Shown here piece by piece: positions 1 through 64,000 of a stretch of DNA of 64,000 bases; position 1 is the first letter of the stretch; the number at the start of each line of letters is the position of its first letter. Under the pieces are notes generated by a model. The model had not been told where the DNA came from. It did no database searches and worked only from the letters and a program-made list of their open reading frames with translations. The translations under genes and the position numbers were made by a program. Source of the DNA: Anaerolineae bacterium (GTDB lineage: Bacteria; Chloroflexota; Anaerolineae; Aggregatilineales; Phototrophicaceae); NCBI GenBank assembly GCA_022842885.1, contig JALHOR010000011.1:1-64000 (forward strand). Direction: 5' to 3'.

Positions 1-88
1 AACGGCGGCTCAAGCGAGCTAGGATAAATAGTGCCACTGCCACCGCCATTAACCCCATTAATCCAACAATATCTGCCAATAATATCAT
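1..88 (-). CDS. Membrane protein, N-terminal fragment (runs off left edge)
   Basis: Only the first 29 codons are in the window. They encode an N-terminal hydrophobic segment (MILLADIVGLMGLMAVAVAL, then FILARLSRR) that looks like one transmembrane helix followed by a basic cytoplasmic stretch. The ATG overlaps the TGA stop of the 98-residue membrane-protein gene upstream as ATGA, a 4-bp overlap that supports both the start and translational coupling. Function cannot be told from this fragment. Confidence 0.55.
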   Translation of the reverse strand, partial: MILLADIVGLMGLMAVAVALFILARLSRR

Positions 89-381
89 GATTTATGCAGC
101 AGCATCCTACGATATAAATGCAGCACCAGCCACAATAACATGCCACCGGATGCCGCCGACGCCACCGCTGCCAGCAAATCTCCCTTGGCAGCGTCAATAC
201 TGGCATAACGTACCGCTGTCGCACCAAAGCCAACCAGCGGTACCAAAAATAACCAAAAGTACATGCGTTGACCAGAAAATTTCTGGTAAAAACGCGCAAT
301 CAACATCAGGAATAGCAGCAGCGTCGCCAGCGGAAACCAGCTATAAATCACCAAAAACTGATGCAGAGAGACGTTGCCCAC
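85..381 (-). CDS. Small polytopic membrane protein, unknown function
   Basis: A 98-residue hydrophobic protein with about three predicted membrane spans (residues about 8-30, 42-62 and 70-90) and short polar loops. I do not recognise the family. It begins 15 nt after the stop of the winged-helix gene and ends in a 4-bp overlap with the next membrane-protein gene, so the three form a compact operon transcribed leftward. Such an arrangement, a small regulator followed by membrane proteins, suggests that the regulator controls them, but nothing in the sequence names a substrate. Confidence 0.6.
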   Translation of the reverse strand: MGNVSLHQFLVIYSWFPLATLLLFLMLIARFYQKFSGQRMYFWLFLVPLVGFGATAVRYASIDAAKGDLLAAVASAASGGMLLWLVLHLYRRMLLHKS

Positions 382-396
382 CGCTTGCCTTCCCTG

Positions 397-789
397 CTAG
401 AAATCTTGACCCGGTGAAAAATTCATGCCTTTAATCACTGCCTGAATCGCCTTCACGCGGAAATCACGATTATGGCACAATGTCACAAATTCTGTGACGA
501 GATGGCGCGTTTCGCGGTCAGTTGAGAGGCGATAAATGGTGGTATCGCCTGCCCGCTGCGCTGCCAACACTTCGGCTTTGACGAGTGCATCCAGTTCGCG
601 CTGCACGGTTCGCGTGTCACGCCCGATAAATCCGGCAATGTTGTCTGCCGTATCAGCAGTATGGGGATTATCGCGGAAAAAGCGCACGAGATCCCATTTG
701 ATGAACGAGTTCACCCTCTCTCGCAAGAATTTTTCCCAGGTCGCGTTCATGTCCCGGTCAAAGACTCCAGCGGATTGTGTCTGCGTCAT
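397..789 (-). CDS. Winged-helix DNA-binding regulator
   Basis: A 130-residue protein with a central winged helix-turn-helix (about residues 32-90): the stretch TADTADNIAGFIGRDTRTVQ fits the HTH and RELDALVKAEVLAAQRAGDT fits the wing. The pattern resembles ArsR/MarR-like small regulators and predicted transcription factors that sense loss of residues by cysteine or simple ligands, but no metal-binding Cys pair is evident. I chose the ATG at 789 (MTQTQSAG) because GGAG lies 8-9 nt upstream; a longer frame back to 870 lacks a good ribosome site. It leads an operon with the two membrane-protein genes downstream and probably regulates them. Confidence 0.65.
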   Translation of the reverse strand: MTQTQSAGVFDRDMNATWEKFLRERVNSFIKWDLVRFFRDNPHTADTADNIAGFIGRDTRTVQRELDALVKAEVLAAQRAGDTTIYRLSTDRETRHLVTEFVTLCHNRDFRVKAIQAVIKGMNFSPGQDF

Positions 790-858
790 CGTCGTTCTCC
801 TGTCATGCCACTTAAAATAAACCCTACTGCGATGAAATATTGTTCTGAGAATTGGGCA

Positions 859-891
859 GCAAAACGGCACTCCCCAAAAAAGCCGTTTTGC
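859..891 (-). terminator. Hairpin after secA, probable terminator
   Basis: Perfect 10-bp inverted repeat GCAAAACGGC / GCCGTTTTGC separated by 13 nt, starting 16 nt beyond the secA stop codon. There is no U-tract after the stem on the minus strand, so termination may be rho-assisted or the hairpin may protect the 3' end. Confidence 0.5.
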
Positions 892-906
892 CGATTATTG
901 GATGAT

Positions 907-3750
907 TTAGGCATGCGGACGTTCTTTGGTTTCGTCTTCACGCAAGTGGCAGTTCTTATATTTTTTGCCACTGCCACACCAGCACGGGTCATTGCGTCCG
1001 GGTCGGTTGGTTTTACGCACAGTTTGCGCTGTTTCAGCGGCGGGGGCGTTGGTCACTGCCCGCGCCATTTGCATTTGCCGCTGCTGGATACGGGGCATTT
1101 CTGCCCGAATATTGAAGAATTCGCGCACGGCATGAATGGTGATCTGCCCTTGCATCTCATCAAACATGATGAAGCCTTCGCGCTTGTATTCCACCACCGG
1201 GTCACGTTGGGCGATAGACATCAACCCAATGCCTTCGCGCAGCATGTCTAAGGCGGTTAAGTGCCGCTGCCAATAAAAATCTATGACGCGCAGCATATGT
1301 AACCGTTGGGCGTAAGCCGCCGTCCCCGGATTCACTGCTTCTAGTTCAGCTTCTTTGCGTTTTAGTGCCTCGGCGGCGGCTACTGCCAATTGGTCTTGCA
1401 ATTGCGCCCGAGTCATGTCTACCATTGTATCGGGATTAATGCTTTCTGGCACGGGAAAAACGATAAACAACTCTTTATGCAGCAGGTCAACATCCCAATA
1501 TTCTAGGCTGTCTCCGGGTTCGGCATGGGTTTCGATGACTTGCAGGATGCGATGCTTAAGCAAGTCGAGATAATCTTCATGCAAGTCTTCGGGCGTTTTA
1601 TCGAGCCATTCATGGCGCTGATTATAAATAATTTCGCGCTGGCGGTTGACGACATCATCATATTCCAAGACGCGCTTGCGAATATCGAAGTTATGCCCTT
1701 CTACGCGGATTTGCGCTTGTTCGATAGAGCGCGTGACGAGATTGTGTTCTAACGGCTCATCTTCTGGTAAATTCGCCCATGACATGAATTTTTTGACTTG
1801 TTCGCCATTAAAGCGGCGCATCAAATCATCTTCTAGGCTTAGGTAAAAACGGGTTTCGCCGGGGTCGCCTTGCCGCCCAGCACGCCCACGCAGTTGGTTA
1901 TCAATGCGGCGAGCTTCGTGGCGTTCTGTGCCAAGCACATATAATCCGCCGGCGGCAAGCACTTTTTCACGGTCTTTGGCGCAGCGCATTTTGGCATCGG
2001 CAAATGTAGCTTCCCATTGTTCGGGCGTTGCGGCGGTCATATCCACCTCTTGCCGCCGCAGCATTTCGCGTGCCAAGCCTTCGGGGTTGCCGCCTAGCAA
2101 AATATCCACGCCGCGTCCTGCCATATTGGTGGCAATCGTGACAGCACCCGCCCGTCCAGCTTGGGCGATGATGCCAGCTTCGCGTTCATGCTGCTTGGCG
2201 TTCAGAATTTCGTGTGGCACTTTGGCTTTATCCAGCAGTTTGCCCAGATATTCCGATGTTTCGATAGCGACCGTGCCGACTAGAACCGGTTGCCCATTTT
2301 CATGCCGCGTTTTAATTTCGTTGACGACAGCGTTCCATTTGGCTCTTTGTGTCACGAAGATTAAATCTTCCATATCGGCACGCTGAATGTTCAAATTGGT
2401 TGGGATGGTGATGACATCCAGTTCGTAAATCTTCTCAAATTCTTCTTGTTCGGTGAGCGCCGTCCCCGTCATACCCGCTAATTTGTCATACATGCGGAAG
2501 TAATTCTGGAAGGTGATGGTCGCCATCGTCATATTTTCGCGCCGAATTTCTACGCCTTCTTTTGCCTCAATGGCTTGGTGCAAGCCTTCGCTGAAGCGGC
2601 GTCCGGGCATCAAGCGCCCCGTGAAATCATCTACGATAACGACCTGTTTATCCTGCACCACATACTCATGGTCACGATGATACAGTGCCATCGCCCGCAA
2701 GCAGTTATCGAGATAGGGAATCATCTCGGCATTTTCAGCATGATAGAGATGATTAATGCCTAACAATTGCTCCACTCGCTCCACACCAGCTTCGGTCAAA
2801 TACGCGATGCGGTCTTTTTCGTCAATGATGTAATCGCCATCGGGTGCTTCATCGGCAATACTTTCGGGGCTGCTGCGCTTGAGTTTTTTGACGATTTGCG
2901 TAAATTTGGCGTAATAGTCGCTCGGCGGGTCAGCGGGACCGGAAATGATTAATGGTGTGCGGGCTTCATCAATCAGGATATTATCCACTTCATCCACGAT
3001 AGCAAAATTGAGGTCGCGCTGGGTGAGGCGGGTTTTTTCCCATGCCATATTATCGCGCAGATAATCGAAGCCAAATTCGTTATTTGTGCCGTAGGTGATG
3101 TCCGCTTCGTAGGCGCGGCGGCGGGATACTTTTTCAAGATTTTGATAGCGGGCATCGGCTGAGGGGGCATTGGGATTAAAGATGAACGAGCCTTCATCGG
3201 GATTACCCCCACCTGTATTCTGGATGACACCAGCAGTCATGCCCAGAAAATGATAGATGGGACCCATCGTTTGCAGCCCGAATTTGCTCAGATAATCATT
3301 GGGCGTGACCAAGTGAACGCCTTTGCCACTCAGCGCGTTCAGATACAGGGGCAGGGTAGCGACCAGCGTTTTGCCTTCGCCTGTTTTCATCTCGGCGATG
3401 CGCCCTTCGTGCAGCACCATACCGCCGATTAACTGCACATCGTAATGCCGCAAGCCAATGGTACGCACCGAGGCTTCGCGCACGACGGCGAAGGCTTCGT
3501 ATAAAATATCATCCAATGTTTCGCCATCAGCCAAGCGTTGTTTGAATGCTTGCGTTTTTGCCCGCAAGGCGTCATCACTCAGCGATTTCATATCGGCTTC
3601 AAATGCATTGACGGCTTCAACCCGTTCCCGGAATTTCGCCACCGCCCGATCCATCGGGTCGCCAAAGACGCTTTTCATCACACGCCGAAAAATACTCCCC
3701 TCGCGTTTGGGTTTTTCTGTGGAGGACGAGTCATTTTTGCTTTTGAACAT
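907..3750 (-). CDS. secA: Protein translocase ATPase SecA
   Basis: SecA, the cytoplasmic motor that drives preproteins through SecYEG. The 947 residues show the whole family layout: Walker A MKTGEGKT (121-128), DEVD box (253-256) followed by ILIDEARTP, preprotein cross-linking and second nucleotide-binding domains with TNMAGRGVDI and GRAGRQGDPG, the helical scaffold, and a C-terminal zinc/SecB-binding motif CWCGSGKKYKNCH. An insertion of about 35 residues between motifs I and II (around 176-210) makes it longer than the E. coli protein; such insertions occur in several phyla including Chloroflexota. DEVDN replaces the commoner DEVDS. The start at 3750 follows a GGTGA ribosome site and an extended -10 promoter. 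It appears to be transcribed alone. Confidence 0.98.
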   Translation of the reverse strand: MFKSKNDSSSTEKPKREGSIFRRVMKSVFGDPMDRAVAKFRERVEAVNAFEADMKSLSDDALRAKTQAFKQRLADGETLDDILYEAFAVVREASVRTIGLRHYDVQLIGGMVLHEGRIAEMKTGEGKTLVATLPLYLNALSGKGVHLVTPNDYLSKFGLQTMGPIYHFLGMTAGVIQNTGGGNPDEGSFIFNPNAPSADARYQNLEKVSRRRAYEADITYGTNNEFGFDYLRDNMAWEKTRLTQRDLNFAIVDEVDNILIDEARTPLIISGPADPPSDYYAKFTQIVKKLKRSSPESIADEAPDGDYIIDEKDRIAYLTEAGVERVEQLLGINHLYHAENAEMIPYLDNCLRAMALYHRDHEYVVQDKQVVIVDDFTGRLMPGRRFSEGLHQAIEAKEGVEIRRENMTMATITFQNYFRMYDKLAGMTGTALTEQEEFEKIYELDVITIPTNLNIQRADMEDLIFVTQRAKWNAVVNEIKTRHENGQPVLVGTVAIETSEYLGKLLDKAKVPHEILNAKQHEREAGIIAQAGRAGAVTIATNMAGRGVDILLGGNPEGLAREMLRRQEVDMTAATPEQWEATFADAKMRCAKDREKVLAAGGLYVLGTERHEARRIDNQLRGRAGRQGDPGETRFYLSLEDDLMRRFNGEQVKKFMSWANLPEDEPLEHNLVTRSIEQAQIRVEGHNFDIRKRVLEYDDVVNRQREIIYNQRHEWLDKTPEDLHEDYLDLLKHRILQVIETHAEPGDSLEYWDVDLLHKELFIVFPVPESINPDTMVDMTRAQLQDQLAVAAAEALKRKEAELEAVNPGTAAYAQRLHMLRVIDFYWQRHLTALDMLREGIGLMSIAQRDPVVEYKREGFIMFDEMQGQITIHAVREFFNIRAEMPRIQQRQMQMARAVTNAPAAETAQTVRKTNRPGRNDPCWCGSGKKYKNCHLREDETKERPHA

Positions 3751-3785
3751 AGAGTCACCGTCAGGTTATGTTTTTGGGTAGCGCC

Positions 3786-3794
3786 ATTATAGCA
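3786..3794 (-). promoter_or_regulatory. Extended -10 promoter of secA
   Basis: On the minus strand the sequence reads TGC-TATAAT, a perfect -10 hexamer with the TGn extension. It would place the transcription start near 3779, giving a leader of about 30 nt before the secA ATG at 3750. No strong -35 is visible, which is usual for extended -10 promoters. Confidence 0.55.
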
Positions 3795-3817
3795 TAGTGC
3801 CATCAGCAAACTGTTAG

Positions 3818-3842
3818 AAAAAAAGACCGCACTCAGCGCGGT
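3818..3842 (-). terminator. Intrinsic-terminator-like hairpin upstream of secA promoter
   Basis: Read on the minus strand, the stem ACCGC / GCGGT (3842-3826) is followed by CTTTTTTT, the signature of a rho-independent terminator. It lies just upstream of the secA promoter and between divergent genes, so it would insulate secA from antisense or read-through transcription coming from the right. The stem is short (5 GC-rich pairs plus possible A-U pairs). Confidence 0.45.
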
Positions 3843-3906
3843 ATTTTACTCGTTAGCATACTACAATCGTGCCACGATTCAATAACAAAACTATAAAAAG
3901 GATGCA

Positions 3907-4878
3907 ATGATAATGCAATTTATACGATTGGGGCGGACTGGGTTAAAAGTGAGCCGCTTGTGTTTAGGCACGATGACCTTTGGTTGGTCGGCAGATGAAA
4001 CTGAGTCATTTGCCATCATGAATAGAGCGTTTGAGGCGGGCATTAATTTCTTCGACACCGCAGATATTTATTCGCGCTGGATTGCGGGCAACCAAGGCGG
4101 CGAAAGCGAAACGATTATCGGCAAATGGCTGAAAGACAAACCGCGTCATGAACTTATCATCGCTACGAAAGTGCGCGGGCGCATGTGGAACGGGGCAAAT
4201 GGCGAAGGGTTGCATCGGCAGCATATTTTAAAAGCGGTAGAGGATAGCTTGCGCCGTTTGCAAACCGATTATATTGATTTGTATCAAACACATTTCCCGG
4301 ATGATACTACGCCGCTGGAAGAGACACTTTCGACATTGGATAGTCTCGTGCAATCTGGCAAGGTGCGCTACATCGGGTGCAGCAACTATCCAGCATGGCT
4401 GTTGATGAAAAACTTGTGGGTGAGCGATGTGCAGCGTTGGGCGCGATTTGATTGTTTGCAACCGCATTATAGTTTGTTTCATCGCAGTGAATTTGAACGC
4501 GAATTAGCGGCGGCTTGCCTTGACCAAGGCGTGGGGGTGATTCCCTACAGCCCGCTTGCTGCTGGGTTCGCCACTGGCAAATATACCCGTGACAACCGCC
4601 AACCGGAGACCACCCGCGAGAGCAGCGGCTTGATTCAGCGGCTCATCAATAATATGCAAGCCTATGATGCGCTGGATTTGGTGCGCGAGATTGCTCAGAC
4701 TCATGCCGTGCCGATGGCGCAAATTGCCTTAGCGTGGCAGCTATCAAAACCCGCTGTTACCGCACCGATTATTGGCGCACGCACGATCAGCCAATTGGAA
4801 GAAGTATTAGGCGCAGTGGATGTAAAACTCAGTGCGGAACAATTGCAACAGTTAGACGCCGCAACCGCGATGTTTTAG
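3907..4878 (+). CDS. Aldo/keto reductase
   Basis: A 323-residue NAD(P)H-dependent oxidoreductase of the aldo/keto reductase superfamily (TIM barrel), which reduces aldehydes and ketones. Opening strand LGRTGLKVSRLCLGTMTFG is typical. The catalytic tetrad is visible: D and Y in FFDTADIYS, K in IIATKVRG, H in YQTHFPDD. The C-terminal cofactor part carries PIIGARTISQLEE. It looks like the AKR family of general oxidoreductases (YajO/Tas-like) with no clue to substrate. Two nearby ATGs (3907, 3913) share the AAAAGG ribosome site; the first is taken. It is divergent from secA and seems monocistronic. Confidence 0.93.
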   Translation: MIMQFIRLGRTGLKVSRLCLGTMTFGWSADETESFAIMNRAFEAGINFFDTADIYSRWIAGNQGGESETIIGKWLKDKPRHELIIATKVRGRMWNGANGEGLHRQHILKAVEDSLRRLQTDYIDLYQTHFPDDTTPLEETLSTLDSLVQSGKVRYIGCSNYPAWLLMKNLWVSDVQRWARFDCLQPHYSLFHRSEFERELAAACLDQGVGVIPYSPLAAGFATGKYTRDNRQPETTRESSGLIQRLINNMQAYDALDLVREIAQTHAVPMAQIALAWQLSKPAVTAPIIGARTISQLEEVLGAVDVKLSAEQLQQLDAATAMF

Positions 4879-4898
4879 CGAATGTGTCAAATGCAGCG

Positions 4899-4921
4899 GC
4901 GATTTTGCAGCATAAAATCGC
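4899..4921 (+). terminator. Hairpin downstream of the aldo/keto reductase gene
   Basis: Perfect 8-bp arms GCGATTTT / AAAATCGC around the 7-nt loop GCAGCAT, 20 nt after the stop codon. No U-tract follows, so terminator function is only probable. The rest of 4922-5029 holds nothing I can identify. Confidence 0.4.
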
Positions 4922-5029
4922 TGCTCTGCAAATTATCGTGTTGTTCGCCCGTGAAGGCAAAGCCACTCAGCGCCGCATCGGATTGTCTGTATGAGAATGC
5001 CAATGATTATTGTATATTTTATTCATAAT

Positions 5030-5299
5030 TTAACAATAACAAGTCCACACTCCATTGAATTCTTTCATACAGGCGACTTCTGGACTCATCCAACTTGGGA
5101 ATGGATCACCGGAAAAACCATCTATAGTAACTTCAACGATTGTTGAAGGGCATTCTCTCTGTAATGCTTCACGAACATAAAATAGATATCCTAACGCTTC
5201 CAAGCGAAGCCCTATCTGCCATATACCGAATAATCCAATTATAATAATAAATGTTATAATAGAAATAAACAAGAACTTTTTAGCTAATTTTTTTAACAT
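5030..5299 (-). CDS. Small membrane-anchored protein, unknown
   Basis: An 89-residue protein with a basic N terminus (MLKKLAKKF), one strong transmembrane helix (about residues 9-30, rich in Ile/Phe) and an extracytoplasmic region of about 55 residues with four Cys, two of them at the extreme C terminus (WTCYC). It is clearly more AT-rich than the neighbouring genes, suggesting acquisition or relaxed constraint. The start codon overlaps the stop of the preceding 54-residue ORF, which itself overlaps the VTT gene, so it is the last gene of the prs operon. No family recognised. Confidence 0.55.
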   Translation of the reverse strand: MLKKLAKKFLFISIITFIIIIGLFGIWQIGLRLEALGYLFYVREALQRECPSTIVEVTIDGFSGDPFPSWMSPEVACMKEFNGVWTCYC

Positions 5300-5457
5300 A
5301 ATTGATACCTCTGTAAAATAGTGGTCCAGTGCTTTCCCTCATTTCCAAAACCTCTAAAACTCGTTCTTTGTTGCCAATCACACACTGCATACAACACAGG
5401 CTGATCTGTTATATTGGGAACTAATACAAGTAGCTCCCAACCAAGCCCATTTTTCAT
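5293..5457 (-). CDS. 54-residue ORF coupled to the VTT gene, unknown
   Basis: A short ORF (54 codons plus TAA) starting MKNGLGWELLVLVPN. It starts in an ATGA overlap with the stop of the VTT membrane-protein gene and ends overlapping the ATG of the 89-residue gene by 7 bp. These two tight overlaps argue that it is translated. The protein is soluble-looking, with aromatic residues (WELL, CDWQQ, GKHWTTIL) and no recognised domain. It could also be a remnant of a longer gene, since nothing anchors its fold. Confidence 0.4.
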   Translation of the reverse strand: MKNGLGWELLVLVPNITDQPVLYAVCDWQQRTSFRGFGNEGKHWTTILQRYQLC

Positions 5458-6152
5458 AAGTTCTTTTTCCGTGCCTGCAACCAGCGCATGAGGGGCTTTT
5501 CCAACAGGAAAGCGGCGGCGATGGCGAGTCCCACCAGCAGATATGCCAGCGGCAGCAGGGCGGGGTTATCTATGGCTTGCGTGCCAAGCCACACAAAAAA
5601 GAACGTCGGAATGAAGCCGATGATGATGGACACGCCCACGTAAGCGCGGAAAGTCACGGGTGCTAATCCGGCGGCGTAGCTGAGAAAATCCCATAACGAG
5701 AACAAGAGCAACCGCGCTAATGCCAATGAGCGCCAGCCGCCCATGCGCTGCTGATAAAACTGGTCTATCTGCGCCATATTTTTTTCGCCTGCGAGGCGCA
5801 GTACCAACGGTCGCCCAAAACGCCGCGCCAGCCAAAAATTGATGCTGCCGCCTATCACTTCGCCAATGAGTGTATATAACACGCCCAACCACACATTAGC
5901 GAATAATGTCCCCGCCACCAATTGGATGGGACCGCTGGTGAGGGGCGCGAAAATATAGGTCAATGCCTTGATGAGAATATAGATTAGTGGCGCAAAAACG
6001 CCTGCATCCGTAATCCACTTTTGCAGGCGTTCTACCCCAATCGCATTCACGCCCAATGTCAATGCCGTGACAAAAATAATGAGACCGATTGCCCCCGGCA
6101 GAATTTGACGTAACGACAGCGGTGGTGGGGGTGTAGAGTGTGAATCGCTCAT
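5454..6152 (-). CDS. TVP38/TMEM64 (VTT domain) membrane protein
   Basis: A 232-residue integral membrane protein of the VTT/DedA-like superfamily (SNARE-associated Golgi protein domain, PF09335), proposed to act in lipid scrambling or membrane transport. About six hydrophobic segments are seen. The family core is recognisable: a GxxxGxxxxFWLARRFGR stretch around residues 100-118 and the later FxPGxxxSYxAGL-like segment LWDFLSYAAGLAPVTF. Its ATG overlaps the TAA of prs by one base (TAATG), so it is translationally coupled to prs. There is no evident functional link with PRPP synthesis; the operon may simply be housekeeping. Confidence 0.85.
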   Translation of the reverse strand: MSDSHSTPPPPLSLRQILPGAIGLIIFVTALTLGVNAIGVERLQKWITDAGVFAPLIYILIKALTYIFAPLTSGPIQLVAGTLFANVWLGVLYTLIGEVIGGSINFWLARRFGRPLVLRLAGEKNMAQIDQFYQQRMGGWRSLALARLLLFSLWDFLSYAAGLAPVTFRAYVGVSIIIGFIPTFFFVWLGTQAIDNPALLPLAYLLVGLAIAAAFLLEKPLMRWLQARKKNL

Positions 6153-7234
6153 TATTCGTCGAACAACTCACCCACGCTGCGTCCCTCATGCCCGCGAATG
6201 ATGACCTCACTCAGCAGCGGCGCAACCGATAAGATTTTCATGTTCGGCAAGCGTTTTGCTTCGGGAATATGAATCGTATTCGTGAAGATAATTTCTTTCA
6301 GATTCAGTTTATCAAAGCGTTCATAGGCGACTTCTGCTAGGAAGGCGTGGGTAAATGCAAACGATACTTCCTGAGCGCCCGCCCTGCGAACCACATCAAC
6401 TGCGTTGACGATGCTCGCCGCTGTGTTGACTTCATCATCCACCAGCAGTACATTTTTCCCAGCAACATCCCCGATGAGCGACATGGCTTGCGGTTTTTCT
6501 TTGTTATCCACGCGCCGTTTTTCCACGAATGCCAATGGTACATTCAAGCGGGCTGCCCAATTGCGACCTTGTTTGGCAAAGCCTAAATCTGTAGCGACAA
6601 CCACCAAATTGGTCAAATCATACTTTTCCGCCACATAATCGCTCAGGAGGTAAAATGCCGTCAGCGCATCGCCGGGGATATTAAAAAAGCCTTGGATTTG
6701 CCCGGAATGCAAATCAATCGTAATGTACCGGTCAGCACCCGCCGTCTCAATCATATTGGCAATGAGCCGCGCTGTAATCGGCACGCGCGGTTGGTCTTTT
6801 TTGTCCGAGCGCGTATAGCTCATATACGGCACAACCAGATTCACGCGCCATGCTGCATCGCGCTTGAGCGCATCAATCATGATGAGCATTTCCATCAGAT
6901 TATCATGGACTGGCGATGACATGGATTGGATGAGGTACACATCTCGCCCGCGTACACTCTCTTCTAGCCGGATGAAAATATTCTCGTTTGAAAACTGGGT
7001 ACGATTGGGAATCCCCAAGTGCAAATTTTCGTAGCCGTCCTGCCCAGCAATATAATCCGCGATTTCCTGCCCCAATTCCTTGGAAGCCGACCCCGCAAAC
7101 AATTTCATCTTGCCAAAGCGCATCCGTGATGTTCTATCAGCGTAATTCACAGCGTTTGCCTCAGCAGTGTCGTGTTCTGGCTGCCGCGCATATTTGGTTC
7201 CTGGTACTTTTGAAGTGTCCGATAAGTCAGTCAC
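6152..7234 (-). CDS. prs: Ribose-phosphate pyrophosphokinase (PRPP synthetase)
   Basis: Makes 5-phosphoribosyl-1-pyrophosphate from ribose 5-phosphate and ATP for nucleotide, His and Trp synthesis. Two phosphoribosyltransferase-type domains are present, with the signature DLHSGQIQGFF (174-184), the flexible-loop VEKRR (237-241) and the PRPP loop VDDEVNTAAS (265-274). That loop departs from the usual VDD(I/M)(V/I)DTAGT, so this is a diverged Prs subfamily. At 360 residues it is about 40 longer than usual; a start at Met43 (GKMKLFAG) would give the standard length, so the N-terminal extension is uncertain. It leads an operon with the VTT protein and two small ORFs. Confidence 0.9.
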   Translation of the reverse strand: MTDLSDTSKVPGTKYARQPEHDTAEANAVNYADRTSRMRFGKMKLFAGSASKELGQEIADYIAGQDGYENLHLGIPNRTQFSNENIFIRLEESVRGRDVYLIQSMSSPVHDNLMEMLIMIDALKRDAAWRVNLVVPYMSYTRSDKKDQPRVPITARLIANMIETAGADRYITIDLHSGQIQGFFNIPGDALTAFYLLSDYVAEKYDLTNLVVVATDLGFAKQGRNWAARLNVPLAFVEKRRVDNKEKPQAMSLIGDVAGKNVLLVDDEVNTAASIVNAVDVVRRAGAQEVSFAFTHAFLAEVAYERFDKLNLKEIIFTNTIHIPEAKRLPNMKILSVAPLLSEVIIRGHEGRSVGELFDE

Positions 7235-7248
7235 ACTACCCCCTGCCC

Positions 7249-8289
7249 TTACGATTCGTTTGCCTGAATGTTGAGCGATGGTTGATCAAGAGTTGCGAGC
7301 AATTGGTTGACGGCACGCTGTGGGTCTAGCTGGCGTGCCTCGATATGGTTAATCATATCTGCAAGGGCAGTTTTGGGCATGGTTTGGAGAAACCGCTGCA
7401 TAAGTGCCTGTTGCAGCCGTTCATATAATTCTAGCTCAAGATACTGCTTTTGTAATGCAGTGATTGTGCCACTTTCTATCACAAATTGCCGATGGGACTC
7501 TATGGCTAAAACCAATTCTGAGATGCCCGTGTTATTGGTTGCTGTTGTTTGCAGCACTGGCGGAATCCACAGCGATTCATCCTGATGATTATTCTGAACT
7601 TCAATTTCTATCAAGCGCCCATGATGGCGAGCAAACTGCTCACGCGCCGCCGGATGACCGAGTTCTAACATGGCTCGTAATGCCCGCACGGTTTGGTTTG
7701 CGCCGGGGCGGTCCGCTTTATTGACCACCAGCACATCGGCAATTTCCAGAATGCCCGCTTTGATAGCTTGCACATCATCGCCCAAACCGGGCGCTTCAAC
7801 AACGACTGTCGTATGGGCAGTGCGAACAATATCCACTTCGCTTTGTCCTGCCCCCACCGTTTCCACCAGAATGATGTCGAATCCAGCCGCATCCATCACA
7901 CGGACGACATCCCGCGTAGCGCGTGCTACCCCACCTAAACTGCCGCGTGTCGCCATGCTGCGAATGAACACCCCGGCATCGCCCGAAAGCTCCACCATGC
8001 GGATTCTATCCCCCAGAATCGCGCCGCCAGAAAAAGGACTCGTTGGGTCTACTGCCACAATCCCAACCGTTTTGCCCTGCGCCCGATAGGCTTTCGCCAA
8101 CGCATTGACCAGCGAACTTTTGCCCGTCCCCGGCGCGCCGGTTACACCGATTATCCAAGCATTTCCCGTATGAGGAAACAATTTTTCCAATGCCTGTTGT
8201 GCCTCTGGAGTCGCATTTTCCACTTGTGTGAGCATCCGTGCCAATGCCCGACGACTGCCCGCCAGTAATGATGTGACCAAATCACTCAT
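7249..8289 (-). CDS. meaB: Methylmalonyl-CoA mutase G-protein chaperone MeaB
   Basis: MeaB/ArgK-family GTPase that gates adenosylcobalamin loading and protects methylmalonyl-CoA mutase. From the start chosen here ([18 protein letters not shown]) it has 346 residues with P-loop GAPGTGKSS (51-59), the family motif [32 protein letters not shown] (Walker B/switch region) and NKAD for guanine. The start at 8289 overlaps the stop of the B12-binding subunit by 8 bp; an upstream in-frame Met at 8370 would extend into that gene and has no family support. The two genes form the mcmB12-meaB pair, while the catalytic subunit is 15 kb away. Confidence 0.94.
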
Positions 8290-8695
8290 TGGTGTCCTTT
8301 TTGACCACCAATGTGTGGATAAAATCGCGGATTTCATCGGTGGTAGTGCCGGGTCCAAAAACCCCCACAACCCCTAACGTCAGCAGGGTATCGCGGTCTT
8401 CATCCGGGATAATGCCCCCTACGAGAATCGGCACATCATTAAGCTCGACTTTGTTCATGGCTTCGCGCACCCGCGGCACCAGCGTCATATGGGCACCACT
8501 CAGGATGCTTAACCCAACGACATCGACATCTTCTTGCAAGGCGGCTTCGGCAATCATTTCAGGGGTTTGGCGCAATCCGGTATAGATGACTTCCATCCCG
8601 GCATCACGCAGCGCACGGGCAATCACTTTCGCACCCCGGTCATGCCCATCCAACCCCGGCTTGGCAATCAGTACCCGTGCTGTTCTGACGGTCAT
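8282..8695 (-). CDS. mcmA2: Methylmalonyl-CoA mutase, B12-binding (small) subunit
   Basis: A 137-residue Rossmann-like cobalamin-binding protein. The base-off/His-on motif DGHDRG (residues 16-21, DxHxxG) supplies the lower axial ligand to adenosylcobalamin; [10 protein letters not shown] and the GGIIP loop complete the binding site. This length matches the stand-alone C-terminal domain of methylmalonyl-CoA mutase, which converts succinyl-CoA and (R)-methylmalonyl-CoA. It overlaps meaB by 8 bp. The partner catalytic subunit at 23859-25541 lacks this domain, so the enzyme is of the split type seen in archaea and several bacterial phyla. Confidence 0.94.
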
Positions 8696-8839
8696 ACACT
8701 TTACTCCACTGGCTGATTTTGTAGAGAAAAACCATAGTTTACTTTTATTCTAACGCCAACTGGTGAGTTTGGGATGAGCAGTTCGCCACTTTTTAAAGGA
8801 GATTGTGCTTAATGCTGACTACATCGTATCCGGCGTGAA

Positions 8840-8848
8840 TGTTATAAT
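8840..8848 (+). promoter_or_regulatory. Extended -10 promoter of the toxin-antitoxin operon
   Basis: TGT-TATAAT, a TGn-extended perfect -10. The predicted start near 8855 gives a short leader containing the ribosome site GAAGGAAGG before the antitoxin ATG at 8881. The 8696-8880 interval is the divergent control region for this operon and for the mutase B12 subunit. Confidence 0.55.
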
Positions 8849-8880
8849 GTGACCAGTGGCATTAGAAGGAAGGATGAATC

Positions 8881-9099
8881 ATGGCAAAGTTAAAGGCGCT
8901 CTTGCGTCAAGTGGATGAATTATCGCCGGAGGAAGTGAAAACGCTTTATCTCTATATTGTGGATAAACGTGTTCAGTTTGTTGCCCCGCAACCTACTCCT
9001 GATACCCCGCGTGTTTTGGGTCTCAACCCGGGGGCATGGATGAGTGATGATTTTAATGATGAATTGCCTGATGAGTTTTGGTTTGGAGAAGAAGAATGA
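8881..9099 (+). CDS. Antitoxin-like protein (VapB position)
   Basis: A 72-residue acidic protein immediately upstream of a PIN-domain toxin, in the standard antitoxin position. Residues 1-30 (LKALLRQVDELSPEEVKTLY) resemble the helical DUF2281-type antitoxin start; the C-terminal half is disordered and acidic (DDFNDELPDEF), suited to occluding a PIN active site. A strong ribosome site (GAAGGAAGG) precedes the ATG. Its TGA overlaps the toxin ATG by 4 bp. No ribbon-helix-helix or AbrB motif is obvious, so autoregulation is unproven. Confidence 0.75.
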   Translation: MAKLKALLRQVDELSPEEVKTLYLYIVDKRVQFVAPQPTPDTPRVLGLNPGAWMSDDFNDELPDEFWFGEEE

Positions 9100-9482
9100 T
9101 TTATCTTCTTGATACTTCAACATTCATCTGGGTTGCGAGCGAACCTAAATATTTATCAAAAACGGCTTCTACTATTACGTCAAATCGCAACCACACGTTA
9201 TTTTTAAGTATTGCCAGCATATGGGAGATGCAAATCAAACTGCAAGCCGGTAAGCTCACCTTGCCATTACCCATATTCAAGATGGTTCGCAATCAGCGCC
9301 GTGTGAATCAATTACAAATTTTGCCTATCCGAGTGCGGCATATTGCCGGATTATCGAATTTGCCCACTGTGCATAAAGACCCATTTGACCGCTTATTAAT
9401 TGCCCAAGCAAGCGTTGAAAATCTACCCTTTATTAGCAGCGATGCCGCTATCGCGCAATATCCCATCACGGTTATTTGGTAA
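9096..9482 (+). CDS. PIN-domain ribonuclease toxin, VapC-like
   Basis: A 128-residue PIN-domain protein, the RNase toxin of a type II toxin-antitoxin pair. The acidic catalytic residues are all in place: D in LLDTSTF (about residue 6), E in SIWEMQIK, D in HKDPFDRLL and D in ISSDAAI. The pattern is that of the COG3744 subgroup. The ATG at 9096 overlaps the antitoxin stop (ATGA); an upstream in-frame start at 9078 would add six residues and is less likely. The module sits between metabolic and envelope genes and its targets cannot be read from sequence. Confidence 0.9.
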   Translation: MIYLLDTSTFIWVASEPKYLSKTASTITSNRNHTLFLSIASIWEMQIKLQAGKLTLPLPIFKMVRNQRRVNQLQILPIRVRHIAGLSNLPTVHKDPFDRLLIAQASVENLPFISSDAAIAQYPITVIW

Positions 9483-9511
9483 GAATCCTCATCTTAATTT
9501 TGTTCATCCCT

Positions 9512-10981
9512 ATGCCTACTTTTCTAAAAAATCATGTCTTCCAAAATGCTCTTTTTCTGTTTGCACTGATGCTGTATATCCTTGTTGGCACGCCGCTGGT
9601 GCCATTGCACGGCGATGAAACCACCCAAATTTATATGGGACGCGATTTTTATTTTCAGTTTGTGCAGCGTGATTTATCGCGCGTGTTGTATTCAGACACG
9701 CCCGAATTGATTGCCGAGAGTGCTGCCACTGAACAACATTTGCGATTATTAAACGGCACATTGCCCAAATATTTGTTTGGGTTAGCTGCTTATTTGGGTG
9801 GGTATGACATAAGCCAACTCAATGGGCAGTGGGATTGGTGCTGCGACTGGCAATATAATTTTGAGAATGGGCATATTCCCTCCGATGATTTGCTGCTGCG
9901 GGCGCGGTGGATGTCAGCCGTGTTTTTGGCGGCGGGTGCTATTCTCATGTTTTGGGTAGGGCAGGCGGCAGGCGGACGACCTGTGGCGTATGTTGCCAGC
10001 TTCTATTATGCGCTGAATCCGGTGCTGTTATTAAATGGCAGACGCGCCATGATGGAAGGTAGTTTTGTTTTTTTCTCATTGTTCGTCCTGTGGGCAGGCA
10101 TTGTATTGATAAAAACCGAAAAATCGTCATGGAAAAAAATACTCATCGCGGCGGTGTTTCTAGGTATTGCCAGCGGGTTAGCGGTTGCCAGCAAACATAC
10201 AGCGGCAATCGGGGTGCTGATTGTGTTTATCACTTGTTTTCTCTGTGTGTTTAGTGCTTCATCCGATAAATATTTTAATTTTCGCGTCCTCAACCTCACC
10301 CCCGCCGCGCAGAGCGCGACTCCCCCTCTCCTACAGGAGAGGGGGTCGGGGGGTGAGGTCGGTATTTTACCTGATGTAGCCTTTGGCATTGCTTTTGTTA
10401 AATTGAAAAATGTTATCTTGGTGTTTTTTGCGGGCATGGTCGCATTGGGTGTGTTTTATGCGTTAAATCCAGCGTGGTGGGGCAATCCAATTGGGCGTAT
10501 TAACACGGTGTTGGCATTGCGAACAGACTTGTTGAATGGACAAACGCAATTTTTTGGCGGATATGCTCATTTTGCTGACCAAAGCGCCGGATTATTTCGG
10601 CAAGTGTTCGTGGCGCTGCCGCAGTATTATGAAGTGGCAACTTGGCAGAATTTTATTGGCGACCAAATTCAGGCGTATGAAGCATCGTTTTTGCAAGGTG
10701 TCAGCATAGGGGGAACGTTGGCGGGCGGCAGCGTGTTATTGCTCTTGATGCTAACAGGCATCGTGGTTTTAGGGCGCGATAAGACGATTTTGCCGGGTGT
10801 GCGTGGGTTGCTGCTCGCGTATGGGAGCGTCATGCCGGGGCTGATACTGCTCTTGACGCCGTTAGAATGGCAGCGTTACTATGTTCCGGTTTATCCGGCA
10901 GTGGGTTTGTTAGCTTCTGTCGGGCTAGTGGGACTCATTAAAATAGGGCAGCAGGCATGGCAGAAACGACGCATGATGTAA
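9512..10981 (+). CDS. Polytopic glycosyltransferase, GT39/ArnT-like
   Basis: About 490 residues with ten or more membrane spans. The first periplasmic loop carries LHGDETTQIYMGRDF, the Asp-Glu (DE) motif of GT-C dolichyl/undecaprenyl-phosphate sugar transferases of the PMT/ArnT type, which move a lipid-linked sugar onto an acceptor outside the membrane. Start is uncertain: ATG 9512 lacks a clear ribosome site and a TTG at 9476 overlapping the toxin gene is possible. Residues about 261-282 (LTPAAQSATPPLLQERGSGG) are not native to the family but are the translation of an inserted palindromic repeat. The 3' end overlaps the SGNH gene by 25 bp. Confidence 0.75.
   Translation: MPTFLKNHVFQNALFLFALMLYILVGTPLVPLHGDETTQIYMGRDFYFQFVQRDLSRVLYSDTPELIAESAATEQHLRLLNGTLPKYLFGLAAYLGGYDISQLNGQWDWCCDWQYNFENGHIPSDDLLLRARWMSAVFLAAGAILMFWVGQAAGGRPVAYVASFYYALNPVLLLNGRRAMMEGSFVFFSLFVLWAGIVLIKTEKSSWKKILIAAVFLGIASGLAVASKHTAAIGVLIVFITCFLCVFSASSDKYFNFRVLNLTPAAQSATPPLLQERGSGGEVGILPDVAFGIAFVKLKNVILVFFAGMVALGVFYALNPAWWGNPIGRINTVLALRTDLLNGQTQFFGGYAHFADQSAGLFRQVFVALPQYYEVATWQNFIGDQIQAYEASFLQGVSIGGTLAGGSVLLLLMLTGIVVLGRDKTILPGVRGLLLAYGSVMPGLILLLTPLEWQRYYVPVYPAVGLLASVGLVGLIKIGQQAWQKRRMM
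10294..10358. repeat. Nested palindromic repeat inside a coding region
   Basis: Outer arms CCTCACCCCC (10294-10303) and GGGGGTGAGG (10349-10358) enclose an inner stem GACTCCCCCTCTCCT / AGGAGAGGGGGTC (10318-10347). This is the form of a REP-like element. It keeps the reading frame of the glycosyltransferase gene open and adds about 22 Pro/Gly/Gln-rich residues in a loop between membrane spans. Confidence 0.75.
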
Positions 10982-12480
10982 AAAAGGCTTCGGCACATTG
11001 GGCATGGCTTTACAGCAGTGGGCTATTGCTCATTGGTGATCTGCTGTTATGGGTCTTGTTGTGGAATGTGCGGAGTGAACGCATTGCTGGAACCCAAGTG
11101 GCATTCTTCACGCCGGAATTTATGGCATTGGCAGGGCTGGCAGCGGCATTAATTGGGCTGACGCTGTGGGGCATGGTTCAGCAGCGATTGGCACAGTTTA
11201 TCACCAAACGCTCCGTGTTGTGGGTCTTAGGATGGTTCGTTCTTAGTGTGGGTGTGTTGGTTGTTGCGCCCAATATCGCGCCCTTCTTGCGGAATTATTG
11301 GATACCCTTTGCTGTTTGGCTCGTATGTTTTAATCTGGCGTTGGCAGTTTTGGCAGTTGCGCCGCAGCTTTCTCAGTTGGATATAACGCGCTTTGTACGC
11401 TTTGCGGCAACGCTCATGGTGATGCTGCTGATTCCTTTTGCTGTTTTGGAAATTGGGCTGCGCTTGTATTTTAGCGCCTTTGGCACAGAAGATGAGCGCG
11501 TGACATATTTGTATCCTGTAGATGATATTTTGACGCGACTCACCCGTGTTGCTGGCAGCCCGTATATCAATTTTGGCTTAAATCCCAATCATCCTGACCA
11601 TAATGCGCGTGGCTATCGTAGCCGCGAATTGTCCACCCCAAAACCAGCCGGTGAGTTTCGCATTTTTGCGGTGGGCGGTTCAACGACGTATGGCGTGGGG
11701 TTAGCGCCCGATGATGCTTATCCTGCCCAATTAGAACGCATTTTGCACGAACAATATGGCTATACCCATGTGCGCGTGGTCAATGCTGGTGTGATGCTGT
11801 ACGCGACTCCTGATAATCTGGCGAATTTTACCTTCAAAATTTTGGATGATGCGCCAGATATGTTGCTGACTTATGAAGGTGTCAATGATGTGGTGACGCG
11901 CTTGGTAGACCCGGCACGTTATAACGGCTTGAACGAAGCGCGGGGTATTTGGTCGCCGCAAGTGATTGACGTTAGCCCATCGGTATTGATACGTTTTTTG
12001 CAAATTAAACTCGGTGTGGGGCGAAATCCCGCATTGCTGGAATCGGCATTATTGAATGTGAGCGATGTGCCAATGTGCCGTGATATTGAATTTTGCGCCA
12101 ACTTAAATTTGACGCCGCAGCAAGTTCTGGAGGCGAATCCGCCGCTTTATTTTGAGCGCAATTTACGCAATTTGGTGGCATTGGCACAAGCGAATGATGT
12201 GGCTATAACGTTTTCCACATGGGCATATTTTCCAGAACCGTCGAATGGCAGTTTGTATATGACCTATCCGCACATGCAATTTGGTGTGGCACAGCATAAC
12301 ACCATCACGCGCCAATTGGCGGCTGAGTTCAATATCCCGTTGATAGATTTGGCAGAAACGATGCCCTATAACGCTGCTTTTTGGCAGGATGGGCTGCACA
12401 TGACGACAGTGGGCGCACGCGAACAGGCACAACAATATGCGGCATTTTTGGTAGAAAATGGGTTGATACCCGAAAAATAG
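10957..12480 (+). CDS. Membrane-anchored SGNH/GDSL hydrolase
   Basis: A 507-residue protein: an N-terminal half with about five or six membrane spans (to residue about 170) and a C-terminal SGNH-type esterase domain. The catalytic blocks are visible: GGSTTYG (block I nucleophile Ser), VVNAG (block II Gly), YEGVNDV (block III Asn) and DGLHMTTVG (block V Asp/His). Such proteins remove or transfer acyl groups on cell-surface glycans. It overlaps the preceding GT39-like gene by 25 bp and is followed by another GT-C-like protein, so a surface polysaccharide or lipid-glycan job is likely, inferred from context. Confidence 0.85.
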   Translation: MAETTHDVKKASAHWAWLYSSGLLLIGDLLLWVLLWNVRSERIAGTQVAFFTPEFMALAGLAAALIGLTLWGMVQQRLAQFITKRSVLWVLGWFVLSVGVLVVAPNIAPFLRNYWIPFAVWLVCFNLALAVLAVAPQLSQLDITRFVRFAATLMVMLLIPFAVLEIGLRLYFSAFGTEDERVTYLYPVDDILTRLTRVAGSPYINFGLNPNHPDHNARGYRSRELSTPKPAGEFRIFAVGGSTTYGVGLAPDDAYPAQLERILHEQYGYTHVRVVNAGVMLYATPDNLANFTFKILDDAPDMLLTYEGVNDVVTRLVDPARYNGLNEARGIWSPQVIDVSPSVLIRFLQIKLGVGRNPALLESALLNVSDVPMCRDIEFCANLNLTPQQVLEANPPLYFERNLRNLVALAQANDVAITFSTWAYFPEPSNGSLYMTYPHMQFGVAQHNTITRQLAAEFNIPLIDLAETMPYNAAFWQDGLHMTTVGAREQAQQYAAFLVENGLIPEK

Positions 12481-12519
12481 TTAAAAGTTAAAAGTTAAAA
12501 GTGCAAAGTTAAAAGCTAA

Positions 12520-12693
12520 GAGCCTGTTTTGTAAACGTAACAGTTCTTCATATAATCATTTATGTTTTTCAACATCGGCATAGCTTTCAGCAGTCAGCTA
12601 TCAGCTTTTTAGCCTATTTCTCAGTGAAATCTCGGTGTTCTCGGTGTCTCAGTGGTTCAAAATTGCGGTAAATGACAAATCTATAACAGGCTC
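12520..12693. mobile_element. MITE-like element with TIRs and TAA duplication
   Basis: Terminal inverted repeats GAGCCTGTT / AACAGGCTC bound a 174-bp non-coding segment, flanked on both sides by TAA (12517-12519 and 12694-12696), which looks like a 3-bp target duplication of the IS5-type TNA class. Inner ends also partly match (TTTGTAAA against TTTGTCA). It has no ORF, so it would need a transposase in trans. The surrounding 12481-12750 interval otherwise contains tandem TTAAAAG and GCTAACA/GCTAAAG short repeats and the ribosome site for the next gene. Confidence 0.55.
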
Positions 12694-12750
12694 TAACAGC
12701 TAAAGGCTAATCGCCAAAAGCTAACAGCTAATCGCTAAAAAGGATAGTCA

Positions 12751-15273
12751 TTGGCATATTGGTTAGAACAAACCTTAAGAATGCTGCCGCTGGCGCTGTG
12801 GGTGTATATCGGCATGGGGATTTTTCCGGCGTTGTGGCTGCTGCCGCGCCGCGATTGGCAGCAAACGCCGTTGGTGTTATGCCTATCATTTGCGCTGGGG
12901 TCGGCGCTCTTAACGGCGTGGATGTTTCTCCTTGGCACGCTGGGCGCAGCACAAAAAATCCCCTTACTGCGTTTTGATATTATCTTGGCAGGGACAATCG
13001 TATGGACACTCGTATTTGGCATCTTGGCATGGCGCAAATATCGGCGTGAGGTCGTTTTAGAAAAATCTCAAACTGGTGAGAAGCCTACCCATGCAAGTCC
13101 TATCGTGCCTCAATGGGCATTTGATGAAAAATTATGGCTGTTGCTCATTGCGGTGGCACTGCTGCTGCGCGGACTGACAACGGCATATTGGACGTTTAAT
13201 GCTTACGATACGCTGTGGGTGTTTGGGTATCAGGGGCGTTTGTTTTCGTTGTTAGGGTATATTCCGCAAGATATTGGCTATTATCCCCCGTTTTTATCGT
13301 TGCAATATGCTTTCATGCAACTTGCCGTTGGCGGCATAGATGACCATGCTGCCCGTATTGTTGTTTGGTTTTTGCATGTGGGCGGCGTGTTGGCAGCCTA
13401 TGTAGCGGGTGTCAAATTATTCAATCGGCGCACTGGGTTAATTCTGGCGGCATTATGGACGTTATACCCGCATGTGGGCGAATGGGCGCATACGGGTGAT
13501 TTGGAAATTCCATTAGCATTTTTGTTCACGTTGGCGGCGGCATTTTTTCTGATGGCATGGTTCGCGCAACCGCATGAACCGCGCCGCCGTTATGCGCTGC
13601 TGGCAGGCATCATTTTTGGTGTTGCCATGTGGACAAAACCAACAGCGGGTGCATTTGTTTGGGGGGTGCTGCTGCTGGTCGTGGCGGATTTTGGGCAGGT
13701 GCGCGGCAATTGGCGGGCATGGTTGCCACGTTTTGAGACGGCACTTATTACCGGGCTGGCTTGTTTGCCGTTAGGGGCAGTCTGGTATGTTCGTAATAGT
13801 CTGCTTGGACACAATCCCATAGACTTCCCGAATCCGGTTTGGCTGACATTTGCCCGCCGCAGCGGTGATTTATTGGGATTTGTGCTGCTTTTTCTGGTGC
13901 TATGTCTCGTTTATGTCACATTGAGTTATAGGCAGCAGCGGCAAAAAAATCTATTTATCATCGCGTGGCTAGGGCTGATACTCGTGTTGGCGGGCTTGCT
14001 ACCTTCCATGCCGTTTATCAATCCAGACCGCATGAATCCCCCTGCCAGCTATATCATTTTGCCAGAAGCGGCGCTAATAGTCGTCGGCAGCATTATCATG
14101 AGCGCGGCTTTATATCGAATATGGCGCGAGACATTTTCACCCGATGAAACGCTGGCTTATGCCCGTTTCGGTTGGATTTTTTTGCTGGCGCTGCCATATT
14201 TTGTGACGTGGTTTTTTTCCTATAGTTATCACTATCGCTTATTATTCGCCGTTGTACCGCTGCTGCTGCTGCCATCAGCGGCGCTAGTGGCGTGGTTACT
14301 GCCAGAACAGCGCGTCCGACGCTGGCATATTGGCGTTAAAATCGGCTATGGGGTTTTGCTGGTTATCTTGGCATTGCCCGGCATTGGCGCGACAATTTTG
14401 CAAGTTGACCGTTATTATGATTTCTTATGGGTGAATCATTATCCAGATGACACGGCAAAATATAAGACACAGAACCCGGACATGTTGCTGCTGGTCGAGC
14501 AGTTGCAATATTTTATCAATGACTTTCAACGCCCACTGGTCATCATGGCACCGGGCGAACAACGCCTGCCCTTTTTCTTTCCGTTAGCGACGATAACCAC
14601 CGATGCACTGCCAACACAATTAGATGATTTGGCGGGGTATACCCATTTTTTGTATGGCACTCAGGCGCGTTGGCGTTACCAAGATGCGGGCATTGCGCCA
14701 GAAACCAATCAAATCATCGCAGCATTAGGTCGTCCCGATGTGCTGAAACCGATTGTGCGCCACAGCGACAGCACCTTCAGTTATGACCTGTACGAAATTC
14801 ATCTCCAAAATCGGCAGCAGGTGGCGCTCGATTATTTGAACCCATTTCCCCAAGACATTATGTTTGGCGATTTTGTGCGCTTGCATCGCTTCGCTTTCAG
14901 CAATAATCAATTGGCAGGAACTGCCATCGCTTATGATATGGCGTTACAAGTCTTAAAAAGACCGGATAAGAATTATCGGTTGCGCTTTGAGATGGTGAAT
15001 GTGGCGGATAATAACGTCTATGGTCAATGGGAAACGTGCATCACGCCCCATAATGACGGGTGTTATGACTCAACCTTATGGGATGAGGGCGAATTTATTA
15101 TCACCAGTGGGCGCATCTTCCAGACGGAAGACCAAACTTTTGTGACGGGCGATTATGAACTTCGCATTCGTTTTATTGCGCTGGATGATGCTGGTAATCC
15201 GGTAATTGCTCCCGTAAGTGTGGATGGGCAACCTGCGCCAGTCTACCAGATGCCCGGATTTCGGTATGGTTAA
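12751..15273 (+). CDS. Large polytopic membrane protein, GT-C/mannosyltransferase-like
   Basis: An 840-residue protein: about 13 membrane spans through residue about 545, then a large extracytoplasmic C-terminal part of mixed strands. The arrangement (long first loop, conserved acidic and aromatic residues in TAYWTFNAYDTLW and GDLEIPLAF, repeated spans) fits GT-C dolichyl-phosphate-mannose-type transferases, but the classical DE pair is not evident, so the activity is uncertain. The start is a TTG with a well-placed AAAAAGGA ribosome site 6-7 nt upstream. It ends in a 4-bp convergent overlap with the next minus-strand gene. Confidence 0.7.
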   Translation: MAYWLEQTLRMLPLALWVYIGMGIFPALWLLPRRDWQQTPLVLCLSFALGSALLTAWMFLLGTLGAAQKIPLLRFDIILAGTIVWTLVFGILAWRKYRREVVLEKSQTGEKPTHASPIVPQWAFDEKLWLLLIAVALLLRGLTTAYWTFNAYDTLWVFGYQGRLFSLLGYIPQDIGYYPPFLSLQYAFMQLAVGGIDDHAARIVVWFLHVGGVLAAYVAGVKLFNRRTGLILAALWTLYPHVGEWAHTGDLEIPLAFLFTLAAAFFLMAWFAQPHEPRRRYALLAGIIFGVAMWTKPTAGAFVWGVLLLVVADFGQVRGNWRAWLPRFETALITGLACLPLGAVWYVRNSLLGHNPIDFPNPVWLTFARRSGDLLGFVLLFLVLCLVYVTLSYRQQRQKNLFIIAWLGLILVLAGLLPSMPFINPDRMNPPASYIILPEAALIVVGSIIMSAALYRIWRETFSPDETLAYARFGWIFLLALPYFVTWFFSYSYHYRLLFAVVPLLLLPSAALVAWLLPEQRVRRWHIGVKIGYGVLLVILALPGIGATILQVDRYYDFLWVNHYPDDTAKYKTQNPDMLLLVEQLQYFINDFQRPLVIMAPGEQRLPFFFPLATITTDALPTQLDDLAGYTHFLYGTQARWRYQDAGIAPETNQIIAALGRPDVLKPIVRHSDSTFSYDLYEIHLQNRQQVALDYLNPFPQDIMFGDFVRLHRFAFSNNQLAGTAIAYDMALQVLKRPDKNYRLRFEMVNVADNNVYGQWETCITPHNDGCYDSTLWDEGEFIITSGRIFQTEDQTFVTGDYELRIRFIALDDAGNPVIAPVSVDGQPAPVYQMPGFRYG

Positions 15274-17003
15274 TCGGCTAGGCTGCGCTGATAGACTGCG
15301 CCGCGACTGTCTTCATAAACCAATTCCCAAGCGTAGTCGCTGACGAAAATGAAGGGGTCACGCGCTTCGCCCGGTAAATTTTCTGGGATATACACCAGAA
15401 AATCCGGCTCTGGTAGCGCAATTAAATCGGGCATTCCTAATGGATGGCGTGTATGCCCGATAATTTGATTCGTCGGTTGCGTAGGGTTATATAAATAAAA
15501 TGGCTCTGCGCCATGCGAAAAAATCACAGCGTTTTGAATTTCGTGCTGCACATAGTCATAGACACTATGATAACCATTGACGCCGACTGTTTCTGAATAA
15601 GGGTCGCGGAGTTTAAGGGCATTATCGGGATTTAATGCTAGCAATTCTGTTGGGTTCAAAATTGCTAGAATGCCGCAGCATCCGGTGATTAGCATAGCGG
15701 TAAAAATGCGCTGATGCTGCATGGCAAACGTAACGAATTTTTTTAGCAGAGTTTCAAAACGGGCGATGACCAAAATCAGCAATATGAAAAACAAATGGGT
15801 CGTATAGCGCCATTCAATATGCACGGTAACTTGTGCTGTCGTATGAAAGGCGCTTAAGGGCGTGATCATGAATGCCCCAATCATCACTATCAATAACAAG
15901 GTGAGGGGGAGTGGAACAAACAATGCCAAAAAAATCACCAGCGCAAAAATCCACAGCGATAAGCCAATGAGGGCATACGATTCAAGACCAGAGGTATACA
16001 GGCGCAGATTGGCGAGATTGGCGAAGATGCTGCCAGCGAAAAAACTGCTGACTTCTGGTGAAAAGAAGCGCCCCATCAGGCTATAGTTACGAATGACCCA
16101 TAACCCGCCGGGGAACATCAGCCCGATTGCTAGCACAAAATGGCGAATATCGAGATATTGTTGGGCTTTGCCAGCACGATATGCCTGCCCCCAATAGATG
16201 ACGACCAGCAGCCACAAAAACGCTAAAATCCAAATACCGCCCGGTTTGGTTGCCATGGACATCGAAGTTAGCAAGGCTAACCCAAGGGGATGACACGCAT
16301 TTGATTGACCGCGTAATGCCAGTGGGCTGTGCAGGATTGCGCCTAAAATCGTCGCTGCCAAAAACAAATCATTTTTGCCAACGATGAGCGCCTGCGAGTA
16401 CAAATCTGGGTAAAAAAACAATGCAACACTTATCAAAAATAATAATGCATCCGGCAAGTGTGTGTAACGCCGCAGTAGCAAATAAATACTTAAGATGAGC
16501 AGCAGCAAAATCAAACTATGGATAATGCCAGCGAACTGCCAACTGCCGGTGAATAACAAGCCAAAAGCGATGAGACTCTCGTAACCAATGGGGTATTCGC
16601 CATACAGATGTGCCACATTCCACAGTGTGCCTGTGCGAATCAATTCCATCGCTTTCAGAAAATGATAGCTGATGGCATCGCCGGGAATCACATTGCCAGC
16701 GGCAGAGAGGGGATAATTGACCAACCGAAACAGAAACACGCTGATGAGCAGTACCAGCGCCACGCCGATGGCACTCCAAAATAAACGACTTTGTGGATGT
16801 ACCTGCGCCGGAAAAACGGCGGCAAACCACCCATTATCGTGCCGAAAATAGAAGTATAGGGCAATGCTTGTTGTTACGAAGGTTGCGATGAGAACGGGCA
16901 GCGGTTGGTAGACGCTGCCAAAACTGACCAATCCGGCAGCCGTGATGATGCCAAATAATATACAGAGGATAATGCCATACAGCCGCAGCAAAAAATGATG
17001 CAC
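15270..17003 (-). CDS. Polytopic membrane protein, GT39-like
   Basis: A 577-residue protein with about 12 membrane spans. A periplasmic loop with PGDAISYHFLKAMELIRTG and the downstream YGEYPIGYE recall the first-loop D/E region of GT39-type sugar transferases, and the C-terminal 120 residues form a soluble extracytoplasmic tail (YVQHEIQNAVIFSHGAEPFY). It resembles its neighbour at 12751-15273 in overall layout. The start is GTG at 17003, preceded by GGAGAG at about -7. The gene is convergent with that neighbour and is transcribed from its own control region at 17004-17072. Confidence 0.68.
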   Translation of the reverse strand: MHHFLLRLYGIILCILFGIITAAGLVSFGSVYQPLPVLIATFVTTSIALYFYFRHDNGWFAAVFPAQVHPQSRLFWSAIGVALVLLISVFLFRLVNYPLSAAGNVIPGDAISYHFLKAMELIRTGTLWNVAHLYGEYPIGYESLIAFGLLFTGSWQFAGIIHSLILLLLILSIYLLLRRYTHLPDALLFLISVALFFYPDLYSQALIVGKNDLFLAATILGAILHSPLALRGQSNACHPLGLALLTSMSMATKPGGIWILAFLWLLVVIYWGQAYRAGKAQQYLDIRHFVLAIGLMFPGGLWVIRNYSLMGRFFSPEVSSFFAGSIFANLANLRLYTSGLESYALIGLSLWIFALVIFLALFVPLPLTLLLIVMIGAFMITPLSAFHTTAQVTVHIEWRYTTHLFFILLILVIARFETLLKKFVTFAMQHQRIFTAMLITGCCGILAILNPTELLALNPDNALKLRDPYSETVGVNGYHSVYDYVQHEIQNAVIFSHGAEPFYLYNPTQPTNQIIGHTRHPLGMPDLIALPEPDFLVYIPENLPGEARDPFIFVSDYAWELVYEDSRGAVYQRSLAD

Positions 17004-17072
17004 GCTATAACTCTCCTAGCCACAATGCGCGGAGCATTATAGAGATGGGCTGTGGCTCACAATAGGGGAACT

Positions 17073-18032
17073 TTAGCGCATGACCAGCAGCGCGTCGGAC
17101 AATTTGCGTTGTACTGCGCGTTTATTAAAATGCAACCAGACTTCTTCAAACCCTGCTATCAAAGTGGTCGCTTCTTGATTTAATTGTTCCTGATACGGTG
17201 CTAACACATCGGCATGGTCTTGAAGATTGTTCTCGACAGACTGTAGATACTCCTGCATTGTCACCAAATCATTCAACTGACCCAGATATTCTTGCAAACG
17301 CTTGACTTCATCAATGAATTCGCTGACGGTCGTGCCTAAAATGCCATTGAAGAAAGTCAGCGTATAGCGCAGACGTTTACATTCAATGCGTAGGTTGTGC
17401 AACAGTTCAACATCGGTATTTGGCAGCACTGTATCATAGGCACGGACGCGCGAGAGTTGTTCATAACATAATGTGGGAACAACATGCCGAACTTGATGTG
17501 GGACGAAAGTATTGGCAGGGGCTAATGCCCCTGAGCCGGATTCGGTCACGAAGGCAGAAAATTGTTTGATAAAACGCCGGTACTCGCGTGAATCCAACCA
17601 ATCTTCCAGATGAGCGCGGAAGGTGTTTTGTTTGCGCGTCAATCGCTGTATCAGCATCTCAAAAGCGGCTTTTTGGGCTTCATCGCCACTGGCTTGCAGG
17701 TCTTTAAGGCGGGCAATCATCACATCCAAATCACGCACAACGCCCAACATCCGCGCTGTATATTTTAACGATTTTAAAAGCAGTTGAATTTTACCCGGGT
17801 GATAATAGGCTGCGAGAATTTGGAACGCACTCCGAAGCCGCCGAGTTGCCACCCGCATCTGATGAATCGCGTGAACAGGATCATCACCTGTCAAGCCGCC
17901 CTCATGCGTGAGCATATCCACGAAATTATTGAGCAGGATTTTTCGTCCGGCTTCTGGCATGGTATCTTCCGCAAGGATAGGGTGTAGATGAGTTTGGAGA
18001 ATAGGCAAACGTTTATCATAGGTGCGCGGCAT
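17073..18032 (-). CDS. CHAD domain protein
   Basis: A 319-residue all-helical CHAD (conserved histidine alpha-helical domain) protein. Characteristic stretches are HAIHQMRVATRRLRSAF (residues about 55-71), a second Lys/Arg-rich helix LKYTARMLGVVRDLDV and the matching repeat HNLRIECKRLRYTLTFF. The conserved His and basic residues form a cavity that binds inorganic polyphosphate; CHAD proteins localise to polyphosphate granules or pair with CYTH phosphatases. No CYTH gene is nearby. It is followed, in transcription order, by nothing closely spaced and seems to be a single gene. Confidence 0.9.
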   Translation of the reverse strand: MPRTYDKRLPILQTHLHPILAEDTMPEAGRKILLNNFVDMLTHEGGLTGDDPVHAIHQMRVATRRLRSAFQILAAYYHPGKIQLLLKSLKYTARMLGVVRDLDVMIARLKDLQASGDEAQKAAFEMLIQRLTRKQNTFRAHLEDWLDSREYRRFIKQFSAFVTESGSGALAPANTFVPHQVRHVVPTLCYEQLSRVRAYDTVLPNTDVELLHNLRIECKRLRYTLTFFNGILGTTVSEFIDEVKRLQEYLGQLNDLVTMQEYLQSVENNLQDHADVLAPYQEQLNQEATTLIAGFEEVWLHFNKRAVQRKLSDALLVMR

Positions 18033-18120
18033 CGTTGAATCAATCTCACATCATGGTTGGACGAGTGAGCTTAAGTATAATACAAATAAAATTGTTTGTT
18101 AAGCAGGTTTTAAGCAAGTG

Positions 18121-20007
18121 TTAAAATTGCGTCTGCTCTAAGATAATCTGAAAAAACTCAATGACACCAATGTTCGGATTATTAGCAATTTCGCGCAGTC
18201 CGTCATTCACAATTGCCCATTCATAAATCTTGAATACCAACAGCAAGGGAATCCCAAAACTGATGACACGGGTGGGCAGCCGCGCAATAGTGAGCGAAAT
18301 AGGTGCTTCGGAAATTTCGGCAAGCTCTTGGCGCTCATTGATGACTTTGAGCCGTTCCATGTTCCAATGGTCGCGCTCACTGTTGAGTTCGATAAATTCA
18401 TAGAGCATATTAATTTTTTCATCTTGGTTGGTGGGGACGGTGCGGCGGCGCTGCCAGATGGTTTCAGCGCGTTTGAGTTTGTTTTGAACTTCGTCAATGA
18501 TTTGGTCAGCCCGTTTTAAGTCACGTTCTAAGTGTGTGCTGCGGTTGGTGCGCCAGCGCGATTGTCCGCGCCCATACGGAATACGAATGAAAATAAAGTA
18601 ATGAACGTAGAGCAGAATCAACGGAATCAGCACATCAAATGCTAGCACGCGCCCTAGTTCTTGCGGCAGTTGTGGCAACCGTCCTTCGCTCAAGACTTGG
18701 CTAAAGGGGATGGCACATAGATACAGCGTGATAATCAAAATAATCAGTTGCGAGATGGGCAGTTTTTTCACCAAATCGTCGCGGGTATAGGCGTCCACTT
18801 TGGAGTCTGCTAATACATAAGCATAAATTCCCAGTAAGACGATGGTCAACACATAAAACGGGAAAGCAAAGACAACGGCAAGGGCTTGGTCGGAGGTATC
18901 AATCAGCGCATTTTGCGATAATTGTTGACGCAGGGTATCTAACAAGCCAATGCTATCATTCTCGAACAAGACCAAATGCAGCGGAATGAAAGCGATAAAG
19001 ACGCCGCACATCAGCAAAATATCCATATCGGAGATGGTACTTAGCCAATTGCGGACTCGTTCTGGCAGGAGGGTCGTCAAATTATCAGGCAGAAATCGCT
19101 GCCGTAAACCGCGCCGGCTGGTATAGACCAAGACCACCACGAAAAAAATCAGCATCCATAACACAGGCGAGAGCGCCAACACATTTTGGTCAAGGTCGGC
19201 TGTTCCTAATAAATCAGCAGTGCGCGAATCGCTCAGGCGTGTGAAATGGCGAACAATGACCATGGTGGCTGTGAAAAGTGCCACTGGCGCTAATAACCGC
19301 GCTAACCTTACCCAAATTTGATTGTTAGACAGCCAGCGATTCCAACGGCGTAACCACATCAATTGCAACATCAGATAATAAACAATCACCATCACCAGCA
19401 GCAGCGCAGCATATACCGGATTGGCATATAGCGTGAATATCTCTGGTTGGAGCAACTGTGCCAATTGGCTGCCTGCCACAACTGCCAATAAGCCGGCAGC
19501 AATCATTTCATTGCCGACTACCAAGACTTTTTCCCAGATAGGCAATTTTGAAATAAAGCTATCATTCCCCACCGGTGTGAGCGCGAACAACGTCAATAAT
19601 GCCCGGAAGGTGATTGCCAAAAATAAAATCAACAGAATATAAAACAACGTACTGTCTTTGCCGTCGGGCGTGGTTGCTGCCAATTGGCGATACACGCGCA
19701 CCCATAACAAGCTGTAGCACCAAAAGAGGGCGATATACGTGGCGTGGCTGCGGTCAAACAGGCGGCGCAAAAAGAAATCCTGCACAGGGTCAAATGCTGC
19801 CAATGCTGTGAGCATGACGACGCTGATGCCCGATACCACACTCAGTAAAAAATCGCCATTCAGGAATTGCAAGCCGCTGTAAAGAACCCCAATTGCCAAT
19901 AGGGTCGGCACAAAGTAACGGTCAAACAGGGTATCGTCCGAAATGCGGACAACCTGCAAAAATTGATGGGTGATTGGGCGTTTAACTTGCGGATTCTCTG
20001 AGGTCAT
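18121..20007 (-). CDS. Large polytopic membrane protein with coiled coil, unknown
   Basis: A 628-residue protein with about 12 predicted membrane spans up to residue about 490, then a charged coiled-coil stretch (residues about 495-575, ERDLKRADQIIDEVQNKLKR and onward), and a last amphipathic or membrane segment near 590-612. I do not recognise the family. The sequence just upstream of its ATG is the truncated 3' end of a uma2 gene; in the intact downstream copy the same junction sequence shows that this gene once followed uma2 at a distance of 8 nt. No ribosome site is visible at 20007, so translation may originally have been coupled to uma2. Confidence 0.65.
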   Translation of the reverse strand: MTSENPQVKRPITHQFLQVVRISDDTLFDRYFVPTLLAIGVLYSGLQFLNGDFLLSVVSGISVVMLTALAAFDPVQDFFLRRLFDRSHATYIALFWCYSLLWVRVYRQLAATTPDGKDSTLFYILLILFLAITFRALLTLFALTPVGNDSFISKLPIWEKVLVVGNEMIAAGLLAVVAGSQLAQLLQPEIFTLYANPVYAALLLVMVIVYYLMLQLMWLRRWNRWLSNNQIWVRLARLLAPVALFTATMVIVRHFTRLSDSRTADLLGTADLDQNVLALSPVLWMLIFFVVVLVYTSRRGLRQRFLPDNLTTLLPERVRNWLSTISDMDILLMCGVFIAFIPLHLVLFENDSIGLLDTLRQQLSQNALIDTSDQALAVVFAFPFYVLTIVLLGIYAYVLADSKVDAYTRDDLVKKLPISQLIILIITLYLCAIPFSQVLSEGRLPQLPQELGRVLAFDVLIPLILLYVHYFIFIRIPYGRGQSRWRTNRSTHLERDLKRADQIIDEVQNKLKRAETIWQRRRTVPTNQDEKINMLYEFIELNSERDHWNMERLKVINERQELAEISEAPISLTIARLPTRVISFGIPLLLVFKIYEWAIVNDGLREIANNPNIGVIEFFQIILEQTQF

Positions 20008-20092
20008 GAGCGCGACTAATCACGAAAAATACGTTTGACGAGTAGTTGGAATTCTGACAATATATTATCACCCATTCATTATAGCGTCTATT
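20001..20092. repeat. Left direct repeat flanking the RHS island
   Basis: Matches 23123-23211. The first 60 nt differ at only four positions and the remainder aligns with small gaps. It contains the start codon of the 628-residue membrane-protein gene and a 3' remnant of uma2. Beyond 20092 the two copies diverge and RHS sequence begins. Confidence 0.85.
20016..20092 (-). pseudogene. 3' remnant of a uma2 (DUF820) gene
   Basis: On the minus strand the last codons read ILSEFQLLVKRIFRD then TAG, against ILPEFQLPVKHIFRD at the end of the intact uma2 gene at 23138. Only about 20 codons remain; the rest of the gene has been replaced by RHS sequence from 20093. Confidence 0.8.
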
Positions 20093-20173
20093 TACCCTGA
20101 TGCCGCCATCCAGTATACCGGCGCTTGGACGAATGCCGCACCTTACAAAGTCTCTACCGAATGGTCGGCATAT

Positions 20174-21979
20174 TTGAAGATGGTGGTATTTGGCAAAGAA
20201 TTGTATGGCACAGGCAGCGACCACAGCCGCTTTGATGTGTATGTGAATAACACCCTCTGGCAGAGTTTTGATGGTTATGCCGCCGCGTCGGGGGAAGCCG
20301 CTGCCAGCCTTGTGTTGACTGAAGAAGGGTGGCACGTTTTTGAAATCCGCAACACGCATGACAAAACAGCGGCAGCCACGAATTACAAAATTCAGTTTAA
20401 GAGCCTCAGCGCAACATCGCGCGACTTTGTGCAACAGGACATCGCCTATACCTATGATGACCTGAGCCGATTACTCACCGCCAACTACAACGGTGGCGAT
20501 ACAATCTATGCCTATCTTTACGATGTGGCAGGCAATCGGCGGAGTGAGGCGCTTTCTGGGGCAAGTGTCACTGCCGAACTTACCGAGTATGAATACAACG
20601 CTGCCAATCAACTCCAGCGCAATCGGGTAGATGGTGGGGCTTGGGTGAATTTTACCTATGATGCCAACGGCAACCTCACCTCCGACGGCGCGAACAGTTA
20701 TACTTGGGATAGAGCCAATCGGATGATGACAGCAGGCACGACTTCTTATCAATACAATGGTGCAGGTAATCGCATTCAACAATCCGTCGGTGGGGTTGCT
20801 ACAAAATATTTATTGGATTTGCAGCCGGGATTAGCGGTGGCACTGGCACAAACGACCAACGGACAAACTACCCGCTTCGTTCATGCCCCGACTGGCATTT
20901 ATGCACATGAAGACCCTGCCGGAAATTGGGTTTATACGGGACAAGATGGACTTGGCTCAGTGTTAAACGAAGTCAATGCTGCGGGTGCTGTTCAATTTGG
21001 ACGGCAGCTTGACCCCTATGGCAAGTTGCTATCTTCGCAAGGCACAACCGTTTCGCCCTATGAATACACCGGTGAGATGAAAGATAGCATTGGGTTATTG
21101 CATTTGCGAGCGCGTAACTATGCACCAAGTCTAGGTGTATTTGCAAGTTTAGATCTGTTTGAAGGTAAGTTTGATGAACCGCTGTCGCTCAACAGCTACG
21201 GCTATGTAAGCGGCAATCCAGTCAATCAAGTCGATCCTAGTGGGTTATGTTGGGCAAATACCAGTATTTCAGCAGATAAGCAATCGCAATGTTATGATGG
21301 ATGGCTGGCGTATATATCGGTCATTAATGAAACTTATACCCAAAATTGGCCACGGGCTGTACAAATTCTAATGACTCAGGAGGCACGTTACTGGTCAAAT
21401 TTGCCGTACAATCAATTTGTCATCCAGTGGAATGGTGTCCGTCCGCCCGCAAGTAACAATCCGGGTGGTGAAATCTTGGCGATGGGAGTGCCATTGGCAG
21501 CAACAACATCATCAGTCAACCCTTTTCCGGGTCCAGAAGATGTAGCCGCTTTCGGAATTGCGTTATGTGTTACAGGTTTAGCAATTCTTGCCGCTGCGAC
21601 TACCACAATAACTTTGCCATTGAGACCGCAAATTAATTTTGCGAAGCGTAGTGGTGAAAGAATAAGCTGGGAATCAAACTTTCAGGCAGCAAAAGATGCC
21701 CTTGGAGCATGTATTGCTTGCGGCACAGCCGCTCTCTTGAATCCAAAGTTTTGTAAGGTTAACGTTGTTTCAGGTCATGGTCAACCTGGACATCATTTTC
21801 ATATTTTCAAGTTCCATCAGGATGGCTCATGCTACTGTCGGATTCAACCTGATGATCCATATGTAAAGCCGCTTGCAAGCGACTATGCCGGACCGCCAGG
21901 TGGACCGCATTTTCCATTGACCACCCCACCCATCAATCCAGAACTCTCAATTTGCACTGGCGGTTGGATGCAAACGTAG
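20174..21979 (+). CDS. RHS-repeat protein with C-terminal toxin-like region, 5' truncated
   Basis: The 601 residues carry YD repeats (YTYDDLSRLLTANYNGG, YEYNAANQL, FTYDANGNL) and the RHS core ending LRARNYAPSLGVFASLDLFE then NPVNQVDPSGL at about residue 355. The remaining 245 residues are variable: a hydrophobic stretch (456-482) and a Cys/His-rich end with GACIACG and HGQPGHHFHIF (about 534-544). This is the layout of a polymorphic toxin. Homology to the second RHS gene extends upstream, in frame, to 20093, then stops at the uma2 remnant, so signal peptide and shell-forming repeats are missing. Whether the protein is exported or expressed is therefore doubtful. Toxin chemistry is unknown; a papain-like Cys/His pair is one speculative reading. 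Confidence 0.8.
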   Translation: MKMVVFGKELYGTGSDHSRFDVYVNNTLWQSFDGYAAASGEAAASLVLTEEGWHVFEIRNTHDKTAAATNYKIQFKSLSATSRDFVQQDIAYTYDDLSRLLTANYNGGDTIYAYLYDVAGNRRSEALSGASVTAELTEYEYNAANQLQRNRVDGGAWVNFTYDANGNLTSDGANSYTWDRANRMMTAGTTSYQYNGAGNRIQQSVGGVATKYLLDLQPGLAVALAQTTNGQTTRFVHAPTGIYAHEDPAGNWVYTGQDGLGSVLNEVNAAGAVQFGRQLDPYGKLLSSQGTTVSPYEYTGEMKDSIGLLHLRARNYAPSLGVFASLDLFEGKFDEPLSLNSYGYVSGNPVNQVDPSGLCWANTSISADKQSQCYDGWLAYISVINETYTQNWPRAVQILMTQEARYWSNLPYNQFVIQWNGVRPPASNNPGGEILAMGVPLAATTSSVNPFPGPEDVAAFGIALCVTGLAILAAATTTITLPLRPQINFAKRSGERISWESNFQAAKDALGACIACGTAALLNPKFCKVNVVSGHGQPGHHFHIFKFHQDGSCYCRIQPDDPYVKPLASDYAGPPGGPHFPLTTPPINPELSICTGGWMQT

Positions 21980-22067
21980 GCGTAGTTATGATATAGACAC
22001 TACAATATGGAAGGATATTGAGAATCTTCCCATATTGTAGCAAAGCAAACAATATGAAGAGGTAAAT

Positions 22068-22766
22068 ATGTATAAAAGCATAGTTGTTGGTTTTGACGCA
22101 CGCGAGATGTGGCTTGACATTGATTCCCAATGGACGCAGGACAAGAAAACTTCCTTTCTTTTGAGGCAAAATATCTCAAAACCCTTATCCGTTGATAGTT
22201 ACATTTGGTATTCGGTGTTCTCAGAATTACTAGAACCCCATTTATGGCACTCTATAGCCATGCAAGCCATGTATTCTGAACCCGATTGGAACGATATATT
22301 TTCAGAGAGTAGAAAAATATCTGTGCCACCGCGTTTTTACAGACCAAGAAGAGTATGGAGAAATTTGGCTTCACTGCGAGATCATCTTCACCAGTCTTGG
22401 GGAAGTGGTTGGAAGCCCTGTTACCTTGTGGCAGTGGTTGAGGTCGTTAAGAATGAAATAGATATAGAGGATGAAGTAGATTCAGAGCCTATTTTCCCTA
22501 ACATTGTGGATGAGGAATGGCGGCTGTTGGGCTACGATGTGGCTGATTATGAATTGATTTCAGGATTATTCGAAGGGCAAATGGAGCCAGACACAGCTTT
22601 AAAATTAAGAAACGAGTGGCAAAACTATCTGAATGAGTATCATCTATTCACAGAACCTCAAAAAGCATTTGACTATATTCGTATAGCTGACCGGAAGTAT
22701 CCTTCCCATATGCCTTATTATGTTTATGCGCTATATGGTATTGAGGGAAAATTCCCAATAATCTAA
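22068..22766 (+). CDS. Candidate immunity protein for the RHS toxin, unknown family
   Basis: A 232-residue soluble protein, acidic in its middle part (EIDIEDEVDSEPIF), rich in Trp and Tyr, with no signal peptide or membrane span. It starts 88 nt after the RHS stop, on the same strand, with GAAGAGG as ribosome site, and is followed directly by an orphan RHS fragment. Small acidic genes in that position are usually immunity proteins that bind the cognate toxin domain. It is more AT-rich than the surrounding chromosome. I do not recognise the fold; the role is inferred only from position. Confidence 0.6.
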   Translation: MYKSIVVGFDAREMWLDIDSQWTQDKKTSFLLRQNISKPLSVDSYIWYSVFSELLEPHLWHSIAMQAMYSEPDWNDIFSESRKISVPPRFYRPRRVWRNLASLRDHLHQSWGSGWKPCYLVAVVEVVKNEIDIEDEVDSEPIFPNIVDEEWRLLGYDVADYELISGLFEGQMEPDTALKLRNEWQNYLNEYHLFTEPQKAFDYIRIADRKYPSHMPYYVYALYGIEGKFPII

Positions 22767-22773
22767 AGAATTA

Positions 22774-23131
22774 TGCATAATATCGCATTCAACAATCCAC
22801 CAGCAACATCATCACCAAATATCTACTGGATACCCAACCCGGTCTCGCATTGGTCATCGCCCAGACGACCGGCACGAACACGGAGCGATATATTCATGCT
22901 CCCAGAGGCATTCACGCCATTGAAAATCAGGCTGGCAACTGGTCGTACCTGCTTCAGGATGGGCTTGGTTCGGTGCGAGGCGTGGTGGAGGCAACGGGGA
23001 CTACGGCGGCTTCGCACAATTATTCGCCCTACGGTGAACCCGATGCGGCGCTGAGTGGCTTCGCCTTCACGGGTGAACAGCGCGATATCACTGGCTTCAA
23101 TACGAGAAACAGGTATCTCAGCAGGTCATGA
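22774..23131 (+). pseudogene. Orphan RHS core fragment
   Basis: Homology with the other two RHS genes begins abruptly near 22784 (RIQQSTSNIITKYLLDTQPG) after an in-frame stop and runs through YIHAPRGIHA, QDGLGSVRG and FAFTGEQRDITGFN to NTRNRYLSRS, where it is cut by the right direct repeat at 23123. No N-terminal part, no DPxGL junction and no toxin domain remain. An ATG at 22850 opens a 93-codon frame that is probably not a functional gene. It is 80% similar or more to the RHS gene at the right end of the window over the shared stretch, judging by eye. Confidence 0.8.
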
Positions 23132-23211
23132 GCGCGACTAATCACGAAAAATATGTTTGACGGGTAGTTGGAACTCTGGCAATATATCACCACCATTGAG
23201 AATATCGTCTA
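23123..23211. repeat. Right direct repeat flanking the RHS island
   Basis: Second copy of the repeat at 20001-20092. Here it forms the 3' end of the intact uma2 gene and truncates the orphan RHS fragment on its left. Confidence 0.85.
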
Positions 23212-23701
23212 TTCCAGCGGTGCGGATAAGTTTGCCATATTCATAAACCTCTACTTCGCGCCGATTGGGAAAGACCAACCAGAACAAAGGAATTTGCGCC
23301 GCTTGGTAAAGCTGTAATTTTTTGCTGATGCGTTCATTGGGTTTTTTAAGATCACTTGGTGATACAACTTCCACAATAAAATCAGGCGCAACGGGATAAT
23401 AGCCTTCATCGTCTGGTTCGGTATGTTTGGCTGAACGCAAAAAAGCGACATCTGGCATCACTCGCGCTCCATCAACGATGTAACCCCCATCTGCGCCCGT
23501 TACATCCCCTATGTCCGAATCGCCCACAAAATTATTGATTGCCGTCAAAATCCATCCAGCGATTTTTGAGCCACGCCGATAAGTGACCAATTCGTATACC
23601 TCACCCTCTACATACTCTAGGCGTTTATCTGCGTTTTCTGGCAGATGCACCAGTTCAATAAATTCTTGTGGTGTATATGCGACTTTAGGAAAAAAGACCA
23701 T
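23138..23701 (-). CDS. Uma2-family (DUF820) putative endonuclease
   Basis: A 187-residue protein of the Uma2/DUF820 family, a PD-(D/E)XK nuclease-like fold that is highly expanded in Cyanobacteria and Chloroflexota. The core is visible: EYVEGEVYEL near the N terminus, MPDVAFLR and PDFIVEVVSPSD (the D...ExV active-site strand), then KLQLYQAAQIPLFWLV. No cellular role is established for the family. I take ATG 23701, with ribosome site AAAGGTAA, rather than an upstream Met at 23761. Its 3' end is duplicated at 20016-20092, next to the membrane-protein gene it presumably used to precede. Confidence 0.85.
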   Translation of the reverse strand: MVFFPKVAYTPQEFIELVHLPENADKRLEYVEGEVYELVTYRRGSKIAGWILTAINNFVGDSDIGDVTGADGGYIVDGARVMPDVAFLRSAKHTEPDDEGYYPVAPDFIVEVVSPSDLKKPNERISKKLQLYQAAQIPLFWLVFPNRREVEVYEYGKLIRTAGIDDILNGGDILPEFQLPVKHIFRD

Positions 23702-23816
23702 GTTGTTACCTTTGCCATGTGGACTGTTTTTATTGTACTGTGTTTTTTGCATATGGTGCATTTGGAGCGCGTTTGAGAAATAAGAAGGCGCGACCTGATT
23801 AAATTGAATCGTTGGG

Positions 23817-23825
23817 TGTTATAAT
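23817..23825 (+). promoter_or_regulatory. Extended -10 promoter of the mutase large-subunit gene
   Basis: TGT-TATAAT, a TGn-extended perfect -10 that places the transcription start near 23832, upstream of the ribosome site GAGGG and the ATG at 23859. Confidence 0.5.
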
Positions 23826-23858
23826 CAGCCCAAATGAGTGTTGATGAGGGTTTTTCCG

Positions 23859-25541
23859 ATGCCTTTTGATAAGACAAAATTAGCGCAGCTAGAACGCACG
23901 CATAAAAACTGGCAAAATAATAAACTTGACCCCACGCTGAAAAAAATGCCAGAACGCCGTCGCACTTTTATGACCCAATCGAGCGTGCCGATTGAGCGCC
24001 TGTATACGCCGCTGGATGTAGCCGACTTGGATTATGAACGTGATTTGGGCAATCCGGGTGATTACCCATTTACACGCGGCGTCCACGCCACTGGGTATCG
24101 TGGCAAACCTTGGACGATGCGAATGTTCGCGGGGTTTGGTACTGCCGAAGAAACCAATGCCCGTTACAAATATTTGGTAGAGCAGGGCAACATGGGCTTA
24201 TCCGTCGCGTTTGATTTGGCGACGCTGATGGGCTACGACATCGATGCCTCGGAAGCTGAAGGCGAATTTGGCAAATGCGGCGTCGCCGTTAGTTCTTTGC
24301 GCGATATGGAAATTTTGTTTGAGGGTATCCCACTCGATAAAATTTCAACCAGTATGACGATTAATAGTCCGGCAGCGATTATTTGGGCGTTTTATATTGC
24401 CGCTGCCGAAAAACAAGGCGTGCCGCGGGCGAAATTGCGTGGCACCTTGCAAAATGACATCCTCAAAGAATACATCGCCCAAAAAGAATTTATTTTTCCG
24501 CCCGAACCCTCGATGCGTTTGGTGACAGATACGATTGAATTTGGCACACACGACATGCCGGAATGGAACACCATTAGCGTGAGTGGCTATCACATCCGCG
24601 AAGCGGGCAGCACTGCCGTTCAGGAATTGGCATTTACGCTGGCGGACGGCTTAGAATATGTGCGCTGGGGGTTGCAACGCGGTATGGATATTGATGAATT
24701 TGCGCCGCGCATCAGTTTCTTTTTCAATTTACACAACGATTTTTTTGAAGAAATTGCCAAATTGCGGGCAGCACGGCGCATTTGGGCGCGGGAAATGCGC
24801 GAGACATTTGGCGCGAAAAACGAGCGTAGCTGGTTATGCCGTTTTCACTGCCAAACTGCGGGAGTCAGCCTGACAGCGCAGCAACCGGAAATTAATTTGA
24901 TTCGCACGGCAGTGCAGGCATTGGCAGGCGTGTTAGGTGGCACACAATCGTTGCATACCAACAGCATGGATGAAGCCTTGGCGCTGCCCTCTGAACATGC
25001 CGTGACATTGGCGCTTCGCACACAGCAAATTTTGTTGGAAGAAAGCGGCGTCGCTAACACGATTGACCCGCTTGGCGGCAGTTACTTTATCGAAAAATTG
25101 ACCCATGATACCGAAGCCGCTGTGTACGAATATTTCCGGCGCATTGAGGATTTTGGCGGCTTGCTGCCGGCGTTGGAAGCGGGCTTTTTCCAGCAGGAAA
25201 TTGGTGAAGCGAGTTATCGCAATCAGATAGAATTGGATACTCGTGACCGGGTGATGGTCGGCGTGAATAAATATGCCAATCATGAGCCGCTGCGTATCCC
25301 GATTTTGGAGATGGATCCGCATGGATATGAACGGCAAGTAGCGCGACTGAATCAACTACGGTCAGAACGGGATAATGCCCGCGTGGAAAAAGTGTTAGAC
25401 GATGTGCGTGAAGCGTGTGTCAACGATAAAAATGTGATGCCTTATCTGATTGAAGCAGCGCGTGAGTATGCCACATTAGGCGAATTAACGGATGTCATGC
25501 GCCAAGTATTCGGGCTGTATCGGGAGCCATTATTTATTTAA
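23859..25541 (+). CDS. mcmA1: Methylmalonyl-CoA mutase, catalytic (large) subunit
   Basis: The 560-residue TIM-barrel subunit that binds the CoA substrate and, with the separate B12-binding subunit, interconverts methylmalonyl-CoA and succinyl-CoA. Family signatures include [65 protein letters not shown] and [23 protein letters not shown]; the CoA-binding [14 protein letters not shown] and [13 protein letters not shown] are intact. It ends after the barrel and linker with no DxHxxG domain, matching the stand-alone subunit at 8282-8695. The ATG 23859 has GAGGG at an ideal distance; alternative starts at 23838-23844 are in frame. The neighbouring genes have no obvious link. Confidence 0.95.
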
Positions 25542-25619
25542 GCAGCGCGATTTCTTTGCGTTCTGGGCGGCTTTGCGGTTTAATTTGTTTTATGACCGGA
25601 TTTAACAGGATGGAATAGC

Positions 25620-25961
25620 ATGGAAAAATGGGAATATATGACCCGCTTTTTTGAAGCGCGGGCAAATAAAAAAGAAATTCGGACGTTCATCAAAGAAGAA
25701 TTTGATAAAAAACCGCGTGCTTTCTCGCCCGAAGCGATGATTCCTGAACTGAATAAATTGGGTGATGAGGGTTGGGAAATCATCCATATGGAGCCAGTGG
25801 CACGGGTGGGCGGCAAAGAAGATGTGTTGTTCGATGGCGATTATCGCTGGAGCAATGTGTATTTTTGTGTCCTCAAGCGGCGTAAACCGGGGTCATGGTT
25901 GCCCGTTGCCAGTGCTGCCGCTGCCATGCAACAGCAAACAAAACCCGAATCTGGCGATTAA
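25620..25961 (+). CDS. DUF4177-like small protein
   Basis: A 113-residue protein. The opening MEKWEYMTRFFEA and the later LNKLGDEGWEIIHMEPV match the beta-strand/helix pattern of DUF4177-type proteins (a WEY start and an LNxLGxEGWE core), a small fold without an assigned activity. Between the two is a longer, charged insert (residues 15-40). The C-terminal 20 residues are low-complexity Ala/Gln and probably disordered. It begins 78 nt after the mutase gene and ends 3 nt before the SDR gene, so the three could be cotranscribed. Confidence 0.65.
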   Translation: MEKWEYMTRFFEARANKKEIRTFIKEEFDKKPRAFSPEAMIPELNKLGDEGWEIIHMEPVARVGGKEDVLFDGDYRWSNVYFCVLKRRKPGSWLPVASAAAAMQQQTKPESGD

Positions 25962-25964
25962 GCG

Positions 25965-26741
25965 ATGCAACGAGTTGTGTTAATTACCGGGGCATCTTCC
26001 GGCATTGGACGGGCGACGGCGTTAGCATTTGCCCGCCAAAATTATCATGTGGTTGGGGTGGCTCGCCGTGCTGAACGATTGCAACAATTGGCGGATGACA
26101 TTGCTACTTTACCTGCGCCGCATGGTGATTTTTTACCGATTACAGGTGATGTGACCTCCGCTGATGATATGCAAAATGCCGTTCAACAAACATTAGCACG
26201 TTTTGGCAGGCTAGATGTGTTGGTGGCGAATGCGGGTTTGGGGCAGCGCGGCGCATTGGTAGAAACAGCATGGCAAGATATTGAAATGGTCATGCGGACG
26301 AATATTGATGGCGTGCTGCATTCGATTCGTGCCACTGTGCCAGCAATACGGCAGTCGGGTGGCGGGCATATTCTTATCATTTCTTCGGTTGCCGCTAGTT
26401 TGGTATCGCCGTATGCTGCAATGTATGCCGCCAGCAAAGCCTTTGTCAGCAGTCTTGCCCAATCGCTGCGTATTGAATTGGCGAGTGACAAGATTTTCGT
26501 GACCGATTTTTTGGTAGGGCGCACCGATACTGAATTTAACGAAAAACGTTTGGGAGAAGGCAAACGCACAGGCGGCGGTTTGCCTACCATGAGCGCCGAA
26601 ACAGTGGCAGCAGCACTCGTGAAAACCGCCTTCACCCATAAACGCAGCGTGACACTGCGCTTGTTTGATAAACTCATTGTTTTGGGCAATAAGTTGATTC
26701 CGGGCATTATGGGCGAACTGGCAAAACGACAATACAGGTGA
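25965..26741 (+). CDS. Short-chain dehydrogenase/reductase
   Basis: A 258-residue classical SDR: cofactor motif TGASSGIGRAT (residues 7-17), NAG (about 89), catalytic Ser in ISSVAA and the YxxxK pair in YAASKAF. The basic residues after the first strand (ARRAERL) favour NADP(H). Sequence style resembles the SDR family members acting on short-chain alcohols and sugars (YdfG-like), but the substrate cannot be named. It starts 3 nt after the DUF4177-like gene and is followed by a strong bidirectional terminator. Confidence 0.92.
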   Translation: MQRVVLITGASSGIGRATALAFARQNYHVVGVARRAERLQQLADDIATLPAPHGDFLPITGDVTSADDMQNAVQQTLARFGRLDVLVANAGLGQRGALVETAWQDIEMVMRTNIDGVLHSIRATVPAIRQSGGGHILIISSVAASLVSPYAAMYAASKAFVSSLAQSLRIELASDKIFVTDFLVGRTDTEFNEKRLGEGKRTGGGLPTMSAETVAAALVKTAFTHKRSVTLRLFDKLIVLGNKLIPGIMGELAKRQYR

Positions 26742-26860
26742 ACTCTAATTTTAGACGACACTTTAGAGGGTGGAGCAGTACTGCCGGGATTTCAGGTGGC
26801 AGTAAAAACATTGTTTTCTTCTGAATCAATATAAATTTATTTTGAAGCCAAACAAATGAA

Positions 26861-26883
26861 AAGAGCGCCTTCATCGCGCTCTT
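26861..26883. terminator. Bidirectional terminator between convergent genes
   Basis: Perfect 8-bp arms AAGAGCGC / GCGCTCTT with a 7-nt loop, lying between the SDR gene (+) and the YHYH gene (-). On the minus strand the stem is followed by TTTCATTTGTTT, and on the plus strand by GTGGTTTGTT. Confidence 0.7.
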
Positions 26884-26921
26884 GTGGTTTGTTGCTAGAA
26901 TTTGCACCTTAAATCAGAGGG

Positions 26922-27998
26922 TTATCCACCTTGTCCACCTTGCGGGGGTTGACCACCGGGCGGGGGCGGTCCTTGCGGCGGTTGTCCACCTTGTCCGCCC
27001 TGTGGGGGTTGCGGCGGTTGTCCACCTTGCCCGCCTTGTGGGGGCTGTCCGCCCTGCCCACCTTGCGGGGGTTGTCCTTGCCCGCCCATGCCTTGTCCGC
27101 CGCCCATCATTTCTTGTGAGGCTGTCCCACGGAAGCAACCAACCGTATAGGGAAATTCAGCAGTCGCATGGTAATGATACATCTCGACTGTTTGCCCTTC
27201 CCATTCGATTTCATGGGTATGCCCATGGCATTCATCCAAATCTTCGTTGGTCAGCAATTTGCCATTTTCACCCCGAAAGCCGTAAATCCCGAAGCCATCA
27301 AAAGCATAACCGACCAAATCTGAATGGGTATCTCCGGCTTCATATTCTTCAATGCAAGGGCTTAAATCATGATAATGATATTGACCAGAGACTTGAGGAT
27401 GTCCGCCGCAGTCATCCTGCACTTCATGCGCCGCTGCGTCACGTAGTTCAGCGTCAAAACCGTTGAAGATTAGCACGCCCGTCAGCATAATGCCCACCAT
27501 ACCCCCGGCGCACGACGGTTCTGCCGCGAGGGTCGGATTCAAGGGCAGGGTAAAACTAATCGTTTGTTTACTAATTTGGTTAGGATTACGGTCATATTTA
27601 TAGGCATCATCGTTGGACTGGACAGGATAAATGCCGGTGATATGCGGCGGTAAACCGTTGCCAGTGATAACCCGTTCCCCATTCAGAGCTTCTATCGAAA
27701 AATCATAATTTGCCCATTCAACAGCACCATCTACCGTAATTTTGAGCAGACGATTCCAAGTGCCATCCCCATTGAACCAAGGTCCCTCAGCTTGTGCGCC
27801 ACCGACGCCTTCGATTCTGCCTTGGCACGTCCAAATATAACCGCGCATGGGTTCGGTGCTGGTTTTGTTATCGCCTACGGGAAGCCGTGTTAAATCAATG
27901 CCATCTTGCGCTGCAATGACGGCGCAGGTTAGCGCGATGAGTGCCATAATTCCATAAATTGTCATCCAGCGGCGATGCCGAAGTTTTGCGTATTTCAT
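26922..27998 (-). CDS. Secreted YHYH-domain protein with Gln/Gly/Pro repeat tail
   Basis: A 358-residue protein with a signal peptide (basic start, hydrophobic core YGIMALIALTCAVIA, cleavage near AAQDG). The body is a YHYH domain, named for the repeated motif seen here as QYHYHDLSPC and MYHYHATAEF, with further His/Cys (CHGHTHEIE, YTVGCFRGT) that suggest metal binding. Its function is not established. The last 65 residues are repeats of PPQGGQGG and QGMGG type with no fixed structure, probably an extended stalk or an anchor to the surface. It is divergent from the two-component system at 28299, with a palindrome in the shared 300-bp control region. Confidence 0.85.
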   Translation of the reverse strand: MKYAKLRHRRWMTIYGIMALIALTCAVIAAQDGIDLTRLPVGDNKTSTEPMRGYIWTCQGRIEGVGGAQAEGPWFNGDGTWNRLLKITVDGAVEWANYDFSIEALNGERVITGNGLPPHITGIYPVQSNDDAYKYDRNPNQISKQTISFTLPLNPTLAAEPSCAGGMVGIMLTGVLIFNGFDAELRDAAAHEVQDDCGGHPQVSGQYHYHDLSPCIEEYEAGDTHSDLVGYAFDGFGIYGFRGENGKLLTNEDLDECHGHTHEIEWEGQTVEMYHYHATAEFPYTVGCFRGTASQEMMGGGQGMGGQGQPPQGGQGGQPPQGGQGGQPPQPPQGGQGGQPPQGPPPPGGQPPQGGQGG

Positions 27999-28212
27999 AC
28001 TGTATCTCCTCTGATAATAGTGCTGAGTGCTGAGTCAAAAACAGAAACCTGCTTGTAGCTATCTGATTATTAATCCCGATGGTGAGCTTATAGATTTCTT
28101 TGAGATATAAAATGATGCCCATGAACATTTTTAGCATAATGCCACTGGTGATACTTGCGCTAATCGCCAGAATCATTATTTTGATGATAGCCCCATGCAT
28201 TTTTGCACGAAT

Positions 28213-28234
28213 ACCCATGACAGGTGTCATGGGT
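28213..28234. promoter_or_regulatory. 22-bp palindrome in the YHYH / two-component control region
   Basis: ACCCATGACA-GG-TGTCATGGGT: perfect 10-bp arms around 2 bp, about 65-85 bp upstream of the kinase ATG. Symmetry and size fit a dimeric response-regulator operator. The 27999-28298 interval contains nothing else I can support as a gene. Confidence 0.6.
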
Positions 28235-28261
28235 GCATCGCATAAGATGTGATAGCTGCTG

Positions 28262-28292
28262 CATCTCAGCCAAAGCGAGATGACGCTATAAT
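28262..28292 (+). promoter_or_regulatory. Promoter of the two-component operon with inverted repeat
   Basis: A perfect -10 TATAAT (28287-28292) lies only 6 nt before the ATG at 28299, so the mRNA would be leaderless or nearly so. CATCTC / GAGATG (28262-28282, 9-bp spacer) overlaps the expected -35 position and could be an operator. Confidence 0.45.
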
Positions 28293-28298
28293 GATGTT

Positions 28299-29543
28299 AT
28301 GGACAACACAACTCTGATTTCTGAAAATATTCGGTTTATTCGGCTAGGCGCAGCATTGTGGCTGGTGTATATGCTGTTGCTGGCAGGCGTGGATATTTTT
28401 GTAGAGACGCGCACGCCTATTCAACCGTTGTATTATGGCATCAATATCACTTGTGCAGTGTTGATTATTGCCACGACATTTTTCCGGCGCTTGTGCCAAC
28501 GTTCTCTTTATTATCCTGCGGTGATTGTGGTGGTGGCGGCATTGCCAATTGTCACGAGTCACTTGCTGCTCATACGTGGGCAGCCACCCACACCATTGAC
28601 AGGTGCTGAAGGCTTATCGCTGCGGCTGATGCCTATTTTGTTCATTGGCTTGATTCTGACGGCATGGCGGTATGCGTGGCAGTGGGTGATTGTGTTTAGT
28701 TTGGGAACGACGACATTAGGCTTGGCGTTGATGCTGCGAGGTGCTGGTGGCGCAATTCCCGTGCCGGGAATGCGCGACGGGTTTTATGCTGGCTATTTGG
28801 TGCATCTGATTCAGACCATTTCGTTTATTGTCGTGGGCTATTTTATCAGCCATTTGATGGGGCGATTGCGCGAACAACAAACATCGTTGGCAGATGCCAA
28901 TACGCGCTTAACCCATTATGCGTCTACACTGGAACATTTGACCATTAGCCGTGAACGCAACCGGGTTGCCCGCGAACTGCATGATACCTTGGCGCATACC
29001 TTAAGCGGGTTGACAGTGCAGCTAGAAACGGCAAAGGCATATTTTGAAGTTGACCCGAAAACAGCGCGAAATTTGGTCGAAAAATCATTGGGGGCAGCCC
29101 GCACAGGCTTGGAAGACACGCGGCGGGCGTTAAAAGCATTACGAGCAAGCCCGCTGGATGATTTGGGTTTGGTACTGGCACTGCATCAATTGGCAACGAC
29201 TGCCGCCGAAAAAGCCCATCTGCAATTATCGTTGGAGATGCCGGAGACTATTCCAGCTTTATCACCAGATGTTGAACAATGCATTTATCGCATCGCCCAA
29301 GAAGCCGTCGCCAATGTCGTTTATCATGCCAATGCTCGCTGTTTGAGTGTCATGTTACAGGTGCAAAAAGACGCGCTTGAATTGCAAATTGTAGATGATG
29401 GCAGCGGCTTTAATCCGAAGCAAACCTATACACCGGGGCATTATGGTTTGTCTGGAATGCAAGAACGCGCTGCTCTTGCCGGAGGACATCTGAAAATCAA
29501 AAGTCAGCCCGGTCAAGGCACCATCGTGCGATTGGTGATTTAG
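28299..29543 (+). CDS. Sensor histidine kinase, NarL/DesK type
   Basis: A 414-residue sensor with about six membrane spans (residues 18-185), a coiled coil (186-215), a HisKA_3 dimerisation/phosphoacceptor domain with RNRVARELHDTLAH (phosphorylated His about 228) and a C-terminal HATPase_c domain with QEAVANVVYHA (N box), DDGSGF (G1) and HYGLSGMQERA (G2). There is no periplasmic domain of note, so it may sense a membrane state or a small hydrophobic ligand, as DesK does. It is followed 14 nt later by its response regulator. The start codon is 6 nt after a -10 element, suggesting leaderless translation. Confidence 0.93.
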   Translation: MDNTTLISENIRFIRLGAALWLVYMLLLAGVDIFVETRTPIQPLYYGINITCAVLIIATTFFRRLCQRSLYYPAVIVVVAALPIVTSHLLLIRGQPPTPLTGAEGLSLRLMPILFIGLILTAWRYAWQWVIVFSLGTTTLGLALMLRGAGGAIPVPGMRDGFYAGYLVHLIQTISFIVVGYFISHLMGRLREQQTSLADANTRLTHYASTLEHLTISRERNRVARELHDTLAHTLSGLTVQLETAKAYFEVDPKTARNLVEKSLGAARTGLEDTRRALKALRASPLDDLGLVLALHQLATTAAEKAHLQLSLEMPETIPALSPDVEQCIYRIAQEAVANVVYHANARCLSVMLQVQKDALELQIVDDGSGFNPKQTYTPGHYGLSGMQERAALAGGHLKIKSQPGQGTIVRLVI

Positions 29544-29557
29544 ATAAAGGACGTAAT

Positions 29558-30202
29558 ATGATGCGCGTGATTATTTGTGATGACCAAGCCTTAATCCGTG
29601 ATAGTTTGGAAATGCTGCTCAAATTAGAGGCAGATATTCAAGTAGTGGGCATCGCCCAAGATGGCGCAGAAGCCATTGAATTGGTGAAAAAACATCAGCC
29701 GGATTTGATGCTAATGGATTTAAAAATGCCGGGCGTGAATGGCATCGAAGCCACGCGCCAAATTCGCGCCCATTATCCCGATACTAAAGTATTGGTGTTG
29801 ACTACCTATGATGACGACGAATGGGTGTTTGATGCTATTCGCGCTGGCGCGAGTGGTTACTTGCTAAAAGATACCCCGCGTGAGGATGTTATCAAAGCGG
29901 TACGTGGCACTGTTGCCGGAAAATCCTTTGTTGACCCCGGCGTTGCTGGAAAATTATTGCAGCAAGTCGCTACCCGCCAGAGCCAACCCGCGACCCTTCT
30001 CACCGACAAATTGACTGAGCGCGAAGTGGATGTGTTGCGTTTATTGGCACGCGGATTTACCAACAGCGATATTGCCGAAAAATTATTTTTATCAGAAGGC
30101 ACAGTTCGCAATCATATCAGTGCCATCTTCGCCAAACTCAACGTCGCTGACCGCACGCAAGCCGCCGTGATAGCGATTCAGCATGGGTTGGGGGAGGCGT
30201 GA
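29558..30202 (+). CDS. Response regulator, NarL/LuxR type
   Basis: A 214-residue regulator: receiver domain with acidic pocket DD (8-9), phosphoacceptor Asp54 in LMLMDLKMPG, T in VLTTYDD and K in LLKDTPRE, followed by a LuxR-type HTH with LTEREVDVLRLLARGFTN and LSEGTVRNHIS. It pairs with the preceding histidine kinase. Likely binding sites include the palindrome at 28213-28234, which would allow autoregulation and control of the divergent YHYH gene. Ribosome site AAAGGACG is at a good distance. Confidence 0.95.
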   Translation: MMRVIICDDQALIRDSLEMLLKLEADIQVVGIAQDGAEAIELVKKHQPDLMLMDLKMPGVNGIEATRQIRAHYPDTKVLVLTTYDDDEWVFDAIRAGASGYLLKDTPREDVIKAVRGTVAGKSFVDPGVAGKLLQQVATRQSQPATLLTDKLTEREVDVLRLLARGFTNSDIAEKLFLSEGTVRNHISAIFAKLNVADRTQAAVIAIQHGLGEA

Positions 30203-30276
30203 GGGCGGTGGTGATGCCTGCGCCGATTGTTTCTTAATCCGTTTTTGCCAACCTCTTAAATGTGGCTGTTCATAAT

Positions 30277-30296
30277 CACAGATGAATTTATCTGTG
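30277..30296. repeat. Inverted repeat between response regulator and phosphatase genes
   Basis: CACAGAT / ATCTGTG, perfect 7-bp arms with a 6-nt loop, 20 bp before the start of the next gene. It may be an operator or a weak terminator for the two-component operon; no U-tract follows. Confidence 0.4.
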
Positions 30297-30315
30297 TGGA
30301 TGGAGAGCCAACCCT

Positions 30316-31803
30316 ATGAAAAAATACTGCCTTTTTTTGCTGCTCTTGGTGTTTGGATTATTGCCTTTGATTGTAGCGGCTCAGGAAACACCCCTTGAGC
30401 CTGTTGACTTGCGTGTGATGACCTTTAATATCTGGGTCGGCGGCGAACTGGTGGATTTTGGCAAAGTCGTTGAGTCGATTCAAGCCGCCCAAGCTGATGT
30501 GGTGGGCTTGCAAGAAGCGACCGGAAATGCCCCACGTTTGGCAACCGCGTTAGGCTGGCAGTACGTGAGTGAACGCACTCAAATCATTTCGCGTTTTCCA
30601 TTGATTGACCCGCCCGGTGCAGACGGCAATTATGTGTATGTGCAGGTCAATCCGGGGCAGGTTGTCGCTATCGCCAATGTGCATTTAACGTCCGACCCGT
30701 ATAGTCCTTATGCGGTGCGCGATGGCTCAACACTGGAAGAAGTCTTACAACTTGAGCGCGAAACACGACTACCGGGCATCGAACCTGTGTTGGCAAGCCT
30801 AGAAAAACTTATCGCTGATGGTGTGCCTGTTTTTCTGACGGGTGATTTTAACACACCGTCGCATCTTGATTGGACAGCAGCGGTCATGACCACCCGTGCA
30901 GAAGTGAAATATCCAGTGGAATGGATTGTGACCAAAACGGTTGAAGCGGCAGGTTTTGTGGATACTTTCCGGGCAATTCATCCCGACCCAGTAGAAAATC
31001 CCGGCATCACTTGGACATATGGCTATCCATATCCACGCTTGAAACTGGATGAAGTGCTTGACCGCATTGATTTGGTATTTGCCGCGAATGCTTTGGAAAT
31101 TTTGGACAGCCAAATTGTGGGACCGGCGGGCAGCCCCAATGTGGATATTGGCATCACGCCATTTCCATCTGACCATCGCGGTGTTGTTTCAACGGTGCGT
31201 GTGCTGCCGGTTGTGCCGCCGCTGTTCGTTGCTGTTCAGAATCGCCGCGTTATGCAGGGCAGCGAAGTGGTGGTGCGTTATCATGCGCCCGGTGGCGAAG
31301 ATACCGATAAAATTGCCATTGTTCCGGCGGCGGGGGATGTGGACAGTGCGTTGATGTGGCTGCCACCTTATGAAGCCAGTTTTTTCGGCAGCGTCACATT
31401 TGGCACTGGTGGATTAACACCCGGCGAATATGCCGCGATTCTCATCAATTCTGAGAACGAAGAAATGTCGCGCAGTCCGTTTCATGTTTTGGAACGCGAC
31501 GCTGTGCCGCTAGTTCGCACGGATAAAACGACGTATGCCCCCGGTGAAACCATTACGGTGTTATGGGAAAACACGCCCGGTTTTCGTTGGGATTGGGTCA
31601 GTATTTATAGCCTGAATGACCCCGATTTGTATAACAATTATTGGGGTTATGTCTATACCAAAGCCGCCATCGCTGGAAAAGGTGTTTTTGATGCGGCTGT
31701 CTTGGGTGATGAGATGCTGCCACCGGGCGACTATGTGGTGCGTTTATTGTTTGATGACGGCTATCAAGTCTTGGCAGAAACCCCATTTACTGTCGGTGAA
31801 TGA
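30316..31803 (+). CDS. Secreted endonuclease/exonuclease/phosphatase-family protein
   Basis: A 495-residue exported protein: signal peptide (MKKYCLFLLLLVFGLLPLIV, cleavage near AAQ), then an EEP-fold catalytic domain (residues 33-300) with MTFNIWVGG, VGLQEAT (metal-binding Glu), TGDFNTPS (catalytic Asp/Asn), DRIDLVF and SDHRGVV (catalytic His). Such proteins are extracytoplasmic phosphodiesterases or nucleases, including sphingomyelinase-like enzymes. Residues 310-495 form two immunoglobulin-like beta domains of similar style (TYAPGETITVLWENTPGF) that may bind substrate or surface. It stands alone between the two-component operon and the sigma-factor pair. Confidence 0.88.
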   Translation: MKKYCLFLLLLVFGLLPLIVAAQETPLEPVDLRVMTFNIWVGGELVDFGKVVESIQAAQADVVGLQEATGNAPRLATALGWQYVSERTQIISRFPLIDPPGADGNYVYVQVNPGQVVAIANVHLTSDPYSPYAVRDGSTLEEVLQLERETRLPGIEPVLASLEKLIADGVPVFLTGDFNTPSHLDWTAAVMTTRAEVKYPVEWIVTKTVEAAGFVDTFRAIHPDPVENPGITWTYGYPYPRLKLDEVLDRIDLVFAANALEILDSQIVGPAGSPNVDIGITPFPSDHRGVVSTVRVLPVVPPLFVAVQNRRVMQGSEVVVRYHAPGGEDTDKIAIVPAAGDVDSALMWLPPYEASFFGSVTFGTGGLTPGEYAAILINSENEEMSRSPFHVLERDAVPLVRTDKTTYAPGETITVLWENTPGFRWDWVSIYSLNDPDLYNNYWGYVYTKAAIAGKGVFDAAVLGDEMLPPGDYVVRLLFDDGYQVLAETPFTVGE

Positions 31804-31865
31804 TAAAGTCAATTTGTGTCATAATAAGCAGGAGATAACGGCTTACTTGTTAAAGGCAAATCATC

Positions 31866-32216
31866 ATGCGTTATGTCCTGCTCATTTACGTCAGCGAAGA
31901 AATCAGCGCCACCTTGCCTGACGATGAACGCACCGCGTTAATTCAAGGGTATACGGCGTTTCATGGCGAAGTGCATCAGCGCGGCATGATGACGGGCGGC
32001 GCACCCTTGCAACCCACCAGCGCCGCAACCACAGTCCGTATCCGCGATGGCAAAACGCTCATTACCGATGGTCCCTTCATCGAGACGAAAGAGCAGCTTG
32101 CCGGAGTCTACATTCTGGAATGCCAAAATTTGGATGAGGCGATTGCGATGGCGGCAAAAATCCCCGATGCCCAATATGGCGCGATTGAGATTCGTCCGGA
32201 ATTGACCACCTATTAA
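31866..32216 (+). CDS. YCII-related DGPF-domain protein
   Basis: A 116-residue ferredoxin-fold protein of the YCII/DGPF family. The motif DGPF is at residues 68-71 in LITDGPFIETKEQLAG, and H33 sits where the YCII His is found. DGPF proteins are the usual genomic partners of ECF42 sigma factors, as here, where a sigma-factor gene follows 15 nt later. Biochemical activity is unknown; the pair probably controls DGPF-type genes themselves. It begins after an AAGGCAAATCATC leader. Confidence 0.9.
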   Translation: MRYVLLIYVSEEISATLPDDERTALIQGYTAFHGEVHQRGMMTGGAPLQPTSAATTVRIRDGKTLITDGPFIETKEQLAGVYILECQNLDEAIAMAAKIPDAQYGAIEIRPELTTY

Positions 32217-32231
32217 ATATGGGAATCCGCC

Positions 32232-33509
32232 ATGCACAGCATGATTGAGCAGATTTTTCGGGAAGAAATCGGTCGGGTGATGGCTGTGTTGTATGCCCAA
32301 CTTCAAGATTTGGAATTGGTGGAAGATGTCGTGCAGGATGCTCTGGTGCTGGCGTTGGAACGCTGGCACATCACAGGCGTTCCCGCTAATCCGGGCGGTT
32401 GGATTGTCGTGGTTGCCCGCCGCAAAGCCATAGATAGACTCCGGCGCGATAAGACTTTGGCACGCAAAACTGCCATCCTCACCACACTGATTGAACTAGA
32501 ACACCCTGATTCACCTTTAACTGTTGATGCGATTCCCGATGACCGCCTGAAATTAATCTTTACCTGCTGTCATCCAGCATTGGCAAAAGATGCCCAAGTC
32601 GCACTGACGTTGCAAACGTTGGGTGGCTTGACCACTGCCGAAATTGCCAGCGCGTTTTTAGTGCCACTGCCGACGATGGCGCAGCGGCTTGTCCGTGCCA
32701 AGCGCAAAATTCGGGATGCTGGTATTCCCTACCAAGTGCCAGAATTAGACCAATTGCCTGACCGTCTCGATGCTGTTCTTGCGGTGGTGTATCTCATCTT
32801 TAATGCGGGTTATATCGCGCCGCTAGGCAAGCAACTCATTCGGCATGATTTATGTGCGGAAGCGATTCGCCTCTCACGTATTTTGCTGACGCTGTTAGAA
32901 AAAGAAAGCATTTTGACGCATAATGCCGAAGTGATGGGCGTATTGGCATTGCTGCTGCTTCACGAATCGCGCTCGACAGCGCGGGTAAATTCGCATGGCG
33001 AACTCGTGCCGCTGGAAGAACAGGATAGAACCTTATGGAATCAAGCGATGATTGCCGAAGGTGTATCATTATTAGAGAGCGCATTGGTACTGCGGCAGGC
33101 GGGCATATATCAAATTCAGGCGGCGATTGCGGCGCTCCATGCCCAAGCGAAGACGCCAACAGAAACGGATTGGGCGCAGATTGTTGTCTTGTACGATATA
33201 TTGCAACGGTTGATGCCTTCGCCCATCGTGGCACTGAATCGGGCAGTCGCCGTAGCGATGGCATATGAAATTGAGCAGGGTCTAAAACTATTAGATGATA
33301 TTCAGCAGCAGAATGAGTTGGACGATTACTATTTGTTCCATGCCGCCCGCGCTGATTTGCTGCGCCGTAAATGCGATTGGCACGCCGCGCAGATTGCTTA
33401 TACTCGTGCTTTGGCATTATGCCAGAACGAAACGGAACAAGCATTTTTACGCCGAAGACTCGCAGAAATCACGGCGATTTATCGCCAAGCAGAAGATGAA
33501 ACGCTATAA
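32232..33509 (+). CDS. ECF42-like RNA polymerase sigma factor
   Basis: A 425-residue sigma-70 family factor. Region 2 (residues about 10-80: [16 protein letters not shown] and [20 protein letters not shown]) and region 4 (about 115-165: [21 protein letters not shown]) are followed by a long C-terminal extension (about 180-415) of helical, TPR-like hairpins, the hallmark of ECF42. These factors have no cognate anti-sigma gene and work through the extension; their regulons centre on DGPF genes. It is cotranscribed with the DGPF gene 15 nt upstream. Region 4 has the normal HTH. Confidence 0.9.
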
Positions 33510-33555
33510 TTTTCATGATAGATGCTTTGATTGTGTGTCATATTAGGAATTGAAC

Positions 33556-33948
33556 ATGCCATTTTTATTACAACATGTCAGTGTGCCGCGCCCACCCGGT
33601 GAAGCCAGCGCCCAGATGGCACGCGAATTTTATGGCGAACTCATTGGGCTGCCGGAAAAATCTGTTCCCCAAAGTATCGCCCATTTAGATTTGGTGTGGT
33701 TCAGCATTGGCACAGAAATGGAACTCCATGTGTATGCCGAACCCGAAAAAGACGCCCTCAGTGGACGCCATTTTTGTTTGCAAGTAGAAAACGTTGAAGT
33801 ACTGCGTGAAGCATTCATACAGCGCGGTTATCAACCCCGCACGCCAGAAGAAATTCCCGGCAGACCGCGTTTTTTCTGCCGAGACCCGTTTGATAATTTG
33901 GTGGAATTTGCACAAATCACCGATGATTATTTGAAGTATCAGCCCTAA
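33556..33948 (+). CDS. VOC/glyoxalase-superfamily protein
   Basis: A 130-residue protein with two babbab modules of the vicinal-oxygen-chelate fold: HVSVPRPPGEASAQMAREFYGELIGLPE for the first and LQVENVEVLREAFIQRGYQP with FFCRDPFDNLVEFAQ for the second. The metal ligands H (position about 7), E in MELHVYAE and E in NLVEFAQ are in the expected places. It could be a dioxygenase, isomerase or resistance protein. The start ATG 33556 has GGAA upstream; a TTG at 33550 is in frame. It converges with hypE, with only 6 bp between stops. Confidence 0.88.
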   Translation: MPFLLQHVSVPRPPGEASAQMAREFYGELIGLPEKSVPQSIAHLDLVWFSIGTEMELHVYAEPEKDALSGRHFCLQVENVEVLREAFIQRGYQPRTPEEIPGRPRFFCRDPFDNLVEFAQITDDYLKYQP

Positions 33949-33954
33949 TTGCTA

Positions 33955-35013
33955 TTAACAGATGCGTGGCAACTGCTCGCCAATTTGCATCGAGACGACG
34001 CGGGTGCCACCAATGCCTGTTTTGGAAACAACCACGCCGGGATGTTCGGCGACCACATGCCCGATGAGCGCCGCATCTTTACCATAGGGATGCTGGCGCA
34101 TTTTTTCCAGCAAAGCATCGGCATCTTCGGGCGGCACGATTGCCAAAAGTTTGCCTTCGTTAGCGACATACACCGGATCCATGCCGAGTAATTCACACGC
34201 CGCTGCGACTTCCGGGCGCACGGGCAAGCGGCGGTCATCCAGCATGACACCCACTTTAGCAGCGCGGGCAATTTCGTTTAACGCCGAGGCAATGCCGCCA
34301 CGAGTGGGGTCACGCAGCACATGGATAGCGGCTGTCACCGTGAGCATCGTCTGTACCAAATCATTTAGGGGTGCAGAATCGCTCTGAATAATCGTCTCAA
34401 ATTCCAGTCCTTCGCGCACACTCATGATTGCCATGCCATGATCGCCAAGCGTGCCGCTGACGAGAATGGCATCGCCCACGCGGGCATTTTGCGGCGCAAT
34501 CTGCACGCCTTCAGGAATCACGCCGATGCCGCTGGTGTTGATATATATGCCATCGCCATGCCCTTTATCCACAACTTTGGTATCGCCTGTGACGATTTGC
34601 ACGCCTGCCAAACGCGCCGCCGCCGCCATTTGCTCGACCAGTGTTCCCAAAGTGCTGATAGGCAAACCTTCTTCGATAATCATACCAACGCTTAAAAACA
34701 ACGGACGCGCCCCCAACATTGCCAAATCATTCACTGTTCCATTGACGGCTAAATCGGCAATGCTGCCCCCCGGAAAAAATAACGGACGCACCACATATGA
34801 ATCGGTCGAAAATGCCAAACGCGCCCCATTAATGGTCAATGCCGCGCCATCTGCCAGCGATGCCAATGCCGCATTCTGGAAAGCCGGAACGAATAAATGC
34901 TCCACCAAATCTGCTGAGAGTTTGCCGCCGCCGCCATGCCCCATCACAATTTGCGGATAATCGCGTAGGGGAACAGGACACACCCAATCGCTGAAATCAA
35001 TGCTATCGCTCAT
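33955..35013 (-). CDS. hypE: Hydrogenase maturation protein HypE
   Basis: HypE dehydrates its carbamoylated C-terminal Cys to a thiocyanate and donates CN- to the Fe of the [NiFe] site. The 352 residues show [13 protein letters not shown] (nucleotide-binding loop), [33 protein letters not shown] and the essential C-terminal end PRIC with Cys as the last residue. Start overlaps the hypD stop by 4 bp (ATGA), so translation is coupled. It is the last gene of the hydrogenase operon and converges with the VOC gene. Confidence 0.97.
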
Positions 35014-36119
35014 CCGGGAATGCTCTCTAATGAAATGAATCGTCCATAATTATAATACGCCGCGCACGCGCCTTCGCTAGAAACCATTGTCGCGCCCAGT
35101 GGTTTGCGCGGGGTGCATTCTTTGCCAAACGCCGCGCACTGATTGGGCTTAATCAAACCTTGCAACACTTCCCCACTGCGGCACAACGGCGATTCTTGCG
35201 TAAATACATTTTCGACTTTGAAACGCGCCGCTGCATCAAACTCACGATACGCTGGACTAAGCTGCCAACCACTTTGCGGAATCACGCCGATGCCGCGCCA
35301 TTGGCGGTCACACACTTCAAATACATCGCCAAGCATTTTCTGGGCGGGGGCATTGCCGTCACGCTGCACTGCCCGCGAATAAGCATTTTCCACTTCGGCG
35401 CGTCCTGATTCCAGTTGCAGCACCGCCCGATGAATCCCCGCCAGTACATCCAGCGGCTCAAATCCGGTGACGACAATCGGCACATGATATTTCTCGGATA
35501 ACGGTTCATATTGCCAATAGCCCATGACGCTGCACACATGTCCCGCCGCCAAAAATGCCTGCACACGATTCGTCGGTGAACTCATCAACGCCTCAATCGC
35601 GGGCGGAACTAACACATGCGAGACGAGCATCGAAAAATTGGTGATATTTTGTTTTTTCGCTTGTGCTACTGCCATCGCATTGGCGGGGGCAGTCGTCTCG
35701 AAGCCGATGCCAAAAAAGACTACTTCTCGATTTGGATTTTCGCGGGCGATTTTGAGCGCATCCAACGGCGAATACACAATCCGTACATCGCCACCTTGAC
35801 TCTTGATGGCAAATAAATCTTTGGTGCTGCCCGGCACGCGCAGCATATCGCCAAACGAACAAAAAATGACATTCGGTTGGGCGGCAATCGCCAGCGCCCG
35901 GTCTATGGTTTCCAGCGGCGTCACGCACACCGGGCAACCGGGTCCATGAATCAGTTCGATTTCGGGGGGCAATAGTTGGTCAATGCCATTCCGAATAATT
36001 GAATGGGTTTGCCCGCCGCAGACTTCCATCATTGCCCAAGGGCGCGTGACACTCTGGCGAATTTCTGCCAATAATTTTTGAACCAGTTCACCATCTCGGA
36101 ATTCGGTTAAATATTTCAT
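35010..36119 (-). CDS. hypD: Hydrogenase maturation protein HypD
   Basis: HypD is the [4Fe-4S] scaffold that, with HypC, assembles Fe(CN)2CO. The 369 residues include [27 protein letters not shown] (redox-active Cys pair), [13 protein letters not shown] and a C-terminal cluster-binding region with Cys residues in [25 protein letters not shown] and SEGACAAYY. All residues expected for activity are present. It follows hypC after 19 nt and overlaps hypE by 4 bp. Confidence 0.97.
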
Positions 36120-36138
36120 CCGTCATTATCCTTAAAAT

Positions 36139-36423
36139 CTATCCACCTAATGGCATTTCTTCATCGGCTTCGGGCATTTCCGGGTTAAGTTCTTCTTCTA
36201 GGATGCCCAAATCATGGAACATTTGCAGCGTCTCTAATGCCGATTGTTCATCGAGGCGGGTGATAGCAAAGCCCACATGCACAATCGTATAATCACCAAT
36301 GGTTGCCTCCGGCACATATTCTAGGCACACTTCTTTGACGATGCCGCCAAAATTGACTTTGCCCATGCGGGCGCCCGCATTCTCGTATATTTCTTTAATC
36401 TGACCGGGGACTCCGAGACACAT
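36139..36423 (-). CDS. hypC: Hydrogenase assembly chaperone HypC
   Basis: HypC carries the Fe(CN)2CO group from HypD to the large-subunit precursor. The 94 residues begin MCLGVPGQI, with the essential Cys2 (after Met removal it is the N-terminal residue), and contain the OB-like core (GKVNFGGIVKEVCLEYVPE and GDYTIVHVGFAI). The acidic C-terminal tail (PEADEEMPLGG) extends slightly beyond the usual 75-80 residues. It lies 117 bp downstream of hypF, the only gap of any size in this operon, and that gap holds a palindromic hairpin. Confidence 0.96.
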   Translation of the reverse strand: MCLGVPGQIKEIYENAGARMGKVNFGGIVKEVCLEYVPEATIGDYTIVHVGFAITRLDEQSALETLQMFHDLGILEEELNPEMPEADEEMPLGG

Positions 36424-36476
36424 TTTTCTAACGCTCCTTTTGACTAATTATGGTATCCAGTATTTTTTGATTTCGC

Positions 36477-36507
36477 GTAGGGGGAGGGTTTAGAAACCCT
36501 CCCCTAC
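36477..36507. repeat. Palindromic hairpin between hypF and hypC
   Basis: GTAGGGGGAGGGTTT and AAACCCTCCCCTAC pair almost perfectly (one bulged G, 2-nt loop). It may be a REP-like element that stabilises the upstream mRNA or attenuates hypCDE. The style resembles the GC-rich palindrome at 10294. Confidence 0.6.
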
Positions 36508-36540
36508 AGAATGAAATTTAGATATTTATCGGATGAAATA

Positions 36541-38844
36541 TTAAAATAATCTGTGTGAATAACGATAACTGCCAATGGCGGATTGCCCTAATGCTAATCC
36601 ACCATCATTACTCGGTACGGCGCGATGCACCAATACCTCAAAATCATGCTCGCGCAAGCGTACCATCGTTGCGTTTAACAAAACACTATTCTGGAATACA
36701 CCGCCGCTGAGGGCAATCACATTGCCAAATTCGCGCAACCGCAGGCATACCTCTAGCAAAACATCCGCTACCGCTGCATGAAAACGGGCGGCAATGAGAT
36801 GGTTATCTACCCCTGAACACCACTGCGCCACGATTGCCCGAATCACTGGGCAAGAGTCTAGGATGAAGGTGCCGTCGGTATCTTGCAAAATGTCGAAGGC
36901 AAAATTGGCAGGCTCAGGGGCGTTGATAAGACCTTCCAGTTCAATTGCGGCTTGTGCTTCATAATTAATCGTATGGCGAATGCCGATGAGCGAAGCCACC
37001 GCATCAAACAAGCGCCCCATACTGCTGGTCGGCACAGTCTGGAATCCGGTTTCAAATTGGCGTGCCAACAGCTTGCGTTCTGTGCTAGAACAGGCAGCGA
37101 CAGGCGGTAAATCGTCATCCCAAGCGATGCCCGCTGCCCACAACTGCGCCAGCGCCATCCGATACGGACGCTTTACAGCAGCATCTCCGCCGGGCAAAGG
37201 CGTATATTTCAGGTGGGCAGCCCGGTGGAACTGCTCATAATCAGCGATGAGAATTTCGCCGCCCCAAATTGCGCCATCCGTGCCATAGCCTGTGCCATCA
37301 AGGCAAATGCCGATGATGGGGGTTTTGCCCGTCAGACCATGTTCTGCCATGACTGCGGCGATATGCGCGTGGTGATGCTGGACTCGAATCAGCGGCAAGT
37401 TTGTTTTTTGGGTATGCTGTTCTGCCCATTGGGTGGTCAGATAACCGGGATGCAAATCGCAAATGATGGCGCGTGGTTCGGCACGATAGAGCGTGCATAA
37501 ATTTTCACGAGCAGCATCAAAGGCTTGCAACGTTTCCAAATTTTCCATGTCGCCAATATGCTGGCTCAAAAAAGCATAGCCATCATGCGCCAAACACAAC
37601 GTATTTTTCAGTTCGCCGCCAGTGGCTAACAAGGTCGTTTGGGCGCTTGGTAACTGAATTGGATAGGGCGTATACCCGCGTGAACGACGAATCGGCATTT
37701 CCTGATGGTCATGCAGGCGCAGCACCGAATCATCGCAGGGCGTATGAATCGGGCGATTGTGAAACAAAAAAGCATCTACTAAGGGCGCAAGACGGTCTAA
37801 CGCTTCGGCATTATCAATAGCAATCGGTTCGCCAGAGAGATTGCCGGAAGTCATCACTAAGGGCGTGTCATCTAATAACAGATAATGCAGCGGGGTATAC
37901 GGCAGCATCAGCCCAACATAGGGATTGCCGGGTGCAACAAATTGACTCAAGGGGCTATCCGGGCGTTTGCGAACCAACACAATCGGGCGCTGCCGACTGG
38001 TGAGTAACTCTGCTTCGTCAGCATCTATCAGTGCAATTTGCCGGGCTATCTCCAAATCGCGTACCATGACCGCAAAGGGCTTATCTACGCGCCCTTTACG
38101 CTGCCGTAGGGTTGCGAGTGCCGCGTCATTCGTGGCATCGCACGCCAAATGAAATCCACCCAAGCCCTTAATCGCCACAATTTGCCCCATTTTTAAGGCA
38201 ATTTGCGTTGCGTCTAGTGTCGCATCTGTGCCAGCTATCATGGCATCACTTTTGGGTTGATACCAAATTTTGGGTCCACATTCCGGGCAGGCGATCGGTT
38301 GGGCATGAAAACGCCGACTGAGAGGGTCATGATATTCAGCAGCGCACGCCGGGCATAAAGCAAAATGTGCCATCGTGGTGCTGGCACGGTCATAGGGAAT
38401 GTGCTGAATAATCGTGAAACGGGGACCACAGTGCGTACAATTGATGAACGGATAAAGATAACGGCGGTCGGATGGGTCTAATAATTCGCGCAGGCAAGCG
38501 TCACAAATACTCACATCCGGCGGAATATGGGCGCTCACTTGGTCGCTAGATTGGCTGTTTAGAATGACAAATTGGGTGTCGGTACACGGGATAAGCGATT
38601 CAACAGCAACCGATTGGATATGTGCCAACGGTGGTTTTTCAGCAATGAGTGCCGCTTGAAACGTTGCCAAGGCTTGCGCTGTGCCTTGCACTTCGATAAA
38701 GACGCCGCTGCTATGATTCACCACATGCCCGACCAGCCCATACCGCAGCGCCAAGCCATACACAAACGGGCGAAAGCCAACACCCTGCACAATACCGCGC
38801 ACAGTTAGTCGTAAGCGTTCCACCACTGGGGCAGCCGTGTTCAC
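36541..38844 (-). CDS. hypF: Carbamoyltransferase HypF
   Basis: HypF activates carbamoyl phosphate and transfers the carbamoyl group to HypE's C-terminal Cys. All four parts are visible in 767 residues: an acylphosphatase domain (VRGIVQGVGFRPFVYGL, 12-28), two zinc fingers (CDAC...CTHC, CPAC...CPEC), a YrdC-like domain (AIKGLGGFHLACDATND and MTSGNLSGEPI) and a Kae1-like carbamoyl domain with VQHHHAHIAAVMAEHG and GICLDGTGYGTDG. It overlaps the NHL gene by 4 bp. Its presence confirms a CN/CO-ligated [NiFe] enzyme. Confidence 0.97.
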   Translation of the reverse strand: MNTAAPVVERLRLTVRGIVQGVGFRPFVYGLALRYGLVGHVVNHSSGVFIEVQGTAQALATFQAALIAEKPPLAHIQSVAVESLIPCTDTQFVILNSQSSDQVSAHIPPDVSICDACLRELLDPSDRRYLYPFINCTHCGPRFTIIQHIPYDRASTTMAHFALCPACAAEYHDPLSRRFHAQPIACPECGPKIWYQPKSDAMIAGTDATLDATQIALKMGQIVAIKGLGGFHLACDATNDAALATLRQRKGRVDKPFAVMVRDLEIARQIALIDADEAELLTSRQRPIVLVRKRPDSPLSQFVAPGNPYVGLMLPYTPLHYLLLDDTPLVMTSGNLSGEPIAIDNAEALDRLAPLVDAFLFHNRPIHTPCDDSVLRLHDHQEMPIRRSRGYTPYPIQLPSAQTTLLATGGELKNTLCLAHDGYAFLSQHIGDMENLETLQAFDAARENLCTLYRAEPRAIICDLHPGYLTTQWAEQHTQKTNLPLIRVQHHHAHIAAVMAEHGLTGKTPIIGICLDGTGYGTDGAIWGGEILIADYEQFHRAAHLKYTPLPGGDAAVKRPYRMALAQLWAAGIAWDDDLPPVAACSSTERKLLARQFETGFQTVPTSSMGRLFDAVASLIGIRHTINYEAQAAIELEGLINAPEPANFAFDILQDTDGTFILDSCPVIRAIVAQWCSGVDNHLIAARFHAAVADVLLEVCLRLREFGNVIALSGGVFQNSVLLNATMVRLREHDFEVLVHRAVPSNDGGLALGQSAIGSYRYSHRLF

Positions 38845-40031
38845 GAAACATCCTCAGCACGTTCAATTTGCCATATCATAACACGATTGTTGCCGGAGTC
38901 CGCAATTGCCAAATAGCCCTGAAAAAGATGAATACCATAGGGCCAACACAAGGTATGATGTTCAACGGCTTTCCATTGATTTTCGCCATTCGCACCCATA
39001 TTCGGCTGCCCAATGACGGTATCCGCTGCGATAGCCGCACCTACACGCGGTAGCTGATGCCACACTAACACGCGATTATTGGCAGTATCAGCGACAGCCA
39101 AAAGATTATCGGCGGCGCTTATCGAATAAGGGAAACGCAATTTTGCCGCGCCTTGTGCGGTATAAGCGAATTCTTGGGCAGTCTCAAAATTAGGCTGACC
39201 TAACACCACATCTGCCGGACGGTCGTGCTGTGGTGCGGGCGACCAACCCAAAATTCGGTGATTGCCTGCATCGGCAATATATAAAGTGTGTTCATCACCT
39301 GCGACGGCATGGGGCCAACGAAATGTATTTGCGCCCACATCGCCCCCACGATTTTCAAGCGCATCTGTCGGCTTATCTTGTCCCCAAATCACATCTGGGG
39401 GTTGATTGGGCATAGGCAAGCCGCGCCAACCCACAACGCGCCGATTGCCAGTATCCGTGATGTAAAACCAGCCTGCCACATAGCCGATGCCATAGCCCCA
39501 ATAAAGCGTATGAGCAGCACAAGCACCGTCTTGATTGGCGGCAACGGCGCTTAAATTCGGCTGCCCTAGGGCGTAATCGGGCGGTTGGTCATTTTTTTCT
39601 GGCAGCGTTTCCCAAACAAGAATACGATGATGCCACGAATCCGCGACATATAAATGCCCATCATAAACTGCCACGCCCGTCGGCAAATGCAGCCCATTTT
39701 CCACACCGCGTCCTCCGGCGGCGGGTCCTTCCGATGTAAAATCCGGTTGCCCCAAAACTACATCGGCAGGTTGCCCATCGTGCGTTGGGCGTTCATGCCA
39801 AATCAGTACGCGATGATTGCCCGAATCGGCAACGATTAAGCCTTTTTCGGTCAACCAAACACCACGCGGCGCGTAGACTTGGCTGGCAGTGGGGTTCGCG
39901 GCGGGCAGCGCCAAACCGCCCGGTGATTTTGCGCCTAACCATACATGCGGCGTACACCGTAGCATGGGCGACGGTTGGGCGATAGAAGCAAGCGGAAGTG
40001 TGCTGTTAGCTAGCATGGATAGTAATCGCAT
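38841..40031 (-). CDS. NHL-repeat protein of the hydrogenase operon
   Basis: A 396-residue predicted beta-propeller. About six NHL blades recur with phrases such as VADSGNHRVLIW, VADSWHHRILVW, ITDTGNRRVVGW, IADAGNHRILGW, VADTANNRVLVW and IADSGNNRVMIW. No signal peptide is evident, so it is cytoplasmic and probably a protein-interaction platform. NHL-repeat genes accompany group 2a (Huc-type) hydrogenases in other bacteria, as I recall the M. smegmatis locus. The start overlaps the NifU-type gene by 26 bp, and the end overlaps hypF by 4 bp. Confidence 0.88.
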   Translation of the reverse strand: MRLLSMLANSTLPLASIAQPSPMLRCTPHVWLGAKSPGGLALPAANPTASQVYAPRGVWLTEKGLIVADSGNHRVLIWHERPTHDGQPADVVLGQPDFTSEGPAAGGRGVENGLHLPTGVAVYDGHLYVADSWHHRILVWETLPEKNDQPPDYALGQPNLSAVAANQDGACAAHTLYWGYGIGYVAGWFYITDTGNRRVVGWRGLPMPNQPPDVIWGQDKPTDALENRGGDVGANTFRWPHAVAGDEHTLYIADAGNHRILGWSPAPQHDRPADVVLGQPNFETAQEFAYTAQGAAKLRFPYSISAADNLLAVADTANNRVLVWHQLPRVGAAIAADTVIGQPNMGANGENQWKAVEHHTLCWPYGIHLFQGYLAIADSGNNRVMIWQIERAEDVS

Positions 40032-40551
40032 CTAATGGCACGATACCCGGCGCAACCGTTGGCACTACAACGATTTGGGTCACATCGGGCATTTGGGTAC
40101 GAATAACTTTTTCGACCAGATTGTTTAAGGTGGTTGAAGACGCTGAACAGCCTTCGCACGCGCCCTGCAATTTTAGATAGACAACATTATCTTGCACGTT
40201 GACCAATTCCACATCGCCGCCATGTGATTGCATGTAAGGACGCACGCTCTCTAATGCCTGCAATGCCTGAATTTTGGGGTCAACCCGGATTAACCCATGC
40301 ATGGCGAATAAGGCATAGATACTGGGGTCATCCAGCATCCCAAATAACAAGTCGCGCCCATGTTCATCTTTTTTAAGATGCTGAATCAAGTGGGCAAGGG
40401 CATACTGATGAAAATCTTCTACTGCGTGCTTGAGCATCATGGCTTTATCGCGGGCATCCACCTCTAGCCCCAATACGGCACTCACCGATTGGTCAACCCG
40501 TTCTGCAAGAGTCTCAAAGCGTTCTTCTAAAATGGCTGTTGCGCTGGTCAT
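40006..40551 (-). CDS. NifU C-terminal-domain protein, Fe-S scaffold
   Basis: A 181-residue protein with a helical N-terminal half (residues 1-80) and a NifU-type scaffold domain (about 85-165): LESVRPYMQSHGGDVELVNV, VVYLKLQGACEGCSASSTTL with CxxC for transient [4Fe-4S] binding, and NNLVEKVIRTQMPDV. It may supply Fe-S clusters to the small subunit or act in maturation. NifU-like genes occupy a comparable place in group 2a hydrogenase loci. It overlaps the 125-residue gene upstream by 4 bp and the NHL gene downstream by 26 bp. Confidence 0.9.
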   Translation of the reverse strand: MTSATAILEERFETLAERVDQSVSAVLGLEVDARDKAMMLKHAVEDFHQYALAHLIQHLKKDEHGRDLLFGMLDDPSIYALFAMHGLIRVDPKIQALQALESVRPYMQSHGGDVELVNVQDNVVYLKLQGACEGCSASSTTLNNLVEKVIRTQMPDVTQIVVVPTVAPGIVPLDAITIHAS

Positions 40552-40925
40552 AGGATAGACTCCTCAAATAAAGTGGATTGTTCTAACAATTCTTCTGTCT
40601 TTTGTTGCATCAGTTGGGCAAAAACCGTTTTCGCCATTTGGATAAGTAAATCACCAATAGATTGGTTTTCGCGCATTGGGACAGACATCACCTGCGAAGA
40701 CAATGCCTGAAGCACAAAACATGCTCCGGCAGCATTATCCAGCAAAAATTCGCTGAATAGCGCGTCTACAAAGGCATCACGGCGCACTCCGGCGGCGTTG
40801 GCATCTTGGCGCAGCCGCACGAGCGCATTGCCCGCGCCCATATTGTGCTGAATAAGGCGTTCTGAATAACGCTCGACTGCTGTAAAAAGCAAAAAATCAA
40901 ATTGTTGGCGTTGATAATGTTCCAT
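40548..40925 (-). CDS. Hydrogenase-operon protein of unknown function, 125 aa
   Basis: A soluble, mostly helical 125-residue protein (MEHYQRQQFDFLLFTAVERY at the start, MAKTVFAQLMQQKTEELLE near the end) with a single Cys in NAAGACFVLQAL. No recognised domain. It lies 4 nt after the TPR gene and overlaps the NifU-type gene by 4 bp (ATGA), so it is certainly part of the operon and likely expressed. Function is perhaps adaptor or assembly factor for the hydrogenase; this is inference from position only. Confidence 0.65.
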   Translation of the reverse strand: MEHYQRQQFDFLLFTAVERYSERLIQHNMGAGNALVRLRQDANAAGVRRDAFVDALFSEFLLDNAAGACFVLQALSSQVMSVPMRENQSIGDLLIQMAKTVFAQLMQQKTEELLEQSTLFEESIL

Positions 40926-40929
40926 GAGA

Positions 40930-42123
40930 TTACCCCAATGGCGTGACCGGAAATTGGCTTAGGTTAGCATCAATGGCATCGGCAGCGTCGTGTTCGCCAT
41001 GTTCACGGAAAATGGTTTGTGCCTCACGCAGATTCGTTGTGGCATGGTCGAAGATGCCCAAATGCGCCAGCGCGTTGCCTTGGTTGGCACGCACGCGGGC
41101 ATACCCAAGCGGGTCATTGGCACGAGTGCGAATAGCATATAAATCTTCGTATAAACGCACGGCTTCCGCCAAATTTTCTTCGGGGTGCGATGATGGCAAA
41201 TATTGTAGGGCATTTGCCAGATTTAATTGGGCGCTTGCCCACTGGAACGGGTAGGTGGCTTGCGTATAAACCGTCAGTGCCTCGCGTAAGGCGCTGATAG
41301 CAACCGCCGCCCGCAGTTGGTCGCTGGCTTCCAACATGGGTGCCGCTAAATAAGTGAGCGCCAAATTATTTTGTGCCAGCGCATAGGCTTGGGGGTCATT
41401 GCTGCGCGTGATGGAACGCAATGTCTCTTGATAGGCTTTGGCAGCATCCTGAAGCAATCCCAATTCCTGATATGTCGTGCCGAGATTCAACCATAGGTTG
41501 CCAATCACCATAGGCAAGGGGGCTGTGCCAAGCAGTTTTAATGCCTGCCGATAACGCGCGACACTATCGTGATTCACGCCCAAATTGTCGCGCTGAATAT
41601 CCGCCCATGTGCCAATTAATTGTGCCTGAAACAAAGGTGACACAGTTGCCGCTTCAATGGCTTGGGTGAGGTCGCTTAGCGCCGCGTTGATGTTGCCATC
41701 TTCTAAGTGAGAAGTAGCTTGAATCAGCAGCAGATGTGCGCGAAGCTCACCGTCTACCCCTTTGGCGTCCGGTGCTTGGTCAATGATACCCATCGTATAG
41801 GCAGCGGCAGCCAAAAATGGTTGCAAGGCAGCGGGCAAAGTATTCTTTAATTGCGAATAATCAGCCGGTGTTCCGGCAAGAATAAAGCGATTATAGTGAC
41901 TCACAGGCGAATTATCCCCGTTGAGCAGCGTCATGGCATCCGATAGAGCGTCATCCATTGCCTTGCCATAAAATTGCCATTCGACAGGCAACTCTGCCGG
42001 ACGTTCCCCGCGCAGCAATGCCGCCAATGCTGTCTCTGATGCAGATGCTGCGGGCAGCAGTAAATACCCGGTGGGCAGCGGGTGAATCCCTAAAGGTTGT
42101 GGGCGAATCAGCATCGTAGCCAT
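40930..42123 (-). CDS. Tetratricopeptide-repeat protein of the hydrogenase operon
   Basis: A 397-residue helical-repeat protein. TPR-like helices begin near residue 120 (ELRAHLLLIQATSHLEDGNI, NLWLNLGTTYQELGLLQDAAKAYQETL, YALAQNNLALTYLAAPML, WASAQLNLANALQYLPSS, YARVRANQGNALAHLGIFD), about seven repeats. The N-terminal 110 residues are a distinct region. No export signal. TPR genes are found in group 2a hydrogenase operons in actinobacteria, where their role is undefined; a scaffold for assembly or membrane attachment would fit. Confidence 0.85.
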   Translation of the reverse strand: MATMLIRPQPLGIHPLPTGYLLLPAASASETALAALLRGERPAELPVEWQFYGKAMDDALSDAMTLLNGDNSPVSHYNRFILAGTPADYSQLKNTLPAALQPFLAAAAYTMGIIDQAPDAKGVDGELRAHLLLIQATSHLEDGNINAALSDLTQAIEAATVSPLFQAQLIGTWADIQRDNLGVNHDSVARYRQALKLLGTAPLPMVIGNLWLNLGTTYQELGLLQDAAKAYQETLRSITRSNDPQAYALAQNNLALTYLAAPMLEASDQLRAAVAISALREALTVYTQATYPFQWASAQLNLANALQYLPSSHPEENLAEAVRLYEDLYAIRTRANDPLGYARVRANQGNALAHLGIFDHATTNLREAQTIFREHGEHDAADAIDANLSQFPVTPLG

Positions 42124-42151
42124 CTGTTTATCCTACAAAAAATTACTCGGC

Positions 42152-42385
42152 TCAAAATCCGCTTGGGGGTTCTGGTAAATCTTTATTGGCGTTGCGGGCA
42201 ATCCAATGTGCCACGATTTCTGCTTGCCGCTGCGTTGGATAACTCTCAATCCGATGTTCATAGGTACGCAGGGTGGGTTCATCTTCAAATTCCCAAAAGG
42301 AAACACTTAGATAAACAACCCACTGCCCGCGTTCCTCTACCACACGAGCCGTTGCATGACTCGGTGATTTATCAAAACCACTCAT
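42152..42385 (-). CDS. Hydrogenase-operon protein of unknown function, 77 aa
   Basis: A 77-residue, probably single-domain protein (ARVVEERGQWVVYLSVSFWE at the centre of the beta part, then TQRQAEIVAHWIARNAN helix). The ATG overlaps the stop of the maturation protease by 4 bp and the TPR gene follows 28 nt later. It shows a strand-strand-strand-helix pattern but no recognised family. It could modulate protease or large-subunit maturation; that is only positional reasoning. Confidence 0.6.
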   Translation of the reverse strand: MSGFDKSPSHATARVVEERGQWVVYLSVSFWEFEDEPTLRTYEHRIESYPTQRQAEIVAHWIARNANKDLPEPPSGF

Positions 42386-42873
42386 GGCATTGGCTGCTCC
42401 TCCGCCAATAAGAGGTCAATCACTTGCCACATCGCGCGTGTTACGGGTTCGGTGAGTGCCATGCCGGGGTCTAAGCTACCTGCTTCAATCAGATAGACTT
42501 GAATGGATTTTGGATATTCATCTTTGAGCAGCCAGCGGGCAAATGCCAGCGCATTATCCCACCGGAAGGCATGTTGGTGTAACCCGGTCAGCGGCGGCAG
42601 TTGTTCGACTCGCTCACCGGGAACACGAAAAATCGTACCGGGGGCTGACCCCGTGCAGCAGGCATCAATCAAAATGACCGATTGTGCGCCGCGCATGGCA
42701 AAGCCAACTTCCATGCCTGCTGTGCCACCATCCACCACGCGCGTGCCAGCGGGCAAGCCGCGCTCTAGCAAATGACGAATCAGGACGGGACCCACGCCAT
42801 CATCACCGCGCAGCAAATTACCGCAGCCAATGATGAGGCGGGGAGTCACAGCAGGCGGGAAAGGGTCTAGCAT
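42382..42873 (-). CDS. hupD: Hydrogenase maturation endopeptidase (HupD/HoxW type)
   Basis: A 163-residue Ni-dependent protease that removes the C-terminal peptide of the large subunit after Ni insertion. Signature GCGNLLRGDDGVG (17-29) includes the conserved GN and acidic metal ligand, LIDACC carries the second Asp and TGLHQHAF the His ligand. The start overlaps the large-subunit stop by 7 bp, as expected for a dedicated protease. Its target here is presumably the peptide after His in DSCLVCTVH. Confidence 0.95.
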   Translation of the reverse strand: MLDPFPPAVTPRLIIGCGNLLRGDDGVGPVLIRHLLERGLPAGTRVVDGGTAGMEVGFAMRGAQSVILIDACCTGSAPGTIFRVPGERVEQLPPLTGLHQHAFRWDNALAFARWLLKDEYPKSIQVYLIEAGSLDPGMALTEPVTRAMWQVIDLLLAEEQPMP

Positions 42874-44480
42874 GAGCCGTTCCCGTTCAATTGGAATTCT
42901 GCCAATTCTGCGCCGCTTTTGCCGTCATACGCATGAACGGTGCAGACCAAACACGAGTCAAAGCTGCGGGCGACATGCCCTAATTCCACCGGGTCTTCGG
43001 CATCGGCAACATTGACACCCATGAAAGCACTTTCCATAGGTCCACGATTTTCTTGCCCATCGCGCGGGCTAACATTCCATGCGGTTGGCGTGATAACCTG
43101 ATAATTGGCAATTTTGCCATCTTTCAGCACAATCCAATCTGCTAAGAAACCGCGGGCAGCTTCGGTTGCCCCAAAGCCTTGTCCTTCGGCGCGTTCCACA
43201 GGTTTGATGTAGAAACGGTCATGGAGTTTAATTTCAGTCAGCCATTGGCGTACCATCTTGTAGTAACGGGCGGCTTCGTGCATCCGGGCGAAAGCCCGCA
43301 GCATGACGCTGGGACCCATTTGTTGATAGCAGTTGTAAATCAGTGGGTCATAATTCTGGTGAGCAGCATGATTGGGGTTGCCCGCGATGATTTGGCGTGC
43401 CAATGGTCCCACTTCCAACGGGACGTAGCCGATGCCGGGAACATCATAACGCGGTGATTTTGACCAAGTATATTTGCCGTGCTTGCGTCCTTCTTCGGGG
43501 TCAATCGGTTCGGTGACGCCTTCAAACGGATGCAAGAATTTTTTGCCTTCGTAGAAAGAATGCGTTACATCTTCTTTGATGCGGGCTTGGTCAAATTCGT
43601 GCCACGTTTTGCCATCGTAAACCCCGGCGCGGCTGATGAGCGCGGCATTGCGCCCTTCAATCGTTGGATGGGTATAGAGTTCTGGTTGGAAGAATGTGCC
43701 GGGTGCCAAGAATCTGCCGACCCCTTGCCCAAATTTATCTAAACCGATTTCTTGGGCATAGCGCAGGAAGAAACCACAATCAGACTCATAATGCCCTTTG
43801 TTTTCGTTCATCCACGTTTGCACATCGTCCCACGTCTTATTTTCCAGCCAGCGGTCAACTGAACCACCGAGCCACATTTTTTCCAGCCAATGTTCACGCC
43901 ACCAATCTAAGATGGCAATGGAGCGCGTCACATCGGAGAGGCTTGGTGCAGACATGACCCCACCGGGAATCATGAAACTAGAGTGGGGCCATTGCCCACC
44001 GAAAATCGCATAAATTTCGACAGGTTTACTGGAAATGACAATTGCTGGTTCATAACATGCCCCCACAAACGGCGCAAACCGCCGCACGGCTTCGGCATAA
44101 TTAGGGGATTTGGCATAATTTTTGTTGGTCAGGTCAATGGCAAACAGCGCATAGAACCAGCGCGGAATGCTCTGAATCGTCTCGCACGCTTGGGCAATGT
44201 TGCGAACCAACGTTGCATTTACCGGCACTTCAGTTTTCCATGCCGTATCCAGCGCATAAACGGCTTTATACAAGTGACTGCCGCCGCAAATGCCGCAAAT
44301 ACGCGGCGTGACGATTAACCCGGCTTGCGGGTCTTTGCCACGCAAAATAATCTCAAAACCCCGGAACATGCTGGCAGTCGTCCACGCATCGGAGACGACA
44401 CCATCATCAATTTTGACGGCGAGGTCGAGGTCGCCTTCTACGCGCCCAAGTGGGCTAACAAGCAAATCTAAGGTTGCCAT
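42867..44480 (-). CDS. hucL: [NiFe]-hydrogenase large subunit, group 2a (Huc/HupL) type
   Basis: A 537-residue catalytic subunit. The Ni-Fe ligands are in RICGICGGSH (N-terminal CxxC) and DSCLVCTVH (C-terminal CxxC), the latter with Ser in place of the commoner Pro, a trait I recall of group 2a enzymes. A 21-residue C-terminal peptide (AYDGKSGAELAEF and onward) follows the processing His. The ATG at 44480 has GGAG at a good distance; a Met at 44507 overlapping the small-subunit stop is less likely. The lack of a Tat signal on the small subunit and the absence of a cytochrome partner indicate a cytosolic complex. Neighbours supply all maturation factors except SlyD-type. Confidence 0.96.
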   Translation of the reverse strand: MATLDLLVSPLGRVEGDLDLAVKIDDGVVSDAWTTASMFRGFEIILRGKDPQAGLIVTPRICGICGGSHLYKAVYALDTAWKTEVPVNATLVRNIAQACETIQSIPRWFYALFAIDLTNKNYAKSPNYAEAVRRFAPFVGACYEPAIVISSKPVEIYAIFGGQWPHSSFMIPGGVMSAPSLSDVTRSIAILDWWREHWLEKMWLGGSVDRWLENKTWDDVQTWMNENKGHYESDCGFFLRYAQEIGLDKFGQGVGRFLAPGTFFQPELYTHPTIEGRNAALISRAGVYDGKTWHEFDQARIKEDVTHSFYEGKKFLHPFEGVTEPIDPEEGRKHGKYTWSKSPRYDVPGIGYVPLEVGPLARQIIAGNPNHAAHQNYDPLIYNCYQQMGPSVMLRAFARMHEAARYYKMVRQWLTEIKLHDRFYIKPVERAEGQGFGATEAARGFLADWIVLKDGKIANYQVITPTAWNVSPRDGQENRGPMESAFMGVNVADAEDPVELGHVARSFDSCLVCTVHAYDGKSGAELAEFQLNGNGSC

Positions 44481-44506
44481 GTGTGTTTTCTCCGTGCTTG
44501 AACCCA

Positions 44507-45478
44507 TTAGACGACAAAAATATCTTCTTTAGACCACGATGGGGCGGCGACCCGTGCCATCGCGGCGTGTGCCATGTAAGTCGCGTGGTCAGTGCCAGTC
44601 GGTAAATCCATTGGCACGCTGCCACTGATTTTTTGTGTCTTAAAGACGGTGCCGGGCGCTAAATCATAAAATGGAAATTCGGGTTCGGTGCAACCCAAAC
44701 AGGGCATTCCAGCGCGAGTCTTGGAGGATTGGCGATTCCATAAAATGCGATTGCACGATGAGCGCGTCATGGGTCCACGGCAACCGAGTTCATAGAATAA
44801 ACAGCCAGTGCGCGTGCCTTGCCCAAATTCGCTGGCGGATTGTTTCCATTCAAAGAATTGGTTGCGGGTGCAGCCGGTTTGTGTGAAGGTCGTGAAGAAG
44901 GTTTTGGGGCGTCCAATATCGTCTAAAGCGATGTCACCCGCGCGTCCGGTGGCAATGGCGACCAGAATTTGCGTCACCCAATCAGGATGCACTGGGCAGC
45001 CGGGGATATTGACGACGGGCAAGCCCATTTTGGAACGAAAATCCGCGCCCAAAAAGCCGCCTTTGTGCCGCCGGAAATACTGCATCCCAATCGAATCCAC
45101 TGGATTGGGGTCTACCACAGGAATCCCACCGTAGGCAGCACAATCGCCAATAGCAACGACAATCTGTGCTTGGTGTGCCAATTCGATGACCCAATCTTTC
45201 ATGGGGCGTTCTGCAAACATATTAAATCGTCCCGTACCATTGGGACCCATAATCACAGTGCCTTCATAAACAAAAATATCTAATGGACGTTCCCCACGCG
45301 CCAAACTGTATAATAATTTTTGGGCATTTTTCCCTAATTCCATCCCTAATGAAGGATGCCAAACAATATCAATGCCAAAATCTGTCACCAGATCTACAAT
45401 GCTGGGTTCTTCGGCGTTGAGCAGCGAAATGGTGTTGCCGCTGCACGCGCCACCTTGTAACCACAGGAGCGAGACCAT
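44507..45478 (-). CDS. hucS: [NiFe]-hydrogenase small subunit, group 2a (Huc/HupS) type
   Basis: A 323-residue Fe-S electron-relay subunit without a Tat signal (begins MVSLLWLQGGACSGNTISL), so the enzyme stays in the cytosol. Cluster ligands include C12 in ACSGN, GDCAAYGG, NIPGCPVHP, TGCTRNQF and GCLFYELGCRGP with NRILW and GMPCLGCTEP. The first motif is C-S-G-N15, so the second Cys of the usual proximal CxxC is Asn. The Huc group is reported to hold three [3Fe-4S] clusters, which such substitutions would favour; this is recall plus inference. It follows hypB by 24 nt. Confidence 0.96.
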   Translation of the reverse strand: MVSLLWLQGGACSGNTISLLNAEEPSIVDLVTDFGIDIVWHPSLGMELGKNAQKLLYSLARGERPLDIFVYEGTVIMGPNGTGRFNMFAERPMKDWVIELAHQAQIVVAIGDCAAYGGIPVVDPNPVDSIGMQYFRRHKGGFLGADFRSKMGLPVVNIPGCPVHPDWVTQILVAIATGRAGDIALDDIGRPKTFFTTFTQTGCTRNQFFEWKQSASEFGQGTRTGCLFYELGCRGPMTRSSCNRILWNRQSSKTRAGMPCLGCTEPEFPFYDLAPGTVFKTQKISGSVPMDLPTGTDHATYMAHAAMARVAAPSWSKEDIFVV

Positions 45479-45502
45479 ATATTCCCCCTCGTATCGAATA
45501 AA

Positions 45503-46195
45503 CTATGTTGTAATGGGTTGTAACGGATACGTTTGACGACAAGTGTTGAGATACTCAAGCCAGTTTTGCATTCCCTCCCCAGTCTTTGCGGACGTTTCTA
45601 GGATAATCATGCCGGGGCGTACCGCATGAATCGCGGCAGTGGCGGCGGCACGGTCAAATTCGACAGCAGCGGCAATGTCTATTTTGGTGATGATGGTGAC
45701 ATCGGCAGAATTGAACAAAGTCGGGTATTTCAGCGGTTTATCTTCGCCCTCTGTGACCGAAAGCAATACCACACGCAAATGTTCGCCCAAATCATAACTT
45801 GCCGGGCAAACGAGATTGCCTACATTTTCGATAAACAAATAATCCAAATTGGTTAGGTCAAGCTGCCAATCGGCGAGATGGGTGCTAATCATATCGGCTT
45901 CCAGATGACAGTTGCCGCCTGTTACGATTTGGCGGACAGGTGCGCCGCTACGGGCAAGGCGTTGGGCATCATTATCGGTGGCTAAATCGCCAACCAGTGC
46001 CGCCGGACGCAAGCCGTTCTCGCGCAGATGGCGCAGGGTGGCTTCCAAAAACGCCGTTTTGCCCGCGCCGGGGCTAGAGACCAAATTGATGACCATCACG
46101 CCGGCTTCATTAAAATGAGCGCGAAGGTTTTGTGCCAACAGGTCATTTTTCTCTAAAACGCCGCGCCGGATTTCAAGAATACGTGGGTTGTTCAT
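45503..46195 (-). CDS. hypB: Hydrogenase nickel incorporation GTPase HypB
   Basis: HypB is the GTPase that, with HypA, inserts Ni into the large subunit. The 230 residues have P-loop SPGAGKT (41-47), GDLATDNDAQRLA (switch I with Asp), IENVGNLVCPA (Cys and switch II) and TKIDIA. There is no N-terminal CxxCGC high-affinity Ni site and no His-rich tract, so this is a minimal HypB. Its start overlaps hypA by 23 bp. The reading also serves as a marker that the operon is complete for Ni insertion. Confidence 0.97.
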   Translation of the reverse strand: MNNPRILEIRRGVLEKNDLLAQNLRAHFNEAGVMVINLVSSPGAGKTAFLEATLRHLRENGLRPAALVGDLATDNDAQRLARSGAPVRQIVTGGNCHLEADMISTHLADWQLDLTNLDYLFIENVGNLVCPASYDLGEHLRVVLLSVTEGEDKPLKYPTLFNSADVTIITKIDIAAAVEFDRAAATAAIHAVRPGMIILETSAKTGEGMQNWLEYLNTCRQTYPLQPITT

Positions 46196-46538
46196 CTGCT
46201 ATCTCCAATGAGACGACTTCGAGTTCGCGTCCTTGCCGAATATCATTGCTAGGTTGCCCACATATTGGACAGCGAAACACTTGGATTGTGTCTAACACAG
46301 AGGTGACAGCGCAAGCCGGGCAATGGAGCGCAACTGGAATTTCTTCTATCACCAAACGCGAGCCTTCTAGCACAGTTCCAGCAGTGGCAATCTCATAACT
46401 GAATAAGAGTGCCTCTTTGACCACACCAGATAATGCACCTAGTCGCAGATGAAGGGCGTCTACCTGCTTAACGTGTGCGGATTGTGCAGCTTGCGCGGCT
46501 ATCTCCACCAAATGATAGGCGATAGATAGCTCATGCAT
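46173..46538 (-). CDS. hypA: Hydrogenase nickel incorporation protein HypA
   Basis: A 121-residue Ni metallochaperone. Starting at ATG 46538 it begins MHELSIAYHLVEIAA, with His2 and Glu3 that bind Ni, and holds the Zn site CPAC...CPIC in LHCPACAVTSVL and FRCPICGQPS. An in-frame Met about 75 codons upstream exists but lies inside the DUF1641 gene and is not plausible. The start overlaps that upstream stop by 8 bp. Works with HypB. Confidence 0.96.
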   Translation of the reverse strand: MHELSIAYHLVEIAAQAAQSAHVKQVDALHLRLGALSGVVKEALLFSYEIATAGTVLEGSRLVIEEIPVALHCPACAVTSVLDTIQVFRCPICGQPSNDIRQGRELEVVSLEIADEQPTYS

Positions 46539-47073
46539 TGATTTTTTTTCCGAATGTCTTGGCGAAGGTGAGAAGCAACCGTAGTGACCGCTGAATGTCC
46601 GGGTCATTGAGCATTCGCAGTAAGCCAAAAATGCCGATTTTTTGGTTGCTAACAGATGTCGCATTGGCTTCTTTATAACTTTCGGTGAGTGATGTGCCGG
46701 CTTTGCCGACGATAGACACCGTTTCGGGCGATAGGATACCGGAAGCCATGAGGGCATCAAATTCTGGGGAGGACAACACTTCCTTGAGCTTCACACTGAC
46801 CTGAAATAAGTCTTTGATATGCTCAACAGCATCGGCGGTGCTGCCAATGGTTACGCCCGGCAAAGTCTTGTTGAGGTCGGAGATACCTTCTGCCACTGCC
46901 TCGACAATTTCATCGCTGCGCCGCAGCAGTCCATCTAATGCCGTGACCGAAAAAGCGATGAGGTCAATCTTATCCAAAATCAGATTAAGATTGCGGGCTG
47001 TTTTGGGGTCATTCAGGCGGTCTAACAATTGTTCTTTAGAATTAGGGGGATAATAAGTGCCGTTGGTTGCCAT
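46531..47073 (-). CDS. DUF1641 protein, first gene of the hydrogenase operon
   Basis: A 180-residue helical protein with the DUF1641 C-terminal signature LLRMLNDPDIQRSLRLLLTF followed by AKTFGKKI. The N-terminal part (residues 15-60) is amphipathic and the C-terminal helix is basic/hydrophobic, suited to assembling with or anchoring a complex. DUF1641 genes occur beside formate dehydrogenase, sulfide:quinone reductase and hydrogenase genes. Position and size are compatible with a HucM-like scaffold, though I cannot confirm homology. It starts after a 248-bp control region and overlaps hypA by 8 bp. Confidence 0.8.
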   Translation of the reverse strand: MATNGTYYPPNSKEQLLDRLNDPKTARNLNLILDKIDLIAFSVTALDGLLRRSDEIVEAVAEGISDLNKTLPGVTIGSTADAVEHIKDLFQVSVKLKEVLSSPEFDALMASGILSPETVSIVGKAGTSLTESYKEANATSVSNQKIGIFGLLRMLNDPDIQRSLRLLLTFAKTFGKKINA

Positions 47074-47179
47074 AAGGTTCTTTTCTTAACTGGATAGTTA
47101 GAATAATGGACAAAGAAAGAATTTTTAGGGCATCAAATGGGTAGTTTGCAATCATGCCAAACACCACACCATATATTGA

Positions 47180-47243
47180 TTGTAGGAATTGCGGGGGTGA
47201 ACCTACATGACAAATATCACAGTTTCTCTATGATATTTGTCAT
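47180..47243. promoter_or_regulatory. Two adjoining inverted repeats upstream of the hydrogenase operon
   Basis: TGTAGG / CCTACA (15-nt loop) sits next to a perfect 13-bp inverted repeat ATGACAAATATCA / TGATATTTGTCAT (47207-47243, 11-nt loop). They lie 108-170 bp upstream of the DUF1641 start, between it and the helicase stop. They may be operator sites or RNA structure in a leader; no U-tract follows the stem on the minus strand, which speaks against a simple terminator. Confidence 0.55.
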
Positions 47244-47321
47244 ATTCTTCTCATCTTGCATTAATCTTTTTGATATTTATTATAGTCATTTGGCAAAGAC
47301 TACTCAACTCGACAAAAACAG

Positions 47322-49385
47322 TTAAAGCAAAGTTAAAAGAAGGGCAGGCAAGTCTTCTTGGAGTGTTTGTAGCCGTTGTTCAAGTCGCAAGGCAGCAACC
47401 GTTTGGACGAAACGCGGCACATTAAATTGTTCAATCACGGTGCGGCGGCGGAGGTCAGTCGGTAATAAATGCTGATAAGCGCCGTTTGCCAGCATATCTT
47501 CATAACGCCGATAATGATCTGCCAAGTAGTGTGTCACTTGGTCGGGCGAAAAAACGGGCAAATTGCGGCATTCTTCCTGCAACAAAAGACACAATCCGGG
47601 CTGCGTTGTCATTTGGATGGCGCGAGTATATCCCAATAAATCGGTCAGGGCTTGCCCATAAATATCCCCTAGCCAATGAAAACATACCCAACCCTCTTCA
47701 CACTCAATTAAAGGGGCTGTTCCAGCCGATAACCCCACTTGCAAGCAAAGTTGTTGCGCTAATTCATAACTCAAGACTTGTCGTGCTGACAAATAATGCA
47801 GTGGCAGAACAAGGTCTTTGCCACGATATGCCGTCACCCACAGCGCATCACCATCATACCAAGTGACATTCAGCGGCTGACCTTCTAATGTGAGCATCTC
47901 GCGGGCAAACCATTGGCGGTCAACATTGGCGACGATGCGCTGGCTGTGTTGGTCTCGGATTTTAACTTGTGTGCTGCTGTTTTGAATATTGCTATAGAGA
48001 CTTAGGGTGGGGTTCTCAGTTGTTTGCAAGTCAATCAAATGATTCAAACGGTGTGCCGCCCGCCATTCACCCATACGGCTCGTCTTCAGATACCCTCTCG
48101 CTTGTAATTCGCCCAAAATATTCTCAATATCAGTGGTAGATAACAAATCATCGAATAATTTGCCCAGTGGATTAAAGCGTAACGCAGCATTCGGGCTTTG
48201 CTTGAGGAGGCTAAAAATTTGCTGAATAGCGACAAACGGCATCAATGACCCGGCAGAAACACGCATGGCTGTGTCGGGTAATGCCATGAACATCAACCGT
48301 TCTAGCGGTGTGCGATAAAAACATGCGACCTGTAGTTTGGCTTGCCGGCGATTGGTGCGTCCGATGCGCTGCACAAAACTTTCGGCATTGCCGGGTGCGC
48401 CGATCAATATCGCAATATCAATGCTGCCGATGTCTATACCTAATTCCAGCGTGCTGCTAGCGAAACAAATAGCGGCTTCGGCTTGGGCAAATTGGTGTTC
48501 AATTTCGTGGCGGCGTTCACGCTCTAAATTGGAATAATGCACAAAAATTGCTGTCCCAAACGGCGATTGGGCTGCCCGAACCGCCGTCGCATATGCTTCG
48601 ACTTCGGCGCGAGTATTGCAAAAGACCAGTGCTTTGCGCCATCCTTGCTGCCGAAAGGTTTGAAGATAAGCGTGTAGAGCAGTCGGGGCATCTTCCTCAA
48701 GCGGAAGAATTTCTAATGTCAACGGGCGACTGCCCGCCACAGAAATGATGTGGGCATCAGCAAAATAGCGGGCGGCAACTTTATCCGGGTGACTCAACGT
48801 GGCAGATAACGCCGCAAATTGGATAGTGGCAGCGGGTGCATCTCCCATTTGGGCAGCATACGCCCGAATCTGCTGTACGCGCCGGATGAGCAACCGGAGT
48901 TGGTCGCCGCGCACGGTGCCATCAAAAACATGCAGTTCATCTAAGATGATGGCTTGGATATGAGCCAATATTTTGGGGGAATTGGCACATAAAGCATCTA
49001 ACGATTCCGGGGTTGTGAGCAATAAATCCGCCGGATGTGCCGGGGCAAAATTATTAAAGTCGCGGGTTTTGGCGGCAATAGACACCCGCAATAGCCCACA
49101 CGGCGTCTCTAATCGCCGCCATAAGTCATTAATCAGGGCGCGGGTGGGCAGCACATACAGTAGGGTGAGTTGGGGTGTAAAACGATTTGCAGGCAGATAA
49201 CGCTCAATCAATGGTGCGAGAACAGCCTCGGTTTTGCCGGATGCCGTGGGCGCACATAGCATGACATTATGTCCTGCCAACAACGCTGGAATTGCGGCAG
49301 ATTGGGCAGGTGTAAAATTGCCGTAGCGACCAAAGAAAGCTGCCCAAGTGCGCGGCAGATTGTTTTTGAGCGCATGAGCGTTCAC
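47322..49385 (-). CDS. Lhr-like superfamily 2 helicase
   Basis: A 687-residue DNA/RNA helicase. Motif I is CAPTASGKT (residues 44-52), motif II ILDELH (147-152, DEAH-like), motif III ALSATLS, motif V region SSTLELGIDIG and motif VI QRIGRTNRR. A C-terminal extension of about 250 residues, with winged-helix-like features, is in the right place for an Lhr-core or BrxHI-like protein. It overlaps the ATPase gene upstream by 4 bp and is the last gene of the four-gene cassette, so it acts with the two ATPases. It is shorter than full-length Lhr. Confidence 0.85.
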   Translation of the reverse strand: MNAHALKNNLPRTWAAFFGRYGNFTPAQSAAIPALLAGHNVMLCAPTASGKTEAVLAPLIERYLPANRFTPQLTLLYVLPTRALINDLWRRLETPCGLLRVSIAAKTRDFNNFAPAHPADLLLTTPESLDALCANSPKILAHIQAIILDELHVFDGTVRGDQLRLLIRRVQQIRAYAAQMGDAPAATIQFAALSATLSHPDKVAARYFADAHIISVAGSRPLTLEILPLEEDAPTALHAYLQTFRQQGWRKALVFCNTRAEVEAYATAVRAAQSPFGTAIFVHYSNLERERRHEIEHQFAQAEAAICFASSTLELGIDIGSIDIAILIGAPGNAESFVQRIGRTNRRQAKLQVACFYRTPLERLMFMALPDTAMRVSAGSLMPFVAIQQIFSLLKQSPNAALRFNPLGKLFDDLLSTTDIENILGELQARGYLKTSRMGEWRAAHRLNHLIDLQTTENPTLSLYSNIQNSSTQVKIRDQHSQRIVANVDRQWFAREMLTLEGQPLNVTWYDGDALWVTAYRGKDLVLPLHYLSARQVLSYELAQQLCLQVGLSAGTAPLIECEEGWVCFHWLGDIYGQALTDLLGYTRAIQMTTQPGLCLLLQEECRNLPVFSPDQVTHYLADHYRRYEDMLANGAYQHLLPTDLRRRTVIEQFNVPRFVQTVAALRLEQRLQTLQEDLPALLLTLL

Positions 49386-50779
49386 ATTTTGAGTCCCCGC
49401 TTCAAATCAGCTAACAAGTCGTCGTCGGTGTAATCCGAATGCAGATAGAGCAAATCGCAAATTGTCACCGTCGTGCGGATTAATTCACGTAGATTAATCC
49501 GATGCTGTGACAGCGCCCGCGACAACATGCCCGGCACAACACCGCCAATGTCAGCATAGCGGTCTTGGCTATGGGTATAACCAAACGCCAGCATGTGATA
49601 GCGCAAGAGAGTCATGAAAAATTCACGAATATCTTTTTCGATAAAGCGATCATCCAAACGCACAATATGAGTGGGTGCCAGCCAAGTGCCAACCGGCATC
49701 CGGTCGGCGCTTTCGGTGAGGGCAAACAAAAAAAACAAATGCGGCTCAGACGAAAACATCAGGGGATATTCTGCCTTCTGATTTTCGGGAATATCTTTGG
49801 CATTTAACCGCCCATTATTGAGTCCAAGGGCGCTGATAATCATGGCTTTAAAAAATGAATCGGCGCGTTCACGCTGGTTTGCCCGCAGCAGCGAATAATG
49901 TTCGGATTCGTCAATTAAAATTACCAAGCCTTTGTAGCCCACTAAAGTTGCCAGCAAACTCAGCCCAGTGAGTAAATAACTGTACTGCCGCGCTGTTTCG
50001 CCCAAGACATACAAACGCGGTGGTTTTTTGAAGCATGTTTTCATATCAGCAATGGCTTTGGCTTGCCCACTTAACCACTGCACTGTCGCCTCAAACGCGG
50101 TCTGTGAAGGGCAATCTTGCAGTGCCAAGAGAGCCGCCGTAATGGGGCAATCTTTCGCTTCGCGGGGGCAGAGGCGTTCAAATTCGCTGATGACGCCCGG
50201 TTTTTCTAAGGCACGTTGAATTAACGGGAGCAAGCCGCGTTGGGGAGTATCAGGGTAACGCAGCGATGTGACCAATGCTTCATATATTTTGTGTGCCTTA
50301 CTTGGTGGCACTTCGACCAAATCGAGGCTGGCACTGGCAATGACAAAATCATCACGCAAGCCGCGCCGCGCTGCCAATTCGATAAAGTGACTTTTGCCAT
50401 ACCCATAATCACCTATCACCGCCAACACATCGCCGCTGCTTTCTTCGCTGCGGTCAAAGGCTCTATCCAGCGTCACACGCTCCGCTTCCAAGCCAATCGT
50501 CAGTGTTTCGGCATCTTGCAATGGCACAATGCCCATGCGTAACGCCTCTAATGTTTGGCGAGCGCGAAATTGGTCGGCTTCAAGGACAGCTTGCGGATGG
50601 GTGATGGGTGGCGGCATTTTAAGACCGCCATCGTGGGCAGCCCGCGATTCTTCGTTAAATTCTTTGGCGGGCAAGCGAAAGCGATGCCCGGATTCAAAGA
50701 CGACTTCCCATTCAAAGCCGCCCATATAGGTTTTGACGAGGGTGCCAGCGCCAAATTGGGGATGATAAACTGTTTGCAT
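49382..50779 (-). CDS. BREX-type P-loop ATPase, DUF2791/BrxD-like (copy 1)
   Basis: A 465-residue P-loop ATPase: Walker A GDYGYGKS (123-130), Walker B VILIDESEH (about 286-294), and a winged-helix-like C-terminal part. The N-terminal 40 residues (VYHPQFGAGTLVKTYMGGF) look like the small beta domain found at the end of UvrD-type helicases, fused here as an accessory. The central phrase VGYKGLVILIDE is shared with the next gene (VGYTGLALLFDE). Such ATPases form BREX/BrxD components. It is coupled to the helicase by a 4-bp overlap and lies 18 nt after copy 2. Confidence 0.78.
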   Translation of the reverse strand: MQTVYHPQFGAGTLVKTYMGGFEWEVVFESGHRFRLPAKEFNEESRAAHDGGLKMPPPITHPQAVLEADQFRARQTLEALRMGIVPLQDAETLTIGLEAERVTLDRAFDRSEESSGDVLAVIGDYGYGKSHFIELAARRGLRDDFVIASASLDLVEVPPSKAHKIYEALVTSLRYPDTPQRGLLPLIQRALEKPGVISEFERLCPREAKDCPITAALLALQDCPSQTAFEATVQWLSGQAKAIADMKTCFKKPPRLYVLGETARQYSYLLTGLSLLATLVGYKGLVILIDESEHYSLLRANQRERADSFFKAMIISALGLNNGRLNAKDIPENQKAEYPLMFSSEPHLFFLFALTESADRMPVGTWLAPTHIVRLDDRFIEKDIREFFMTLLRYHMLAFGYTHSQDRYADIGGVVPGMLSRALSQHRINLRELIRTTVTICDLLYLHSDYTDDDLLADLKRGLKM

Positions 50780-50797
50780 AGTCTAAGTTTATCTCCC

Positions 50798-52096
50798 TTA
50801 ATAGGGTGCTTGTTGTTCATCGGATAATAAATTCAGGGCGTCACTTTGCCCTTTAATCACGGCGGCAGCATACTCTGGCGTAATAATCAGTTCGCCATCT
50901 TCTTTTTGGCGATACCATTCCATCACCAATGCCTTTACAAACAGGCGGCGGTGGCTAATTGCCAAATAGGAATTGCGGGCAGCGGCAGAAATGATTTGGA
51001 TATTTTCGGCTTGGATGTCGCTATTGAGTTTTAGTCCGTAGGCAATTTCAAAAATGGGCAACAAGCGATAGCCAATTTGCTCTAATAATTCTTCGTCGGG
51101 AATATCCAGATGTTCTAAATCAATTTGTGGGCTGAAGGGGTTGCTGCGCGAAAAATAGCCAGCGGCTTGCACGCGCTGCTGCAATGCCGGATATTTAGGG
51201 ATAACCGTATGCAAAAAATCCGGCGGGACAGCGTACATAAATAATGCCCCCGGCAAATCTTCCCGGCAGCGGTCAATCACTTCACGCAAATTATCGGTAG
51301 CGGTTTTTTCAGCTTTGCCACCAATGCTCAACATGCGGTCGCCCTCATCGAAGAGCAGCGCCAAACCGGTATAACCCACTGCCCGCACAGTTTGGCACAA
51401 CGACCGCAGCATCTTAAAAGCGTTATTCTTATTAATTTTCTCGGTCACGCCAATCGTGCGTAAATCGCGCATATCTTCTGGGCTAACTTCTTCGCCATGT
51501 AACCAACGCTCTAACGATTCCATGCGGCGTTCTTGCCCGCGCAGCAAGGCATTAAAATAACTTTGGATTGCTTTGTGAAAACTTAAGCTGTCTATCGCGG
51601 TAGTTTCTAGGGTTTGCAAAAATGCCCGAACTTCGGGGATGCTGTCTGCCCTTTCATCTTGCAAATCCAACCCATGCGGGTACACCAAACGGCGTAAGGT
51701 GGCCTCTAAAAAACGGGTTAATCCCGGCTCATCTTCGCTTATGCTGCCCAATTCATGCCATACTAGGGATAAAGCAACGGAGGCATACACCCGCCGTTGG
51801 TCATCATACGGGCTTTCGCTAGGGCTAAGGTCAACTTTGCTGACGGCGAATTTGCGCTGCCAAGCACGGTCACGCACACAATATAAAAAGTGCGATTTGC
51901 CACTGCCATAATCGCCGACTACGAGCTTAAATACCGCGCCACCATCTGCTAGATAAGAACCGAGATAATGGGTATCTATGGCATTCAAGAGCGATTCATT
52001 GCCAGCGTTATAATAGCTTACACCTTTGGATAGGGGTGTGCCGGATTGTCCCAATGTTTCAATAATTTGCCGCGCTAACCGCGCTTCTGGGAGCAT
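50798..52096 (-). CDS. BREX-type P-loop ATPase, DUF2791/BrxD-like (copy 2)
   Basis: A 432-residue paralogue of the next gene: Walker A GDYGSGKSHF (61-70), Walker B ALLFDEGDR (246-254), with an N-terminal RLARQIIETLGQSGTPLSKGVSYY that matches the family start before the P-loop. The C-terminal region after the nucleotide fold (LIPIFEIAY-like helical part) is different from copy 1. It has no extra N-terminal beta domain. Two ATPases in a row plus a helicase suggest a heteromeric motor on DNA. It lies 24 nt downstream of the unknown coiled-coil gene. Confidence 0.8.
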   Translation of the reverse strand: MLPEARLARQIIETLGQSGTPLSKGVSYYNAGNESLLNAIDTHYLGSYLADGGAVFKLVVGDYGSGKSHFLYCVRDRAWQRKFAVSKVDLSPSESPYDDQRRVYASVALSLVWHELGSISEDEPGLTRFLEATLRRLVYPHGLDLQDERADSIPEVRAFLQTLETTAIDSLSFHKAIQSYFNALLRGQERRMESLERWLHGEEVSPEDMRDLRTIGVTEKINKNNAFKMLRSLCQTVRAVGYTGLALLFDEGDRMLSIGGKAEKTATDNLREVIDRCREDLPGALFMYAVPPDFLHTVIPKYPALQQRVQAAGYFSRSNPFSPQIDLEHLDIPDEELLEQIGYRLLPIFEIAYGLKLNSDIQAENIQIISAAARNSYLAISHRRLFVKALVMEWYRQKEDGELIITPEYAAAVIKGQSDALNLLSDEQQAPY

Positions 52097-52120
52097 GGTC
52101 TTTCCTTTGGGATGCCTTGC

Positions 52121-53185
52121 CTACTCTTGCACAAACTCAATATCTGCCACATACCGCCCATCATAAGGCGTATCGCCTTCCACAATCCACATGCTTTTGG
52201 CAGCATTATCGGTCTGGGATTTGGTGGCGCTGTGGGCTTTGACTGCCTCCCCATTGTGGATAATGCGTTGGGTGTGGGCAAACTCATAAAAATCATAGAT
52301 GAATTCAGCCCGTCCATAATCTTTGAAGGTGCGTTTGCTGGGTTCGGCAAAAAAGTTGCGTCCCTGATTCAATAGGACAAACTCCACATAACACTCCACA
52401 ATATTGATACGGGCTTCACCGTCGCGTTTACGACGTGCGGTATGATAAGCCGCGTAAAATTGCGCCATCCAAGTTTTGCCGTCTAAGTTGCGCCCGCTAA
52501 TGGCTTTGGCAGCGGTTTGATAGGCTTTTACGGCAGCCTCCACAGTAATCGCGGCGCGTGGTACAACTATTTCTTTGCCGTAGCGCAGTGTAATAAAGCG
52601 TTTGGCAAAATTGGCTTCTAGTTCAAAACGCCCAATATCAAATTTTGGGGTGCGCTTACCAATGCTAAGTCCCTGTTGAGCTAAGGCATCGCGCAATTTC
52701 TGCCCAAATTCATCGCCTAATGCTCGCTGTGCCAACTCCAGTTCGGCATCTAATTCTGGCAGTATCGCGCCCATATCATCGCGGTTTGCGGTTCGCAGGA
52801 TAGTAATGGCTTTATCGAGTTTGATAATATCAACAGGTTCGGTATTTAATGCAGTAGCGGCATCACGCAGCGCCCCACTCATCATCGTTACCAATTTTAT
52901 TTCGCGGCGCAAATCGGGTTGTATAGGGTCAATTGCCTCTTCTTTAAACCGCAGTTGAGCAAAAGCCGCTTGTGGTGCCTGTAGGTCGAGGCGGGCATTA
53001 TAATCTTTGAAGGCTTTTTGAACTTTGCTACCTGCATCTACAAAGGCTTTAAAGGCTTTTTGAGTAGTGGTAAGCGATTTTTGCTGCTGCCCATAAATAT
53101 CGCGCAGCAGATTCAGTTGTGTTATCAGAGTTTCGTTTGGCATGTTAGGCACAGATAGAATAAAGTTAGTAATAAGACGTATCAT
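52121..53185 (-). CDS. Coiled-coil protein of the ATPase-helicase cassette, unknown
   Basis: A 354-residue soluble protein (340 if it starts at Met15, nt 53143). Residues 20-150 are strongly helical with heptad patterns (LNLLRDIYGQQQKSLTTTQK and ELELAQRALGDEFGQKLR). The C-terminal 150 residues are mixed, with GRNLDGKTWMAQFYAAYHTA and ARINIVECYVEFVLLNQGRN. No catalytic motif or known domain. Neither start has a clear ribosome site. First gene of the four-gene cassette, it may be a substrate-recognition or structural subunit; role unknown. Confidence 0.6.
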   Translation of the reverse strand: MIRLITNFILSVPNMPNETLITQLNLLRDIYGQQQKSLTTTQKAFKAFVDAGSKVQKAFKDYNARLDLQAPQAAFAQLRFKEEAIDPIQPDLRREIKLVTMMSGALRDAATALNTEPVDIIKLDKAITILRTANRDDMGAILPELDAELELAQRALGDEFGQKLRDALAQQGLSIGKRTPKFDIGRFELEANFAKRFITLRYGKEIVVPRAAITVEAAVKAYQTAAKAISGRNLDGKTWMAQFYAAYHTARRKRDGEARINIVECYVEFVLLNQGRNFFAEPSKRTFKDYGRAEFIYDFYEFAHTQRIIHNGEAVKAHSATKSQTDNAAKSMWIVEGDTPYDGRYVADIEFVQE

Positions 53186-53227
53186 ATCAATGGGTTGTAA
53201 AAATAGCTACAGTGGTTACAGGTATCT

Positions 53228-54181
53228 TCAGCGTTTTAGGGCGCTGCCGCTGCCTTGAATCAGGTCTTCCACTTCGGCACGGGTAATGCGGGCAATATCA
53301 CCGGGGAGGGTTAATTTGAGGGCGCTCATGGCAGTGCCGAAGCGCAGGGCATCATCCAATGGGGCATCTTCCAATAAGCGACACAATACGCCCGCGACAA
53401 AGGCATCGCCCGCCCCAATGCGGTCAACTATCTCGGCGGGGAATGCGGGCGCATGTGAAATGGTTTTGCCATCAAATGCCGATGCCCCGTTTTCGCCGTG
53501 CGTGATGATGACTGTACCACCCCACCGTGCTTGTAAATCGCGCAGGGCATCGTGAATATTGTCTGATGTGTGAAACAGCGTCATAGCATCGCGTAACGCC
53601 ACAAAGGTGATGTGAGCAACTTGGCAAAACGGCTCTATCGCTGCCGCACACGTTTCGGGCGACCATAACAGCGCCCGATAGTTGACATCAAATGAAACAG
53701 GAATTTGATGTTTTTGGGCATGTTCCAGCGCAGCCCGCGCTGTTTCAGCACAGGTGGCGCTTAATGCCGGGGTGATACCTGTTAGATGTAACCAGCGGCT
53801 TTGGGCTAATTTTTCATACGGCACATCAGCGGGGGTCATATGGCTGGCGGCAGAATGAGCGCGGTCATACCAAACACGAATGCCGCGCGGGGCGCTGCCA
53901 TATTCGATAAAATACAATCCCATGCGCTCATTCTGGACAAGCTGCACTGTAGAGGTATCTACCCCGTGTTGGCGTAATTCCATGAGGATATAATGCCCCA
54001 AGGGATTATCGGGCAAGCGCGAAAACCACAGGGTTTTTTTGCCCAAGCGAGCGAGATTAGCGGCGACATTGGATTCTGTGCCGCCTGCATTCATGAATAA
54101 CTGCCCGCCTTCTTCTAATCGCTGCGGGGCAGGGGGCGATAAACGTACCATCGTTTCGCCCAGCGTAAACACATCGGTCAT
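53228..54181 (-). CDS. kdgK: 2-keto-3-deoxygluconate kinase (PfkB family)
   Basis: A 317-residue ribokinase-family sugar kinase. N-terminal GGTESNVAANLARLG, RVWYDRAHSAAS (characteristic of KDG kinases) and the C-terminal IGAGDAFVAGVLC (anion-hole and catalytic Asp) are clear. It would phosphorylate 2-keto-3-deoxygluconate for pentose/uronate catabolism; no aldolase or transporter gene lies nearby, so the exact substrate is an inference from the YDR...SAAS motif. It is separated from the unknown coiled-coil gene by 42 bp and seems independent. Confidence 0.85.
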   Translation of the reverse strand: MTDVFTLGETMVRLSPPAPQRLEEGGQLFMNAGGTESNVAANLARLGKKTLWFSRLPDNPLGHYILMELRQHGVDTSTVQLVQNERMGLYFIEYGSAPRGIRVWYDRAHSAASHMTPADVPYEKLAQSRWLHLTGITPALSATCAETARAALEHAQKHQIPVSFDVNYRALLWSPETCAAAIEPFCQVAHITFVALRDAMTLFHTSDNIHDALRDLQARWGGTVIITHGENGASAFDGKTISHAPAFPAEIVDRIGAGDAFVAGVLCRLLEDAPLDDALRFGTAMSALKLTLPGDIARITRAEVEDLIQGSGSALKR

Positions 54182-54315
54182 TGCTACAATTGCCCATCTC
54201 TAAAAATGATTCAAGACGACTTGACCCATACACAGACTATATCATGGTGTCAAAACAGGCTGAGAAGCAAGCCTTAATTTGCTGGTCTTCCGAATCAAAG
54301 CAAGCGTTCATCATC

Positions 54316-55788
54316 TTAAACAGACTGCATTTCCCTTAGCAAATCGTCAATGCTCATTGTGGCAATACCCGTCATCTTATCCGACATCGCATAAGGAATC
54401 ACCAACTCGTTATGATGAATGAGCGATCCGCACGAATAAACAACATTCGGTACGTAGCCTTCACGTTCTTCTTCATGCGGCACAAGCAAAGGGTTTTCTA
54501 AACAGGCGATCATTTTTGTAGGATTTTCAAGATCGAGCAAGATTGCCCCGATGCAATACTGCCGCATTGGACCCACCCCATGCGTGAGTACAATCCAGCC
54601 ATCCTTCGTTTCCAGCGGTGAACCGCAATTGCCAAGCTGAATAAATTCCCAGGGGTATGCCGGTTCCTGGATAATTTTAGACTCTTGCCAAAAGTGGATA
54701 TTATCGGAAAACATAATGCGATTATTTTCACCATCTTGGCGTGAGAGCATCACATAATGACCCTGAATTTTACGTGGAAACAGTGCCATGCCTTTGTTTT
54801 GGACGGCTTTGCCATTTAGGGTTGATATTTTGAAGTGCGCGAAGTCTTTTGTTTCTAGCAGTTGTGGCAGAATGCTCACGCCGTTATACGCCGTATAAGT
54901 CGCGTAATAAGTCCGCTGACCATCATCATTGAAAAATTGGACGAAGCGGGCATCTTCAATGCCGCGACTTTCGATGTTTGATGTTGGAAAAATCACTCGT
55001 TCCGAGATGAAATGCGTATGATTGAAATAGACTTCATAATTGGAATTGGCAAGCCAGAAGAAGATTTCAAAGGTTTTTTCTTGACGGCTTTCGGAGAAGA
55101 CAGGCGTTACACGTAGGGCTTCAATATTCTTTCTTAACTCATGATACGAGAAGGTATTTGGAAGTTGATTGAGGAGATGCCGCATCACATCATTATCAGC
55201 CCCCATTTCGCGTAGCTTCAAACGAAAAAGATGCAAATCATAGCTTGAATCTAAGTACACATCGGGAGTTGCAACATATTTATTGATTGGGTCTAGGAGA
55301 ATCTGGTTATCTATGCCCAGAACACCACTACGAAACACAATCGAAGAGAGATGACCCTCGCCAGTGGCTCTTAGGCTCATGATAAAGCGTAAGCTGCCCT
55401 CGTCCAGATTGTTTTGGTCAAGGTGCGGAACAATGGACGGGTTGAACAAGGCGGCAGACTCAATGGAATATTCCATTGTGAAATAAGACCCAATGAGCAT
55501 TTTTTTCATCTTGCTCAGTTGTATGTCATCGGGCAAATAGTCTTTAACCTTATTCAGGTGTCGGGCAAAAATGGCGTGAATGTCTTTGTGTCTCCCAGAA
55601 AAATTAGCCATTACCTGCGCGAATAGCATTTCGGCGGTGGCATCGGGTAAATCCAGCACCCGCCGAATAATTTTTTTGATGCGGTCTGGATTATCCGGCA
55701 GGTGTAGCCGGGCGATAACCCGCGAAGAATCTCCGACAAGTTTCTCAGGAGTTCGTTTGACACTGGCATGGGATTGATTCATCGTCAT
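54316..55788 (-). CDS. GH130-family glycoside phosphorylase/hydrolase
   Basis: A 490-residue five-bladed beta-propeller of family GH130, which phosphorolyses or hydrolyses beta-mannosides. Supporting motifs are SNIESRGIEDARFVQF (catalytic-site Glu/Asp region), ATYTAYNG, KGMALFPRKIQGHYVML and LTHGVGPMRQYCIGAILLDLE. A helical N-terminal region of about 110 residues precedes the propeller. The ATG 55788 overlaps the stop of the glycosyltransferase gene by 4 bp (ATGA); an upstream Met at 55863 is within that gene. The GT4-GH130 pair probably makes and remodels a mannose-containing glycan. Confidence 0.85.
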   Translation of the reverse strand: MTMNQSHASVKRTPEKLVGDSSRVIARLHLPDNPDRIKKIIRRVLDLPDATAEMLFAQVMANFSGRHKDIHAIFARHLNKVKDYLPDDIQLSKMKKMLIGSYFTMEYSIESAALFNPSIVPHLDQNNLDEGSLRFIMSLRATGEGHLSSIVFRSGVLGIDNQILLDPINKYVATPDVYLDSSYDLHLFRLKLREMGADNDVMRHLLNQLPNTFSYHELRKNIEALRVTPVFSESRQEKTFEIFFWLANSNYEVYFNHTHFISERVIFPTSNIESRGIEDARFVQFFNDDGQRTYYATYTAYNGVSILPQLLETKDFAHFKISTLNGKAVQNKGMALFPRKIQGHYVMLSRQDGENNRIMFSDNIHFWQESKIIQEPAYPWEFIQLGNCGSPLETKDGWIVLTHGVGPMRQYCIGAILLDLENPTKMIACLENPLLVPHEEEREGYVPNVVYSCGSLIHHNELVIPYAMSDKMTGIATMSIDDLLREMQSV

Positions 55789-58094
55789 GGTTGGCTTATC
55801 TCTTGACTTTTTAGGCGGCGAGTTGACTGAAGAGGATTCTCTGCCAGCCGAAGTTCCAACCAAGATTGTAGAAAAGCCAAAGTTGATTCAGCCCCTTGGT
55901 TTTCGTTAGCACGGTCAGGGTGCAATCCATCGCGGCACCCCCCGGTGGTTGGATCATAAACGGAAAGATTCAGGTCATTTCGACCTAAGTACCATTCAAA
56001 AGCCCGTTGAGCTTCGGTTTGCCAGCAGGTATCGCCGGTCAAGTGATACGCTTCCAAACATGCCGAAATCATCGTTTGCGCTTCTATGGGTTGTTGGTCA
56101 AATCGAGCGCGTTCACCGTTTTGCTGATAAAAGCCATTCGACCCAATCGGCACAAAATGTCCCGTATCTGTACTCGCACGCTGCAAATCGGCTAGCCAAG
56201 TCAACGATTCCAAGCCCACTGCCGTCATTGTGGTATTGGGCATCCATTCGCCACAGATTAACATGGCATGGGGCAGTATGGCATTACAATACGCCAGTTC
56301 ACTTTCATACCAATGCCATGTGTCAGTACGGTTGGCTTGATATAGGGTGAGCAATCGCTGTGCCAATTCATCCCGAATTTGACTAATCAAACGATCGCCA
56401 TTGAACCGATGTAAATATTCTTGAATGCCAATTAGGGCGAATGCCCAGGCGCGGGGACTGGAGGTGTCGCGGATAGAGGGCAATGCATTTTCAAATAATC
56501 GGCTTGCCATGCTGGTAAGGGCGGGGGTAGTGGAATGACCGATGACTATCCCTAAAGCCCACAAAGCGCGACCATGACTATCATCTGACCCATTTTCTTC
56601 CAACCATGACCGCTGATAGTTCATAAAATTACGAAACCGTCCGGTCTCGCGGTTGAAGGCATAGGCGATAAAGGCAAGATACCGCGTGATAAGTGCCGAT
56701 GATTGCCCATTGCCCAATTCCAATTCTGCCAGATAGGTGCTGACAATTAAGGCGCGGGCGTTATCATCCACACAGTAGCCCTCGTGGTAATTGGGAATTG
56801 TGAAAGTCGCATGTTGGAGGATGCCTGTATCGTCCGTCATCTGATACAAATAATCGAGTTTGAGGGGCGGCAATTCACCGGGGCGTTGGTCAAGCGGCTT
56901 CACGATAAAATGCGCTGGCGACGAATAGCGGCGTTCTGTACGCGCACGCTCAAAACTTTCCATATATCGCTGTGCCACCTGCGACCAAATCATAGCCCGC
57001 CCAAACATATACGCTCGTTTACGCATGGCATCGCGCCGGGCATCATCATTCAGCAAATCAATGACGGCTTCAGCGAGGCGCGGGGGATTATGGAACGGGA
57101 TTAACATGCCGCGACCCTCTGCGAGGAGTTCTTCGGCATACCAATAAGGAGTTGAGATAACGGCTTTGCCAGCGCCTAACGTATAAGCGAGTGTGCCGGA
57201 TGTAATCTGTGCGATGTTGAGGTAGGGCGTAAGATAAATATCGGTGGCACTAATGAACTGGTTGAGTTCTTCTAGGGTCACGAAGCGATTATAAAAAATG
57301 ACGTTGCGTTCAACCCCTTTATCGCGGGCTAATCGTTGTAAAGATAAGCGATACGTTTCACCTTCGTTGCGTATCACATGGGGGTGTGTGGCTCCCAAGA
57401 CGAGATAGACGACATTTGGGTGTTGCTTGACAATATCCGGCAAGGCGGTAATCACATCTTCGATGCCTTTACCGCTGGAGAGTAACCCAAAGCTGAGTAA
57501 GACCATTTTGCCTTCGACACCAAATGAATCCTTATGAAAACTGGAATCACTGAATGGAACATCGGGGATGCCATGTGGAATAAAATCAATCTTGCTTGCG
57601 GGAATATGATAAATGCGCTCTAAGAACTCTACCCCGCGCTGACTCATCACAATGACCCGATCAGACAATGCCGCGACTTCTTGCAGCACTTTGAGTTGGT
57701 TCGCGTCGGGTTGTTCCAGAATGGTATGAAATGTCGTCACAATCGGCATATGAAGTTCGCGCAGCAGTACCAAGATATGGCTGCCCGCCGGACCGCCATA
57801 AATCCCATACTCATGTTGCAGGCAAACAAGGTCAACATTATTGATGTTGAGAAAATCGGCAGCACGGCGATAGGAGGCAATGTCAGTCTCGGTTAGCTCA
57901 AAGCGAACCCGCGGTGGATAAACATACCCACTGGCAATATCGTTGACGGGTAAAGCGATACAGGTGGTTTCGTCATATTCAACTGCGATGGCTTCGCATA
58001 AATCAGTCGTAAAGGTGGCAATGCCGCACTGGCGCGGCACATGATTACCGATAAATCCGATGCGTTTAATCAATGAATTCACGTATTTCTTCAT
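55785..58094 (-). CDS. GT4 glycosyltransferase fused to a helical C-terminal domain
   Basis: A 769-residue protein. Residues 1-385 form a GT-B glycosyltransferase of family 4: RIGFIGNHVPRQCGIATFT at the N terminus, IPHGIPDVPF, LLSFGLLSSGKGIEDVI and ATDIYLTPYLNIAQITSGTL. Residues 410-740 form an alpha-helical region with features of an (alpha/alpha)6 barrel (YCVDDNARALIV, DDSHGRALWALG, GFYQQNG, FEWYLGRNDLNLSVYDP), likely a glycosidase-like or glycan-binding part. Such fusions occur next to GH130 genes, coupled here by 4 bp. No signal peptide, so it acts in the cytoplasm. Confidence 0.85.
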   Translation of the reverse strand: MKKYVNSLIKRIGFIGNHVPRQCGIATFTTDLCEAIAVEYDETTCIALPVNDIASGYVYPPRVRFELTETDIASYRRAADFLNINNVDLVCLQHEYGIYGGPAGSHILVLLRELHMPIVTTFHTILEQPDANQLKVLQEVAALSDRVIVMSQRGVEFLERIYHIPASKIDFIPHGIPDVPFSDSSFHKDSFGVEGKMVLLSFGLLSSGKGIEDVITALPDIVKQHPNVVYLVLGATHPHVIRNEGETYRLSLQRLARDKGVERNVIFYNRFVTLEELNQFISATDIYLTPYLNIAQITSGTLAYTLGAGKAVISTPYWYAEELLAEGRGMLIPFHNPPRLAEAVIDLLNDDARRDAMRKRAYMFGRAMIWSQVAQRYMESFERARTERRYSSPAHFIVKPLDQRPGELPPLKLDYLYQMTDDTGILQHATFTIPNYHEGYCVDDNARALIVSTYLAELELGNGQSSALITRYLAFIAYAFNRETGRFRNFMNYQRSWLEENGSDDSHGRALWALGIVIGHSTTPALTSMASRLFENALPSIRDTSSPRAWAFALIGIQEYLHRFNGDRLISQIRDELAQRLLTLYQANRTDTWHWYESELAYCNAILPHAMLICGEWMPNTTMTAVGLESLTWLADLQRASTDTGHFVPIGSNGFYQQNGERARFDQQPIEAQTMISACLEAYHLTGDTCWQTEAQRAFEWYLGRNDLNLSVYDPTTGGCRDGLHPDRANENQGAESTLAFLQSWLELRLAENPLQSTRRLKSQEISQP

Positions 58095-58108
58095 TCTGCG
58101 CGAGACAT

Positions 58109-58246
58109 TTATAGACCCATCGCGCCTAGTGATTGTAAGGTACTTGAATAAGCATTAGCCGACCGAGAATCGTGTTCTGGGTCGGCATGTCTTAGCTGAT
58201 TGTGAAGGGCAGCCGCCAATATCAATACCATGACGATGGTATTCAT
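58109..58246 (-). CDS. 45-residue protein with hydrophobic start, unknown
   Basis: A short ORF (MNTIVMVLILAAALHNQLRH at its start), with AGGGG 8 nt before the ATG and a stop 14 nt before the GT4 gene. The first 15 residues could be a membrane helix, the rest is polar. It is too short for any family search by eye; its ribosome site and position in an operon with the GT4 gene make it worth recording. It may equally be chance. Confidence 0.35.
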   Translation of the reverse strand: MNTIVMVLILAAALHNQLRHADPEHDSRSANAYSSTLQSLGAMGL

Positions 58247-58262
58247 CAACAGCACCCCTCAT

Positions 58263-58385
58263 TTATTTTTGGGGTGGGGTGGTGGTTTTTCTGGGTAAAA
58301 CGGAAGGAATTTGAGTATTGGGAACGGGCGTTTCTTTTGTTTCCGGTCTAACCATCTTCTTTTTCTTGCCTTTTTGCTTCGCCAT
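58263..58385 (-). CDS. Lysine-rich 40-residue protein, unknown
   Basis: MAKQKGKKKKMVRPETKETP followed by a Pro/Thr-rich tail. GGGAG stands 9 nt before the ATG, giving a good translation start. The strongly basic start suggests nucleic-acid or polyphosphate binding or disorder. It is the first ORF of the group leading to the GT4-GH130 genes, immediately after a repeated control region. Confidence 0.45.
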   Translation of the reverse strand: MAKQKGKKKKMVRPETKETPVPNTQIPSVLPRKTTTPPQK

Positions 58386-58428
58386 AAAATAAACTCCCTG
58401 TGGAATAGTGACCATGCTTTAGCTGGTT

Positions 58429-58622
58429 GTCTAGGGGTTATGTTTGGTGAGCAGGCAATACCCGCATCCTGTTTAAGACAATAACAAAGATACGGCGGGC
58501 ATCATCAAACCTATGTGGTATTACAGTTCGGGGCAAACATTGCACTCTGGTTTAGAAAATGAGATTGAATATATCCCCTATAGCTGATTATACACTCACT
58601 TCTGTTGTAATTACGTTGGAAA
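58429..58622. repeat. Intergenic repeat, copy 1
   Basis: About 190 bp shared with 62057-62243. The first 82 bp are about 85-90% identical by eye (GTCTAGGGGTTATGTTTGGT and TTTAAGACAATAACAAAGAT are strictly kept), the middle has diverged, and the end (TTCTGTTGTAATTnCGTTGG) is kept again. It is the main content of the gene-free interval 58386-58716. Both copies lie upstream of minus-strand stress or glycan genes, so a shared promoter or a regulatory RNA is possible. Confidence 0.75.
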
Positions 58623-58716
58623 CACTGCTTTGCTTTGATACTGGGTTATCGGTTGCAACCCTATCCCGGAGATGTATGCCCAAGAGCGCAAGGTGTGATG
58701 CAACGCGCACTAGCCC

Positions 58717-59178
58717 TTAATTTTTATCTGGATGGTGGTAGGATACTGCCTCTGGTTGCGAAATCTGCCCAATCATCCGTCCTACTTGGTCATGGTTCTC
58801 AAGTTGGATGGCGAGATCTGCTTGAGCAATAATGCCGACAACATAGCCCATTTCATCAATGATGGGAATACGTCGAATTTGACGACTCGCCATAATCCCT
58901 AGCATCGTGTTGACATCATCGGCAGGATAACAAGTGACTGGGTTGGGAGTCATGACATTTTTAACTGGAGTATTTGTAGCATCCAGACTGGCACCGACAA
59001 CCCGCACCGCCAAATCACGATCTGTAATAATCCCGATTAATTTCTTGGTTTCGTGGTTTTCGACCACGGGCAAAGCCCCAATATTGCCGCTTTGCATTCG
59101 TTGGGCGATGGTATAGACTTTATCGCTGGCAAGGCAGCATTCTGGATTTTTCGTCATCATTTCTTGGCAATTGTTCAT
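58717..59178 (-). CDS. CBS-domain pair protein
   Basis: A 153-residue tandem CBS protein. Each CBS motif is visible: MMTKNPECCLASDKVYTIAQ...GIITDRDLAVRVVG for the first, VMTPNPVTCYPADDVNTMLG...GIIAQADLAIQLE for the second. CBS pairs bind adenine nucleotides and regulate other proteins, often under energy stress. The start at 59178 has TTGGGG as ribosome site; an earlier TTG at 59190 is possible. It is next to CsbD- and YtxH-type genes that are general-stress genes elsewhere. Confidence 0.92.
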   Translation of the reverse strand: MNNCQEMMTKNPECCLASDKVYTIAQRMQSGNIGALPVVENHETKKLIGIITDRDLAVRVVGASLDATNTPVKNVMTPNPVTCYPADDVNTMLGIMASRQIRRIPIIDEMGYVVGIIAQADLAIQLENHDQVGRMIGQISQPEAVSYHHPDKN

Positions 59179-59217
59179 GATTTTCCCCAATATAGAAGTT
59201 AGGTTTGAAGAGGTGTG

Positions 59218-59257
59218 TAACTACTCAGAAAAGCAAAAAATAAGAATTGAGTAGTTA
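59218..59257. terminator. Inverted repeat between csbD-like and CBS genes
   Basis: TAACTACTCA / TGAGTAGTTA, perfect 10-bp arms with a 20-nt AT-rich loop containing AAAAAATAAG. It could terminate the csbD-like transcript or act as an operator for the CBS gene; no U-tract follows the second arm. Confidence 0.45.
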
Positions 59258-59296
59258 CAGCGATACACAATATCTAAAATGCCAGCACTTGGAATG

Positions 59297-59506
59297 CTAG
59301 ATTTTTAGATCACTTGCCCATTTATCAATTTGCTGGTTAGCCTCATCTTTGGCGATACCATAGCGTTCTTGGATTTTACCAGCCAGAATTTCACGATTGC
59401 CGTTGATTTCCATGAGTTCGTCGTCGGTCAATTGACCCCACTGTTTTTTGGCTTCGCCGCTATATTGCTTCCATTTACCCAAAATGCTGTCCCAATTCAT
59501 AGTCAT
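59297..59506 (-). CDS. CsbD-family stress protein
   Basis: A 69-residue CsbD-like protein: NWDSILGKWKQYSGEAKKQWGQLTDDE, the typical start, and IQERYGIAKDEANQQIDKW. CsbD proteins are small, hydrophilic, highly expressed under general stress, with unknown activity. ATG is preceded by GGAGAGGAAATGACT-type Shine-Dalgarno sequence. It is one of a run of small stress-type genes on the same strand (CBS, YggT, YtxH, GlsB). Confidence 0.93.
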   Translation of the reverse strand: MTMNWDSILGKWKQYSGEAKKQWGQLTDDELMEINGNREILAGKIQERYGIAKDEANQQIDKWASDLKI

Positions 59507-59711
59507 TTCCTCTCCAAATTATTGAACAATGTGTTATAGATACAATCTATCGGCTGCCGTATAGGCTGCGGGATGATTGGGGTCTACCGATGGTTAAAGC
59601 CCCTGTAGCTGAATGCCGTTTGCCTTTTCCGGCACATCCATAACATCCAGCCAAGTTTTCTCCTACATCTGCAAGAGAGGGGTCAGTCAAACTTTTTCGT
59701 TTGAGAATGAT

Positions 59712-60122
59712 TTAGCGTGGACGGCTGAGGGTGAGCCAGAGCAACTGACCGAGTAACCAAGCGACGATTGCCCATACTACCATCGCAATTAATGTGGTCA
59801 CTTCTAATATACCGGCTGACCCCAGTGTGGGGTTTTGTACGAGACTGGCAAAAAGTGTGACAGAAGGGGTTGATAGCCCGTAAATAAAACTGGCGAACCC
59901 ATTCGCTGTATTCACGCCAATGACAGATAAAATCACGCGCGTAAGCATCAGCAGTTCCAATGCAGTAAACAGGAAATACATGATATTGACGATGCGGGCA
60001 ATGGATGAATTTTGATTGGCGGCAGTGATGCTCCGTTGTTGTTCGTCTAAGTCCACCGCTTGGTGATCTTCAATATTCCGGGCGATTTGTTGCTCGTGCC
60101 GGTTTAGTTCGTGTTGTGCCAT
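59712..60122 (-). CDS. YggT-family membrane protein
   Basis: A 136-residue membrane protein: a polar N-terminal region (NRHEQQIARNIEDHQAVDLD), then three to four hydrophobic segments, with YFLFTALELLMLTRVILSVI typical of YggT, and the second repeat VTTLIAMVVWAIVAWLLGQL. YggT proteins are implicated in osmotic or division-related membrane function. Start at 60122 has AAGGAGATGG; an upstream in-frame Met at 60197 overlaps the CorA-like gene. The 59507-59711 gap has a weak hairpin (CAAAC/GTTTG) and nothing else. Confidence 0.8.
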   Translation of the reverse strand: MAQHELNRHEQQIARNIEDHQAVDLDEQQRSITAANQNSSIARIVNIMYFLFTALELLMLTRVILSVIGVNTANGFASFIYGLSTPSVTLFASLVQNPTLGSAGILEVTTLIAMVVWAIVAWLLGQLLWLTLSRPR

Positions 60123-60163
60123 TTTCCATCTCCTTATTGTTCGTGTATTTGATGGGTAAAGTA

Positions 60164-61189
60164 TTAAACCCAACCGCGCCGCTGAAAAAATGCCCACATC
60201 ATGCCGATAGAAACGCTCATCAGCAGCATAATCACAACGGAAATGAATAGACCATTGACAGGCAGAATTACTGTTTCGTCTATAGAGAAGAAGTTCGAGT
60301 CGAACAAGCCCATAAAAAATGTGAAGGGCAGAAATACCAATGAAATAATCGTGAGGCGATTGACTGATTCACCCATTTTGCGCGACTGTTGATTGGCAAT
60401 AATTTCTAATACATTGCCCGAAAGGTCACGCAGGGAGTCAATCACATCATAAATTCCCAAAAGGCGCTCATACAGGTGCCGGAATAAATCTCGAATATCA
60501 CCGCTGTTAGAGACACGTTGTTCACCGATGAGATTCGATAACACTTCACGTTGTGGTGCGATCATCTGTCGTAAGGCAATGAGATGCTGTTTGATACGAT
60601 ATAATGATTTTTGGGTATGTTTATCATTCCCATCACTGAGTAGTTTTTCTTCTAACTCGTTTAACTGATTACTGATGCGGTCAAGCAGCGGGTAATAGGT
60701 GTCAATAATGTGCTGCGCGGCGAGGTAAAGAAAATAAGAGACTCCCCGCTGCCAAGAATCTGGATTTTGAGCGACACGGTTGTAAGCCTCATCAAGAGCA
60801 GACGAATCGACTTGGCGCACCGTGACACAAAAATGATCGCCAATTAAGCAATGAATCTCTTTACCAACCAAGGTCATACTTTGCATATAGGGCTGTAAGA
60901 GCGAGAGAAAAATATAGCGTGGATACACCAACAAGGTTGGGCGGCGGTCTTCTCGCAATAAATCGGCAACAACAGTGGGAGAAAGTTGCAGCAAGCCTTC
61001 AAGCCAGCGGATTTCATGATCTTCTGGAGCGATAATGTCAATCCACATATCACAGCCCTCAGCAAAACTTTTTTCTAAGTTATCGCGTGTCAGGTTGCGG
61101 CGCAGGGCGGTGGTATTGCCAGTCGCTTTTTCGTCTTGCATATCTACTATAGGTTCAGCATTTGTTGCAATGACCAAAGACCGTATCAT
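60164..61189 (-). CDS. CorA-like divalent-cation transporter, noncanonical GMN motif
   Basis: A 341-residue member of the CorA/MIT superfamily: cytoplasmic alpha/beta and helical region (residues 1-275), long stalk helix and two C-terminal membrane spans (about 283-303 and 317-337). The periplasmic selectivity motif is FMGLFDSNFFS, so DSN stands in place of GMN; a different ion or gating is possible. The signature after stalk, RLTIISLVFLPFTFFMG, fits the family. Start at 61189 is preceded by GGTGGGAAA; a more upstream Met (61234) exists. Between YggT and YtxH-type genes. Confidence 0.82.
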   Translation of the reverse strand: MIRSLVIATNAEPIVDMQDEKATGNTTALRRNLTRDNLEKSFAEGCDMWIDIIAPEDHEIRWLEGLLQLSPTVVADLLREDRRPTLLVYPRYIFLSLLQPYMQSMTLVGKEIHCLIGDHFCVTVRQVDSSALDEAYNRVAQNPDSWQRGVSYFLYLAAQHIIDTYYPLLDRISNQLNELEEKLLSDGNDKHTQKSLYRIKQHLIALRQMIAPQREVLSNLIGEQRVSNSGDIRDLFRHLYERLLGIYDVIDSLRDLSGNVLEIIANQQSRKMGESVNRLTIISLVFLPFTFFMGLFDSNFFSIDETVILPVNGLFISVVIMLLMSVSIGMMWAFFQRRGWV

Positions 61190-61239
61190 TTTCCCACCAT
61201 TCCAACGCATCAACAGGCAAGTACCATCTAACACGGTGT

Positions 61240-61524
61240 TTAGCTGTGTTTTAGGCGTTCATCCACATTTTTACGTAGTTCAGCAAATTCAGCTTCAAGC
61301 CGCTTGATGACGGGTTCAATGCTTTCGCGCCCGGTTGTCAGTTTATCTTCTATCCCTTTAGCAAAATCTTGGCGCGTTGTCTCACCAGAGGCAGGTGCAA
61401 ACAGTAAGGCGAAAGCAGCACCAATGCCCAAACCAAACATCAGAAAAATCACCGTGAGTATGGTTCTGTTTCGCATTGCTTGCATTGCTGCATCTTGGCT
61501 GTAGTAAACACGATGAGTAGTCAT
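61240..61524 (-). CDS. YtxH-type membrane-anchored protein
   Basis: A 94-residue protein with one N-terminal helix (FLMFGLGIGAAFALLFAPASG, the Gly-rich motif followed by APxSGxxTR) and a coiled-coil tail (GIEDKLTTGRESIEPVIKRL). This matches the YtxH/DUF3618-like general-stress family. The ATG at 61524 has GGATACC upstream; an earlier in-frame start at 61599 is less likely. In the same orientation as the other small stress genes. Confidence 0.85.
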   Translation of the reverse strand: MTTHRVYYSQDAAMQAMRNRTILTVIFLMFGLGIGAAFALLFAPASGETTRQDFAKGIEDKLTTGRESIEPVIKRLEAEFAELRKNVDERLKHS

Positions 61525-61628
61525 GAGGTATCCTTTATATGATTGAGTGTTAAGCCGAATAATCAGTGTAATGCGTGGTGGAACATCCAAAAGCAACATA
61601 GGGGTATCTTTAATAGGATGTGTTCTGA

Positions 61629-61904
61629 TTATGTGCGAGTGCCTCTGCGCCCATTAACCAGACGAATGAGATACAACAATACGATTGCGCCCACGAAAGC
61701 AACAAAAACGCTCCAAATGCTGAAGCCGGTCATGCCCACTTCACCAATCGTGCGGAACAGAAAGCCCCCAATCAATCCACCGACGATCCCTGTAATAATA
61801 GCGCCGATGAGTCCTAGGCTACTCGGTATGACCATATTTGCCAGCCAGCCGGCAATCCCACCTACGACCAACCATGCAATCAATCCCATTGGTTCGATAT
61901 TCAT
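61629..61904 (-). CDS. GlsB/YeaQ/YmgE-family membrane protein
   Basis: A 91-residue protein with three membrane helices and the Gly-rich pattern of the transglycosylase-associated (GlsB/YeaQ/YmgE) family: GLIAWLVVGGIAGWLAN, GLIGAIITGIVGGLIGGFLF and a third helix. A stress-related membrane protein of unknown activity. It is the first gene of the minus-strand stress group, downstream of the intergenic repeat at 62057. Confidence 0.9.
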   Translation of the reverse strand: MNIEPMGLIAWLVVGGIAGWLANMVIPSSLGLIGAIITGIVGGLIGGFLFRTIGEVGMTGFSIWSVFVAFVGAIVLLYLIRLVNGRRGTRT

Positions 61905-62056
61905 ATTTCATATTCTCCGTAATTGTTAATGCTCGAAATTGAGCAGAATTGATATGAACTGCTGTGTTTGAACAGTACAATTCACAATTTTCGCAGGAAA
62001 AACCAACGTTATTTCGGTTATAGTAGTATTATATTTATAATTCTACGCTACAAAAT

Positions 62057-62243
62057 GTCTAGGGGTTATGTTTGGTGGGCAGGCAATACCCATATCTAGT
62101 TTAAGACAATAACAAAGATACGGCAGGCAGCAGCAAACTTGGGAGAGATTTGGGGCGACTCGCACATTTTAGTGGAGTTTGGGATGTTTCTATTCCCCTT
62201 AAAATAACTATACACTACCTTCTGTTGTAATTGCGTTGGAAAT
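62057..62243. repeat. Intergenic repeat, copy 2
   Basis: Second copy of the repeat at 58429-58622, in the same orientation, filling most of the gene-free stretch 61905-62277. It lies upstream of the GlsB-YtxH-CorA group on the minus strand. Confidence 0.75.
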
Positions 62244-62277
62244 AAATACGAGTTTTAAAGTGATATAAAAATGCAGC

Positions 62278-62712
62278 TTACATGCCTTCTAACAGCCAAG
62301 CGGCATAAACAATTTTCCAATCCCCAGCATGTTTCTCCAAAATGCGGGTTTCACGGCTTAAACCCGGCATATCCATATCCGGTTCGCCTGTATCAGCACC
62401 ATATTGGTCGAAAGTTACCCATGCCATAGAATCGCTGATGCGAATATTTACATTCTCGCGGCGGACATTGGCTGAAGCGGGATTTGGTGTGGGGTTCGCA
62501 TCCATCAGCCGCTTAATATTGCGACTGTGTGCCTCCCAACCTTCAATCACGGAGATGCCCCCTCTTGACCACCACCCCATCATACGAATATGCGGTGAAT
62601 GCAACCAGCAGTTTGCCCATGCTGCAAAATCTTTGTTCCAGAAAGCATCAGTTTCCGCTTTGATGACTTGCATCACGGCAATTTCAGCTTCAGATGGGTG
62701 GTGTGTGGTCAT
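62278..62712 (-). CDS. SnoaL/NTF2-like protein
   Basis: A 144-residue cone-fold protein of the NTF2/SnoaL superfamily: helical start EAEIAVMQVIKAETDAFWNKDFAAWANCW, HIRMMGWWSRGG, the helix GWEAHSRNIKRLMDAN and beta-sheet strands with SDSMAWVTFDQYG and WKIVYAAWLLEGM. The family includes isomerases, cyclases and many with only binding roles. Substrate unknown. It stands alone, with an intergenic repeat on its downstream side and an RHS gene divergent from its start. Confidence 0.85.
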   Translation of the reverse strand: MTTHHPSEAEIAVMQVIKAETDAFWNKDFAAWANCWLHSPHIRMMGWWSRGGISVIEGWEAHSRNIKRLMDANPTPNPASANVRRENVNIRISDSMAWVTFDQYGADTGEPDMDMPGLSRETRILEKHAGDWKIVYAAWLLEGM

Positions 62713-62795
62713 AGTGCTTACCTCAAATAGTTATCCTGATGTGGACAATATAGGATTACAATCCATTATATCGTGGATAAGTCAGGGCAAAAGTA

Positions 62796-64000
62796 ATGCG
62801 ATTGCGTGAACTGCATCATGGGTCGCGGCACAGCGCCGAGCGCATTTTGCAGGCGTATCTTTACGATGTGGATGCGCGGGGCAATCGCACGCGCACCCGC
62901 GAAGTGACGCCGCGCACCACGGGCAGCGGCACGAACACCACTATCGCCGCTACCGATGCTGGTATCGTCTATACGGGCATGTGGCAAGCTGATGGCAGTT
63001 TCCAGCGCAGCACCGCCCCCACCGCCCGGCTGGGGCTGCTGTTCTTTGGCACGACGGGCATTGAATTGACGATGGGGACGGGACCCGACCACAGCCGGTT
63101 TGATGTGTATATTGACGGCTCGTTGTGGCAGGCATTTGATGGCTATGCCGCCACCGCCGGAGAACGGACTATCCCGCTTGAATTGACCGGAGCCGGCGCA
63201 CATTTGCTCGAAATCCGCAATCGGCGCGAGAAAAGTGCCAGTTCGTCGGGGTATGTCGTGCGCTTCAAGCAGCTTGTGGCGCAGGCGGCATACACTGTGC
63301 GCCAAATAGATTACCAGTACGATGCCCTTTCGCGGCTGATTGCTGCCGTGTATTCCAATGCGCCGGATTATGCTTACGCCTACGATGCCGCCGGCAACCT
63401 GACGAACAACAACGGCGTGACGCGCACCTTTAACGCTGCCAATCAAATGACCGGAGATGGCACAAATACTTATGAATATGATAACAACGGCAACCTGTTG
63501 AAAATTAACGGCGTAAACAGTTACACTTGGGATAGAGCGAATCGGTTATTAGCGTTTGGCGGTATCGCTTACGCTTACAATGGCGATGGCAACCGTGTCT
63601 CGCAAACAGCCAATGCTATTGTCACCAAATACCTGCTCGACACCCAACCCGGTCTCGCGCTGGTCATCGCCCAAACCACAGGCGCGAACACGGAACGCTA
63701 TATTCATGTGCCCAGAGGCATTCACGCCGTTGAGTCTCCAACAGGGGATTGGTCGTATCAAATGCAAGATGGTTTAGGTTCAGTAAGAGGTGTTATCGAT
63801 GCAAATGGCTTGGTGACGCAGAGCATGGGTTACTCCCCCTACGGCGTGCCGGATAGCGAGTATGAATGGGCGTTCACGGGCGAACAGCGCGATGCCACTG
63901 GCGTGCAGTTTCATCGGGCGCGGTATTATGCGCCGGAGATGGGGGTTTGGGTGTCGCTGGATCCTATTGAGATTATCTCTTCAAATGCTTTGCACCTAAA
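62796..64000 (+). CDS. RHS-repeat protein, 5' truncated and running off the right edge
   Basis: An open frame runs from after a TAA at 62780 to the end of the window (ATG at 62796). It carries RHS/YD repeats (AYLYDVDARGNRT, IDYQYDALSRLIAAVYS, YAYDAAGNLTNNNG, FNAANQM, YNGDGNRV) and the RHS core (YIHVPRGIHAVES, DGLGSVRGVI, GYSPYGVP, FHRARYYAPEMGVWVSLDP). Its first 130 residues match the 20093-20450 segment. No signal peptide or N-terminal domain is present, so it too begins inside a gene. The toxin domain, if any, lies outside the window. Related modules at 20174 and 22774 suggest an RHS family spread by recombination. Confidence 0.85.
   Translation, partial: MRLRELHHGSRHSAERILQAYLYDVDARGNRTRTREVTPRTTGSGTNTTIAATDAGIVYTGMWQADGSFQRSTAPTARLGLLFFGTTGIELTMGTGPDHSRFDVYIDGSLWQAFDGYAATAGERTIPLELTGAGAHLLEIRNRREKSASSSGYVVRFKQLVAQAAYTVRQIDYQYDALSRLIAAVYSNAPDYAYAYDAAGNLTNNNGVTRTFNAANQMTGDGTNTYEYDNNGNLLKINGVNSYTWDRANRLLAFGGIAYAYNGDGNRVSQTANAIVTKYLLDTQPGLALVIAQTTGANTERYIHVPRGIHAVESPTGDWSYQMQDGLGSVRGVIDANGLVTQSMGYSPYGVPDSEYEWAFTGEQRDATGVQFHRARYYAPEMGVWVSLDPIEIISSNALHL

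Follow-up and report, generated by a model that had tools for sequence, protein, structure and literature searches.

Results

An RHS fragment and two further genes between direct repeats

The window, by which we mean the whole stretch of 64,000 nucleotides analysed here, contains an open reading frame of 601 amino acids on its plus strand (20174-21979, TTG start), in which profile searches detect an RHS core by matches to TIGR03696 (E=1.6e-17, residues 280-358) and PF05593 (RHS_repeat, E=4.4e-5). The core ends in the motif DPSGL at residues 354-358, giving the combination of RHS core and DPxGL-type junction before a variable C-terminus that is typical of RHS polymorphic toxins. We count 243 residues beyond the junction, and the original prediction of an RHS gene with about 245 residues after DPSGL is thus confirmed. 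On the same strand follow a gene for an acidic protein of 232 amino acids (22068-22766) and an orphan RHS piece (approximately 22783-23122), both of which had also been predicted.

The RHS gene is a 5'-truncated orphan fragment. The truncated core extends through DPSGL (20093-21247, plus strand), and its coding homology reaches upstream to about position 20099, ahead of the nominal TTG start at 20174 and upstream of any ATG, GTG or TTG; no in-frame ATG, GTG or TTG is present between the upstream stop and the nominal start (20039-20174). The gene therefore has the truncated core, lacking a translation start and export signals, by which orphan rhs-CT genes are recognised.

The segment from 20093 to 23122 is bounded by an imperfect direct repeat of about 90 bp (20001-20092 on the left, 23123-23213 on the right; 92% over 72 nt, 88% over about 92 nt), which occurs in the genome in these two copies only and is unusually long for a target-site duplication. 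The right copy overlaps the 3' end of a Uma2 gene (23138-23761, minus strand) and also holds the first bases of a gene for a 628-aa protein. In three genomes of other genera (G240, G494 and G481), the 628-aa gene is separated from a methylmalonyl-CoA mutase gene by 57-142 bp that are empty; in the window, the same interval measures approximately 3.8 kb and includes the RHS segment and the Uma2 gene. Since the right repeat covers one end each of the 628-aa and Uma2 genes, it seems that the RHS segment was inserted at a junction already present, which was thereby duplicated. Scans for promoters and terminators gave matches at chance level and Rfam gave none, while a strong hairpin with no T-run (22000-22040, plus strand; -18.4 kcal/mol, z -2.96) lies between the RHS gene and the 232-aa gene.

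A common linker precedes the variable tip

A search of 154 genomes of the order identified three RHS proteins of other genera (L032, L033 and L034) that carry, directly after a DPSGL-type junction, a linker of about 125 residues with 29-41% identity to window positions 21248-21619 (plus strand). This pre-toxin linker includes the hydrophobic segment VAAFGIALCVTGLAILAAA, with a hydropathy of 2.38 over 19 residues. Past the linker, the tip and the downstream gene differ in each of the three proteins, after which RHS core sequence appears again; in L033, the downstream gene encodes a HEAT-repeat protein, and in L034 one with weak similarity to Imm32 (E=5e-4, below the cut-off). Variable tips are thus exchanged on a common upstream part. 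As the tips of these relatives differ after the linker, the variable part of the window protein comprises only its last approximately 115 residues, which places the toxin domain at about residues 483-601 and not in all 243 residues after DPSGL. The length originally given for the non-RHS region was correct, but about 125 of its residues are a linker common to other RHS proteins. Besides this linker, the original prediction did not mention the 5' truncation and insertion, or the occurrence, described below, of homologs of the 232-aa protein away from RHS genes. In L033 (2-1505), the RHS tip is very Cys-rich (GCYKRHCGCGAPGNRDCW) and the HEAT-repeat protein follows in immunity position.

The tip is rich in cysteine and matches no family in the databases searched

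The variable C-terminal domain, a putative toxin domain of about 115-119 residues (21620-21979, plus strand), contains the two motifs that had drawn attention to it: GACIACG, with Cys513 and Cys516, and HGQPGHHFHIF, with His535, His540, His541 and His543. Its description as Cys/His-rich holds for cysteine, of which the last 119 residues contain six where neighbouring genes have a background of 0.7% (binomial P ~3e-4), and is marginal for histidine, also with six (P ~0.07). The reading frame stays open for 119 codons past the linker, which has a chance probability of approximately 0.003, and neither linker nor tip contains a stop or a frameshift. Codon usage of the tip in its own frame is unlike that of host genes and gives a weak coding signal. 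The idea that the toxin had been frameshifted into another frame was rejected, as the other frames hold many stops.

The tip had no counterpart in Pfam, NCBIfam, PADLOC, PHROGs or the PDB, in collections of plasmids, phages, viral contigs and genome contigs, or in the searched genomes of the phylum, and pairwise comparison with other RHS tips and with a Tox-PL-2 domain gave nothing. Weak matches in Chloroflexota (L012-L021) were dismissed as chance, containing internal stops or running antisense to other genes. Among the searches as a whole, hits to MmeI_TRD (E=0.035-0.18), SH3b_T, IL7-receptor and 2_5_RNA_ligase2 were sub-threshold noise. The earlier statement that neither the tip nor the 232-aa protein has a recognisable domain agrees with the lack of profile matches for both. 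The structure prediction proposed at that time was carried out (AlphaFold2, no alignment), and the models are uninterpretable, with a pLDDT of 38.8 for the tip and 35.1 for the 232-aa protein; the tip model is too poor for judging the fold, and a fold search is meaningless. That no search returned a homolog of the tip, from which toxicity or conserved catalytic residues could be read, weighs against its assignment as a toxin.

What chemistry might such a tip perform? A first guess is a cysteine hydrolase of papain-like type, in which Cys513 or Cys516 would act together with a histidine from GHHFH. The papain-like Cys-His dyad, a speculative reading of the original prediction, did not gain support. 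The residues do occur in the order Cys, His, Asp, in the model, of very low confidence, a helix covers CxxC and strands fall at HFHIF and at CYCR, and a Tox-PL-2 domain (PF15643), in which a His near a predicted strand likewise comes after CxxC, is present in a relative that also carries RHS tips. Tox-PL-2 domains are characterised by the residues C, NxxH and DN (PMC3482391), however, and the tip has neither NxxH nor DN, with QPGH in place of the former. Its Cys-His spacing of about 24-30 residues is roughly half the 49-52 or so in that relative (L077), the sequence similarity between the two domains is not significant (p=0.15-0.19), no Pfam profile matches the tip up to E=10, and the pLDDT of the model is only 38.8. 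We therefore regard a papain-like hydrolase as improbable. Only one Tox-PL-2 member was found in all, and the profile has no match in the window's own genome. In the genome of that member (G488), the domain lies beside a Hint-like region (L077, 114-862), and an RHS tip with the common linker is present as well.

Nucleases are common among RHS tips. If the tip were a metal-binding nuclease, zinc or a catalytic metal would be bound by CxxCG and GHH in an HNH or treble-clef-like arrangement. In favour of this are the six Cys and six His within 119 residues, with clusters CxxC and GHHxH, and one other tip in this genome, on contig C18, that is Tox-REase-2-like. Against it, profiles for HNH/EndoVII and other nucleases do not match the tip, CxxC falls in a helix predicted with low confidence, and the final Asn or His of an HNH motif is not evident, and we regard this chemistry, too, as improbable.

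The 232-aa protein occupies the immunity position

The gene for the 232-aa protein (plus strand) starts with ATG 88 bp downstream of the RHS gene, in immunity position, and has a GAGG-type ribosome-binding site upstream. Its product, a putative immunity protein, has a pI of 4.95, with 36 D/E against 24 K/R. We found 12 homologs in 8 other genomes of the same order, giving a patchy distribution over 9 of 154 genomes, with three paralogs in G438 and two each in G444 and G457. Invariant residues of the family include W47, W97, G155, D157, L188, N189, H192 and L193. None of the 12 members matches a Pfam immunity family (Imm, SUKH, SuFu); in NCBIfam, the protein and its relatives yield sub-cut-off or non-immunity matches only, and a match of the relative L051 to TIGR04383 was rejected, as it scores 27 bits where the cut-off is 50. 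PHROG 8655, an unannotated short family, matches the 232-aa protein at E=0.0017 over 33 residues, and plasmids, phages, viral contigs and genome contigs contain nothing similar.

No RHS gene lies near any of the 12 homologs in the stretches read, several of which are on short contigs. With all relatives located away from RHS genes, it is position and composition that link the 232-aa protein to this toxin. The gene might instead be a mobile passenger, belonging to a family with another role, and not an antidote; the absence of RHS neighbours from all 12 homologs and the paralogs in some genomes would fit such a role. We nevertheless consider this unlikely, because the gene fills the exact immunity slot between the tip and the post-immunity core fragment, which unrelated genes occupy in relatives and at two further loci of this genome, and because its GC3 matches that of the tip and not that of the core. 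The patchy, RHS-free occurrence of the family is also compatible with orphan immunity genes. In addition, a gene with weak resemblance to SUKH neighbours the homolog in one relative (L049). In the same relative (2101-4419), the homolog stands tail to tail with a gene for a 507-aa protein that by eye resembles an eCIS-type toxin carrier.

The layout recurs in the genome

The core fragment after the putative immunity gene is truncated, shows 45% identity to core residues 195-333, and represents the same part of the core that follows two other C-terminal modules in the genome. At both of these loci, C11:63k and C18, the order of core, tip, downstream gene and core fragment is repeated, which, together with the relatives L032-L034, bears out the polymorphic-toxin layout of the original prediction. 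The three post-immunity fragments share 82-88% DNA identity, which might permit recombination (C11:63k 82% and C18 88% identical to that of the window); in the C18 core itself, the matching part reaches 92% identity with the window's fragment. The full-length RHS protein of the genome, encoded on C25 (2661 aa, DUF6531), has only about 30% protein identity to the window RHS and a C-terminus unrelated to the window tip in a pairwise test. GC3 falls at DPSGL, from 0.49 in the core to 0.36 in the tip (z=3.2), and is 0.39 in the 232-aa gene, the similarity of the latter two being as expected for a joined cassette.

The locus on C18 (L028 6152-8206; C18:14151-16205) consists of an RHS fragment, a tip that resembles Tox-REase-2 below the Pfam cut-off (E=4.6e-5), and a 132-aa gene in immunity position. 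That on C11 (L027 2782-6500; C11:62781-66499), which extends beyond the end of the window, has an RHS fragment, a Pro/Thr-rich linker and a long tip; a beta-propeller (PD40) gene takes the immunity position, with a core fragment behind it.

Discussion

Taken together, the truncated core, the linker shared with other RHS proteins, the exchanged tip and the gene in immunity position make it likely that this locus is an orphan Rhs-CT/immunity cassette. We infer that its C-terminal domain is an antibacterial toxin which the 232-aa protein neutralises. By sequence comparison, both the tip and the putative immunity family appear to be new to the databases searched; the layout itself is well known. 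More tentatively, the last approximately 115 residues may adopt a toxin fold that is new and depends on Cys and His, with the 232-aa protein as founder of a new immunity family, spread in the order as stand-alone shields against that group of toxins; we hold this extended proposal possible and somewhat doubtful.

How could such a cassette function? The RHS segment lies between the repeats of about 90 bp, in an intergenic region where other genera have nothing. Without an export leader or a proper start for the RHS protein, the module in its present form is probably expressed weakly or not at all. Recombination in the common core sequence could join it to a complete rhs gene, and only then would it become a delivered weapon. 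Orphan rhs-CT fragments that lack a start or export signals and are activated by recombination are known in Salmonella (PMC3967940). Possibly the module is not silent until recombination, and a low internal expression takes place, as described for an orphan module (PMC7043789). Meanwhile, the immunity gene, with its own ribosome-binding site, would protect its host and may defend it against toxin delivered by relatives; orphan immunity proteins are able to protect (PMC10539506).

The module could also be decaying. In its strongest form, this would make the locus a dead remnant, in which the RHS fragment has decayed, with a tip that no longer folds or acts, beside an orphan immunity gene that is still useful. 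The 5' truncation with loss of the start codon, the truncated post-immunity core piece, the lack of homologs and weak coding signal of the tip, and the occurrence of relatives of the 232-aa gene away from RHS toxins are all what such decay would leave behind. Yet the tip has remained open over a length that chance would rarely allow, and linker and tip are intact, so that we judge a dead remnant quite unlikely and continue to favour an orphan cassette.

A close described counterpart of such a cassette is the orphan rhs-CT/rhsI of Salmonella enterica LT2 (PMC3967940, PMC7043789), which likewise combines an RHS fragment lacking start and export signals, a variable tip after the DPxGL motif, an adjacent gene in immunity position and core sequence that, in the window, might permit recombination. 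In contrast to the Salmonella orphans, the window fragment has no main rhs gene directly ahead of it but stands alone in an insertion, has a core fragment on its far side as well, belongs to a genome whose complete RHS gene is on another contig and has a distant core, and carries different tip and immunity families. The order of core, hydrophobic pre-toxin region, variable tip and downstream gene in immunity position, and the exchange of cassettes, are shared with RHS polymorphic toxins in general (PMC3482391), from which the window differs in that its tip and immunity protein match no Pfam, NCBIfam or PADLOC family. Similarly, the 232-aa family resembles orphan immunity proteins (PMC10539506) in its patchy distribution and in lacking toxin neighbours, whereas its putative role is deduced from position and composition.

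Polymorphic toxins of Chloroflexota have been little studied, according to a full-text literature search, in which the terms occurred in two papers. Neither protein of the putative toxin/immunity pair at this locus has a recognised domain, and the pair is open to testing; the genome has the orphan-cassette layout three times, outside the Enterobacteriaceae. In the relative L034 (1-3297), RHS tips and small genes are arranged in a tandem array, and one of these tips is ADP-ribosyltransferase-like by eye.
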